The notes under the pieces: model-generated | Databases searched by the model: none | Seen by the model: the letters and a program-made list of their open reading frames with translations, nothing else | What the model was told of the DNA's origin: nothing | Shown: in pieces, positions 1 to 41,269 of the stretch | Position numbering within the stretch: position 1 is the first letter of the stretch | Layout: each line of letters opens with the position of its first letter | Virus record (IMG/VR): IMGVR_UViG_3300047678_000835 | Coordinates: 1-41,269 of that record | Origin: a virus | Reading direction: 5' to 3' (one strand) | Length of the DNA: 41,269 bases | Made by a program: the position numbers and the translations under genes

Positions 1-306
1 ATGATCCTCATCTACGCACCCGCGCCGCGTCCCGATGCGACCTACTGGCCGGGACGTTGTGGGCTGGCCGCGCTCGATGCGCTGGCCTGGCCCGTTGGCT
101 TCTTCATCGCCTTGATACGCCTTCAGCCGCACACCGGCATCGTCGGCCCTGTGCTGGGCGCTTGCCTGGTCCTCGTCGCGTTGCGACGGCTGTATGTCGC
201 GGTCTGGGCCAACCATCGTTACCGGTTCACCACCTGGCGATGGGGCCGCGTGGTGCTCGGCCTGTTGATCATCGGCTGGGTAATCAAGTTGCTGCTGGCG
301 ACGTAG
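1..306 (+). CDS. Small hydrophobic membrane protein, unrecognised
   Basis: A 101-residue protein with hydrophobic stretches at about residues 25-60 and a strong C-terminal one at about 83-100, separated by an Arg/Tyr/Trp-rich segment; likely two or three membrane helices. The ATG is the first base of the window, so an upstream start or ribosome binding site cannot be judged. It converges on the leftward AlpA-like gene that follows 8 bp later. I recognise no family. It may be a host gene flanking the prophage or an accessory phage gene. Confidence 0.5.
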   Translation: MILIYAPAPRPDATYWPGRCGLAALDALAWPVGFFIALIRLQPHTGIVGPVLGACLVLVALRRLYVAVWANHRYRFTTWRWGRVVLGLLIIGWVIKLLLAT

Positions 307-314
307 CGCGACGC

Positions 315-545
315 TCACTGCGTGGCGGGCGGGCAGGCCTCTATCCAACGGTCCACATCGGACCGGCGCCAGGCCACGGAGCGCAGCCCAAGACGGACGG
401 GTGTCGGAAACCGCTGCTCCGACATGAGTCGGTAGATGGTCGAGCGGCCAAGGCCGGTCATCACGATGACATTCGGCATGCGCAGCAGCGATTGAGCCCC
501 GGTTCCGAGCAAGCTGATTTGGGCCCTGGTCTTGGGTGTGCGCAT
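315..545 (-). CDS. AlpA-family phage transcriptional regulator
   Basis: About 76 residues from the preferred start at 545; an upstream in-frame ATG at 569 would add eight residues. The C-terminal half has the compact AlpA/excisionase-type winged helix: a GLGRSTIYRLM recognition helix, then FPTPVRLG and a VAWRRSDVDRWI wing and helix. Members of this family (E. coli AlpA, phage excisionase-like regulators) bind DNA and control mobile-element genes. It is the last gene of a leftward series running away from the repressor. Whether it regulates this phage or a neighbouring element is not visible. Confidence 0.85.
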   Translation of the reverse strand: MRTPKTRAQISLLGTGAQSLLRMPNVIVMTGLGRSTIYRLMSEQRFPTPVRLGLRSVAWRRSDVDRWIEACPPATQ

Positions 546-569
546 GACGCTCCTCCAATGGGTTGGCAA

Positions 570-1451
570 TCAACCATAGCCTTTGGTGGCCGGTGCTCGA
601 CCGATGGATTTCAAGAAAAATCTGGCCGGCGTCCACTTGCAACGGGAAGCGATTGCCCGTCCAACCAACTCGACGGCCGAACTGGGGCGATTCTTTTGCC
701 GCTCAAATGTGGGCAGGCGCTCGAATTTGCCAAGCTGGCGGGCCGGTCGAATCTGAGCTAAGTCATTGATTGGCAAAAGGATTTCACCTGCGGCTGGCGG
801 TTTTGGAATTTGAGCTGCATTGCTCGAAAGCACGCTTTTTTTGTGCGTTGTTATTCCAAAACTGGGCGGCAATGAATCTGGGCTGATTGATTCCGGTACC
901 GACACCGGCGACGGGACCAATTCAGGGTTTTCTGGGGCTGACGGCGCAAACTCGGCGACGGCTATGCGGGCTTGCAGCCAGTGGACAGCCTCTTGCCAGC
1001 GCGTCAGCGGCAGGTGGGCGGCCTCGGCGACGCCCATGGCCTGGTTGAAGCGGGCCCAGGCGGTGACCAGGGGCAGGCGGCGCTTGCCGCGGGCGTTGTG
1101 GGCGCTGACCCAGCGGGCGACCAGGCAGTGCAGGTCATCCTGCTCGGCCGGTGCGATGCGGCGGCCTGCGCCAGCGGCGAAGCGGCCGTCATTGGCGGCG
1201 CGCTGATCGGGCTGCGGCCCCTCGGGTGCGCCAGGCCGGGCACGACGCCCTGCAGATGCCGCTCGACGTGCCGGCGATGGCTGCCGCACGGCGCCAGACC
1301 CACCTGCAGGGGCTTCTCGACTCGCCTGTGGCCCGGCAGGTGCTGCCCGGCCCGTCTGTGCACCTGTTGCGACCTGCTGCTCGACGAGCTGCGCGATGAC
1401 GCCCGCGATGTGGGCGATGTTGTCGTCGCCCGTGTCTCTGTCCCCTGCCAC
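570..1451 (-). CDS. ORF6C-like phage regulatory protein
   Basis: A 293-residue protein beginning at a GTG with a GGAGGG-type ribosome binding site about nine bases upstream. The N-terminal 90 residues are Ala/Pro/Arg-rich low complexity. Residues about 103-165 (LHCLVARWVSAHN through RWQEAVHWLQARI) resemble the ORF6C / P22 antirepressor C-terminal domain found in phage antirepressors and regulators. The C-terminal 125 residues are Pro/Ser-rich and unrecognised. It lies between the XRE repressor and the AlpA-like gene, all leftward. An antirepressor-like role is an inference from domain and position. Confidence 0.6.
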   Translation of the reverse strand: MAGDRDTGDDNIAHIAGVIAQLVEQQVATGAQTGRAAPAGPQASREAPAGGSGAVRQPSPARRAASAGRRARPGAPEGPQPDQRAANDGRFAAGAGRRIAPAEQDDLHCLVARWVSAHNARGKRRLPLVTAWARFNQAMGVAEAAHLPLTRWQEAVHWLQARIAVAEFAPSAPENPELVPSPVSVPESISPDSLPPSFGITTHKKSVLSSNAAQIPKPPAAGEILLPINDLAQIRPARQLGKFERLPTFERQKNRPSSAVELVGRAIASRCKWTPARFFLKSIGRAPATKGYG

Positions 1452-1494
1452 GACTGCTGCCCTCCCCGGGGCGGCCGCCGTGCCCTTGGGGTCT

Positions 1495-1932
1495 TCAGGC
1501 GGCCTTGATCTGCTTGATGAATTGCTCTACCTGGTCGCTCTGGTCGGCGGCTTCACGTTTGAGCAACAAATCGTACGCGGCGCAGATCAGGTTGGCCCGC
1601 GCGTCCGGCGGGACAGTGAGACTTATTCCCGCCAAACCCCGTTCGACGCCGTGCACGGCCTGGCGCAGCAGCTCGCGGTCTGCCAGCGGCTTGTCCGGGT
1701 TGGGTGTGGGCGGCAGCGCGTGCAGGCGCATCGGGCCTTCGCCGGTCAGCAGCCAGTTCAGGTTCACGCCGGTCTTGGCGATGGCGGTAAGCACCTCGCC
1801 GCCGGGCACCGTGCGGCCCTGTTCGTACTTTCTGTACTGCCCCGCATCGACGCCGATTTGCATGGCAAAGGCGACCTGCGTTGCATTCAAATTTGCACGC
1901 CACTCCTTCAGCCGCAGCCCGATGTCGCTCAT
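1495..1932 (-). CDS. Cro/CI-type (XRE) phage repressor
   Basis: A 145-residue protein. Residues 5-62 form an XRE helix-turn-helix (LRLKEWRANLNATQVAFAM then VDAGQYRKYEQGRTVP, ending in NLNWLLTGEGPM), typical of phage CI/c repressors. The C-terminal half is helical and lacks an obvious Ser/Lys LexA-type peptidase dyad, so RecA-stimulated self-cleavage is not indicated. It is transcribed leftward, opposite the transposition genes, as Mu c is. Its start codon lies inside the first of two perfect inverted repeats at 1931-1994, which suggests autoregulation. There is no strong Shine-Dalgarno sequence. Confidence 0.88.
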   Translation of the reverse strand: MSDIGLRLKEWRANLNATQVAFAMQIGVDAGQYRKYEQGRTVPGGEVLTAIAKTGVNLNWLLTGEGPMRLHALPPTPNPDKPLADRELLRQAVHGVERGLAGISLTVPPDARANLICAAYDLLLKREAADQSDQVEQFIKQIKAA

Positions 1933-1961
1933 GTCCGGTTTTCAAACTGAAAACCGGACAT
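1931..1961. promoter_or_regulatory. Putative repressor operator O1 (perfect 13-bp inverted repeat)
   Basis: ATGTCCGGTTTTC at 1931-1943 and GAAAACCGGACAT at 1949-1961 are exact reverse complements separated by AAACT. The repeat overlaps the repressor start codon. The same half-site recurs in O2 and once more upstream of the rightward promoter, the usual pattern for a dimeric phage repressor binding several operators. Confidence 0.75.
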
Positions 1962-1994
1962 GAAAGCCGGACATGAAAAGAATGTCCGGCTTTC
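1962..1994. promoter_or_regulatory. Putative repressor operator O2 (perfect 13-bp inverted repeat)
   Basis: GAAAGCCGGACAT at 1962-1974 and ATGTCCGGCTTTC at 1982-1994 are exact reverse complements with the 7-nt spacer GAAAAGA. It directly abuts O1 and shares the core CCGGACAT, so four half-sites lie within 64 bp. Confidence 0.75.
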
Positions 1995-2053
1995 GCTTAA
2001 GTGTTTGATTTTCATAGGTTCATTCGCTGTTGCGCCGCGCGTCAGCAAAAACC

Positions 2054-2076
2054 GAAGTCGGACGGAAACCGGACAT
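2054..2076. promoter_or_regulatory. Putative repressor operator O3 (tandem half-sites)
   Basis: GAAGTCGGAC (2054-2063, imperfect) is followed by GGAAACCGGACAT (2064-2076), the same half-site as in O1/O2 but in direct orientation. It ends 33 bp upstream of the -35 of the rightward promoter at 2110, a position suited to repressor control of the early operon. Confidence 0.5.
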
Positions 2077-2109
2077 GAAGGGGACCGTGCAAAAAATATC
2101 TCTCAGCCG

Positions 2110-2139
2110 TTGAAAGTAGTGCTTATTTGCACTGATAAT
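2110..2139 (+). promoter_or_regulatory. Putative early rightward sigma70 promoter
   Basis: TTGAAA at 2110-2115 and GATAAT at 2134-2139 with an 18-bp spacer; each hexamer matches consensus at five of six positions. Transcription would start near 2146 and lead into the gp16-like/transposase genes. It lies in an AT-rich island in otherwise very GC-rich DNA, just downstream of the operator repeats. Confidence 0.6.
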
Positions 2140-2217
2140 GCCCTCATTGGACCGCATGAAGCGGCGTCAGTGGAACCCCCTAGGTCAGGGGAACAACCGC
2201 CGGAAAGGGCAAAGGAA

Positions 2218-2679
2218 ATGGTGAACACGATGGTCTTGCTGGTCCTGTCGACAAGCGCCTTTTTTGCTGGCGCCCTGTGCCTGCGGTGGCATGCGCGAAT
2301 GGACAAATTCACCGGCTCGTTTCGTGGTGACTTGCCCGCAGTGGCGGTGTTCGTGCTGGCCTGCATGTGTCTTGGCTTCGGGCTGGGGTTGCTGATCGGG
2401 CGGGTGGACAAGCTATTTCACCCAGTGGCCCAGGAAGACGCCGGCCGCCGTTGCGAGCAGGCCGCCCAACAGGCCGATGACAGCGGACCACAGGTTGGAT
2501 GTGCGCTGCTGCTCCATCAACCGCCGCTGCCATTCGTACTCGGCCAGCCGGTTCTGCGGGCTGGTCAAGGGGTAGCGGGCCTGCCAGGAGGCCAGACCGG
2601 TGTCGGTCCACTTCGCCATGGCGCGCCGGTCGATGGCGGCGAACTCACGCTGCAAAGCCTCGGCCGCAGCCAGCTCTGA
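2218..2679 (+). CDS. Possible small membrane protein, overlaps an antisense gene
   Basis: A 153-residue reading frame starting at ATG 2218 behind a GGCAAAGGAA ribosome binding site. Residues 5-23 and 38-61 are clear hydrophobic helices ending in the GLLIGRVDKLF region near position 2410. From there the frame overlaps the opposing gene at 2413-2733 and its residues look like an antisense shadow. Either the N-terminal two-helix part is real with an unusual overlapping tail, or the frame is spurious. It would be the first gene of the early transcript. Confidence 0.4.
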   Translation: MVNTMVLLVLSTSAFFAGALCLRWHARMDKFTGSFRGDLPAVAVFVLACMCLGFGLGLLIGRVDKLFHPVAQEDAGRRCEQAAQQADDSGPQVGCALLLHQPPLPFVLGQPVLRAGQGVAGLPGGQTGVGPLRHGAPVDGGELTLQSLGRSQL

Positions 2680-2733
2680 CTCCTTGTCGATGAATTCCTT
2701 GATGGCTCCATACGCGTGTTCCATGCCGTCCAT
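2413..2733 (-). CDS. Small C-tail-anchored membrane protein
   Basis: A 106-residue protein: a charged helical N-terminal region (residues 1-80, rich in Glu/Ala/Arg) and a single C-terminal hydrophobic helix at about 82-102 followed by a short HWVK tail. A GGGGAG ribosome binding site lies close to the ATG at 2733; a second ATG three codons later is also possible. It is leftward, opposite the transposition operon and upstream of the repressor, so it could be expressed in the lysogen. Family not recognised. Its 3' part overlaps the rightward frame starting at 2218. Confidence 0.6.
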   Translation of the reverse strand: MDGMEHAYGAIKEFIDKESELAAAEALQREFAAIDRRAMAKWTDTGLASWQARYPLTSPQNRLAEYEWQRRLMEQQRTSNLWSAVIGLLGGLLATAAGVFLGHWVK

Positions 2734-2777
2734 TCGCTCCCCTGAAACCCTCCCACAAAGAAAGGCATTTTGACATC

Positions 2778-3122
2778 ATGACACTGCAAAAAACACCTGC
2801 CCGGCTGAAGACGCGGGAAGAGGCCAAGGCCTGGTTTGTCGAGCACGGCATCAGCATTTCCGAGTGGTGCCGGCAGCACGGCTTCGGCCTTTCGCTGACA
2901 CACAACATCCTCAGCGGCAAGCGCGCGGCCTGCCGGCGCGGGCAGAGCCACCAGATCGCCGTGCTGCTGGGCTTGAAGCACGGCGTCATCGACCGGCCGC
3001 TTGCCGAGGTGCGGCAAAAGGGCCGGCCCATCGGCGGCCCCAAGGGCTCGCCCGCCGCCGCAAAGGCCGCTGCCGAGGCTGCTGCACAGGCCAGCGCCGC
3101 CGCCGACACCGCCACGGTTTGA
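2778..3122 (+). CDS. BcepMu gp16-family phage DNA-binding protein
   Basis: A 114-residue protein. Residues 10-75 match the BcepMu gp16-type phage-associated family: a helix with EEAKAWFVEHGISISEW, a helix-turn-helix GFGLSLTHNILSGKR, then the signature RGQSHQIAVLLGLK. The C-terminal 40 residues are Ala/Lys/Gly-rich and probably disordered. In BcepMu-like phages this gene precedes the transposase, the place of Mu ner, so an early regulatory role is likely but inferred. The transposase gene begins 9 bp after its stop. Confidence 0.85.
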   Translation: MTLQKTPARLKTREEAKAWFVEHGISISEWCRQHGFGLSLTHNILSGKRAACRRGQSHQIAVLLGLKHGVIDRPLAEVRQKGRPIGGPKGSPAAAKAAAEAAAQASAAADTATV

Positions 3123-3131
3123 CGCGCAGCG

Positions 3132-5327
3132 ATGAAAGCTCTCCCGCCGCCCGCCGACACCGACCGCGTGGACGCCGCGTTCATCGGCGCGGCTATGGAG
3201 GTCAGCGAGCGCCATGTACGACGCATGGCCGACAAGGCTGGCTGGCTCTTCGAGGAAGTCGGAGGGCGAGGCCCCGGCAAGCGCTGCTACAAGCTCGCCA
3301 CCCTCCCCAAAGACATCCTGGCCGCCGTCCAGGCGCACCGCATGGCGCTGGCCACGCAGGCCGTGCTGAACAGCGTGCCGGCCCTGCGCGACCCCGTGCC
3401 GGCTCGCGTTACTTCCGCCACCGCCGTGGCCCAGGCCAGCCGCGAAGTAACGTCGCCGCGCGCCCCGACGCAGGAAGAGCTGGAGCCGCACCTGACGACG
3501 GCCGAGCGGGCGGTGCTGACCGCGCGCCGGCTGGTGCTGCGCCAGGTGGAGGACCTGATGGCCGCGCGCGCCTGCTCGCAAAGCCGCGCCGTCGACCTGT
3601 TGCTGGCCCAAGCCCAGGCCGGGCTGCTGCCTGCTGCCACCGTGGGCCTGTTGCAGCGGGCCAAGTCACCGCAGGGCCGCAAGGGCAGCCACGACGGTGC
3701 CGGCGAAGGCCTGCCCTGCGCCCGCGCCGTTCGCCAGTGGCTGCGCGTGGCCGCCGATGGCGCGGTGCTGGTGCGCTCCGGCAGCCGCCCCGACCTGACC
3801 GTGCAGCCCTGGCACGCGCTGGCCATCCAACTGAGGGCCCGGCCGCAGGGCAGCACGCTGACCTGGCTGCACGAGCAGCTGCACGCGCTGTGGCAGCCGG
3901 CCTACGGCCCGGCGGTGCCCAGCTACGACGTGGTGGCGCGGTTCTTCCGTGACAAGTACTCCAAGACCGACCAGCTCAAGGGCCGCTACACCGGCAGCGA
4001 GCTGCGCAGCCGCACCTTCTACCAGCACCGCACCAGCGAGGGCATGGCGCCGTTCCAGGAGGTGCATGCCGACGGCTGGACGACCCACTTCACCGCGCCG
4101 CACCCGGTCACCGGCGAGTTCGTCACCTACGAACTCTGGCACTTCCACGACGTGGCCACGCGGTACGTGACGCCGATGGCCATCGGCCTGACCGAGAACA
4201 CCGACGTGATCCTGGCCGGGCTGAAGGAGTGTGTGCGGGTGGGTGGCGTGCCCGCCATCCTGCAGACCGACTCCACCGGCTCGGTCAAGAACGCCCGGGT
4301 CGAATACGACGACGCGGCAGGTGTGGCCGGGCGCCTGGGCATCAGCATCGTGCACCCGCAGACGGTGGGCAACAGCCAGGCCAACGGCATCGCCGAGAAC
4401 TTCAACACCTGGCTCGACGACCAGGCGCGCGAGCTGGCCACCTACCAGCACCCGGACCGGATGGACAGCGGCACGTTCAAGCGGCTGCGCAAGATCACCA
4501 ACGCCATGGTCAAGGCCACCGACCCGGCCGAGCGGGCGCGCCAGCGGGCCGCCGCCATGCGCATCGGCAAAGGCATCGTGTTCGAGAACCACGACCACGC
4601 CGTGGCCTGGATACGCGCGCTGGAGCCGCGGTGGAACGACCACGCCCACCGCAGCCTGCCCAAGGTGCGCAACGCCGAAGGGCGGCTGGTGCACATGACG
4701 CCCAACCAGGCGCTGCAGGCCGCCCGCGCCGAAGGCTGGCAGCCCGTGGCGTTGACCGAGGCCGAGCTGGCGGACGCCTTCCGCCCGCACCTGCGCAAGA
4801 AGGTCACCCGCGGCGCGGTCACGCCGTTCAACGGCCAGCGGTACCGGCACGAAGCGCTCGACGCCTGGGAGGGCGAAGAAGTGCTGGTGGTGGTCGACCG
4901 CGACGACTCGGCCCGCGTGTGGGTGAAGGACCTGGACGGCCGGATGCTGTGCGAGGCGGCGTTCGTCGCTGCCACCCGCTACCGCACCGAGAACATGGCC
5001 GAGCACGCCGAGCGCAAGCGCGCCGAGGCGCAGATCAAGCGGCGCGAGCAGCAGATCGGGCAGATCGAGGCGCGCATGGACCGGCCGGCGCTGGAGATGG
5101 ACGGCGGCGACAACGCCATCGAGCTGCCGCAGGCGCTGCAGCGCATCGACCTGGCCGCGCTGCCGCCGGTGCCCGACGACGAACCGCCGCCGCGCATGAC
5201 GTGGATGGAAACGCAGATGCACATCCTGGCGCTGGAGCGCGCGCGCGCCGAACGGGATGCGCAGGACGAACAGGGAAGTGACGACGACGAGGGCGAAGAC
5301 CCCGACCTGAGGGTGGCCGCCGGTTGA
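3132..5327 (+). CDS. Mu A-type DDE transposase
   Basis: A 731-residue protein that would bind the phage ends and carry out strand transfer for integration and replicative transposition. Residues about 15-60 form an N-terminal HTH region (HVRRMADKAGW). The catalytic core is of the RNase H type with D314 (HADGW), D380 (QTDSTGS) and E422 (NGIAENFN). A Mu transposase C-terminal beta-barrel follows (about 560-620), then a Lys/Arg/Glu-rich tail that may contact the MuB-like protein. Length is slightly above Mu A (663). The segment near residues 92-107 is encoded by a GTTAC inverted repeat at 3407-3452. The MuB-type gene follows. Confidence 0.95.
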   Translation: MKALPPPADTDRVDAAFIGAAMEVSERHVRRMADKAGWLFEEVGGRGPGKRCYKLATLPKDILAAVQAHRMALATQAVLNSVPALRDPVPARVTSATAVAQASREVTSPRAPTQEELEPHLTTAERAVLTARRLVLRQVEDLMAARACSQSRAVDLLLAQAQAGLLPAATVGLLQRAKSPQGRKGSHDGAGEGLPCARAVRQWLRVAADGAVLVRSGSRPDLTVQPWHALAIQLRARPQGSTLTWLHEQLHALWQPAYGPAVPSYDVVARFFRDKYSKTDQLKGRYTGSELRSRTFYQHRTSEGMAPFQEVHADGWTTHFTAPHPVTGEFVTYELWHFHDVATRYVTPMAIGLTENTDVILAGLKECVRVGGVPAILQTDSTGSVKNARVEYDDAAGVAGRLGISIVHPQTVGNSQANGIAENFNTWLDDQARELATYQHPDRMDSGTFKRLRKITNAMVKATDPAERARQRAAAMRIGKGIVFENHDHAVAWIRALEPRWNDHAHRSLPKVRNAEGRLVHMTPNQALQAARAEGWQPVALTEAELADAFRPHLRKKVTRGAVTPFNGQRYRHEALDAWEGEEVLVVVDRDDSARVWVKDLDGRMLCEAAFVAATRYRTENMAEHAERKRAEAQIKRREQQIGQIEARMDRPALEMDGGDNAIELPQALQRIDLAALPPVPDDEPPPRMTWMETQMHILALERARAERDAQDEQGSDDDEGEDPDLRVAAG
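3407..3452. repeat. Inverted repeat CGTTACTT...AAGTAACG inside the transposase gene
   Basis: CGTTACTTCCGC (3407-3418) is nearly the reverse complement of GCGAAGTAACG (3442-3452). The same motif pair, perfectly matched, recurs inside the portal gene at 20845-20893. Both copies fall in low-complexity linker sequence of the protein. Confidence 0.5.
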
Positions 5328-5398
5328 GGGCAATTCAACCGGCGGCCGGTGCGGGAAACCGCTGAACAACGGCTGGACAACGAAAGGAAATTCTGACC

Positions 5399-6253
5399 AT
5401 GAAAAAAGAGTTCGTCAACACCGAGAACGACGCCCGCTTCCGGGCCGCGCTGGAGTCCAAGGCGCAGCGCGGCGCGAGCGAGAGCGGCTTGATCGTCGTA
5501 CACGGCCGGGCCGGCGAGGGCAAGACCCGCACGCTGCAGAACTGGGCCAGCGGCTGCAAGGCCGTCATGCTCACCGCCAAGCCCAGCTGGACCGTGCGCC
5601 GCATGATGGTCGAGCTGGCCGACGAGTTCCACATCCCGCAGAAGGGCAAGTGGACCGCTGCGGTGGAAGCCGTGATCGGCGCCGATGAGGCCCCGGTGGT
5701 GGTCGACGAAGCCGGCTTCGCACTGGCCGCCAATGCCGCCTGCCTCGAGGAGCTGCGCAGCATCACCGACAAAAGCGGCACGCTGCTGGTGCTGGCGGTG
5801 ATGGAGCGCGACATGGACCGGCTGCGCCAGTACGACCAGCTCACCAGCCGCGCCATGCTGTGCCCCTTCGGCGCCAGCACCCGCGCCGACGTGGCCGCCG
5901 CCTGCGCGCAGCTCAGCAGCGTGGAGTTCGAGCCCCACCTGGTGGAGCGCATCCACCGCGAGACGGGCGCCCGCATGCGGCTGGTGGTCGAGGCCATCAA
6001 CGCCGTCGAGCGCATCACCGTGTCGGCCGGCAAGCGCGTTGCCACGTTGGCCGACCTGGCCGGTGTGTCGCTCTGCGACGACTTCAACCGCGCCGTGAAG
6101 ACACGGCACGAGGCGGCCCGCACGCACGGCGGCGCAGCCAAGCCGGCCAAGGCGCCCAAAGCTGCCACAACGGCTGCCGCGACGGCTGCCGCAACCCCGG
6201 CCGCCGCACCCGCGCCCGCCACGCTGCGCCAGCCCGGCGAGGTGGTGGCATGA
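5399..6253 (+). CDS. Mu B-type AAA+ ATPase, target-capture protein
   Basis: A 284-residue ATPase, the expected partner of the transposase: the family binds DNA in the ATP state, captures the target and gives target immunity. Walker A is GRAGEGKT (residues 36-43) and Walker B is VVVDE (100-104). An arginine-rich region near 205-215 could supply the sensor/finger. The C-terminal 35 residues are Ala/Pro-rich. An AAAGGA ribosome binding site lies 10 bases before the ATG. Its stop overlaps the next start by ATGA, beginning a long chain of coupled genes. Confidence 0.93.
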   Translation: MKKEFVNTENDARFRAALESKAQRGASESGLIVVHGRAGEGKTRTLQNWASGCKAVMLTAKPSWTVRRMMVELADEFHIPQKGKWTAAVEAVIGADEAPVVVDEAGFALAANAACLEELRSITDKSGTLLVLAVMERDMDRLRQYDQLTSRAMLCPFGASTRADVAAACAQLSSVEFEPHLVERIHRETGARMRLVVEAINAVERITVSAGKRVATLADLAGVSLCDDFNRAVKTRHEAARTHGGAAKPAKAPKAATTAAATAAATPAAAPAPATLRQPGEVVA

Positions 6254-6684
6254 CCGGCGGCCAGGCCACCCCGGTGGGCGGCCCCGCGCGCATGACCGTG
6301 CCGCTGCGGCGCGGGCGCGGCCGGCCGCTGAAGGATCGCACCAGCGGCCTGCGCGAGCGCGCCTGGTGGCTGATGCGCCAGGTCAAGCGCTTCACGCTCG
6401 ACGATCTGCTGCTCACACTCGCCGACGGCAGCCAGCGCGACGCGCCCAACAACCTGCAGAAGTACATCGCCGCGCTGGAGCGCTGCGGCGTGCTGGTGCG
6501 GCTGCAACGCCGCGTGCCCGGCAACGCGATGACCAGCAACGGCCACGTCATCTGGCGCCTGGCGCTGGACCTGGGCCGCGACGCGCCGGTGTGGCGCGCC
6601 AAGGCGCGGGTGCTGTGGGACCCCAACGCAAAGGCCGCGATCGCGCCGGTGGCCACCACGCAGGCCGCAGAGGTGCAGCCATGA
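6250..6684 (+). CDS. Small phage winged-helix-like protein, early operon
   Basis: A 144-residue protein with an ATGA overlap at both ends. A basic N-terminus (RRGRGRPLKDR) resembles an AT-hook. Residues about 38-85 (AWWLMRQVKRFTLDDLLLTLADGS then NNLQKYIAALERCGVL) look like a winged helix, with the wing at VRLQRRVPGNAM. Short proteins of this layout follow muB in B3/BcepMu-like phages. Function unknown; DNA binding is an inference from fold-like features and basic charge. Confidence 0.7.
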   Translation: MTGGQATPVGGPARMTVPLRRGRGRPLKDRTSGLRERAWWLMRQVKRFTLDDLLLTLADGSQRDAPNNLQKYIAALERCGVLVRLQRRVPGNAMTSNGHVIWRLALDLGRDAPVWRAKARVLWDPNAKAAIAPVATTQAAEVQP

Positions 6685-7187
6685 GCGACAGCCCCACCAC
6701 CCCCATCCCCGCCTGGCGCGTGGCGCTGAACGTGGCCATCGTCACCGACCCGCGCGGCCGTGCCGGTGTGGCCGAGAAGCTGGGCTGCAGCCGGCCCTAC
6801 GTCAGCCGCGTCACCACCGGCGACATCGACCCCGCACCGGCCAAGTTCGTGCGGCGTGTCATCGCCACGCTGATGCGCGTGGAGTGCCCGCACCTGGGCG
6901 TGACGCTGGCGCCGGACGAGTGCCGCACCTTCGCGGCCCGCACCTATGCCCGCATCAGCGCGACCGAAGTGCCCCACTGGCGCGCCTGCCAGAAGTGCCC
7001 CGTCAAAGCACCCCCCCGAGACGGCTTCGCCGCCTCCCCCCGAGGGGGCGACACCAGCGGCCCGGCAGAGCCGGATCCGCGCTGTCCGCCCGATCAACAG
7101 CCTGCCAAGCCCCGCAAGCCGCGCAAGCCCAACGGCGGCGCCATCACCACCCCACGAAACGAAGCCACGGAAGGAGCCGCTGCATGA
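6681..7187 (+). CDS. Small phage HTH-like protein extended by a repeat-derived segment
   Basis: A 168-residue protein. The N-terminal 80 residues are the conserved part: an XRE/Cro-like helix-turn-helix around AGVAEKLGCSRPYVSRVTTG, followed by a Cys-containing region (VECPHL, CRTF, ACQKCP). Residues about 111-136 are encoded by palindromic repeat copy R1 and begin right after the natural-looking end at KCPVKA. A basic Pro/Lys tail follows. It is coupled by ATGA overlaps to both neighbours. The repeat has probably replaced or extended the original C-terminus. Confidence 0.7.
   Translation: MSDSPTTPIPAWRVALNVAIVTDPRGRAGVAEKLGCSRPYVSRVTTGDIDPAPAKFVRRVIATLMRVECPHLGVTLAPDECRTFAARTYARISATEVPHWRACQKCPVKAPPRDGFAASPRGGDTSGPAEPDPRCPPDQQPAKPRKPRKPNGGAITTPRNEATEGAAA
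7011..7089 (+). repeat. Palindromic GC-rich repeat copy R1, inside a CDS
   Basis: It begins with a seven-C run, then GACGGCTTCGCCGCCTC, CCCCGAGGGGG and a CGACACCAGCGGCCCGGCAGAG block. It reads through in frame as AASPRGGDTSGPAEP. Same arrangement as R2 and R5. Confidence 0.85.
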
Positions 7188-7480
7188 AGCACCCCCACTG
7201 GAACAGCCCCGAATTCGTCGAGCAGCGCGTGCTGCCCGTGCTGCTGGCCTTCGCCCTGGGCGTGCTGGCCTGGGACGAAGTGGTCGACCGGCGCCAGGCC
7301 GACGTCCTGGCCGCCGCCCAGGCCAAGGCCGTGCAGGCCCGCAAGGCCGCCACGCAGGCACAGGACCTGGCCGGGCTGTACGCCACGGCCTGCGGCCCGC
7401 TGCTGAGCCTGCCGGTGCAGTCCACGCCGGAGATCGACCTGGCAGCTGAAGCGCTTGCAATGAAAGGCGTGCAGCCATGA
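7184..7480 (+). CDS. Small membrane-anchored phage protein
   Basis: A 98-residue protein with one hydrophobic helix at about residues 17-30 (LPVLLAFALGVLAW) followed by an Ala/Gln-rich amphipathic helix (about 38-70). An AAGGAG ribosome binding site (7171-7176) sits inside the preceding gene, with which it overlaps by ATGA. This type of small single-helix gene is common between muB and gemA in Mu-like phages. Function unknown. Confidence 0.7.
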   Translation: MKHPHWNSPEFVEQRVLPVLLAFALGVLAWDEVVDRRQADVLAAAQAKAVQARKAATQAQDLAGLYATACGPLLSLPVQSTPEIDLAAEALAMKGVQP

Positions 7481-8070
7481 CCGCGCCGACCGCCCTCGGC
7501 CTGGCGAACGAAAAGCGTCGCAAGCAGAACATCCAGGCCATCAAGGCCTGCCAGCGCCAGCTCGGCCTGGACGATGCCACCTACCGGGCCATGCTCGAAG
7601 CGCAGACCGGCAAGCGCAGCGCCACGGACCTGACCGTGCGCGAAGGCGGCAAGGTGCTGGACTACCTGCGGGCCAAGGGCGCCACGAACCCCAAGGCACG
7701 GCCCGACCGGGCCGGTCGCGACGGCGGCAAGCGCCGGCCCGCCGTGGCGCCCGAGCGCGCGCCGCTGATGGGCGCCGTGCACGCACTGCTGGACGAGCTG
7801 GCCCGCATCACCGGCGAGCCGCACAGCCTGGCCTATGCCGATGCCATCTGCAAGCGCAACGGCTGGGCCAGCGCGGTGGACTTCATGCGGCCGATCGACC
7901 TGCACCTGCTGCTCGGTGCGCTGGCCACGACGGCACGCCATAAAAAGAGGAACCCCCCCGTAGCGGCTGCGCCGCTTCCCCCCCAGGGGGGCGACACCAG
8001 CAGCCCGGCAGAGCCGGTTCTGCGGTGTCCGCTCGACGTAACTTCCGCACCTGCCGCCACCGTGGAGTAA
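7477..8070 (+). CDS. gemA: GemA-type regulatory protein (Mu gp16 family, DUF1018)
   Basis: A 197-residue protein. Residues 14-68 carry the diagnostic family core (IKACQRQLGLDDATYRAML, ending in KVLDYLRAKG); a second helical region at about 105-150 (LDELARITGEP, ADAICKRNGW) completes the family. In Mu, GemA affects host gene expression and DNA topology during early growth. Residues about 160-186 are encoded by repeat copy R2, in the same frame as R1 in the gene upstream, so two neighbouring proteins carry almost the same added tail. It overlaps the previous gene by ATGA. Confidence 0.88.
   Translation: MTAPTALGLANEKRRKQNIQAIKACQRQLGLDDATYRAMLEAQTGKRSATDLTVREGGKVLDYLRAKGATNPKARPDRAGRDGGKRRPAVAPERAPLMGAVHALLDELARITGEPHSLAYADAICKRNGWASAVDFMRPIDLHLLLGALATTARHKKRNPPVAAAPLPPQGGDTSSPAEPVLRCPLDVTSAPAATVE
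7953..8034 (+). repeat. Palindromic GC-rich repeat copy R2, inside gemA
   Basis: A seven-C run, TAGCGGCTGCGCCGCTTCC, CCCCCAGGGGGG, then CGACACCAGCAGCCCGGCAG and GGTTCTGCGGTGTCCGC. It encodes APLPPQGGDTSSPAEPVLRC near the C-terminus of the GemA-like protein. Confidence 0.88.
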
Positions 8071-8074
8071 CGCC

Positions 8075-8641
8075 ATGGCCACGCAACATCCCAAAGCCCG
8101 CCGCGTGTCGGCCCTGCCGCCGGTGCGCTTCGTCGAGCAGGCCGACCTGGCCCCGCTCGGGCACCTGCTGCCGCCCGCCGCGGTGACGCTGCTGCGCGTG
8201 CTGGGCCCCGTGCCGGCGCTGGCGCTGCTGCGCGCCTGGCCGGGCGTGCAGGTGCCCGTGCCCAAGCACCCCGACAAGCGGGCCGGCGGCGTGCGCCGCT
8301 GGGCCGAGATCGCCGAGGTGGTGGGCGACGCCGCCATGCCCGCGCTGGCCGGCCACTGGGGCGGCAGCCTGCTGGACATACCGCTGTGCACCCACCTGCT
8401 GGCCGAGAAGCGCAACCGCTGGCTGCGCGAGCGCTTCGACGAGCTGACCAATGTGCGTGGCGCCGGCATCAGCGGCTACCACGCCATCCAGGAGCTGTGC
8501 CTGGCGCTGGCCGAGGCCGGCCAGCCCCTGAACTACCGCGAAGTGCAGCGCGTGCTGCAACGCGAGGACGCCCTGGCGGCCGAACGCGACGCGAGAGCAG
8601 CGCAAGGCGCGCTGTTTACCTCCACCACTGCAGACCACTGA
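8075..8641 (+). CDS. Mor-like phage protein with a duplicated core
   Basis: A 188-residue protein. Two stretches, about 30-65 (LLRVLGPVPALALLRAWPGVQVPVP) and 73-105 (IAEVVGDAAMPALAGHWGG then LDIPL), share the pattern of a helix, G-x-x-A-hydrophobic helix and a beta strand ending in PVP/IPL seen in the Mor/C dimerisation domain. A helical region follows (RNRWLRERFDEL, YHAIQELCLAL). In Mu, Mor activates middle transcription. The typical Mor HTH is not obvious, so activator function is uncertain. Confidence 0.5.
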   Translation: MATQHPKARRVSALPPVRFVEQADLAPLGHLLPPAAVTLLRVLGPVPALALLRAWPGVQVPVPKHPDKRAGGVRRWAEIAEVVGDAAMPALAGHWGGSLLDIPLCTHLLAEKRNRWLRERFDELTNVRGAGISGYHAIQELCLALAEAGQPLNYREVQRVLQREDALAAERDARAAQGALFTSTTADH

Positions 8642-8653
8642 CAGGAGGCTGAA

Positions 8654-9289
8654 ATGCCCAGCAAGAAGACCAAGACCGCGGCCGTCGCCGTGCCCGTGCC
8701 CGTCGACCGCGACGACTGCGCGCGCCGCATCACCCAGCTCGGCCAGCTCATGCGCCAGCAGGCGCTGCAGAAGGCCGGCCTGGACGGCAAGATCGCCGAG
8801 CTGACCGACCAGTACGCCCCCGTGCTGGCCGGCCTGCAGCAGCAGATCGACGCGCTGCACCAGGGCATCCAGATCTGGTGCGAAGGCCACCGCAGCGCGC
8901 TGACGCAAGGCGGCAAGGTGAAGACCGCCAACCTCATCACCGGCGACGTGGTGTGGCGCCAGCGCCCGCCCAGCGTCACCATCCGCCAGGCCGAGCTGGT
9001 GATCCAGCGCCTGAAAGACCTGGGCCTGCGCGACTACGTGCGCACCAGCGAAGAGGTGAACAAGACCGCGCTGCTCGACATGGACGCAGCGGCCAGCCGG
9101 CTGACCGACGACGACCTGGAAGCCGGAGACAGCGAAGCCAGCCAGGCCCGCGCCGCGCTGGCCGCACGGTTCAAGCTGCACGCATCGTTGATCAAGGGCG
9201 TGCAGGGCATCACGATCAACAAGGGCGTCGAGGACTTCTCGGTCGTCCCGTTCGAGACCGAGGCTGTGGCTGCCGGGGTGGCGGCATGA
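8654..9289 (+). CDS. gam: Gam-type host nuclease inhibitor protein
   Basis: A 211-residue protein matching Mu Gam, which binds DNA ends (a Ku-like fold) and protects linear phage DNA from host exonucleases. Visible family hallmarks: long N-terminal coiled helix (about 25-80), then TGDVVWRQRPPSVTIR, LKDLGLRDYVRTSEEVNK and the C-terminal GITINKGVEDFSVVPFE. A perfect AGGAGG (8643-8648) lies five bases before the ATG, the strongest ribosome binding site in this operon. Its stop overlaps the next start by ATGA. Confidence 0.95.
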   Translation: MPSKKTKTAAVAVPVPVDRDDCARRITQLGQLMRQQALQKAGLDGKIAELTDQYAPVLAGLQQQIDALHQGIQIWCEGHRSALTQGGKVKTANLITGDVVWRQRPPSVTIRQAELVIQRLKDLGLRDYVRTSEEVNKTALLDMDAAASRLTDDDLEAGDSEASQARAALAARFKLHASLIKGVQGITINKGVEDFSVVPFETEAVAAGVAA

Positions 9290-9948
9290 AGGCCGCGTAC
9301 ACGCCGACGGCCGGCAGCTACGCCGCCAAGGCGGTGGCACATTTGCAGACGCTGCCGCCAGGCACCTGGCTGGCCTCCGGCCCGCTGGTCGAGGCGATCG
9401 GCATCGAAAAGTCATCCAACCTCATGGGCAACCTCGAAGGCTGCCTGAAGTGGGGCTGGATCAAGATGCGCAAAGACGGGCACCTGCGGCGATGGGCGTT
9501 GGGCGACGGCACGCCGCCAGCGAGCGCGAAACCCGAAGGCGAAGAGGCCGACGACGAGACGCCGCTCGACCCTGAAACGCCCAAGCCCGACCTGCGCCTG
9601 CGCAGCCCGTTCGACCTGGCCAAAGGCGACGGCATCAACATCGACCTGGTGCATGGCGAGCGGCTGCAGGGCCGACCCGTGCCGCGTCACTCGGCCGCCA
9701 CGCCAAAGGCCCCGGCCAGCAAGACGCCACCGCTGACCTGGGCGCCCGCCGCGCCGCCGCCCGCCGCCGGCTGGGTGGCCGAGCCCCCACCGCCGCCTGC
9801 ACCCACGCCGCTGCCCTTCGGGTGCGCGTTGTGGGACGACCACAGCCTGCAGCTGCGCCTGCGCGATGGCCGCAGCGTGCTGCTGCAGCGCGAGGACTTC
9901 AAGGTGCTGCTGCGCTTCATCCAATCCGCCAGCGTGGTGGCTGCATGA
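9286..9948 (+). CDS. Phage protein with N-terminal winged-helix-like region
   Basis: A 220-residue protein. Residues about 8-65 look like a DNA-binding winged helix (AKAVAHLQTLPPGTWLASGPLVEAI, then NLEGCLKWGWIKMRKDG). A long Pro/Ala-rich linker (about 75-170) leads to a C-terminal module at about 175-215 (FGCALWDDHSLQLRLRDGR). The family is not named here, but similar proteins follow gam in B3/BcepMu-like phages. Coupled by ATGA overlap on both sides. Confidence 0.65.
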   Translation: MKAAYTPTAGSYAAKAVAHLQTLPPGTWLASGPLVEAIGIEKSSNLMGNLEGCLKWGWIKMRKDGHLRRWALGDGTPPASAKPEGEEADDETPLDPETPKPDLRLRSPFDLAKGDGINIDLVHGERLQGRPVPRHSAATPKAPASKTPPLTWAPAAPPPAAGWVAEPPPPPAPTPLPFGCALWDDHSLQLRLRDGRSVLLQREDFKVLLRFIQSASVVAA

Positions 9949-10250
9949 GCCGCGACTGCACGCGCGTGCCGCGCCTGATCGTCTACATGGCCATCAACCC
10001 CGGTGTCGAGCTGAACACCAAGCAACTGGCCGGGCTGATGGGCGTCGACGCCAACCGGCTGCACCCTTACCTGAAACTGCCGCTGGCCAGCGGGCTGCTG
10101 GAGCGTTGCGTCACTGGCGGTGCCGGCGCCGGCAAACAGAGCAGCTACTGCGCGGGCGAAACGCTGCACAAGATGATTGCCGAGGCGCGGGTGCATGCGC
10201 AGGCCATCGCAGCGGCGAGAAGCGCACCCCCCGAAGCGGCTGCGCCATGA
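9945..10250 (+). CDS. Small phage winged-helix-like protein
   Basis: A 101-residue protein. Residues 8-60 (RLIVYMAINPGVELNTKQLAGLMG, then LHPYLKLPLASGLLERC) resemble a short winged helix related in layout to the preceding protein's N-terminus. The last seven residues (PPEAAAP) are encoded by a half copy of the palindromic repeat (R3). ATGA overlaps on both sides. Function unknown. Confidence 0.65.
   Translation: MSRDCTRVPRLIVYMAINPGVELNTKQLAGLMGVDANRLHPYLKLPLASGLLERCVTGGAGAGKQSSYCAGETLHKMIAEARVHAQAIAAARSAPPEAAAP
10227..10246 (+). repeat. Partial palindromic repeat copy R3 (5' part only)
   Basis: CCCCCCGAAGCGGCTGCGCC, identical to the opening of R5 and R7, then it breaks off exactly at the ATGA stop/start junction. 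It forms the 3' end of the gene at 9945. Confidence 0.6.
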
Positions 10251-10480
10251 GCCGGGCCGTCTCCTACACCTTCACCGTGCGCGACGCCAGCGGCGCCTAC
10301 ACCACCAGCACCGTGCAGAGCTGCCGCGCCAGCTCGACGGCCGGCGCCCGGTGGGCCGCCCAGGCGCTGGCGCACAAGCTCTTTCCCGGCAGCGCCGCGA
10401 CGGTGAAGTGCATCAACGGAACCACCAACCCGCAGGTCTGGCAGGCCGATGGCCGCACGGACGGAAAGGCAACAGCATGA
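10247..10480 (+). CDS. Small phage protein, unknown function
   Basis: A 77-residue protein with alternating polar residues (YTFTVRDASGAYTTSTVQSC) and a central Ala-rich helix (GARWAAQALAHKLFPG), suggesting a small alpha/beta fold. ATGA overlaps at both ends place it firmly in the coupled operon. No family recognised. Confidence 0.6.
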   Translation: MSRAVSYTFTVRDASGAYTTSTVQSCRASSTAGARWAAQALAHKLFPGSAATVKCINGTTNPQVWQADGRTDGKATA

Positions 10481-10773
10481 GCGTCACCTCAGACCCCATC
10501 GTCACCCAGTGCCCGACGCTGGCCAACCCGCAGGCGTTCACCGACGTGGCCGAGCTGCAGCGCGAGCTGGGCCGCGCGAACGAACTGGTGATCAGCGCAT
10601 ATGCACAGATGCAAGGCTACGAGGAAGCACTCCGCGCCTTGGCTGGCCACATGGGCGAGATCGTCGGCAGCTACGTGGCGGGCCGCACCGAGCGGCTCAT
10701 CGCCAGGCTGGACCTGCTGGCGAAGAACGCGGTCGTGGTGGAAGGCAGCAAGCCGGGGAAGGGGGTGCATTGA
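10477..10773 (+). CDS. Small helical phage protein
   Basis: A 98-residue, mostly helical protein (residues 22-88) with a GGAAAGG ribosome binding site upstream. It overlaps the previous gene by ATGA and the next by a shared base (TGATG). No family recognised; heptad-like spacing in AELQRELGRANELV suggests oligomerisation. Confidence 0.6.
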   Translation: MSVTSDPIVTQCPTLANPQAFTDVAELQRELGRANELVISAYAQMQGYEEALRALAGHMGEIVGSYVAGRTERLIARLDLLAKNAVVVEGSKPGKGVH

Positions 10774-11027
10774 TGGCCACCAAACCGGCCAAGCCGATGT
10801 GCTGCGTGACGATCGGCTTCGAACATCTGCTCATGCCGGCAGACACTGGCATGAAGGTGATCGCGCTGCTGCAAAGCGCCGTGCGCTGCGAGCAGCGTTA
10901 CGACGCCGAGCGAACATACGAAGTGCAGCCTGAACCCCTCGAGCTGGAATGTCGTATCGTGCCGGCCAGCAAGATCATGATGCCGTCCGGCGCCAGCGCG
11001 CAGCCCAAGCTGCTGGGCAGCTCATGA
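10773..11027 (+). CDS. Small phage protein, unknown function
   Basis: An 84-residue protein starting in a TGATG junction. It contains two cysteines near the N-terminus (PMCCVTIGFEHLLM) and a RYDAERTYEVQPEPLELEC segment that reads as beta strands. It is in the same coupled operon. No family recognised. Confidence 0.6.
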   Translation: MATKPAKPMCCVTIGFEHLLMPADTGMKVIALLQSAVRCEQRYDAERTYEVQPEPLELECRIVPASKIMMPSGASAQPKLLGSS

Positions 11028-11308
11028 CCGAAGCTGAAGAGCGCGCCGCAGCCCGGTGGACCTACTCGATCCGGCGCGAGCTGGCGCACTGGCGGCACAT
11101 GAACTGCGCCTGCCACCTGTGCGGCGAGTGGATCGGCCACTGGGGAGGCGATGCAACGCGCCCGCCCTGCGCGCTGATCCCGAAGGACGTGCCGCTCGAC
11201 CAGGTGCGGCCGAACTGCTTCGTCGTGCGCCGGCACTGGATCGGCGACGCGATCAGGGCGGTGTGTGATTCAAACCTGGGGCCGCTGCGCACGGAGGGGA
11301 TGAACTGA
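11024..11308 (+). CDS. Small Cys/His-containing phage protein
   Basis: A 94-residue protein with a CACHLCGEW motif near residue 29 and further Cys and His residues (NCFVVRRHW, AVCDSN), which could bind zinc. It ends the rightward early/middle operon; 32 bp later the leftward cargo cluster begins. ATGA overlap with the previous gene. Function unknown. Confidence 0.6.
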   Translation: MTEAEERAAARWTYSIRRELAHWRHMNCACHLCGEWIGHWGGDATRPPCALIPKDVPLDQVRPNCFVVRRHWIGDAIRAVCDSNLGPLRTEGMN

Positions 11309-11340
11309 GTCAGTTCGACGCAGCTCCTTCAGTTGCTCAG

Positions 11341-11781
11341 CTATTTTTGCGAACTCTTCGACTCAAGTGGGGAGAACACAGCGGATTGAAGAATTCCCAT
11401 CTGGACCTCGAGAAGGATTTCTTTGGCGACGTACAGGTTGTCAGAATCGCAAAGCTTCTCTACCGGGTTGAGCTTGGCTAGCACCTCTCCGCCGTTCGTG
11501 AGATAGATGCGACAAACCTCCACCTTGTCATCTCGAAAGGGGACCGTGAAGACGTACTCAACGACGAATTGCCCTTCTTCGTGACGCACATACCGGCGCT
11601 CTGCCGTCGCCAAAAAATCTAAACCTTCTGCAGTCGCGGTATCTGAATCAATCTTGAGGCTGCCGGGCACGTCGTGAATCTTGCTGTTTTCGCACAACTG
11701 AATGAATTGCTTTTCGACCTCTTTGAGCGACTCCAATTTCCGCCTGGCGCTGTGAAGTGCGATAAGTCGCTGTTGGCTCAT
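11341..11781 (-). CDS. Cargo protein of unknown function (leftward cluster)
   Basis: A 146-residue protein; the start at 11781 is chosen for its GGGAGA ribosome binding site (a longer frame to 11895 lacks one). An N-terminal coiled helix (RLIALHSARRKLESLKEVEKQFIQLC) is followed by an alpha/beta region with strands GQFVVEYVFTVPF and KVEVCRIYLT. Base composition is visibly less GC-rich than the flanking phage genes. It is the last gene of the leftward cargo run. No family recognised. Confidence 0.65.
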   Translation of the reverse strand: MSQQRLIALHSARRKLESLKEVEKQFIQLCENSKIHDVPGSLKIDSDTATAEGLDFLATAERRYVRHEEGQFVVEYVFTVPFRDDKVEVCRIYLTNGGEVLAKLNPVEKLCDSDNLYVAKEILLEVQMGILQSAVFSPLESKSSQK

Positions 11782-11909
11782 TTCGATATCTCCCGTTTGA
11801 TATGCGCAGTGTCGAACGTCACGAGCACCCTGTCTAGCTGCCGTTCCTACAGAATTTCCCGAGTCATCGGCTGCCGGCTTGGCGCAAGCCGACACCTACA
11901 TTCAATCGT

Positions 11910-12416
11910 TTAGGTGGCGCTGAAGCTCACCCAGCTCGCCAGCAGCCGCTGGTGCAGCGGCAGGGGTCGCACATCTTGCGGGTGGCCGGTGGCGATGGCC
12001 TGCTCGTTCTGGCACAGCGTCACCAGGGCGCGCAGCGTAGGCGGCTCCTTGGCGTTCAGGCGGTCCAGGTCGGCTTCCCAGCCGGCGAGCTGACTCTCAG
12101 TGAACATAGTGGGCCCAGCGGCGACTACCTGCGCCTGAAGCAGCATGAAGGCCTCACCCAGCTCTTTGTGAGCCTGCTTTCGGTCGCTGTACGCAAAGAT
12201 GAGGCTGAGCAAGCCGAGCGCGGAGATGAGGCCGCCCAACCAAGGCGCATAGCCCTGTACCAACGCGCCGATTAGCGACGCGCCGGCAAGCACCGTCGCA
12301 GCCTTTGTGCACTTGTCCACCAGGTCAAAGAAGCGCTGGCGCCGACGGTGATAGCAGTAGGAAACGCCGAGGGTAAAGAGCAGTGTGTATCGGCGTTGCC
12401 AGAGTGTCGCGTCCAT
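11910..12416 (-). CDS. SLATT-like two-helix membrane protein, possible exclusion/defence effector
   Basis: A 168-residue protein. The N-terminal part has the layout of SLATT-type effectors: an aromatic/basic helix (YCYHRRRQRFFDLVDK), two close hydrophobic helices at about 39-55 and 58-76 and a long cytosolic helical segment beginning SDRKQAHKELGEAF. SLATT proteins are membrane effectors of several nucleotide-signalling immune systems. No sensor or cyclase gene is visible nearby, so a stand-alone exclusion role is as likely. An AAGGAG site lies within the preceding small gene. Assignment is by pattern only. Confidence 0.6.
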   Translation of the reverse strand: MDATLWQRRYTLLFTLGVSYCYHRRRQRFFDLVDKCTKAATVLAGASLIGALVQGYAPWLGGLISALGLLSLIFAYSDRKQAHKELGEAFMLLQAQVVAAGPTMFTESQLAGWEADLDRLNAKEPPTLRALVTLCQNEQAIATGHPQDVRPLPLHQRLLASWVSFSAT

Positions 12417-12423
12417 CCCGTGT

Positions 12424-12594
12424 TCACTCCTTTTTCTGGGCTGGCGGGGGCGAAGTTGGTGCTGGTGGGGCGGCTGGCGCGGGCTGGGTCAGCGTCACGT
12501 CGCGAGTCCGGTGGGGGTGCTGAGCAAACTCCGCCCAATCAGGCTCGGGGGCAGGGGATGGCGCAGGACGTGGCGGATTCGGAGTCTTACTCAT
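12424..12594 (-). CDS. 56-residue proline-rich protein
   Basis: A short gene (MSKTPNPPRPAPSP... ending PPPAQKKE) with about one third prolines around a central PDWAEFAQHPHRTRDVTL. Its start overlaps the stop of the 38-residue frame upstream (ATGA), and its stop lies 7 bp from the SLATT-like start, whose ribosome binding site is its final AAAAAGGAG. The tight packing suggests co-translation with that membrane protein. Function unknown. Confidence 0.6.
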   Translation of the reverse strand: MSKTPNPPRPAPSPAPEPDWAEFAQHPHRTRDVTLTQPAPAAPPAPTSPPPAQKKE

Positions 12595-12707
12595 AATGAG
12601 ATTGTGCCCTTGGATGCGTATTCAGTCCACGGCGGCAGGCCGCCCCCTGCGGGCTTCGTGCGCGACGGCCGCTCGGCGGCGTTCACGGGATAGGTCTCTG
12701 GCGGCAT
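12591..12707 (-). CDS. Possible 38-residue mini-protein
   Basis: ATG at 12707 to TGA at 12591, ending in GGLPPWTEYASKGTISL. It is supported mainly by the exact ATGA overlap with the next gene; no Shine-Dalgarno sequence is visible. It could be a remnant C-terminus of a once longer gene. Confidence 0.35.
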   Translation of the reverse strand: MPPETYPVNAAERPSRTKPAGGGLPPWTEYASKGTISL

Positions 12708-12765
12708 GACGCCAAAGTCTTACATGGTGGAAGACGCAAAGGAACCGTCACTCACCGCACATGCG

Positions 12766-13089
12766 CTAGGTCGGAAGGCGGATATCCAGAAGCCGCTCGC
12801 TGCCGTTGACGTTGAAGCCAAGCATCGATTTCTGCCTAATGTCGTCGAGGTCGGCAGCGGTTGCAGGGCGACCGTTTATCGTGATGCTCCAAAAAATTGG
12901 ATCGATCAGGTCAACCACTGAAGACGTGCCGTCAACCCTTGCTAAAACCTTCAGTACAAGGTCGTTCGTTGCCTGGTGGTAATAGGCAAGTTCCACAATT
13001 TCAGCAGATATTCGCGTCGCGGTTGAGCGAAAGACGTTCGTTTGAGCAACAACGATTGTCTGGTTCAGCGGCATCTCGTTAGACAACAT
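12766..13089 (-). CDS. Cargo protein of unknown function
   Basis: A 107-residue protein; the start at 13089 (MLSNEMPLNQ) is chosen for the AAGGGAG site just upstream, rejecting a longer frame to 13230. It reads as an alternating strand/helix protein (QTIVVAQTNVFRSTA, EIVELAYYH, LVLKVLARVDG) with a C-terminal FNVNGSERLLDIRLPT. Lower GC than the phage backbone. No family recognised. Confidence 0.6.
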   Translation of the reverse strand: MLSNEMPLNQTIVVAQTNVFRSTATRISAEIVELAYYHQATNDLVLKVLARVDGTSSVVDLIDPIFWSITINGRPATAADLDDIRQKSMLGFNVNGSERLLDIRLPT

Positions 13090-13171
13090 GGACAAACTCC
13101 CTTTCTGAGGACTTCGGGATTGAGGCCCCAATTTAAGCGTGGCGCGACGCTTCAGCGCCGACTTCAGCACG

Positions 13172-13351
13172 TCACTTGCGGTACATGTCAGCCCGCGATG
13201 CGCGCACCAGCGTGATATCCATCGTCTCATCCCCCCGCTTCAGGCGAATGCTCACAGGCTGACCGGCGCGGCCGAAGGTGTTGATCAGCACGGCATTCAG
13301 GTTTCTAAATGATGAGACGAAGGGCCGGCTTTTCGATGCAACGAGCGTCAT
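13172..13351 (-). CDS. 59-residue frame with PDZ-end-like C-terminus, perhaps a remnant
   Basis: ATG at 13351 overlaps the stop of the HEPN-like gene (ATGA). The C-terminal half (GQPVSIRLKRGDETMDITLV) resembles the last strands of a PDZ domain of trypsin-like or S41 proteases, while the N-terminal 20 residues look arbitrary. It may be the tail of a deleted gene that gained a coupled start. Independent function is doubtful. Confidence 0.35.
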   Translation of the reverse strand: MTLVASKSRPFVSSFRNLNAVLINTFGRAGQPVSIRLKRGDETMDITLVRASRADMYRK

Positions 13352-13905
13352 GGCGAATCTTCGAAGAGGTCAGCAACCCCAAACTGGGCTGCAATGTTCT
13401 GCTGAACCTTTACCTTTTGACCCCAAAGGCTGTTCAGTTCGAGCCAACTACCTCCAAGACTAAAGCCAAATTCCGCTGCTTCCGCTTCGTGTACGTTTTC
13501 AGGCGCGATGACCACGGCCAAAGTCATTCCAAGAATGTAGCCTTTGGGAAAATGCCATTTGTCTTGGCCTAGCAAGAGCATGCCGTCGGTGTTGAACTGC
13601 AATCTGGGGTCCAATTGACCTTCATGGACTATTGAAGTCCTGCAGATCTTGTACAGCGCTTCAGGGACCGTTACGCCGTTGATCCGTCCTTTGAAAGCTC
13701 CACCAGTTGCAATTACTGAAATCAAGGTCTCCTCGTCCGTCAGGAACGCTTTGATCCGCTCTCCAACGCCCGCCTTTGGTCGCCGCTTTTTGGCCGTGTG
13801 ATCAATAGCTGGGTAGAGGTTTATCAATGCAGCTTCCCAGTCCTGCTCAGCAATGTGCCGGCTGCACTGTCGAATTCGGCGGCTGATTCCGGAAGGAGCG
13901 TTCAT
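13348..13905 (-). CDS. HEPN-like cargo protein with R-x4-H motif
   Basis: A 185-residue protein. Residues 22-40 (WEAALINLYPAIDHTAKKRR) and 80-100 (PEALYKICRTSIVHEGQL) are helical, and R89-x4-H94 matches the R-x(4-6)-H signature of HEPN ribonuclease domains, in the usual context of a helix end followed by E/G. HEPN proteins are frequent in toxin-antitoxin and abortive infection systems. The rest (VIAPENVHEAEAAEFGFSLGG) is unassigned. I believe the family is widespread but uncharacterised; the RNase role is inferred from one motif. Confidence 0.6.
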   Translation of the reverse strand: MNAPSGISRRIRQCSRHIAEQDWEAALINLYPAIDHTAKKRRPKAGVGERIKAFLTDEETLISVIATGGAFKGRINGVTVPEALYKICRTSIVHEGQLDPRLQFNTDGMLLLGQDKWHFPKGYILGMTLAVVIAPENVHEAEAAEFGFSLGGSWLELNSLWGQKVKVQQNIAAQFGVADLFEDSP

Positions 13906-13953
13906 TCCAATGCCTCAGTTGGACTGCACATAGGCTGTCGGCCTTCGGTCTAC

Positions 13954-14307
13954 CTACGCGACCGTCAGGTCACTGCCACAGTGCTTGCATTTGATGGTCT
14001 CTTGCCGGATGGCTTCCGCGCAGAACGGGCACTTCTTAAAGTCGCCGTGCGCGCCTTTCCCGACCGCCAGCGCTGCGCTGGTGCGCATGGACATGCAGAT
14101 GGCCAGCGCGGCCAGCGGGCTCAAAAAGGCGACGAAGCCACCTGTCCGTTGGGACGCGCCCGATTGCGCTGCGATCACCACGAAGACGATGCCTCCGACG
14201 AATGACGGCAGCAGGAACAGGGCGGCAGACCGGCCAAGTTTCCTAGCGACCACGCCGACGCTGACGCAAGCCACCACATAGAGAATCATTACAAACAGAG
14301 GTTCCAC
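13954..14307 (-). CDS. Membrane protein with C-terminal zinc ribbon
   Basis: A 117-residue protein with three hydrophobic stretches (about 3-21, 27-48, 58-73) and a cytosolic C-terminal zinc ribbon, KCPFCAEAIRQETIKCKHCG, with CxxC pairs spaced 12 residues apart. Such ribbons on small membrane proteins are common in cargo genes and may mediate protein contacts. It is the first gene of the leftward cargo cluster. Function unknown. Confidence 0.7.
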   Translation of the reverse strand: MEPLFVMILYVVACVSVGVVARKLGRSAALFLLPSFVGGIVFVVIAAQSGASQRTGGFVAFLSPLAALAICMSMRTSAALAVGKGAHGDFKKCPFCAEAIRQETIKCKHCGSDLTVA

Positions 14308-14389
14308 CTCACACTCCCCGTGCGCACTATGTCAGCCAATGTAAACCGCATGCGCCCCGCCCGACTCCCTCCAATGGGGGTGGATTCCC

Positions 14390-14486
14390 CGAAGGCCACT
14401 GGCATGCGCTAGCCTTCGCTTTCCCTCCCCGCCGGCGTTAGAGCCGGCTTTCACAGCCCGCCCGGTGCAAGCCTGGCGGGCTTTTT
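14390..14486 (+). ncRNA. Candidate small RNA or leader: three hairpins and a terminator
   Basis: No coding gene lies on this strand between 11308 and 14584, yet the stretch holds CGAAGGC/GCCTTCG (14390-14396 with 14412-14418), GCCGGC/GCCGGC (14431-14436 with 14443-14448) and a terminator hairpin with a T5 run. Either a short stand-alone transcript or the attenuated leader of the lysis/late operon. The rest of the 14308-14583 gap shows nothing else I can name. Confidence 0.4.
14456..14486 (+). terminator. Rho-independent terminator upstream of the lysis genes
   Basis: GCCCGCC (14456-14462) pairs with GGCGGGC (14475-14481), followed by TTTTT (14482-14486). It works for rightward transcription and insulates the holin gene from upstream readthrough, or ends a small RNA. 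Confidence 0.75.
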
Positions 14487-14583
14487 CATGGTGTCCACAC
14501 TGGCGCCCGCCCCCCTGCGGGCATCGCGCGCGCGCGGGCAGGATGCAACGTCGATTGCACAACCCTGTTTGCGGAGAACGCCC

Positions 14584-14910
14584 GTGACCCTCATCAAATC
14601 CCTGCCGGGCGACTTCCCGGCGCTGCCCCGCTTATTCGGCTGGCTCGTGCTCGCCGTGCTGCTGTTGGCTGCCGTGTGGCTGCTGGCGCCGCAGCAGCTG
14701 CCGGTCAGCCTGTACAAGCTCAGCCTGGTGTGCGTGGCCGCCGTGGTCGGCTACCGGCTGGACCGGGGCCTGTTCCCGTATGCGCGGCCGGACAAGTTCC
14801 TCACCTGGGCCAGCACCGAGCCCGTGTGGGCCGTGCCCTTCGCCGCTGCCATGCTGAGGCGCGCGCTGGTGGTTTCCGCCGCCATGCTGGCCATGGGCCT
14901 CGGCGCATGA
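14584..14910 (+). CDS. Putative holin
   Basis: A 108-residue protein from a GTG start with GGAGAA upstream. Two strong hydrophobic segments (about 17-35 and 46-56) and a third near the C-terminus (about 92-107) surround the family-like stretch KLSLVCVAAVVGYRLDRGLFPYARPDKF seen in putative holins of Mu-like phages. It would form the membrane lesion that starts lysis. The transglycosylase gene follows with an ATGA overlap, the usual lysis-cassette order. Confidence 0.75.
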   Translation: MTLIKSLPGDFPALPRLFGWLVLAVLLLAAVWLLAPQQLPVSLYKLSLVCVAAVVGYRLDRGLFPYARPDKFLTWASTEPVWAVPFAAAMLRRALVVSAAMLAMGLGA

Positions 14911-15617
14911 GCGCCCGGCCGGCTCGCCCGCAGGGCACGCGCATACAACCGGGCCTGCGCACCTCCGCCGCCATCTGCCTGACCGTGCTGGCCACCGCCT
15001 TCGGCGCCGCGCTGGTGTGCATCGCGATGGCGGCCCTGTTCGCCTCGACGCCGTGCAAGGCCGCGGAGCTGACGCCGCCGCCGGCCGCGCAGCCCTGGCG
15101 CGCCGAGCTGACCCGCGCCGCACACGCTCAGTGGGGCCTGGACGCACCCATCGCCGCATTGGCCGCCCAGGTGCACCAGGAGAGCGGGTGGAACCCTGCG
15201 GCCGTATCCCGCGTGGGCGCTGTCGGCATGACGCAGTTCATGCCTGCCACAGCCACCTGGTGGTGCCAGAGCCAGCGCATGGCGCCGGCGGACTGCCAGC
15301 CCACCAACCCCACCTGGGCGCTGCGCGCGCTGGTCGGCTACGACAAGTGGCTGTGGGACCGCGTGCCGCAGGCCGGCGCGCCACCGGACCGGCTGTGGGC
15401 CGCGCTGCGGGCCTACAACGGCGGGCTGGGCCACTGGCTGGACGAACGCAAGCTGGCCGCAGGCCCGAGCCGCACGCAGGTGGACGCCGCCTGCGGCCGG
15501 GCCCGGCGTGCTGCGCAGTTCTGTGGAGAGAATTTGGGGTACCCGCGCCGCATCCTGGTGGTGCTGCAGCCGCGTTACTCCACCTGGGGCGGCGTGCTGG
15601 AAGTGACGGGAAGCTGA
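14907..15617 (+). CDS. Phage endolysin, SLT-type lytic transglycosylase
   Basis: A 236-residue protein. A hydrophobic N-terminal segment (about 20-45) acts as a signal anchor or signal-arrest-release sequence. The SLT/lysozyme-like catalytic domain spans about 68-200, with the catalytic glutamate E92 in QVHQESGWNP, then GAVGMTQFMPATA and the AYNGG motif. It cleaves peptidoglycan between MurNAc and GlcNAc. Coupled to the holin by ATGA overlap; the spanin pair follows. Confidence 0.9.
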   Translation: MSARPARPQGTRIQPGLRTSAAICLTVLATAFGAALVCIAMAALFASTPCKAAELTPPPAAQPWRAELTRAAHAQWGLDAPIAALAAQVHQESGWNPAAVSRVGAVGMTQFMPATATWWCQSQRMAPADCQPTNPTWALRALVGYDKWLWDRVPQAGAPPDRLWAALRAYNGGLGHWLDERKLAAGPSRTQVDAACGRARRAAQFCGENLGYPRRILVVLQPRYSTWGGVLEVTGS

Positions 15618-15621
15618 CGCG

Positions 15622-16341
15622 ATGGACGCCACCGAGATCGCCGCCGACGCCGCCCGGGCGGTGGAGACCCTGAACCCGCTGCACGCGCTGCACCTGGCCT
15701 CGCTGAAGGCCGTCGCCTGGATCGGCGCCCTCGCGCTGGGCGTAGGCCTGGTGCTCGGGGTGGCCGGCGGCAGCTGGGTGGCGCATGCGAAGGACGCGGC
15801 GCAGATCGCCACGCTCAAGCTGGCCGCCGCCACGCTGCAAAGCAACACGCTGGACGCCGCGCTGCAACGCGAGCAGGCCGCCCGTTCGGCCGCCGACCTC
15901 GCGCAGGCCCAACTGGCCGCTGTGCTGTCGGCCTATGACACCGTTTCACAGGAGAAGACCCATGCGATCGCCCATGCCACCACTGGCAGCGCTTGCCTTG
16001 GCGACCGCGCTCTGCGCGTGCTCGACGGCGCCACCGGCCTCCGTCTTGCTGCCGTGCCCGGCGCCGCCAGCGGGCCTGCTGCTGACGATGGACCCGCTGC
16101 CGCCGATCCCGGCGCACCGGGTGACTTTGAAGCCACCAGCGCCTACAGCCTCGTCGCCACCGACACCGAGGTAGCCGGCTGGATGCTGACCGCCGGCCGG
16201 ATGTACGAAACCTGCCGTGCGCGCCTCAACGCGCTGGTGGGCTATTTGAACCCAGCGGCAAGCGCGGAACCGGCTCTGCCGGGCCGCAGCTTGCGCCCCC
16301 TGGGGGGAAGCGGCGCAGCCGCTGCGGGGGGGTCCAAATGA
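15622..16341 (+). CDS. Rz-like inner-membrane spanin
   Basis: A 239-residue protein. Hydrophobic helix at about 31-52 (VAWIGALALGVGLVLGVAGG) followed by a long Ala/Gln-rich coiled region (about 58-110), the i-spanin layout. The Rz1 lipoprotein is encoded inside it in another frame (15962-16174). Residues about 214-237 are encoded by repeat copy R4 and form a Gly/Ala/Pro-rich tail, so the frame may have originally ended earlier. ATGA overlap with the next gene. Confidence 0.8.
   Translation: MDATEIAADAARAVETLNPLHALHLASLKAVAWIGALALGVGLVLGVAGGSWVAHAKDAAQIATLKLAAATLQSNTLDAALQREQAARSAADLAQAQLAAVLSAYDTVSQEKTHAIAHATTGSACLGDRALRVLDGATGLRLAAVPGAASGPAADDGPAAADPGAPGDFEATSAYSLVATDTEVAGWMLTAGRMYETCRARLNALVGYLNPAASAEPALPGRSLRPLGGSGAAAAGGSK
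15962..16174 (+). CDS. Rz1-like outer-membrane spanin lipoprotein, nested in Rz
   Basis: A 70-residue frame with AGGAGA just before its ATG. It has a signal peptide (PPLAALALATALCAC) with lipobox LCAC and predicted lipidated Cys20, and a very proline-rich mature part (PPASVLLPCPAPP, PLPPIPAHR), the hallmark of Rz1. Together with Rz it would bridge inner and outer membranes for the final lysis step. Fully embedded genes like this are typical of lambda-type spanins. Confidence 0.85.
   Translation: MRSPMPPLAALALATALCACSTAPPASVLLPCPAPPAGLLLTMDPLPPIPAHRVTLKPPAPTASSPPTPR
16262..16332 (-). repeat. Palindromic GC-rich repeat copy R4, end of the Rz gene
   Basis: Reverse orientation of the element: C-run, GCAGCGGCTGCGCCGCTTCC, CCCCAGGGGG, then a variant CGCAAGCTGCGGCCCGGCAG block and GGTTCCGCGC. 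It codes for the Gly/Ala-rich end of the Rz-like protein. Confidence 0.85.
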
Positions 16342-16673
16342 CGCCTTACGAAATGATCATCGCCGCTGTGGCGGTGTGCAATTTGATCCTGACGCTGCGC
16401 GTGCTGGCCAGCAACAAGCACAAGGCCGGCGAGGCGCGGCTGAACGATCTGGAGGCCGCGCTGCGCACCCGGCTGGAACAGCACGAAACCCGTCTGACGC
16501 AGTTGGCGACGCTGCTCGACAAGGTGCCCACGCACGATGACCTGGGCGATGTCTACACCGAGCTGAACAAAACGACGCAGGCCGTGAGCCACCTCACGGG
16601 CGCCGTGCAGCAGATGGACGCGTCCTTGCGCCTGCTGATGCAGCAGCTGATCCACCGCAGAGGGAGCGACTGA
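16338..16673 (+). CDS. DUF2730-family phage protein
   Basis: A 111-residue protein with one N-terminal membrane helix (about 5-24) and a long coiled coil (about 30-105: ARLNDLEAALRTRLEQHETRL). It matches the DUF2730 family found upstream of the terminase in Mu-like phages (Mu gp25 position). Exact role unknown. Coupled to the next gene by TGATG. Confidence 0.82.
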   Translation: MTPYEMIIAAVAVCNLILTLRVLASNKHKAGEARLNDLEAALRTRLEQHETRLTQLATLLDKVPTHDDLGDVYTELNKTTQAVSHLTGAVQQMDASLRLLMQQLIHRRGSD

Positions 16674-16933
16674 TGAAGACCTGGGACCCCGAAGCCCGCC
16701 GCCGCAGCCTGCTGAGCAGCATCTTCTTCGCGCAGGCCAGCACGGCCACCGTGCGCGAGCTGCACCGTGACCTGGAGTGGGTGCACAACATGGCTGTCAG
16801 CACCGACCAGGTGCGCGGCGACCTGAGCTGGCTGCAGGAGCAGGGCTTCGTCAAGTTCATGGCGGACACCGCGCAGATCACCGAACGCGGGCGCGACATC
16901 TGCCGCAACGCAGCGCCATGGCCGGGGGAATGA
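16673..16933 (+). CDS. Winged-helix phage protein (VpaChn25_0724 type)
   Basis: An 86-residue protein with a winged-helix layout: helix RRRSLLSSIFFAQ, helix TVRELHRDLEW, recognition helix TDQVRGDLSWLQEQGFV and wing QITERGRDI. The pattern matches the VpaChn25_0724-type family located before the small terminase gene in B3-like phages. Starts within TGATG. Its 3' end meets a reading frame made of repeat R5. Confidence 0.75.
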   Translation: MKTWDPEARRRSLLSSIFFAQASTATVRELHRDLEWVHNMAVSTDQVRGDLSWLQEQGFVKFMADTAQITERGRDICRNAAPWPGE

Positions 16934-17061
16934 CGACCCCCCCGAAGCGGCTGCGCCGCCTCCCCCCGAGGGGGCAACACCAGCAGCCCGGCGGAGCCGG
17001 TTCTGCGGTGTTCGCCAGGGGTGCCGGGCCACTTGTCGAGATGACTGGAAGGACTGTATGA
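16930..17061 (+). CDS. Repeat-derived 43-residue frame bridging two genes
   Basis: ATG 16930 overlaps the upstream stop and TGA 17061 overlaps the downstream start, both as ATGA. About 27 of its 43 residues (TPPKRLRRLPPRGQ...) are encoded by repeat copy R5. It probably has no protein function, but it keeps ribosomes moving across the inserted repeat. Confidence 0.35.
   Translation: MTTPPKRLRRLPPRGQHQQPGGAGSAVFARGAGPLVEMTGRTV
16937..17016 (+). repeat. Palindromic GC-rich repeat copy R5
   Basis: CCCCCCCGAAGCGGCTGCG, CCGCCTCCCCCCGAGGGGG, then CAACACCAGCAGCCCGGCGG and GGTTCTGCGGTGTTCGCC. It is the closest to the canonical form and lies between two structural-region genes. Confidence 0.9.
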
Positions 17062-17429
17062 CACTGAAGATTCTGGTGACCAACACCGACCCGCGTTCGG
17101 ACGTGACTGTGAGGGTCGCCACGCGGCGGCCGGACGGCTCGCCATCGCCGAGTTGGGCCGACGTGGAGCTGATGGGCGGCGAGTGCCGCATGTTCTACGT
17201 GCATTCAGAGCAGCACCTGGTCATCACGACCGACGAGCCGCAGAACGCGCCGATCAAGCCCACCCCCGAAGCGCCTGCGGCGCTTCCCCCTCAAGGGGGC
17301 ACCTGCCAGCGGCCCGGCGAAGCCGGCTCCGCGGCGGTTGCTGGGGCAGGCCCCCGTGCTGCTGCCGTGGTCGCCAAAACCGTCGACAACTGGGGCATGG
17401 CTGCTCCGCCCGAAGACAAGCCGGCCTGA
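17058..17429 (+). CDS. Small beta-rich phage protein with a repeat-derived insert
   Basis: A 123-residue protein with GGAAGGA upstream. Residues 1-65 read as a beta sandwich (LKILVTNTDPRSDVTVRVATRR, ECRMFYVHSEQHLVITT). Residues about 69-94 come from repeat copy R6 (PAALPPQGGTCQRPGEAGSA), and a short tail follows. It sits between the winged-helix gene and the DUF1804 terminase-region gene. Function unknown. Confidence 0.65.
   Translation: MTLKILVTNTDPRSDVTVRVATRRPDGSPSPSWADVELMGGECRMFYVHSEQHLVITTDEPQNAPIKPTPEAPAALPPQGGTCQRPGEAGSAAVAGAGPRAAAVVAKTVDNWGMAAPPEDKPA
17263..17340 (+). repeat. Palindromic GC-rich repeat copy R6, inside a CDS
   Basis: Variant form with GAAGCGCCTGCGGCGCTTCC, CCCTCAAGGGGG and CACCTGCCAGCGGCCCGGCG. 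R7 and R8 share this CACCTGCCAGC/CGCCTGCC middle block, so the family has at least two subtypes. Confidence 0.85.
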
Positions 17430-17433
17430 GCCC

Positions 17434-17922
17434 GTGGCGCACCCTAAAGAGACCCGTTTGGCCCTGCGCGGCGCCTTCCTCGGCGGCCTGCCGCTGGAGC
17501 ATGCCGCCGACAAGGTGGGCGTGCCGGTGCAGACCGCGCGGCGCTGGAAGGCCGAGGCGGCCGCCGAGGGGGACGACTGGGACAAGTTCCAGCGGGCATC
17601 GCTGATCGTCGCCGGCGGCGGGTTCGACCAGGCCATGTCGCGCGTGGCGGCGGCCGTCATCCTGCGGGCGGAAGCGGTGATGGAGACGCTGGCCAGCGAC
17701 CCCGCGCTGGACCCGCTGGACGCAGCACGCGCCATCGGCAGCCTCGCCGACAGCCTGAACAAGGCGCAAGCCGCGGCCCGGCGCCTGATGCCCGAGACGG
17801 ACAAGCTGGCCGTGGAGACGGGCACGCTGAAGGCCTTCGTCGAGCTGCTGGTGCGGCTGCACCCTGCGGCGGGTGAGGCTGCTCTCGCGGCCATGGAAGC
17901 CTATTCCCGTGGGGAGCGCTGA
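17434..17922 (+). CDS. DUF1804-family protein, probable small terminase-region protein
   Basis: A 162-residue protein from GTG 17434, the start that gives the family N-terminus MAHPKETRLALRGAF. The HTH-like segment EHAADKVGVPVQTARRWKAEA and AEGDDWDKFQRA, then IGSLADSLNKAQAAARRLMPET, are diagnostic of DUF1804, which lies immediately before TerL in Mu-like phages. A DNA-recognition role in packaging is likely by position. It shares one base with the TerL start. Confidence 0.88.
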   Translation: MAHPKETRLALRGAFLGGLPLEHAADKVGVPVQTARRWKAEAAAEGDDWDKFQRASLIVAGGGFDQAMSRVAAAVILRAEAVMETLASDPALDPLDAARAIGSLADSLNKAQAAARRLMPETDKLAVETGTLKAFVELLVRLHPAAGEAALAAMEAYSRGER

Positions 17923-19550
17923 TGGCTCGCCAGGGGTTGACCCGCAAGGCGGCTGACGCCGACCTGGCCGCGTTCGCCGCGCAGCTGCGCCAGCGCATCG
18001 AGGCCGAGGTGTCGGGCTTCGACCCGTCGCCCGCCGCGATGGTGCTGCGGCGCAGGAAAGCGATGGACGATTTCGGCTACTTCGTCGTCACCTACTTTCC
18101 GCACTACATCCGCAGCCCGCACCGCAGCGAGCTGCACGAATACCTGTTCGCCCGGCTGCCGGCCATCGTCGCCTCGCCGAAGAGCGAGACGGACGCGATC
18201 GCCGCGCCGCGCGGCGAGGCCAAATCCACCCTGGTGACACAGCTCTTCACGCTGTGGTGCCTGGTCACCGGGCGCAAGCGCTACCCGGTGATCGTGATGG
18301 ACTCGATCGACCAGGCGTACCCGATGCTGGAGGCGATCAAGGCTGAGCTGGCGTTCAACCCGCGCTTGCTGATGGACTTTGCCGAGCACTGCGGCCAGGG
18401 CCGCGTGTGGCAGGCGGCCACCATCGTGACGCGTGGCGACGCGAAGGTGCAGGTGGCCGGCAGCGGTAAGAAGCTGCGCGGCCTGCGCCACGGCCCGCAC
18501 CGGCCGGACCTGGTGGTGCTGGACGACATCGAGAACGACGAGCAGGTGCGCAACCCCGACCAGCGGGACAAGCTGCAGGCCTGGCTGAGCAAGACGGTGC
18601 TGCCGCTGGGCGGCGCGGGCGCCAAGTTCGATGTGGTCTACATCGGCACCATCCTGCATTACGACAGCGTGCTGAGCCGCACGCTGGCCAACCCGCTGTG
18701 GCGCGCCGCGCGCTTCAAGGCGCTGCTGGCCTGGCCGGACCGCATGGACCTGTGGGACCGCTGGGAAGAGCTGCTGCGCAACGATGGCGAGGCCGTGGCA
18801 GACGCCTATTTCACCTCCCACGAAGCGGCCATGCTGGCCGGCTCGAAGGTGAGCTGGCTGGCCCGCCCGCTGCTGGCGCTGATGAAAATCCGCGCCCGCG
18901 ACGGCCACGACACCTTCGACAGCGAGTATCAGAACGACCCGGTGGCGGGCGACAACGCGCCCTTCAGCGGCATCATCACCTTCTGGGTCAACCGGCTGGC
19001 GAGCTGGCTGTTCTTCGGCGCCTGCGACCCGTCGCTGGGCAAGGCCGGCGCGGGGCGCGACCCGAGCGCGCTGCTGGTCGGTGGCTACTGCCGCGAGACC
19101 GGCGTGCTGGACGTGGTGGAGGCCGCGATCCGCAAGCGGCTGCCGGACAAGATCATCAGCGACATCATCGAGTTCCAGTCGCAATACCGCTGCCTGCTTT
19201 GGGCGGTGGAGACGGTGCAGTTCCAGGAGTTCCTGCGCAGCGAGCTGATCAAGCGCAGCGCTGCGGCCGGCATGCCGGTACCGGCGCGCGCGGTGCAGCC
19301 CATCACCGACAAGCTGCTGCGCATCGAGGCGCTGCAGCCGCACGTGAAGAACGGCCTCATCCGCCTGCACCCGAGCCAGACGACGCTGATCGACCAGCTG
19401 CGGCACTTCCCCAAGGCCGACCACGACGACGGGCCGGACGCGCTGGAGATGCTGTGGAAGGCGGCCACCGGCGGGCTGGCCAGCGTGGGCATTGCCAGCC
19501 GCGCCGCGCCGCCCGGCAGGCATCACCGCGTAGACCTCAGAGGCTATTGA
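17922..19550 (+). CDS. Terminase large subunit (Mu gp28-like)
   Basis: A 542-residue packaging motor with ATPase and nuclease domains. Walker A-like APRGEAKST (residues 95-103), Walker B VVLDD (198-202) with following acidic residues, coupling motif near GTILHYDS (242-249), nuclease aspartate D369 in ACDPSLG and a C-terminal acidic cluster DHDDGPDALEM (500-510). Mu-type terminases package by the headful from integrated copies, taking host DNA at the ends. Overlaps the portal gene as TGATG. Confidence 0.93.
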   Translation: MARQGLTRKAADADLAAFAAQLRQRIEAEVSGFDPSPAAMVLRRRKAMDDFGYFVVTYFPHYIRSPHRSELHEYLFARLPAIVASPKSETDAIAAPRGEAKSTLVTQLFTLWCLVTGRKRYPVIVMDSIDQAYPMLEAIKAELAFNPRLLMDFAEHCGQGRVWQAATIVTRGDAKVQVAGSGKKLRGLRHGPHRPDLVVLDDIENDEQVRNPDQRDKLQAWLSKTVLPLGGAGAKFDVVYIGTILHYDSVLSRTLANPLWRAARFKALLAWPDRMDLWDRWEELLRNDGEAVADAYFTSHEAAMLAGSKVSWLARPLLALMKIRARDGHDTFDSEYQNDPVAGDNAPFSGIITFWVNRLASWLFFGACDPSLGKAGAGRDPSALLVGGYCRETGVLDVVEAAIRKRLPDKIISDIIEFQSQYRCLLWAVETVQFQEFLRSELIKRSAAAGMPVPARAVQPITDKLLRIEALQPHVKNGLIRLHPSQTTLIDQLRHFPKADHDDGPDALEMLWKAATGGLASVGIASRAAPPGRHHRVDLRGY

Positions 19551-21100
19551 TGAACAACCCCCTCTCCAAATCCCTCACCGGTGGCGACCTGGCCAGCCGG
19601 ATGGTGGCGTTCGACTTCTCGGTGATGGGCACGCTGCTGCCCAACCCGGACCCGTTGCTCAAGCAGATCGGGCAGGACATCCGCGTCTACCGCCAGTTGC
19701 TGGGCGACAGCCATGTGGGCGCCTGCGTGCGCCGCCGCAAGAGCGCGGTGAAGGCGCTGGAAAGCGGGCTGGACCGGGGCAAGGCGCCCAGCCGCGTCGC
19801 CAAAGCGTGTGAGGCCGTGCTGGCCGGGCTGGACATGGAGCGGCTCATCGGCCAGGCGCTTGACGCGTGCCTGTTCGGCTATGCGCCGATGGAGATCAAC
19901 TGGAGGAACGGCACTGGGCCGCAGGCGGTGCAGACCAGCACGTATGACGGCACTGCGCCCGGCCTGGGCTCGGGCATCTGGCCCGCCGACGTGCAACTCA
20001 AGCCGCCCGAGTGGTTCTGCTTCGACGCGGACGCCCGGCTGCGGCTGAAGACGAAGACGAACCCGGTGTTCGGCGACGAGCTGCCGGAGCGCAAGTTCCT
20101 GCTGCCGCGCCAGGACCCCAGCTACCAGAACCCCTACGGCTTCCCCGACCTGAGCCTGTGCTACTGGCCGGTGCTGTTCAAGAAGGGCGGCATGCGGTTC
20201 TGGTTGACGTTCGCCGAGAAATACGGCGGCGCCTTCGCCGTGGGCAAGCTGCCGCGCGGGGCCGACCCGGCCGAGCGCAGCGCGATGTTGGATTCTCTTG
20301 CCAGCATGCTGCAAGACGCGGTGGCCACCATCCCCGACGACGGCAGCGTGGAGCTGAAGGAGGCCAGCGGCAAGGCCGCCAGCGCGGATCTGTACGAAAA
20401 GCTGGTGCTGCACTGCCGGGGCGAGATCAGCATCGTGCTGACCGGCACGAACCAGACGGTGGAAGCCAGTGCCAACAAGGCCAGCGCGCACGCCGGCATG
20501 GACGTGGCCGGCGACCTGCGCGACGCTGATGCCGAGGTGGTGGCCGCCGCCGTCAACCAACTGCTTCGTTGGGTGGTCGACCTGAACTGGCCCGGCACGC
20601 CCGCGCCGGTGTGGAGCCTGTGGGACCAGGTGGCGCAGGACGAGCTGCAGGCGCTGCGCGACAAGAGCAACTACGACGCGGGGGCGCGGTTCACCAACCT
20701 GTATTGGCAGCGCGCCTATGGGTATGAGGAAGGCGACCTGGCCGCGCCGGCGGCGCCCGTGCTGCCGGGGGCACTCCCGGGCGCACCAGGTGCGGCGCCT
20801 GGTGCGGCTGGGGCCGTGGCCTTCGCTCAGGCCGCACTCAACCCCGCGTTACTTTCCGACCCGACCGACCCGACCGCCGCGCAAAGTAACGCGCTGGCCA
20901 CCGCCGCCGCGCCGGCCTGGTCGAAGGTCATCGCGCAGGTGCAGGCGCTGGTCGACCAGGCGCAGGACCTCGGCCAGTTGCAGACGGCGCTGACGAACGC
21001 CTATGGCGGGCTGGAGACGGGCGAGCTGACCAAGCTGATGTCGGCGGCGTTTGCGCTGGCCGAGCTGAAGGGCATCGACGCGGTGCGGACCGGGGACTGA
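19550..21100 (+). CDS. DUF935 portal protein (Mu gp29-like)
   Basis: A 516-residue protein with the DUF935 pattern: PDPLLKQIGQDIRVYRQLLGDSHVGACVRRRKSAV near the N-terminus, FGYAPMEINWR, the KYGGAFAVGKLP region and the C-terminal helical part LQTALTNAYGGLETGELTKLM. It would form the dodecameric portal at the head vertex. The Ala/Pro-rich linker at about residues 403-445 includes the peptide encoded by the perfect GTTAC inverted repeat at 20845-20893. Confidence 0.92.
   Translation: MNNPLSKSLTGGDLASRMVAFDFSVMGTLLPNPDPLLKQIGQDIRVYRQLLGDSHVGACVRRRKSAVKALESGLDRGKAPSRVAKACEAVLAGLDMERLIGQALDACLFGYAPMEINWRNGTGPQAVQTSTYDGTAPGLGSGIWPADVQLKPPEWFCFDADARLRLKTKTNPVFGDELPERKFLLPRQDPSYQNPYGFPDLSLCYWPVLFKKGGMRFWLTFAEKYGGAFAVGKLPRGADPAERSAMLDSLASMLQDAVATIPDDGSVELKEASGKAASADLYEKLVLHCRGEISIVLTGTNQTVEASANKASAHAGMDVAGDLRDADAEVVAAAVNQLLRWVVDLNWPGTPAPVWSLWDQVAQDELQALRDKSNYDAGARFTNLYWQRAYGYEEGDLAAPAAPVLPGALPGAPGAAPGAAGAVAFAQAALNPALLSDPTDPTAAQSNALATAAAPAWSKVIAQVQALVDQAQDLGQLQTALTNAYGGLETGELTKLMSAAFALAELKGIDAVRTGD
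20845..20893. repeat. Perfect 11-bp inverted repeat in the portal gene
   Basis: CGCGTTACTTT (20845-20855) and AAAGTAACGCG (20883-20893) are exact reverse complements separated by 27 bp that contain a short CCGAC tandem. A related pair lies in the transposase gene at 3407-3452. Confidence 0.7.
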
Positions 21101-21101
21101 A

Positions 21102-22340
21102 GTGCCGGACAGCAGCGCATCGGTCGGGTTTGGGTTCGGTACGCCTTTCGAGGAGCAGTTGGCGTATTTCCGCCAGAAGCTGAACCTGCCGACCGAGGCC
21201 TACGACGACGTGACCGGCGCCGGGCATGACCGGGCCTTCATCGTGACCGGGGCGGCGAAGGCCGACATCCTGGACGAGCTGCACGGCGCGATCGAGCGCA
21301 CGATGGCCAGCGGCGGCAGCCTGGAAGACTTCCGCAAGGCGTTCCCCGGCATCTTGCAGCGCACCGGCTGGACGGGATGGACGGGCGAAGGCACGGCGGA
21401 TGGCGAAGCCTGGCGCACCAAGGTGATCTACCAGACCAACATGGCCACCAGCTACGCGGCCGGGCGGTGGAAGCAGCTCAACGACCCCGATCTGCTCAAG
21501 AGCCGGCCGTACTGGCGCTACATCCACGCCGACAACGTGCTGCACCCGCGCCCCTTGCACCTGGAGTGGAACGGCCTGGTGCTGCGGCATGACGACCCAT
21601 TCTGGCTGACGCACTTTCCCCCGAACGGCTGGGGTTGCCACTGCCGCGTGACGGCCGTTGCAAAGGTGGGGCCGGGCGACAAGACAGCGCCGCCGGCCGG
21701 CTGGGACAAGCCGCTGGAGACGACCGGCGCGCCGCCGGGCATCGACAAGACCTTCGGCTATGCGCCGGGGGCGAATGTGGACACGTCGCTCGCGCGGCTG
21801 ATCGACCAGAAGTTGATCAACCTGTCTTCGCCGGTGGGCGCGCAGATGGCGCAGGTGCTGGAGCCGGTGATTGCGGCCGAGCGCCGCACGGCCTGGACGG
21901 CGATGGTCAACCGCATCGAACAAAAGGGCCAGGCCAACGGCGAGACGCTGCTGGCCACCGTGGTGAAGCCCGCCGTGGTGCAGGCGCTGGCCGACAAGGG
22001 CGTGGTGCTGCAAAACGCGGCGGTCTGGCTGCGCGACCATGAGCTGGCGCACGGGCTGCGCGACGCCAAGCAGAGCCGCGCCACAACCTTGCCGGCGGAT
22101 GTTTGGGCGCAGTTGCCTGACCTGCTGGACACGGCCGCCACGTACCTCGACACCGTTGACGAGGCGTTGATCTACGTGATCGACCTCGACCCCAAGGCCG
22201 GCAAGGTGGTGGTGCAGGTGAACTTCAACCGGAAGGGCCAGTTCGATGGCGTGCGGGCGAAAGTCACGTCGAACTTCATCGACACGGGCGGGTTGGTGGA
22301 CCCGACGAATATCGACCCGACGCGCTACGAGCCGCTGTGA
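21102..22340 (+). CDS. MuF-type minor head protein with C-terminal nuclease-like domain
   Basis: A 412-residue protein from GTG 21102. The N-terminal 200 residues are Mu F / SPP1 gp7-like (TPFEEQLAYFRQKLNLPT, YQTNMATSYAAGRW, then PFWLTHFPPNGWGCHCRV with the family's Cys-His cluster). The C-terminal about 75 residues (EALIYVIDLDPKAGKVVVQVNF, FIDTGGLV) resemble the phage barnase/EndoU/ColicinE5-D/RelE-like nuclease domains often fused to MuF. Such domains may be injected toxins. That domain assignment is by pattern only. Confidence 0.82.
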   Translation: MPDSSASVGFGFGTPFEEQLAYFRQKLNLPTEAYDDVTGAGHDRAFIVTGAAKADILDELHGAIERTMASGGSLEDFRKAFPGILQRTGWTGWTGEGTADGEAWRTKVIYQTNMATSYAAGRWKQLNDPDLLKSRPYWRYIHADNVLHPRPLHLEWNGLVLRHDDPFWLTHFPPNGWGCHCRVTAVAKVGPGDKTAPPAGWDKPLETTGAPPGIDKTFGYAPGANVDTSLARLIDQKLINLSSPVGAQMAQVLEPVIAAERRTAWTAMVNRIEQKGQANGETLLATVVKPAVVQALADKGVVLQNAAVWLRDHELAHGLRDAKQSRATTLPADVWAQLPDLLDTAATYLDTVDEALIYVIDLDPKAGKVVVQVNFNRKGQFDGVRAKVTSNFIDTGGLVDPTNIDPTRYEPL

Positions 22341-22347
22341 AAGTTGT

Positions 22348-22423
22348 GAGCGGCGCCGGATTCGAACCGGATCATAGGAACCCTTGACGGGCCTCTAACC
22401 GTTCCCATTGGAAACAACCGCTC
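22348..22423 (-). tRNA. tRNA-like element, anticodon uncertain
   Basis: Read leftward, a 76-nt unit has a 7-bp acceptor stem GAGCGGT/GCCGCTC, a T-arm CCGG-TTCGAAT-CCGG of correct size and position, and normal tRNA length. In the standard register the anticodon loop would be GTCAAGG (anticodon CAA, with U33 and G37), but its stem pairs at only three of five positions and the D-arm is poor. An alternative fold pairs GGAAC with GTTCC around a 19-nt loop. No CCA is encoded. It lies between F and G, opposite to the late genes. Degenerate tRNA or tRNA mimic. Confidence 0.45.
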
Positions 22424-22458
22424 ACGCCGAAATTTTAACGCGAAGGAGCTTTCACGTC

Positions 22459-22998
22459 ATGGCCTTCCACATCGACATTCAGGACGCCCGGCTGCGCGAC
22501 GCGCTGGCCGCGTTGCAGGCCGGCATCGAGAACATGGGCCCGGTGCTGCGACCCCTGGGCGAGGACATCACCGAGCGCGCCAAGGCACGCTTCGGCACCG
22601 CCACCGCGCCGGACGGCGCACCCTGGGCGCCGAACAAGCCTTCGACGCTGGAGCGCTACGTGGCCGGGTTCAGCGCGAACTTCTTCAAGAAGAAAGGCGG
22701 GCTGACCAAGGCCGGCGCGGCCAAGTTGGCCAACAAGCGCCCGCTGGCCGGGCACAGCGGCGACCTGGCGCGGCAGATCACCTACCGGGTGGAAGGCAAC
22801 GCGCTGGTGGTGCAGGCCACGCCGAAGTACGCGGCCATGCAGCAGTTCGGCGGCACCAAGGCGCAGTTCCCGAACCTGTGGGGCGACATCCCGGCGCGGC
22901 CGTTTCTGCCGGTGATGAAGGACGGCACGCTGTACCCGACCGAGCAGCAGCAGATGGTGTCGGCGATCGAGGATTACATCGCGGGGTTGCTGGCATGA
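22459..22998 (+). CDS. Phage virion morphogenesis protein (Mu G-like)
   Basis: A 179-residue protein with an AAGGAG site (22443-22448). It matches the phage virion morphogenesis / tail completion family: IDIQDARLRDALAAL, DITERAKARFGTATAPDG-x-PW, KRPLAGHSGDLARQITY, and the strongly conserved YAAMQQFGGTKAQFPNLWG followed by PARPFLPV. In Mu, G is a tail completion or head-tail connection protein. Its stop codon lies at the edge of the leftward terminator at 22998-23022. Confidence 0.9.
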   Translation: MAFHIDIQDARLRDALAALQAGIENMGPVLRPLGEDITERAKARFGTATAPDGAPWAPNKPSTLERYVAGFSANFFKKKGGLTKAGAAKLANKRPLAGHSGDLARQITYRVEGNALVVQATPKYAAMQQFGGTKAQFPNLWGDIPARPFLPVMKDGTLYPTEQQQMVSAIEDYIAGLLA

Positions 22999-23022
22999 AA
23001 AAGCCCGCACTTCGGCGGGCTT
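22998..23022 (-). terminator. Rho-independent terminator of the leftward operon
   Basis: GCCCGC (23003-23008) pairs with GCGGGC (23015-23020), extended by AA/TT, around a CTTCG-type loop; read leftward it ends in TTTTT. It closes the operon 24281-23128. Read rightward the T-run is poor. Confidence 0.75.
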
Positions 23023-23127
23023 CTGAAATCGGGCCTAGGAGCGTTCGGAAAGGCCGGGTGTGTGGGGTAGGGCCAGCTCGTGATTTCGGGGTCAAGGTAA
23101 TGCGTTACATGACCCCGTTACTTTGGC

Positions 23128-23391
23128 CTAGAAATCGGGAATCAAAAGCCGGTGACTTGCTGTTGTCGTACCTTGCCAGCCGCGATGCGGCCACAGCTCG
23201 CAAGTTTTGTGGGTGCAGTCGCGAACTCGCGCCTTGGTCAGGTGGGGCGTGTTCTCGCCCTGATCCTGACACCGATAGCAGAACGCGGCGATGGCAAGTG
23301 CTTTGTTGGTTGGGTTTGCCAAGGCCCGCTCGGCGGGCGTCCTGCGCTGCATTTGCGCTTTCAAACTCAAGGGGGGTGTGTTGTCGTCCAT
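23128..23391 (-). CDS. Small cysteine-rich protein of the leftward operon
   Basis: An 87-residue protein with a strong AAGGAG site. It has an N-terminal basic helix (LKAQMQRRTPAERALAN) and a Cys-rich middle, CYRCQDQGEN then RDCTHKTCELWPHRGW, which looks like a small zinc finger. This CYRC...C...CxLxPHR pattern occurs in small phage and mobile-element proteins. In position and zinc-finger character it recalls Mu Com, but no mom gene follows. Last gene before the terminator. Confidence 0.7.
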   Translation of the reverse strand: MDDNTPPLSLKAQMQRRTPAERALANPTNKALAIAAFCYRCQDQGENTPHLTKARVRDCTHKTCELWPHRGWQGTTTASHRLLIPDF

Positions 23392-23402
23392 CGAAGTTCT
23401 CC

Positions 23403-24029
23403 TTAGTCTTGGCTATGGGTCCAATCCGTGTAGGTAAAAAACTGATCGGGGTCCGAAAACCCATACGCGGCGAGCGTCAAGTACATCTGCGGGATCCGCA
23501 GCCGGATCAGACGGTCGCCGAGGTTCTTCTTTTTCCGGTCCCAGTTGTCGTAGCCGAACACATTGCATTCCCATACGCGTCGTGGCACGCCAAGGCGAAG
23601 CATCCAGGGCACATCGAGCCACGACTCATCGAGCTTGCAGTTTTCGCGACGCTCGTTCAATGGCTGCCAGCCATATGGCTGAACCCGCCAAAAATCGGGG
23701 GGCAAAGCGTAGCCGGGCTTACGTCCGAAGATCAGGCGCCAGCAGGCTTCCAAAACCAGGCGTTGAGGAACGCTGGGCCCCGAGGTGAAGCCGACCAATG
23801 CGCGCAATGGCAGGTCGCCAATAGCCTCCGTTCCGTGGATGCTCCTAGGCTGCCCCTGCGCGTCCTGCAGCAAACGGAAGCATTCTCTAAGGTAGAGCGC
23901 GATGTCCCCGTGATTGGGGTCGGGCCCGAACAACGTAGGGCAGTTGAGCGAAAACACCTGGCAGCGCGCAAGGTTGCCGAGCGGAGCAGGTGCGGGCTCG
24001 GGCGCGATGGTTGGCGGATTTCTGTTCAT
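23403..24029 (-). CDS. Cargo protein of unknown function, leftward operon
   Basis: A 208-residue protein with AGAGG upstream of ATG 24029. The N-terminal 20 residues are Pro/Ala-rich. The rest is Trp/Arg-rich (PPDFWRVQPYGWQPLNERR, WLDVPWMLRLGVPRRVWECNV) and ends in FFTYTDWTHSQD. No membrane helix or catalytic motif is evident. It is spaced 9 and 11 bp from its neighbours, so the three genes form one transcript. No family recognised. Confidence 0.65.
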   Translation of the reverse strand: MNRNPPTIAPEPAPAPLGNLARCQVFSLNCPTLFGPDPNHGDIALYLRECFRLLQDAQGQPRSIHGTEAIGDLPLRALVGFTSGPSVPQRLVLEACWRLIFGRKPGYALPPDFWRVQPYGWQPLNERRENCKLDESWLDVPWMLRLGVPRRVWECNVFGYDNWDRKKKNLGDRLIRLRIPQMYLTLAAYGFSDPDQFFTYTDWTHSQD

Positions 24030-24038
24030 GCGCGCCTC

Positions 24039-24281
24039 TCAGTTCATCTTCATGTTGTCAGCGACCGCGCGTTCAACCGTGGGCAGGTTGTCCAGCACGA
24101 CGGCGCCGAGCAGATCGATCAGCGAGCCGAGGTCGCTGGCGGTGACGGCGTTGAGGTCACTCGGCCGGCCGAGCGAGATGATCAGGTCGCTGAGCGCGTT
24201 GAGCGCCTGGCCGGCGCGGCGGATTTCGTAGAGATGGTCGTCGGCGGCTTGCCGGGTGACAGGGGCGGTCTGGGTTTGCAT
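24039..24281 (-). CDS. Small amphipathic-helical moron protein
   Basis: An 80-residue protein; ATG 24281 is chosen for the AGGAA site nine bases upstream, although the frame stays open to 24356. Two long amphipathic helices (DDHLYEIRRAGQALNALSDLII and DLGSLIDLLGAVVLDNLPTVERAV) make up nearly all of it, similar in size and style to small phage morons. Function unknown. The upstream 24282-24610 region contains the folded element but no other gene. Confidence 0.6.
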   Translation of the reverse strand: MQTQTAPVTRQAADDHLYEIRRAGQALNALSDLIISLGRPSDLNAVTASDLGSLIDLLGAVVLDNLPTVERAVADNMKMN

Positions 24282-24344
24282 GGCATCGGTTCCTGGTTGA
24301 ACAGAGGAACCACCCGTTGCGTGTCTGGCGCATTGGGTGGGCGG

Positions 24345-24482
24345 GGTGTTAGACACATCGAACCAGCGATGCCCCAGACCTTACGGCGCTGGGCACCCCG
24401 CCCGAAATCGCAAATTCGGGCATGGCAAAGGCCTCTTGACGGCGAGGCCCTGGACCGCTGGTTCTACGGTGTGTCTAGCACC
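24345..24482. other. Cloverleaf-like structured element (candidate RNA), strand unknown
   Basis: The closing stem pairs 24345-24360 with 24467-24482 (16 bp, two of them G-U type) and 24361-24368 with 24456-24463 (8 bp), interrupted only by a 3-nt bulge (CTA, 24464-24466). Inside are three hairpins: CCCAG/CTGGG (24373-24377, 24389-24393), GCCCGAA/TTCGGGC (24400-24406, 24415-24421) and GGCCTC/GAGGCC (24430-24435, 24444-24449). ACGGCG occurs in or at the edge of loops 1 and 3, and CGCCG lies just 3' at 24497. It sits between the divergent cargo operon and the head genes. Confidence 0.6.
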
Positions 24483-24610
24483 GTGTCAGATAGTAACGCC
24501 GCCAATCCCTAGTTCAAGGTTTTTTGTCTCGCGCGCGCGACGGATAGGGTTCTTCCCCAGGGGCGCCCGCCACCCTGCGCCAGCGGCATCTGGCCCGCGA
24601 CAGTGCGGCC

Positions 24611-25798
24611 ATGCCTTCCGCCGCCGCCCCTTCCAGCACCGCATCCAACAGCCTGCAGGTCTTCAAGCCTGGCCGCCACCGGGCGATGTCGGGCGTGGCG
24701 TTCGCCTTCTCCGACGAGGACGTGGCGGCCACAGCCGCTGCGTATGACCCGGCCAAGTTCCGTGCGCCGCTGGTGGTGGGCCACCCGACGGTCGAGGCGC
24801 CGGCTTACGGCTGGGTCGAGGGCTTAAGCTTTTCAGGCGGTGCGCTGGAGGCCAAGCCGGCCGACGTGGACCCGGCCTTTGCGCAGATGGTCAACGCCAA
24901 GCGCTACGCCAACATCTCGGCCGCGTTCTTCCCGCCGGACCACGAACAGAACCCGGTGCCGGGGGTTTACTACTTGAGGCATGTCGGCTTCCTCGGCGCC
25001 ACGCCGCCGGCGGTGGCCGGCCTGCGCACGCCGGTGTTCGCGACGCCCGAGAACGGCCTGGTCGAGTTCGCCGACTGGGACGACATGCAGAACGCCAGCC
25101 TGTGGCGCCAGTTGCGCGATTGGTTCATCGGCAAGTTCGGCCAGGACGAAGCCGACCGCGTGCTGCCGGGCTACCAGATCAGCGGCCTGGAGGCGGCGGC
25201 GGTGACCGCGCCGGACGACGACGGCGGCACCGAGGTCCAGAACATCAACCCGGGCTTTGCGGCCCCCACCCTGAAAACGGAGGTCACCGTGACCGAAGCC
25301 GAACGCCTGGCTCTTGAAGCCGAAAACACCCGCCTGAAGAACGAGCTGAAGGCTGCCCAGGATGCGCAGCGCCAGGCCCGCCTGGACGCACTGCACGCCA
25401 ACCACGTGGCGTTCGCCGACACGCTGGTGGCCGATGCCAAGGTGGCGCAGCTGCACGCGCCGGCCATCGTCGAGGTGCTGGACGTGCTGGGCCGCCAGGC
25501 CGAGGACGCTGGCAAGGCGATCGAGTTCGGCGCGCCGGAAGCGCGTGCGCCGCTGGCGCCCGCCCTGCAGGCGCTGCTGACCGACCTGCCGCCCCGCGTG
25601 GAGCTGGCCGAGGTGGCCACGAAGGCGCGTGCGGCCGACGACGGCACCGGCACCGGCACCGTCGAGTTCGCCGTGCCCGGCGCCATCGCCGACCCGCAGA
25701 GCCTGGTGCTGCACCGCAAGGTGAAGGCGTACCAGGCGCGGCACTCCGAAGCCTCCTATGTCGTGGCGCTGGCGGCCGTGCAAGCCGGTCAGGCCTGA
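24611..25798 (+). CDS. Mu I-type prohead protease/scaffold polyprotein
   Basis: A 395-residue protein. The N-terminal half is the Mu I-like protease: LQVFKPGRHRAMSGVAFAFSDEDVAATAAAYDP, then RAPLVVGHP and YGWVEGL, YANISAAFFPPD and YYLRHVGFLGATPPAV. Its C-terminal third (from about residue 227) is a coiled scaffold domain (ERLALEAENTRLKNELKAAQ) that can also be made separately from an internal start. It matures the prohead. No strong Shine-Dalgarno sequence precedes this ATG. Confidence 0.88.
   Translation: MPSAAAPSSTASNSLQVFKPGRHRAMSGVAFAFSDEDVAATAAAYDPAKFRAPLVVGHPTVEAPAYGWVEGLSFSGGALEAKPADVDPAFAQMVNAKRYANISAAFFPPDHEQNPVPGVYYLRHVGFLGATPPAVAGLRTPVFATPENGLVEFADWDDMQNASLWRQLRDWFIGKFGQDEADRVLPGYQISGLEAAAVTAPDDDGGTEVQNINPGFAAPTLKTEVTVTEAERLALEAENTRLKNELKAAQDAQRQARLDALHANHVAFADTLVADAKVAQLHAPAIVEVLDVLGRQAEDAGKAIEFGAPEARAPLAPALQALLTDLPPRVELAEVATKARAADDGTGTGTVEFAVPGAIADPQSLVLHRKVKAYQARHSEASYVVALAAVQAGQA
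25289..25798 (+). CDS. Internal-start scaffold protein (Mu Z-like), in frame with protease
   Basis: A GTG at codon 227 of the protease gene is preceded by ACGGAGG (25277-25283), an excellent ribosome binding site five bases away. The product would be 169 residues, starting VTEAERLALEAE, i.e. exactly the coiled scaffold part. Mu I and Z are arranged the same way. This is the best-supported internal start in the window. Confidence 0.75.
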   Translation: MTEAERLALEAENTRLKNELKAAQDAQRQARLDALHANHVAFADTLVADAKVAQLHAPAIVEVLDVLGRQAEDAGKAIEFGAPEARAPLAPALQALLTDLPPRVELAEVATKARAADDGTGTGTVEFAVPGAIADPQSLVLHRKVKAYQARHSEASYVVALAAVQAGQA

Positions 25799-25852
25799 CC
25801 TCGCTTCAGCCCTGTCATTTGATTTCGTGACGTATTCAAGGAGCCATAGACC

Positions 25853-26299
25853 ATGAGTCAACAAGCCCGCCCCGTTTTGTCCATCAGCGTGCTGGCCTCT
25901 GCGGCCATCGCTTTCGGTCAGGCCGTCGCCCTGACGGCACCTGCCACGCCCTCGGCACTGTCCGGCACGCCGGCCACGGCCGCCGGCCAGAAGATTTTCG
26001 GGGTGGCCAACCGCGATGCGGCGGCCGGCGCCACTTGCGATGTGACCGTGTTGGGCACGGCGATCTGCATCGCTGGCGCGGCGATCGCCGTCGGGGCGCG
26101 CGTGCAGTGCGACGCCAACGGCCGGGTGATCACCGCGGTGCCGCTGGGCATTGCGGCCGGCGCCACGGCGGTGACCTCGGCCGCGGCCAACGGCACCACC
26201 GACCTGGTCGGCGGCGACCCGCCGACTTACGTCTACGGCACCGCCCTGCAGGCGGCCGTGAGCGTGGGCGACCTGATCGAAGTGCTGATCTGCCCCTGA
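25853..26299 (+). CDS. Head decoration protein, DUF2190-like
   Basis: A 148-residue beta-rich protein with AAGGAG upstream. After a short basic start, residues 10-148 are mostly small residues in repeated strands (GQKIFGVANRDAAAGATCDVTVLGTAICIAGAAI, VQCDANGRVITAV, VGDLIEVLI), the pattern of DUF2190/capsid-stabilising proteins. It lies between the protease/scaffold and capsid genes, where such decoration proteins are encoded. Confidence 0.8.
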   Translation: MSQQARPVLSISVLASAAIAFGQAVALTAPATPSALSGTPATAAGQKIFGVANRDAAAGATCDVTVLGTAICIAGAAIAVGARVQCDANGRVITAVPLGIAAGATAVTSAAANGTTDLVGGDPPTYVYGTALQAAVSVGDLIEVLICP

Positions 26300-26351
26300 T
26301 CTCGGGCCGCCAGCTTCACCTCACCCTTTTGACTGACACCAGGAGCACACC

Positions 26352-27293
26352 ATGCCCTTGAGCAATGCCGGCGTACGCGTCGTAGACCCCGTCCTGTCCA
26401 GCGTCGCGCAGGGCTACACCAGCCCGGACTATGTGGGCAACTTCCTGTTTCCGCGCGTGCCGGTGGGTATTCGCGGTGGGCAGATCATCGAGTTCGGGCG
26501 CGAGGCTTTCCGCCTCTACCAGACCAAGCGCTCGCCGGGCGGGCGCACGGCGCGGCTGCAGTTCGGCTACGCGGGCAAGCCTTTCGCGCTGGTGCAGGAC
26601 GCGGCGGACCTGCCGGTGCCGCGCGAGTTCCAGCAAGACGCGCTGGTGATGCCGGGCATCGACCTGGGCCAGCGTGCGGTGATGGTGGGCATGCGCAACA
26701 TGGGCCTGAGCCTGGAAGTCGACCAGGCCACGCTGGCGCTGACCCCCGGCAACTACGCGGGCACCAACAAGGTGACGCTGGCCGGCGCCACCAAGTGGTC
26801 CACCGCCACCGGCAACCCGCTGAACGACATCGACAACGCGCGCCAGGCCATCCGCCAGCAGTGCGGCGCCTACCCGAACGTGCTGGTGCTGTCAGCGGTG
26901 GCACTGCTGGCCTGCAAGAACAACCCGAACGTGGTGGCGCGCTTCCAGTACAACGGCCAGACGCAGATGACGGCCACGCAGATCACGCTGGAGATGCTGG
27001 CGGGCCTGTTCAACGTCAAGAAGGTGGTCGAGGGCGCCGGCATCTACTGGAGCGATGCCAACGTGTCCGCCGACATCTGGGGCAACAACGCGGTGCTGGC
27101 CTATGTGCCGGACGGCGACCTGAGCCTGGAGACGCCGAGCTACGGCTACACCTACACGCTCAACGACAACCCGCTGGTCGAGGTGCCCTACTGGGACGCG
27201 CCGACCAAGAGCTGGGTGTACGGCGTGATCTATGAGCGGGTGCCGGTGCTCTCTGGCATCAGCGCGGGGTATCTCATCCAAAACCCGAGTTAA
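26352..27293 (+). CDS. Major capsid protein
   Basis: A 313-residue protein with AGGAG upstream. Its sequence suits an HK97-fold capsid protein of the B3/BcepMu-like type: SSVAQGYTSPDYVGNFLFPRVPV at the N-terminus, LSLEVDQATLAL, DIDNARQAIRQQCGAYPNVLVLS in the axial region and DIWGNNAVLAYVP then LVEVPYWDAPTKSWVYGVIYERVPV near the C-terminus. Position after protease, scaffold and decoration genes supports it. A copy of the palindromic repeat (R7) starts right after the stop codon. Confidence 0.88.
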   Translation: MPLSNAGVRVVDPVLSSVAQGYTSPDYVGNFLFPRVPVGIRGGQIIEFGREAFRLYQTKRSPGGRTARLQFGYAGKPFALVQDAADLPVPREFQQDALVMPGIDLGQRAVMVGMRNMGLSLEVDQATLALTPGNYAGTNKVTLAGATKWSTATGNPLNDIDNARQAIRQQCGAYPNVLVLSAVALLACKNNPNVVARFQYNGQTQMTATQITLEMLAGLFNVKKVVEGAGIYWSDANVSADIWGNNAVLAYVPDGDLSLETPSYGYTYTLNDNPLVEVPYWDAPTKSWVYGVIYERVPVLSGISAGYLIQNPS

Positions 27294-27294
27294 G

Positions 27295-27410
27295 CCCCCC
27301 CCCCCCGAAGCGGCTGCGCCGCCTCCCCCATGGACCCGGAAGGGTCCATTACATGGACCTGGGGCGCCTGCCAGCAGCCCGGCGGGGCCGGTTGCAGCGG
27401 CGGCCGCTGG
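27295..27410 (+). repeat. Palindromic repeat copy R7 interrupted by a mini-palindrome
   Basis: Starts as a 12-C run, GAAGCGGCTGCGCCGCCTCC, and ends as GGGGCGCCTGCCAGCAGCCC then GCGGCGGCCGCTGG. Between its halves lies about 30 bp not present in other copies, containing the perfect inverted repeat ATGGACCC/GGGTCCAT (27330-27337, 27342-27349). It fills the gap after the capsid gene. Confidence 0.85.
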
Positions 27411-27439
27411 ACTGCTTCCCTTCTTTCTGGAGAACTCTC

Positions 27440-27616
27440 ATGTGGCTCAAAGCGAAGACGCCGATCAAGGTGGCGGACAACACGATCGTGGGCGAGGGCG
27501 ATCCGCCTTTCGAGCTGGACGACGCGGCCGCCGCGGAGCTGCTCGCGCTGGGCGCGGCGGATGAGACCGATGCGCCTGCGCCGGCCCCGAAGGGCAAGGC
27601 CAAGGCCGACGCCTGA
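27440..27616 (+). CDS. Small head-region protein, DUF7210-like
   Basis: A 58-residue protein with GGAGAA upstream. MWLKAKTPIKVADNTIVGEGDPPFELDDAAAAELLALGAA follows the pattern of the small acidic proteins encoded just after the capsid gene in many Mu-like phages; a Lys/Ala-rich tail follows. Function unknown; head-tail joining by position. Confidence 0.65.
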   Translation: MWLKAKTPIKVADNTIVGEGDPPFELDDAAAAELLALGAADETDAPAPAPKGKAKADA

Positions 27617-27633
27617 GCTGCTGAGCGCGCGCC

Positions 27634-28086
27634 GTGACTTACGCCACGCAGCAGGACCTGATCGATCGCTTCGGTGCGACCGAGCTGGCGCAGCTCACCG
27701 ACCTGGTCGCGGGCGCGGTGATCAACGCGACCACGGTGGCGCGGGCGCTGGCGGACACGGACGCGAAGATCGACAGCTTTCTGGGCTCGCGTTACCTGCT
27801 GCCGCTGGCGACGGTGCCCACCGTGCTGGTCGGCCTGGCGGCGGACATGGCGCGCTACGCGCTGTGGGACCAGCGGGCCAGCGACGCGGTGGCCCAGCGC
27901 AACAAGGACGCGCTGGCGCTGCTGGCGCTGTTCGCCAAGGGGCAGGTGACGCTGCCGGGCGCGGCCAGCCTGGCGCCGGCCGTGGGCGCGGTGACAGTGA
28001 CCTCGGCCTCTCGGCCGCGGTTCTTCGACGACTCGACGATGGACACCTTCGCGATGCCGCCCAGCGGCATCTCCGGCGGGTTCTGA
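27634..28086 (+). CDS. DUF1320 head-completion protein (Mu gp36-like)
   Basis: A 150-residue protein from GTG 27634 with the diagnostic start MTYATQQDLIDRFGATELAQLTD, then ALADTDAKIDSFLGSRYLLPL, helices of the gp6-like connector fold and a C-terminal RPRFFDDSTMDTF. Members of this family act as head-tail connectors. Confidence 0.88.
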   Translation: MTYATQQDLIDRFGATELAQLTDLVAGAVINATTVARALADTDAKIDSFLGSRYLLPLATVPTVLVGLAADMARYALWDQRASDAVAQRNKDALALLALFAKGQVTLPGAASLAPAVGAVTVTSASRPRFFDDSTMDTFAMPPSGISGGF

Positions 28087-28090
28087 CGCC

Positions 28091-28522
28091 ATGGATGTGT
28101 CCGCCATCGTCGCCCGGCTGAAGGCGCAGACGACCGTGTTCCGGCAGATCGCCGGGGCGGCCGAGCTGGCGGCCGTGTTGGCCGGCGGCCTGGTCGCTGC
28201 GCCGGCCGCCTTCGTGCTGCCGCTGGCCGAGAGCGCGGAGCCGAACCTGCTGCTGCGGGCCACGCGACAAAGGATCGTCCAGGGCTTTGCGGTGGTGATC
28301 TGCGTGCAGAACCTGCAGGACGCACGCGGCGGCGCGGCGCTGGCCACGCTGGCCCCGCTGCGGCTGCTGGTGCGCAGTGCGCTGGCGGCCTACGTGCCGG
28401 ACGCGACCACCGGCGAGCCGATCCAGATCACCGGCGGGCGGCTTTTGAAGATGGACAACGTGCAGTTGTTCTGGAGCGACGAGTTTTCCCTCACCACCTA
28501 TTACCTGGGGCCAGGAGCCTGA
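28091..28522 (+). CDS. Tail terminator-like protein (Mu gp37-like)
   Basis: A 143-residue protein. MDVSAIVARLKAQTTVFRQIAGAAEL, the strand QGFAVVICVQN and a C-terminal LLKMDNVQLFWSDEFSLTTYY fit phage tail terminator proteins that follow the DUF1320 gene. It would cap the tail tube and join it to the head. Confidence 0.78.
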   Translation: MDVSAIVARLKAQTTVFRQIAGAAELAAVLAGGLVAAPAAFVLPLAESAEPNLLLRATRQRIVQGFAVVICVQNLQDARGGAALATLAPLRLLVRSALAAYVPDATTGEPIQITGGRLLKMDNVQLFWSDEFSLTTYYLGPGA

Positions 28523-28523
28523 C

Positions 28524-28853
28524 ATGCCACGCAACACGACTTCTACCGATGCGGCCACCGACGCGCCCGCTGACACGACTGCCCAAGCTGCTGCGGACGC
28601 GGCAACCAACCTGATGACGGATACCACCGCTGCGGCCTCTGCCGCCACCACAGAAGCCCCCGCCACGGCCGACGGCGCCGTGGGGGGGCTGGTGCCCGCG
28701 GTTGCAGTGGCTGATCCGGCCGCTGCAGTGGTCGACGCGCCGGTGGCTGCGCCCGCTTCAGCGGCCGACTCCGTGCCCAGCTTCACCCCGCCGCGCGACG
28801 GCGGCACCTACCTGTTCGATGACGTGCGCGGCTATGTCCGCCTGGGAGCCTGA
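28524..28853 (+). CDS. Ala/Thr-rich small tail-region protein
   Basis: A 109-residue protein. The first 85 residues are extremely Ala/Thr/Asp/Pro-rich and surely disordered; only the last 22 (FTPPRDGGTYLFDDVRGYVRL) look conserved. Genes with this kind of short ordered tail lie between terminator and tube genes in related phages. Function unknown. Confidence 0.6.
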   Translation: MPRNTTSTDAATDAPADTTAQAAADAATNLMTDTTAAASAATTEAPATADGAVGGLVPAVAVADPAAAVVDAPVAAPASAADSVPSFTPPRDGGTYLFDDVRGYVRLGA

Positions 28854-28855
28854 CC

Positions 28856-30133
28856 ATGAGTGACTTCACCCGCAACCAGGGCGTCAGCGCCGTCCTGGAG
28901 ACCACCTTGGCGCTCGGCGCCGGCTGCCTGATCACCATCGGTGCGGCCGTGGCTGGCGTGCTGCCTACCGTGGCGCCGGCCGTGGCCAATGGCGGCACCG
29001 GCTACCCGGCCAGCAGCACGCTGAACGTGTTCTTCATCGGCTCGGGCGGCTACACGGCCACCGGCACCATCACCACCAGCGTTGCCGGCGTGGTGACGGC
29101 CGCCACGGTGACCAACGGTGGCGTCAACTACACCAATGCCGCGCCGGCCTCGTTCGCCATCGAGGGTGCCACGCTGAGCCCGGGGACCTGGTGCAACGGG
29201 CAGGCGGGCAGCTGGGCCAACAGCATCCCGCTGTTTGGCGAGGTGGGAGTCAAGATCAACAACGCCAAGGTGCAGCGCATGCTGCTGCGCAGCTACTACG
29301 GTGCCGGAGAAAACCTGCCCGGCCCGCAGTACGCCACCGTCACGTTCACCACTGAGTTGGGTGCCGGCGGCGTGGCGGGTGGCCGCCCCGGCTGGTCCCG
29401 GCTGATCCGCGCGGCGGGCTTTGCCGAGACGTTCTACGGGACCAACCCGCGGGTGGCGTACACCCCCGTCTCGCTCAACCTGGCCACGGCCAGCCTGATG
29501 ATCGAGTTCGGTCAGACCCGGCTGGACATCCGCGGGGCGCGGGTGGAAAAGATGGAGATGGACTTCACGGTCGGGCAGGTGCCGACGTGCAAGTGGACGG
29601 TGAGCGGCTTGATCCAGGCTTACGTTGCCATCGGCTACGTCGGCGCGCCCGACACCACCAGCTGGCAGCCGGGCGTCGTCATCCTGGACGCCAACACCGG
29701 CGATATCCGCTTCGGCTGCACGCTGGGGGTGTCCGCGCTGGTCGGTGGTACCGGGTATGTGTCCAACGGCATGCGGGTGACGATCGACAACACCACGATT
29801 TTCCGTCCGATGCTGGGCACGCAGGTGCCTGCTGTGACCGGCGGCGACAGCATGGTGATCACCGACCGCGACGTGGCCATCGAGACCACGCTCGACCAGG
29901 TGGGCGCGGACCGGCAGACCTTCTACAACAACGTGCGCAACCACGTCGTGCAGAGCATGGGCTTCTCGGTGGGCAACACGGCGGGCACCAAGTTCAGGCT
30001 GTTCGCGCCCAACGCCGAGCCGCTGGACTGGGACAACGTCAATGACCAGGGCCAGGCGTTCTGCAAATACACGTTCAACGGCGTGCCGACGCCGCCCACC
30101 GGCAACGACGAGCTCACCATCGTGGTGGCCTAA
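28856..30133 (+). CDS. Major tail tube protein with beta-repeat insert
   Basis: A 425-residue protein with GGGAG upstream. From about residue 105 it matches siphovirus tail tube proteins (ARVEKMEMDFTVGQVPTCKWTVSG, TDRDVAIETTLDQVGADRQTF). Residues about 40-100 hold an inserted beta module with NGGTGYPASSTLNVFF and VTNGGVNYTNAAP; a related VGGTGYVSNG recurs near 297. Such modules decorate the tube surface. It is about 100 residues longer than simple tube proteins. Confidence 0.8.
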   Translation: MSDFTRNQGVSAVLETTLALGAGCLITIGAAVAGVLPTVAPAVANGGTGYPASSTLNVFFIGSGGYTATGTITTSVAGVVTAATVTNGGVNYTNAAPASFAIEGATLSPGTWCNGQAGSWANSIPLFGEVGVKINNAKVQRMLLRSYYGAGENLPGPQYATVTFTTELGAGGVAGGRPGWSRLIRAAGFAETFYGTNPRVAYTPVSLNLATASLMIEFGQTRLDIRGARVEKMEMDFTVGQVPTCKWTVSGLIQAYVAIGYVGAPDTTSWQPGVVILDANTGDIRFGCTLGVSALVGGTGYVSNGMRVTIDNTTIFRPMLGTQVPAVTGGDSMVITDRDVAIETTLDQVGADRQTFYNNVRNHVVQSMGFSVGNTAGTKFRLFAPNAEPLDWDNVNDQGQAFCKYTFNGVPTPPTGNDELTIVVA

Positions 30134-30142
30134 AGGACTCTC

Positions 30143-30493
30143 ATGTTCAAGCTGATCCCGAACCCGACCTTTACCGCCGACGTGTCGCTGACCCGGCCTG
30201 GCGAGGACGTGCCCGGCAAGGTGAAGTTCACCTTCAAGGCGCTGGGCAACAAGGACTTCAAGGCCTGGCTGGACGGCGCGCAACCCGCGAACAACGGCGG
30301 GGCGGTCGCAGCGGACGCCGACTTCCTCGGCCAGGTCGTGACCGACTGGGACGGGCCGGTGGACGAGACCGATGCGGCCGTGCCGTTCAGCGCGCCGGCC
30401 TTTGCCGGGCTGCTCGACGCGTACCCGGCCAGCGGGCTGGAGATCTACACCGCGTACCTCAAAGCCCGCATGGAGTCGCGCGCGGGAAACTGA
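30143..30493 (+). CDS. Tail assembly chaperone (gpG-like), short form
   Basis: A 116-residue protein with AAAGGA upstream. FKLIPNPTFTADVSLTRPGEDVPGKVKFTF and FLGQVVTDWDGPVDETD match the siphovirus tail assembly chaperone family. It ends SRAGN with the stop TGA immediately after a G-GGA-AAC heptamer, at which ribosomes can slip into the downstream frame to make a longer product. It would bind the tape measure and tube subunits during tail assembly. Confidence 0.85.
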   Translation: MFKLIPNPTFTADVSLTRPGEDVPGKVKFTFKALGNKDFKAWLDGAQPANNGGAVAADADFLGQVVTDWDGPVDETDAAVPFSAPAFAGLLDAYPASGLEIYTAYLKARMESRAGN

Positions 30494-30822
30494 AGGCGGC
30501 GGTCCTCGCCTGGCTGAAAGGGCCGCCGCCGAAGGGGTTCAAGCCGTCGCCGGTGGACCTGTGGGCCGACAACGACGGCGCGCTGACCGTGTGCATCTTG
30601 ATGGGCCTGGAGCCCGGCTTCAACGGGCCGAGCGGCCTGCGCTGGGGCCAGCTGGACCGGGCGCTGTGGGAGGCCCGCAGCACCTGCCGCATTGGCCGCC
30701 GCGACAAGCGCGAGCTGGTGGGCTGGCTGCACCGCTGCGAGGGGTGGGCGATGGACTGGGTGGCCGAGCAAAGGGCGAACGACGAGTCGCGTGCACGGCA
30801 GCGCACGGCACGGCAGAAGTAA
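30143..30822 (+). CDS. Tail assembly chaperone, frameshifted long form (gpGT-like)
   Basis: A -1 frameshift at 30484-30490 would fuse the 116-residue short form to 110 residues in the -1 frame (LKAAVLAWLKGPPPKGFKPSPV...RQRTARQK). The downstream frame has no start of its own near its beginning and is Trp/Arg-rich (DLWADNDGALTVC, CRIGRRDKRELVGWLHRCEGW). The lambda G/GT pair is built the same way and sits in the same place, just before the tape measure gene. Coordinates span both frames. Confidence 0.75.
30484..30490 (+). promoter_or_regulatory. Programmed -1 ribosomal frameshift heptamer
   Basis: GGGAAAC in the zero frame reads G-GGA-AAC, a canonical X-XXY-YYZ slippery site, followed directly by the zero-frame TGA. 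Lambda uses GGGAAAG at the equivalent place. The stop in the next codon may add to the pausing. Confidence 0.8.
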
Positions 30823-30852
30823 CGCGAACGAGCAGACTCAAAAGGGCATGAC

Positions 30853-33800
30853 GTGGCCGACCAGGCGCTGACCATCATCATCAAGGCCGACGCCAGCCAG
30901 GCGCAGGCGGCGTTGGGGCAGACGACGCAGAGCCTGAACGCGATGTCGGCGGGCGCGGCGGGCAGCACGCCGTCGCTGGCTGCAGTGGAGTCGCTGCTGC
31001 AGCAGATCGCCGCGTCGACGGCCGTCACGGCCGCGCAGTGGAACGGCCTGGCCGCCCAGGTGGGCAACACGGCCGGCAGCGTGGCCGCCAGCACCGGGGC
31101 GATGGCAGCGCAGGCCGCGGTGACACAGACCAGGCTGCAGGACTTGGCCAGCACGGTGCGCAGCAGCACCGATGCGGTGGGCGTGAGCACCGGCGGCATG
31201 GATGCGGCGGTGCGCACAGCGACCACTGATGCGTCCGGCGCGTTCACCGGCCTGGGGCTGGCGTCCGGCAGCAGCGCGGCGGCCGTGGTCACCAGCGCCG
31301 GCAGTATCGCGGCGTCGGCCCGGTCGATGCAGGCCAGCCTGGCGGGTGTGGGCGCAGCGGCGCGGGCGAACGCGGCGCAGATGTATGGCGCGTTCGGGTC
31401 GGCAGGCGGGCTGGCGGCGAATGCAGCCACGAATCTGGGCAAAGAGATCGAGGGCGCGGGCAAGCACACGGAGGGCTTCAGCCTGTCGACCACGCGGGCG
31501 CGCACCGAGCTGGTGGTGCTGGCGCACGAGATGGCGATGGGCAACTACAGCCGCTTCGCCGGGTCGATGATGGTGATGGCTGAGGCGACCGACGCGCTGG
31601 GCGCGATCATGTCGCCCACCGGTCTGGCCATCGGCGCGGTGGTGGGGACGCTGGCGGCGTTCGCGGTGGCGGCGTTCAAGGGCGCTTCCGAGTCGGGCCA
31701 TCTGCGCGATGAAATGGCGCTGACGGGAAATGCGGCCGGCCTGACCACGGCCAGCTTTGCGAGTCTTTCGCAGCATGTGGCAACTGCCAGCAACTCGACG
31801 ATTGGCAGCGCGAAGGAGATGACGCTGGCGCTGGCCAGCACGGGCTTGTTCGGCACGCAGTCACTGGCAAGCGTGGCGCAGGCGGCGTTGGAGTTCGGCC
31901 GGGTGTCGGGCCGGGCCGCCGACGATGTGGTGACCGAGTTCAGCAAGCTGTCGGGCGGCGTGGCGGCGTGGGCTACCAAGAACAACGAATCCTGGCACTT
32001 TGCCACCTACGCGCAGCTGGAATACATCCGCTCGCTCGAAGACGCCGGCCAGAAGCAACAAGCGATGGCCGAGACCGGCCGGCTGCTGCAGGCGCACCTG
32101 GCAGGCACAGCGCAGCACCTGGGCGTGCTGTCGGCGGCATTGGCAACAGCCAAACAGGGTTGGTCGAGCTTTTGGGATGCGGCGATGAATCTGGGACGGC
32201 AGGACACTTCGGTGGACCTGTGGACCAAGAAGGCTGAAAGCCTGCGCGCGCAGATTGCAGCGCTGAACACCAACACCGGCCGGTCCAGTGCTGGCACGGC
32301 AAACGACAGCTCGCAGACGCCAGAGGCGCAGGCGCAGCGTGCGCGGCTGCAACTGCAGCTCGCACAGACGGAAGGCTTCATCCAGCAAGCCCAGGCGCAG
32401 GCCAAGGCGCAGGGCGACAAAGCCCAAGCCGACCAAGCCGAGATCGAGAACAAGAAAAAGCTGCTGGCGCTCGACCAGCAGCTGTACGGCAGTGCCTTTT
32501 CCTACGCCGCCAAGGTGCGCGAGATCAGCCAGTTGCAGCAGGCCGGCACCATCAACCAGTCGCAGGCCGACGCGATGAAATCGCGGGCCTACCAGGACTA
32601 CACCAAGGGCGACAAGCCGAAGGCTCCCACCCAAGCTGAAGCGAACATGCCGCAGGAGGTGGCGCTGGCAGCCATCAGCGCGGCCGAGAAGACCTATGCC
32701 GACGAGTTGAAGGCAAACCTGGCCACGGTCGATGCGCTGCGCAAGCAGGACGCGATCAGCGATGAGGAGGCGATCGCGCGCAAGGCGGCGCTGGAGCAGG
32801 CCGGCATCGCCAATCAGATCCTGTTCGACACCGCGCGCATTGCCGAGCTGCAGCAGCAAAAAGGGGCAGAGGCCAAGGTCGCGGCCGAGCGCGGCGACAT
32901 CGCCCGGCTGCAGGCGCAGTCGCTGCGACTGGCTACCCAAGCGCAGGCCGATGCCGACGACGCGGCCTTCGCGGCGCGGCAGAAATACTTCGACGCGACG
33001 CAGAAGCAGCTCGACGACGCTGCCAAGGTAGCGCAGGGCTTTGCCGACCAGGCGCGGCAGACGCAGATCAGCCTGATGAGCCCGGCCGATGCGGCGCAGG
33101 CGCAGATGAGCGACGAGATCGCCAAGATCACGCAGCAGGCGCAGAACGCGACGGCGCCGCTGGCGGTGAAACTGCAGATCGCGCTGGACACCGACGACGC
33201 CCAACTGGCCGGGCAGATACGCGCCGCCATTGGCAAGGTGGGCACTGACGCGCAACGGGCCATCGACGAAACCAAGGCCAAGTATGTAGCCTCGCAGCGG
33301 CCCGCCTGGCAGAGCCTGCTGGACGGCTGGGCCGACACCAACAAGGTGATGAAGGACGGCTTCGACGCCACCATGGCCGACGTGGTGCAGCAGGGCCAGG
33401 ACGCGTTCGTCACCTTCGTCACTACCGGCAAGCTGAGTGTCAAGGGCCTGGTGCAGTCGATCAATGCGGACCTGGCCAAGATCACCTTCCAGGCGCTTGC
33501 CGGCGGCTTGGGCAACCTGCTGCCGCAGGCGCCAGGCGCGGCGCCGGTGGCGGGGCAAAGCCAGGGCACAGGTACGGCGCTGGGCGCGTTACTGCAGACC
33601 GGCCTGAGCAGCGCGGGGAACGCCATCGGCAACCTGTTCGGCGGCACGCCGGCAGCCGGCGCACCCGGCGCTGCGGCAGGCGGCGGCACCGACAGCTCCG
33701 GCGCGCTGGTGAAGGCCGGCGGCACGCTGATCGGCAGCGCCACCAACCTGACGCAGAGCGCCACCGGGCTGACCGGCAGTGCTGGGGGGCTCGGTAATGC

Positions 33801-34761
33801 GGCTTCGACGCTGATCCAGTCGGCGCTGGGCTTCATCCTGCCGCAGGCGACGCAGCAGGCGGCCGGGGCATCGTTGTTCGAAGCGGGCGCACAACTGAAT
33901 GTTGCTGCCGATGCGCTGATCACGGCCGCGCAAGCGTCATCGCCCGGCGGATCGGGCGGCGGCGGGGGTGGCATCTTCGGGGCACTGCTGAGTGCGTTTG
34001 GCGGTGGCAGCGCAGCAGGCAGCGCCGCTGGCGCCAGCACGCTGGACGCTGGCGTGACGGACCTGGCGGCGTTTGCGGCGCGTGGCCTTGCGTTCACCGG
34101 ATCGAGCGCTGTGGCGTTCGCCAAGGGCGGCACCTTCACGAACCAGATCGTGCGCAGCCCGACCTATTTCGAGCACCGCGACAAGGCCGGCAAGCCCAGG
34201 CTCGGGCAGATGGGCGAGGCCGGACCCGAGGCGATCGTGCCTTTGACGGCTGCCGCCGATGGCGCGGCCGGCCTGGGCGTGCGGATGGTGAAGGCCGACG
34301 GGTCCACGTCGGTGCTGGGCCTGACGCGTGACCACGCGGGCCGGCTGGCGGTGCGCGAGCCCGCGCGCGGGGGCGTGGCCAGCCCGATGGGCCGGCGTGT
34401 GGGCCAGCGGCCGAACGACTACGGCGACAGCGCGGCGGCGTATGCGCTGGGAGATGTGTTCGGCACTGGCGGCGGCGATGCGGCCGGCGACACCAGCAGC
34501 CGCCGCGGAGCCGGCGCTGCCGGGCCGCTGGCAGGCGCCCCCTGGGGGGGAGGCGCCGCAGGCGCCTCGGGGGGGTCGGCATCCGCGCCGGTGATCCACA
34601 ACTCCATCGTCATCAACATGACCGGCGGCGGCGCTGGCGACGCCAAGACGATGGCAGCGATGCAGCGCGCATTGCAGCAACAACTCGACGCCAACAACGC
34701 CAAGATGCTGCAAGACATCGCGCGGCCCGGGCGGCCGGGCTACCGGGCGGTGCGGTCATGA
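30853..34761 (+). CDS. Tail tape measure protein
   Basis: A 1302-residue protein from GTG 30853 with AAAGGG upstream. It begins LTIIIKADASQAQAALGQTT, typical of tape measures, has a hydrophobic segment near 250-275 (MSPTGLAIGAVVGTLAAFAVAAF), long coiled regions (about 460-830) and a Gly/Ala-rich C-terminal part with GQMGEAGPEAIVPLT, the usual tape-measure C-terminal signature. Residues about 1213-1241 come from repeat copy R8. Its length implies a tail of roughly 190-200 nm by the usual 1.5 angstrom per residue rule. Confidence 0.93.
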   Translation: MADQALTIIIKADASQAQAALGQTTQSLNAMSAGAAGSTPSLAAVESLLQQIAASTAVTAAQWNGLAAQVGNTAGSVAASTGAMAAQAAVTQTRLQDLASTVRSSTDAVGVSTGGMDAAVRTATTDASGAFTGLGLASGSSAAAVVTSAGSIAASARSMQASLAGVGAAARANAAQMYGAFGSAGGLAANAATNLGKEIEGAGKHTEGFSLSTTRARTELVVLAHEMAMGNYSRFAGSMMVMAEATDALGAIMSPTGLAIGAVVGTLAAFAVAAFKGASESGHLRDEMALTGNAAGLTTASFASLSQHVATASNSTIGSAKEMTLALASTGLFGTQSLASVAQAALEFGRVSGRAADDVVTEFSKLSGGVAAWATKNNESWHFATYAQLEYIRSLEDAGQKQQAMAETGRLLQAHLAGTAQHLGVLSAALATAKQGWSSFWDAAMNLGRQDTSVDLWTKKAESLRAQIAALNTNTGRSSAGTANDSSQTPEAQAQRARLQLQLAQTEGFIQQAQAQAKAQGDKAQADQAEIENKKKLLALDQQLYGSAFSYAAKVREISQLQQAGTINQSQADAMKSRAYQDYTKGDKPKAPTQAEANMPQEVALAAISAAEKTYADELKANLATVDALRKQDAISDEEAIARKAALEQAGIANQILFDTARIAELQQQKGAEAKVAAERGDIARLQAQSLRLATQAQADADDAAFAARQKYFDATQKQLDDAAKVAQGFADQARQTQISLMSPADAAQAQMSDEIAKITQQAQNATAPLAVKLQIALDTDDAQLAGQIRAAIGKVGTDAQRAIDETKAKYVASQRPAWQSLLDGWADTNKVMKDGFDATMADVVQQGQDAFVTFVTTGKLSVKGLVQSINADLAKITFQALAGGLGNLLPQAPGAAPVAGQSQGTGTALGALLQTGLSSAGNAIGNLFGGTPAAGAPGAAAGGGTDSSGALVKAGGTLIGSATNLTQSATGLTGSAGGLGNAASTLIQSALGFILPQATQQAAGASLFEAGAQLNVAADALITAAQASSPGGSGGGGGGIFGALLSAFGGGSAAGSAAGASTLDAGVTDLAAFAARGLAFTGSSAVAFAKGGTFTNQIVRSPTYFEHRDKAGKPRLGQMGEAGPEAIVPLTAAADGAAGLGVRMVKADGSTSVLGLTRDHAGRLAVREPARGGVASPMGRRVGQRPNDYGDSAAAYALGDVFGTGGGDAAGDTSSRRGAGAAGPLAGAPWGGGAAGASGGSASAPVIHNSIVINMTGGGAGDAKTMAAMQRALQQQLDANNAKMLQDIARPGRPGYRAVRS
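34491..34575 (-). repeat. Palindromic GC-rich repeat copy R8, inside the tape measure gene
   Basis: In reverse orientation: CCCCCCCGAGGCGCCTGCGG, CGCCTCC, CCCCAGGGGG, CGCCTGCCAGCGGCCCGGCA, then GCTCCGCGGCGGCTGCTGG. It encodes TSSRRGAGAAGPLAGAPWGG plus a Gly/Ala run without breaking the frame. Confidence 0.88.
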
Positions 34762-35369
34762 GCCTGATTGCTTTCCCGTATGACGGCTCGATCAAGCTCG
34801 AAGCCTACGAAGAGGGCCTGGAGTGGGACGTGCAGATGACCATCTCGCGTGCCGGCCGGATCACCACACGACAACTGCCCGGCGCCCGCTGGCGGGCGAA
34901 GGCGACGTTCGCGCGGCGCGGCCTGGCCGAGCTGGACCTGCGCGGGCAGGACGAGGCGCTGATCGCTTCGCTGCGCGGCGGGGCCAACACGCTGGCGATG
35001 TACCACCCGGTACGGCAGGCGCCGCTGGGCACGCTGCGGGGTACGCCGGTGCTGAACACGGCCGTGGCGGTGGGCGACGCCACGATGCAACTGGCGACGG
35101 CGGCCGGGTACACGGTGCTGCGCGGGGACCTGCTGGCGATCGGACCGGGTGGGCAGCGGGTGATGGTGGTCACCGACCGCACGGCCACTGGCGGGGGTTT
35201 GTTGAATGTGACTTTCGAGCCGGCCAGCCGCTATGCGGTGGGCGCGGGATTGGCCGTGGTGTGGAACCAGCCGACGACGACGTTCATCCAGATGGCCAGC
35301 AACTTTTCCAGCCGATGGGAGAACGGCAGCCAGGCGGACGCCATCGAGCTGGAGCTGGTCGAGGTATGA
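34758..35369 (+). CDS. Distal tail protein-like
   Basis: A 203-residue protein that overlaps the tape measure by ATGA. Strand-rich pattern (IKLEAYEEGLEWDVQMTISRAGRITTRQL, RWRAKATFARRGLAELD, TFIQMASNFSSRWENGSQADAIELELVEV) suits a tail-tip or distal tail subunit. In lambda-like order it occupies the minor tail protein M/L slot. No catalytic motif seen. Confidence 0.65.
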   Translation: MSLIAFPYDGSIKLEAYEEGLEWDVQMTISRAGRITTRQLPGARWRAKATFARRGLAELDLRGQDEALIASLRGGANTLAMYHPVRQAPLGTLRGTPVLNTAVAVGDATMQLATAAGYTVLRGDLLAIGPGGQRVMVVTDRTATGGGLLNVTFEPASRYAVGAGLAVVWNQPTTTFIQMASNFSSRWENGSQADAIELELVEV

Positions 35370-35938
35370 CGCGCGGGCTGACCACGGCCGAGCTGGCCGA
35401 AGCGAACAACCAGGCGTCGATGGTGATCCCGTTGCTGGAGATCATGTTCGACTCGGGCGCCTTGCGTCTGGCGCTGGGCGCGCATGCGGTGACCTCGGGC
35501 GGGCTGACCTGGGTGGCCACCGGCAACCTGGTGCAGCTCGAAGCGGTGAACGAGAGCGCCGACTCGACCGAGGGGATGAACTTCACGCTGAACGGGCTGG
35601 ACGCCGGCATCATCGCGCTGGCGGCGTACGAGCCGTACCGGGGCCGCATCTTCCGCCTCTATGAGCAGTGGGTGAACAGCGCCTACATCGCGGTGGCGCC
35701 GCCGCGCGTCGAATGGATGGGCCGCCTGGCGAGCCTGGCGATCGACGAGCAGAACGGCAAGTGCAACGTGAGCGGCTCGGCCGAGCACTACGACGCGGAC
35801 CTGCAGCGCGCGCGGGTGCTGCGCTACAACGACAGCGACCAGAAGCGGCTGTATCCGGGCGACACCGGTTTCTCGCGCGTGGAGGCGATGACGGAGGTCA
35901 CGCTGGTGTGGCCTTCCAAAGCGGCGCTGAAGAAATGA
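35366..35938 (+). CDS. DUF2163-type minor tail protein
   Basis: A 190-residue protein with an ATGA overlap on each side. LLEIMFDSGALRLALGAHAVTSGGLTWVATG, the FTLNGLDAGIIALAAYEPYRGRIFRLYEQW region and RVEWMGRLASLAID are typical of the DUF2163 / minor tail family encoded between distal tail and NlpC/P60 genes. Structural part of the tail tip hub. Confidence 0.78.
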   Translation: MTRGLTTAELAEANNQASMVIPLLEIMFDSGALRLALGAHAVTSGGLTWVATGNLVQLEAVNESADSTEGMNFTLNGLDAGIIALAAYEPYRGRIFRLYEQWVNSAYIAVAPPRVEWMGRLASLAIDEQNGKCNVSGSAEHYDADLQRARVLRYNDSDQKRLYPGDTGFSRVEAMTEVTLVWPSKAALKK

Positions 35939-36414
35939 CCGCGCCGCAACAACCGATGCGCTTGCGGGACTGGCCCGAGCAGCTCGCCGACCTGCTGGCC
36001 GCAAGGCTGAATGCGCCGTTCGGCTGGGGCGTCAACGACTGCTGCCTGTTCGCCTGCGACGCGGTGCAGGCGTTGACGGGGTGGGACCCGGCGGGGCCTG
36101 AAGATGCCGGCGGCCTGGGCCTGCGCGGCACCTATGCCGACATGCCCGGCGCGGCGCGCATCCTGGCCGACCGGGGCGGCGTGAAGGCGCTGGCGGTTGC
36201 GGCCTTCGGCGAGCCGCGCGAGTTGCCGTTGATGGCGCAGCGGGGCGACGTGGTGTGCGTGCAGCTGGACGGCCGCGACACGCTGGGCATCGTCGCCGGC
36301 ACCGGCCACTGGTGCGCGCCGGGCTCGGACGGGCTGGTCTTCCGGCCGATGAGCGAAGTGGTGGCGGTCTGGGCCATCGGGGCCGGTACTTGCTGGTCAC
36401 TTGCTGGGGCCTGA
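35935..36414 (+). CDS. NlpC/P60-like (DUF6950) tail-tip peptidase
   Basis: A 159-residue protein. APFGWGVNDCCLFACDAVQALTG holds the candidate nucleophile (C36, preceded by ND), with H125 in GTGHWCAPG as the probable second residue and a GDVV strand between. This fold degrades peptidoglycan peptides, helping tail entry. Position between DUF2163 and J-like genes is the lambda K slot. ATGA overlap upstream. Confidence 0.75.
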   Translation: MTAPQQPMRLRDWPEQLADLLAARLNAPFGWGVNDCCLFACDAVQALTGWDPAGPEDAGGLGLRGTYADMPGAARILADRGGVKALAVAAFGEPRELPLMAQRGDVVCVQLDGRDTLGIVAGTGHWCAPGSDGLVFRPMSEVVAVWAIGAGTCWSLAGA

Positions 36415-36415
36415 C

Positions 36416-39412
36416 ATGCCGGCCGCGATACCGCTCATCGTCTACGCAGGCGCAACCTATGCGGGAGCGACTGTAGTGGTGGCGGGCCTGCTGGCGACTG
36501 TGGCGAGTGTGGCTGTCGGCGCCTACGAGGCAGAGCAAGCCAAGAAGAAGGCCCGCGACGCCTACAACGCCAGCCTGCAAGACCGCACGCTGACGCTGCG
36601 CAGCGCGGTCAGCCCGCGCCGGGTGGTGCTGGGCCGCGCCAAGGTGGGCGGCACGCTGATTTACGCCGACACAGTGGGCACCAACCAGAGCCAGTTCGAC
36701 CAGATTCTGGCCTGCTGCGATGGGCCGATCGACGCGGTCGAGGGCTACTGGCTGGCGGAGAACTATTTCCCGGTGTCGGGCCTGTCGGGCGACCGGCCGG
36801 GCAGCGGGCAGTACGCCAACCCGTCGACGGTGGCGTCCGGCTTCTTTCAGGCGACGCTGGTGTCTGCCACCAGCTTCGTATTGCCGAACGCGCCGCGCAG
36901 CAGCGCCGCTGCCGACATCCACGTCGACCTGGCGGTGACGGGCAGCGGGGACACGACCTACACGAACGTGCCCGTGGCGTCGGTTGTGGGTGCGACAGTG
37001 AACCTCACTGCGCCGGTGACCGGGCAGATCAGCTGCTATTACCAGTACCCGACGGGCGTGGCGCCGCTGCGCATCCAGTTCCAGCTGGGCACGGCCACGC
37101 AGGGCGCCACCACCTGGTCGGGTGTGGCGACGCCGAACTGGGGCAGCACCGACGATTGCTTCGGCGTGGTGACGGCACGCACGCTGATGGGCTGGGACGA
37201 CAACATCTACCAGAGCGGGCCGCCGGCTGTGAGCCTGTTGGTGCGGGGGATGAACCAGATTTTCGACCCGCGGCTGGAGCGCAGCGGCTGCGGGCTGCTG
37301 GCAGGCGCAGTGCCGGGCACGCCGGGCACGCTGCCGACCAACATGAGCAGCAGCGTGGCCAACGGCCTGGCGCTGCAGGTAGTGCGCAGCGGCACAGACC
37401 TGACCACCGGGCTGCCGTACCTCGATGTGCGGATCTCCGGCACCACGACCGCGGCGGCCAGCGCGCTGCTGCAGCTTCCCAACCCCACGCTGTGCCCGGC
37501 CGCCAGCAGCGGGCAGACCTGGGGTGCGCGCGTGGGCGTGAAGATGGTGTCCGGCACCTGGGGCTGGACCTCGGCGGCAGTGCAGATCGGCGGCTACACC
37601 AGCGGGGCCAGCTTCGGCGGCGCCGGCAGCGGCATCGCCATGACGTCGGCCGGCGGCACCTATGCCGGCAGCCTGGTGGTGACCCGCGCGGGGATGAACC
37701 AGGCGGGCGCGCGGCTGATGTTCAGCTTCAACGCAGGCGCCGTGATCGACTGCACGTTGCGCATCACGCAGCCGCAACTGTGGCAAGGCGCCGTGGGCGC
37801 GGCGACGGACCCGACGCGGTGGACGAGCAACCCGTCGCTGTGCGCAGCCTGGTGGATGACGCGGCCGCGCTTGTCCGGGGGCTGCGGCATTCCCGTCGAA
37901 TGGATCGATTGGAACGCGGTGATCAACGCCGCCAACACCTGCGACGAGTTGATCAGCGTGCGCAAGCGCGACGGCACCGCGGGCTATGACATGGTCAAGC
38001 GCTACGAGTGCCACACGGTGCTGAGCCTGGACGCGAGCCCGTTCGATAACCTGGGCATCATCCTGGCTAGCATGGCGGGCACGCGGGCATTCACCGCCGG
38101 GCTGTACCGCATTTTCGCCGGGGCGTACCGCGCGCCGACGCTGACGATCACCGACGCGGACGTGGCAGCCGGGCAGCCGATCCGCTTCGAGCCGAGTGCC
38201 GGCGGCCTGGACGTCGTGCCGAACGCGTGCACCGGCAGCTTCGCCGACAGCTACCGCAACTACGTCACCACGGGCGCGACGCCGGTGCGCAACACGACGT
38301 ACATCGCCAGCGATGGGTTCGAAGACCCGATGGACCTGACGCTGGCGGCCAGCACCGACGAGCGGCAGGCCAACTACCTGATGGGGCTGGCGCTGGAGCG
38401 GGCGCGGCCGGGTTTCGTGTGCACGTTGACGGTGACCGGCATCGGTGCGGACATCGCGCTGGTCGACGGCGTGATGCTGGGGCTGCAGGGCTACGAGGCG
38501 TTCAGCGGCGTGACCTGGGAGGTGCGCCAGCGCAGCAACAATTTCAACGGCACGTACACGCTCAAATTGGCGCAGACGCGCAGCAGCAGCTGGTCGCTGG
38601 ACCCGGACCGGTATCTGCCGACGAACCCGCCCGCTTCGCCCGACCTGAGCTACCTGTGGAACGTGGCGCCGATCGCGGGCTTCGTGGCCACGCCGACTTC
38701 GCCTTCGCGGCTGCCGGACGGCACCAGCGTGATGCGCATCGCGTGCACGTGGACGCTGCACAGCCAGGCCTATGTGCTGCAGAGCGGCAAGATCGAAATC
38801 CGCTGGCGCAAGGTGGATGAGGTGGCTTTCAGCGGCCCGATGACGGTGCCGGGCAGCGCGACCTCGGCATTGATCAGCCTGGGCGCTGTGAACGGCGCGC
38901 GGTATGTGGTGCAGGCCCGCGCGGTGAACGGCATCGGCGCCTACAGCGAGTGGACGGCCGGGCCGGTGGATGCGAACAACGCGGGCGTCAAGGTCGCGAA
39001 CCTGGCCGTCGACGTGGGCGTGGTGCCGACGCCGGCCATCGCCCCCAACGCGGCGACGCTGACCAGCCCGAACAACTTTGCCGGCCCGGCGACGGGCGCG
39101 ACCAGCGGGACGTATGACTCGACCATCGTGCTGCCGGCAGGCGGCGGCCCGGTGCTGGTGCTGGTGTCGTTCACGCTGCCGGGGGCCTATGTGTCGGGCC
39201 TGGGCACGACGTTCGGCCTGTTGGTCGACGGCACATCGATCTACGGCGAGTTGCAGGGCGCGGGCAACGTGGTGTCTTTCTCGCGCGCCGTCAGCCTGGC
39301 CAGCGGATCGCACACGGTGCGGCTGACGCTGACGGCACAGAGCGGTTCGGGCTGGGGCGCTGGCTATGAGCCGCGGGCGATCACGGTGACGCTGTTTTCA
39401 GGGTACCGGTGA
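36416..39412 (+). CDS. J-like tail tip / host-specificity protein
   Basis: A 998-residue protein starting at ATG 36416 (an upstream ATG at 36401 is less likely). N-terminal hydrophobic segment at about 6-40, then YEAEQAKKKARDAYNASLQDRTLTLRSAVSPRRVVLGRAKVGG, typical of J-like and phage tail proteins. A central beta-rich region, a GIPVEWIDWNAVINAANTCDE stretch and a fibronectin-III-like domain at about 750-855 (RWRKVDEVAFSG, YVVQARAVNGIGAYSEWT) follow, then a receptor-facing C-terminus. Confidence 0.85.
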   Translation: MPAAIPLIVYAGATYAGATVVVAGLLATVASVAVGAYEAEQAKKKARDAYNASLQDRTLTLRSAVSPRRVVLGRAKVGGTLIYADTVGTNQSQFDQILACCDGPIDAVEGYWLAENYFPVSGLSGDRPGSGQYANPSTVASGFFQATLVSATSFVLPNAPRSSAAADIHVDLAVTGSGDTTYTNVPVASVVGATVNLTAPVTGQISCYYQYPTGVAPLRIQFQLGTATQGATTWSGVATPNWGSTDDCFGVVTARTLMGWDDNIYQSGPPAVSLLVRGMNQIFDPRLERSGCGLLAGAVPGTPGTLPTNMSSSVANGLALQVVRSGTDLTTGLPYLDVRISGTTTAAASALLQLPNPTLCPAASSGQTWGARVGVKMVSGTWGWTSAAVQIGGYTSGASFGGAGSGIAMTSAGGTYAGSLVVTRAGMNQAGARLMFSFNAGAVIDCTLRITQPQLWQGAVGAATDPTRWTSNPSLCAAWWMTRPRLSGGCGIPVEWIDWNAVINAANTCDELISVRKRDGTAGYDMVKRYECHTVLSLDASPFDNLGIILASMAGTRAFTAGLYRIFAGAYRAPTLTITDADVAAGQPIRFEPSAGGLDVVPNACTGSFADSYRNYVTTGATPVRNTTYIASDGFEDPMDLTLAASTDERQANYLMGLALERARPGFVCTLTVTGIGADIALVDGVMLGLQGYEAFSGVTWEVRQRSNNFNGTYTLKLAQTRSSSWSLDPDRYLPTNPPASPDLSYLWNVAPIAGFVATPTSPSRLPDGTSVMRIACTWTLHSQAYVLQSGKIEIRWRKVDEVAFSGPMTVPGSATSALISLGAVNGARYVVQARAVNGIGAYSEWTAGPVDANNAGVKVANLAVDVGVVPTPAIAPNAATLTSPNNFAGPATGATSGTYDSTIVLPAGGGPVLVLVSFTLPGAYVSGLGTTFGLLVDGTSIYGELQGAGNVVSFSRAVSLASGSHTVRLTLTAQSGSGWGAGYEPRAITVTLFSGYR

Positions 39413-39421
39413 GGCCGGGCG

Positions 39422-39787
39422 ATGAAGCGCATCGATTGCGACAACTGGACGGCGCTGCGGGCCAACCTGTGCGCGCGTTTCGGCGGCGCCTGCGCTTACT
39501 GCCGGCGGGTGGTGGGCATGCGCGGGACGGTGGACCACTGGCTGCCGCAGGCGTTGGGCGGCTCGAACGAGTTCGCCAACCTGCGCTGGTGCTGCCTGGC
39601 CTGCAACCGGGCCAAGGGCGCGATGACGCCGCAGGAATGGGCCGTGGCGCAGCCGCTGCTGCGGCCGGCGCTGGAGAGCCGGGCATCGACACGGGTGCGG
39701 CTGCTGCAGGCGGTGGCGGCACGGACGCGGGTGTGGCTGCAGGCGACCGGGCGCGGGCGAGTGACCCAAGGGGATGCACGTGAGTGA
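39422..39787 (+). CDS. HNH endonuclease-family protein
   Basis: A 121-residue protein with a compact HNH domain: zinc pair C24-x2-C27, catalytic-region DH at 38-39 (TVDHWLPQALGGSNE), N53 and second zinc pair C58-x2-C61 in WCCLACNRAKG. Complete and apparently active. HNH genes beside terminases assist packaging, but this one follows the tail tip gene, so homing, host DNA attack or a late role are all open. It overlaps the next gene by 14 bp. Confidence 0.85.
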   Translation: MKRIDCDNWTALRANLCARFGGACAYCRRVVGMRGTVDHWLPQALGGSNEFANLRWCCLACNRAKGAMTPQEWAVAQPLLRPALESRASTRVRLLQAVAARTRVWLQATGRGRVTQGDARE

Positions 39788-40295
39788 GCTGATGCCTGAG
39801 CCTGTCGATCAACCCGCAGTCGAGCCCGCCATCGAGCCCGACCGCATCGTCTTCGCGGCCGTCTACGAGCCTGGGACAGGTGCGGTGAAGCGCATCGTGC
39901 ACACGGCGCTGGCCACGCTGCCGCTGTGCCTGGCGGCGGACGAGACCTGGGCCGAGGTGCCGACCGGCGACCCGGACGTGGTGATCGACACCGACACCCG
40001 CCAGGTGCTGCAGCGCACGCCGCAGCCCGATGCCTGGCACGCGTGGGACCACGCGGCGCGCGTCTGGCGCGACCGGCTGGAGCCGGCGCAGCGCCTGGCC
40101 CTGGCCAGCGATGCGCGGCGGACGGAAATCGAGGGCGCGATCGCGGCGTTGGAGGCGAAGCAACCGCGCGCGCTGCGTGAGCTGGCGCTGGCCAACGGTA
40201 CGGACGAGACGGACGTGCGCGCTGCGGCCTGGCGAAAGCTGGCCGAGCTGGATGCGCAGATCGCCACGCTGCGCGCCGAGTTGGTGACGCTGTGA
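39774..40295 (+). CDS. Tail-region coiled-coil protein, possible fibre assembly role
   Basis: A 173-residue protein. An N-terminal Pro/Glu-rich strand is followed by a beta segment (DRIVFAAVYEPGTGAVKRIVHTAL, DPDVVIDTDTRQVLQR) and a C-terminal coiled coil (RLALASDARRTEIEGAIAALEAKQ, AAWRKLAELDAQIATLRAEL). The arrangement recalls small phage proteins near tail fibre genes. Its stop overlaps the sigma-factor start (GTGA). Confidence 0.6.
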   Translation: MHVSELMPEPVDQPAVEPAIEPDRIVFAAVYEPGTGAVKRIVHTALATLPLCLAADETWAEVPTGDPDVVIDTDTRQVLQRTPQPDAWHAWDHAARVWRDRLEPAQRLALASDARRTEIEGAIAALEAKQPRALRELALANGTDETDVRAAAWRKLAELDAQIATLRAELVTL

Positions 40296-41026
40296 CGCCT
40301 GACGAGCTGCAACGCTGGTTGGCCCGACGTACGCCCGACCTGCTGCGCGTGCACCGGCCGCTGGTGTGCCTGCTGGCCGCCCGGCTGTTTCGCCGGGTGT
40401 CCGCCAACGTGGAGTTCGACGACCTGGTGCAGGCGGGGATGCTGGGCCTGCTGGACGCGATCAGTCGTTTCGACCCGGACGCCGGGGTGGTGCTGTCGAC
40501 GTTCGCCACGCCGCGCATCGAGGGCGCGATGCTGGACGAACTGCGCGCCGCCGATTGGATGGGCACGAAGACGCGACGCCAGCGCAAGCGCGTCGACGAG
40601 ACGGTGCGCAGCCTGCAGCAGGACCTGCAGCGCTCGCCGCTGGAGGCGGAAGTGGCCAACGCGATGGGCCTGGCGCTGGAGCAATACCAGACGCTGCTGA
40701 CCCGGCTGCAACGTGGCCAGCCCGTGCCGCTGGGCCCGCCGCCAGGTGACGACAGCAGCCCACCCGGCCCAGCCTGGCTGGCCGCCGATCCGGCGCCGCA
40801 ACCGCTTGAAGCCCTGACCGACCAGCGCCTGCGCCAGGCGCTGGTGGAAGCCATCAAGGCGCTGCCCGACCGCCTGCAACTGGTGATGTCGCTGTATTAC
40901 GAGCACGACCTGACCTTGCGCGAGACCGGCGCGGTGTTGGGTGTGTCGGAGTCGATGGCCTGCCAGCTGCACAGCGCAGCCGTTGCAAGCCTGCGGCGCA
41001 AGCTGCGGGACTGGAGGCCGACCTAG
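40292..41026 (+). CDS. FliA-type alternative sigma factor carried by the phage
   Basis: A 244-residue protein from GTG 40292, overlapping the preceding stop. Region 2 spans about 22-90 with EFDDLVQAGMLGLLDAISRFDP and STFATPRIEGAMLDELRAADWM, the FliA/WhiG hallmark. Region 3 is about 95-140 (VDETVRSLQQDLQRSPLEAEVANAM) and region 4 about 184-240 (VEAIKALPDRLQLVMSLYYEHDLTLRETGAVLGVSES). All parts of a functional sigma28 are present at normal length. Coupling to tail genes argues against it being the host flagellar gene. Target promoters were not identified. Confidence 0.88.
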   Translation: MTPDELQRWLARRTPDLLRVHRPLVCLLAARLFRRVSANVEFDDLVQAGMLGLLDAISRFDPDAGVVLSTFATPRIEGAMLDELRAADWMGTKTRRQRKRVDETVRSLQQDLQRSPLEAEVANAMGLALEQYQTLLTRLQRGQPVPLGPPPGDDSSPPGPAWLAADPAPQPLEALTDQRLRQALVEAIKALPDRLQLVMSLYYEHDLTLRETGAVLGVSESMACQLHSAAVASLRRKLRDWRPT

Positions 41027-41040
41027 AAAAAAGACAGGGC

Positions 41041-41151
41041 GACCACCCAAGGTGTTGTAGCACCGAGGGTGGCCACTGAACCCACAAAAACAGCTTGTGA
41101 GCCCAGCCGAGGCCCTGCCACCTCCCGGGAGGCGGGCCAGTGTAACCACTG
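41041..41151 (+). promoter_or_regulatory. Structured leader upstream of the methyltransferase remnant
   Basis: Three consecutive hairpins: CCACCC/GGGTGG (41043-41048, 41067-41072) with inner GGTG/CACC; GGCCC/GGGCC (41111-41115, 41134-41138) enclosing the palindrome CCTCCCGGGAGG (41121-41132); and CAGTG/CACTG (41138-41142, 41147-41151) with a TAAC loop. It ends 13 bases before an ATG with GGAGG. By context it may belong to the published D12-methyl RNA class, but I could not verify this. Confidence 0.5.
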
Positions 41152-41164
41152 CCTGGAGGCTGCC

Positions 41165-41269
41165 ATGGCCACACCCATCATTCCCTGGATCGGCGGCAAA
41201 CCGGCGGAGCGGCGCGAGCTGGTGATCTGGAGCTGGGACCAAGCCGCGGAGCCGGCGGGGCTGTTTTGA
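41165..41269 (+). pseudogene. Internally deleted D12-class adenine DNA methyltransferase
   Basis: A 34-residue frame with a strong GGAGG site. MATPIIPWIGGK is the conserved start of D12-class (Dam-like) N6-adenine methyltransferases, containing the beginning of the AdoMet-binding motif (F/W-x-G-G-K). The remaining PAERRELVIWSWDQAAEPAGLF is like the end of the same family (ELVI then a hydrophobic GLF terminus). About 200 residues that should lie between are missing, yet the junction is in frame. No methyltransferase activity is expected. An assembly collapse cannot be excluded. Confidence 0.6.

Follow-up and report, generated by a model that had tools for sequence, protein, structure and literature searches.

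The question at this locus is what the strongly structured element between two head genes of a Mu-like virus is, and which strand it acts on. The window is a 41,269-nt virus record (IMGVR_UViG_3300047678_000835, 41 kb) that carries a transposase, a MuB-like gene, gp28/29/F/G, protease, and capsid genes, as judged by open reading frames and homology. The element sits between gpG, which ends at 22998, and the head protease gene, which starts at 24611, and it heads three leftward open reading frames:

24039-24281, minus strand: P0002, the 80-aa first cargo ORF, with an SD; presumed repressed gene, in the position of icd in P1
23403-24029, minus strand: P0001, a 208-aa cargo protein with homologues at the same phage locus in contigs L150, L141, and L178
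23128-23391, minus strand: cysteine-rich 87-aa ORF, the third cassette gene, with no Pfam match beyond a weak one (E 0.013)

The initial annotation described a cloverleaf at 24345-24482 and considered a regulatory RNA for the rightward capsid operon, a leader of the leftward cargo operon, or a DNA structure bound by a protein. The minimum free energy fold of the plus strand reproduced its 24-pair closing stem, 3-nt bulge, and three hairpins. The cloverleaf was much more stable than expected by chance on both strands (z of -5.0 on the plus strand and -5.4 on the minus strand, with 0 of 200 shuffles as stable), and z was -4.1 when it was folded as DNA. The ACGGCG hexamer reported for loops 1 and 3 is indeed present, within the loop or at its edge. 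No tRNA was found in the element, and an Rfam scan of the element returned no family at the gathering threshold. Directly 3' of gpG there is also a GC hairpin, AAGCCCGCACTTCGGCGGGCTT (22998-23025), which may end the upstream late transcript ahead of the antiparallel cargo.

Sequence comparisons make it very likely that the leftward cassette (P0002, P0001, and the cysteine-rich ORF) has the element as its 5' leader and that the element holds a C4-type antisense RNA. A minus-strand core match and SD targets for the leftward ORF bear out the second of the earlier readings, that of a cargo leader. The parts of the predicted leader are as follows:

24490-24517, minus strand: candidate sigma-70-like promoter, TTGAAC (24512-24517), 16 nt, TACTAT (24490-24495)
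24279-24484, minus strand: leader (precursor) of the leftward cargo mRNA, fold z about -5, including the cloverleaf
24470-24477, minus strand: a1, UAGACACA, predicted partner of a' in the precursor
24456-24464, minus strand: b1, GAACCAGCG, predicted partner of b' in the precursor
24430-24450, minus strand: hairpin 1, then UUU; P1 and relatives have a terminator-like hairpin with U5-U6 in the same place
24400-24421, minus strand: hairpin 2 of the precursor, overlapping the first bases of the core closing stem
24332-24402, minus strand: putative C4-type antisense RNA core, 71 nt, from covariance model match, RF02221 alignment, fold, and covariation
24394-24402 with 24340-24348, minus strand: core closing stem
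24373-24393, minus strand: core hairpin A, CC-GUAA-GG
24355-24372, minus strand: core hairpin B, with the b' loop CUGGUU at 24361-24366
24349-24356, minus strand: a' single strand after hairpin B, GUGUCUAA
24321-24328, minus strand: predicted a2 target, CCAGACAC, in colinear complementarity with a'/b'
24292-24298 (region 24279-24298), minus strand: predicted b2 target AACCAGG, overlapping the SD AGGAA (24290-24294)
within 24279-24298, minus strand: CGAUGCC beside the start codon (AUG, 24281-24279), a third complementary block

The boundaries 24345-24482 are incomplete, since the predicted functional core extends to 24332, the targets reach 24279, and the candidate promoter ends at 24517. A pseudoknot with a downstream CGCCG (24497-24501) had also been proposed; this pentamer falls beyond the leader, in the spacer that separates the -10-like from the -35-like box of the candidate leftward promoter, which leaves the pseudoknot unsupported. 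The promoter matches the consensus at 8 of 12 positions and is weak alone (23 of 200 shuffles did as well). Its -10 box ends 7 nt before GGTGC, and a distance of 7 to 8 nt likewise occurs in L180, L181, L183 to L186, L191, L211, and L213. The leader aligns with five Burkholderiales leaders over its full length, from a1 through the start codon, and the b-type sequence AACCAG is common to the relatives L214 and L220. The U-run after hairpin 1 is mostly lost in the window.

On the minus strand, the 24-bp stem consists of a1/b1 paired with the 3' half (b'/a') of an embedded RNA of about 70 nt. The core alone is predicted to fold into a closing stem of 9 to 10 bp, a GUAA tetraloop hairpin, a 6-bp hairpin with a 6-nt loop, and a 6-nt single strand, which is the topology of short RF02221-type RNAs (z -4.2 for the fold of 24335-24405, minus strand). 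The two folds compete in the 152-nt leader, at -78.7 kcal/mol for the long stem versus -66.7 kcal/mol for the C4 fold.

A covariance model, R2, was built from five Burkholderiales RNAs, with the window excluded. It matched the window at 24332-24402 on the minus strand with 54.9 bits, every pair being standard, against 14.6 bits for the runner-up place; the E-value of 7.7e-12 is rough because calibration was short, which leaves the bit-score gap unaffected. R1, a model made from a single sequence, matched only itself. Across 349 Burkholderiales genomes, R2 found 17 places in 6 genomes. The Burkholderiales C4-type subfamily that we define by this model is matched significantly by the window, and its link to RF02221 is below threshold.

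The strand of this match bears on the first of the earlier readings, an attenuator or other regulatory RNA for the head operon, acting rightward from the plus strand in the gpG-protease gap that opens the Mu-like protease/capsid block. The plus-strand fold is equally strong, and this gap usually spans 200 to 300 nt in relatives; however, R2 gives the plus strand at the core only 9.9 bits, SD-containing targets were found only for the leftward ORF, and the closest relative, L008 (capsid protein 77% identical), has a plain gap of about 230 nt without the element. We consider a head-operon RNA highly improbable.

The C4-type core is also favored by covariation, the check named in the initial annotation, which the fold passed. 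Among 20 members (18 distinct), 98.1% of cells were paired, and double-sided changes occurred in 14 of 21 pairs compared with 5.3 in shuffles, although not all of these counts are independent, since the alignment was shaped by the model itself and one genome supplied many of the members. None of 500 shuffles was as good, and the covariation was lost when the pairing was offset by 1 to 3 columns. The reading as a protein-bound DNA structure is not supported. The compensatory changes, which lie in the RNA core fold and not only in the long repeat, argue against a folded single-stranded DNA site for recombination or replication, whether integron attC-like or the end of a mobile element that brought the cargo. 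Such a site would fit the long inverted repeat at the edge of the inserted cassette, the stability of the DNA fold, and the presence of sRNA-Xcc1 relatives in integron cassettes of Xanthomonas (PMC12444791). Against it, a third copy of the repeat lies at the SD, and the core sites of an attC would be turned inside out, with GTTRRRY on the left and RYYYARC on the right; we regard this as the least probable reading of all. An integron attC proper, which requires RYYYAAC on the left and GTTRRRY on the right, was rejected, the window sites being reversed and imperfect.

The predicted antisense arms of the C4-type core find targets in the cargo mRNA itself. The loop CUGGUU complements AACCAG over the SD, and the strand GUGUCUAA complements AGACAC upstream of it; the a2 match is only 6 nt, and the b'/SD duplex is predicted at -19.1 kcal/mol. 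Overall, a'/b' are complementary to a2, b2, and the start region over 19 nt in three colinear blocks (p 0.002 to 0.003; 6 of 3,000 shuffled targets and 9 of 3,000 shuffled arms reached this value, and P1 itself scores 19), a score that was picked after seeing the data, an earlier two-block score having been marginal for the window (60 of 2,000). Comparison of own with foreign targets provides stronger sequence evidence. Own versus foreign matches were 15.9 versus 8.5 nt upstream (p 3.5e-10) and 13.8 versus 6.3 nt downstream (p 1.8e-9). For the window, a1 and b1 together match over 17 nt and the downstream target over 18 nt, compared with foreign maxima of 10 and 11 nt. Such fast, concerted change in all three copies is expected from antisense pairing and would not be expected from a mere DNA repeat or a terminator. 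The P0002 SD also lies inside a local hairpin (GGUUCCU..AGGAACC, 24288-24311, minus strand), a possible additional means of occluding it.

Counting against a C4-type leader are scores below both Rfam cut-offs, the weak promoter, the near-lost U-run, the 6-nt a2 match, and the unfamiliar cargo. The last four would also suit a leader that is C4-type by descent and has decayed or switched mechanism, for example, to a translational switch that works only in cis and releases no antisense RNA. Yet all core pairs are intact, and the own-target complementarity is as strong as that of P1, whereas decay would erase such matches; we judge a decayed or switched leader to be very unlikely.

The initial annotation recognized no known RNA family. 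This was wrong in kind, as fold and antisense layout are those of P1/P7 C4 and sRNA-Xcc1, although the scores lie below the Rfam cut-offs. The P1 record is annotated with promoters, targets a1 + b1, C4 RNA, targets a2 + b2, and icd-ant, and Rfam models for C4 (RF01695) and c4-a1b1 (RF03163) were found in P1; neither matched the window up to E 10. In P1/P7, C4 is processed by RNase P to an RNA of about 77 nt that represses in trans (PMC5320573). The window resembles P1/P7 in the order of its parts: candidate promoter, a1b1 copies ahead of the core in the precursor, a terminator-like hairpin, a core of three stems with b' in a loop and a' single-stranded, a2b2 over the SD of the next gene, small ORF, and larger gene. 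The predicted pairing of a'/b' with a2/b2 is likewise as described for C4 (PMC5320573). Unlike P1/P7, its a and b sequences are different, the element is set within the block of late head genes of a Mu-like phage and runs antiparallel to them, and nothing in the cargo is recognizable as icd/ant; control of an icd/ant operon, by which C4 is also defined, was not found for P0002/P0001. C4-like small RNAs of Acinetobacter baumannii share the C4 fold with the window RNA; they are chromosomal, expressed, and apparently processed from longer transcripts (PMC5320573). Unlike these, the window RNA has a predicted target in the adjacent cargo gene.

RF02221 (sRNA-Xcc1) aligned with the window core over model positions 1 to 87 of 87, with 30.3 bits and E 0.0011 in a 231-nt search, which does not reach its gathering score of 53; unlike RF02221, the window core has no internal AAUACAA..ACCC segment. 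Because both cut-offs were missed and the cargo is not icd/ant, the window RNA was not filed under RF01695 or RF02221. The antisense layout was then compared in 35 leaders, comprising 30 RF02221 hits from Burkholderiales (L180 to L209), four phage leaders, and P1. At p <= 0.05, an upstream a1b1 copy was found in 30 of the 35 and a downstream a2b2 copy in 24. In the leaders of L150, L141, L178, and L122, the 3' part of the small RNA complements both an upstream copy and a downstream copy over the SD. Comparison at this level suggests that sRNA-Xcc1 members mostly have the C4 a1b1/a2b2 layout. Rfam assigns RF02221 to no clan, and it is not in the C4 clan CL00128. No stated link between C4 and sRNA-Xcc1 was found in Rfam or in the literature searched, which excluded the main sRNA-Xcc1 paper (PMC3256417); that literature places sRNA-Xcc1 upstream of symE.

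Two genomes hold many copies: at least 10 of R2 type in G145 (L198, L200, L202, L204, and L216 to L221) and ten RF02221 copies in 2.3 Mb in G053 (L188, L196, L199, L201, L203, and L205 to L209). Some are in tandem about 600 nt apart and have related small downstream ORFs, as multiplied C4-type cassettes. In L210, a C4-type core precedes a KilA-N gene, and some 130 nt upstream of this core is a type II hammerhead ribozyme (1705-1769, minus strand; 79.8 bits, gathering 37) that might cut the leader transcript.

The cargo itself is unfamiliar. Neither P0002 nor P0001 had a family match in the searches, and neither resembles an antirepressor or icd. Single-protein scans gave no cargo homologues, the P0001 family was not found in 12 genomes, and P0002 showed no similarity to the small ORFs of L150 and L141. 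An AlphaFold model of P0001 (four sequences) was uninformative (pLDDT 49). With blastn, the element had only chance matches among phages, as did the cassette among plasmids. The plain gap of L008 indicates that cargo and element arrived together.

Mu-like phages have a cargo hotspot at the gpG-protease junction, where the gap exceeded 420 nt in 20 of 99 loci measured in relatives. Large inserts occur in L021, L041, L045, L079, L087, L115, L122, L123, L127, L146, L150, L171, L173, L178, and others, and some resemble, by eye, defense or toxin-antitoxin genes (SIR2-like, HTH + ImmA-like, Fic/Doc-like, and DUF262-like). A P0001 homologue is found at the same locus in the opposite orientation in three independent contigs, L150, L141, and L178 (L149, L176, and L177 are duplicates or near-duplicates and were not counted), where it is preceded by a small ORF and by a structured leader that passes the sRNA-Xcc1 gathering score. 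L122 has a leader of this type in the window orientation, before a P22_AR_N-like gene, and the relatives L210, L212, and L122 precede KilA-N or P22_AR_N-like genes. Folding the gpG-protease gaps of B3, RcapMu, Bhz63, PhiKM, Komp_PAO1_1, and L002 revealed no structure in common. The palindrome TTTATAAA, perhaps a late-promoter activator site, occurs in the gaps of L003, L005, and L007 (phages B3, Komp_PAO1_1, and PhiKM) and was not seen in the window gap. Short matches to GTGTC-type motifs were frequent and not specific.

By analogy with P1/P7 C4 (PMC5320573; PMC12197685), we infer how the leader would be transcribed and processed, how it would repress, and what its biological role may be. A leftward promoter would start the transcript near 24483. 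In the precursor, a1/b1 would pair with b'/a', forming the cloverleaf, and cleavage of the P1/P7 kind at the closing-stem base would probably free an RNA of about 70 nt (about 24402-24332). The freed RNA would refold, exposing b' (CUGGUU) in a hairpin loop and a' (GUGUCUAA) as a single strand. On a cargo mRNA, b' would pair with b2 over the SD and a' with a2, the a' strand giving specificity; this mRNA could be the prophage's own or that of an incoming phage carrying the same cassette. Translation of P0002 would be blocked, and with it, by coupling, that of P0001 and the genes behind. In this way the C4-type RNA probably keeps the cargo silent; the cassette would stay off in a lysogen and also in any identical phage that enters. 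If it is switched on at all, pairing of the RNA with the antiparallel late transcript would be one guess at how.

The element can thereby be assigned to a strand and given a fold and a mechanism open to testing, and it belongs to a subfamily that is missed by current Rfam models. C4-type control, known from P1 immunity, would here act on cargo among Mu-like head genes, beyond antirepressors. On balance, we lean toward the view that C4 and sRNA-Xcc1 form one superfamily of self-targeting antisense leaders, in which mobile genes (antirepressors, P0001-type cargo, and integron symE) carry a private RNA lock derived from triplication of the SD region (a1b1, a'b', and a2b2) that silences their own cassette and an identical incoming copy. 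The findings also suggest a role for the widespread sRNA-Xcc1 family, namely, that it may repress the neighboring gene via its SD, including symE in Xanthomonas integrons, the regulation of which was left open (PMC12444791).
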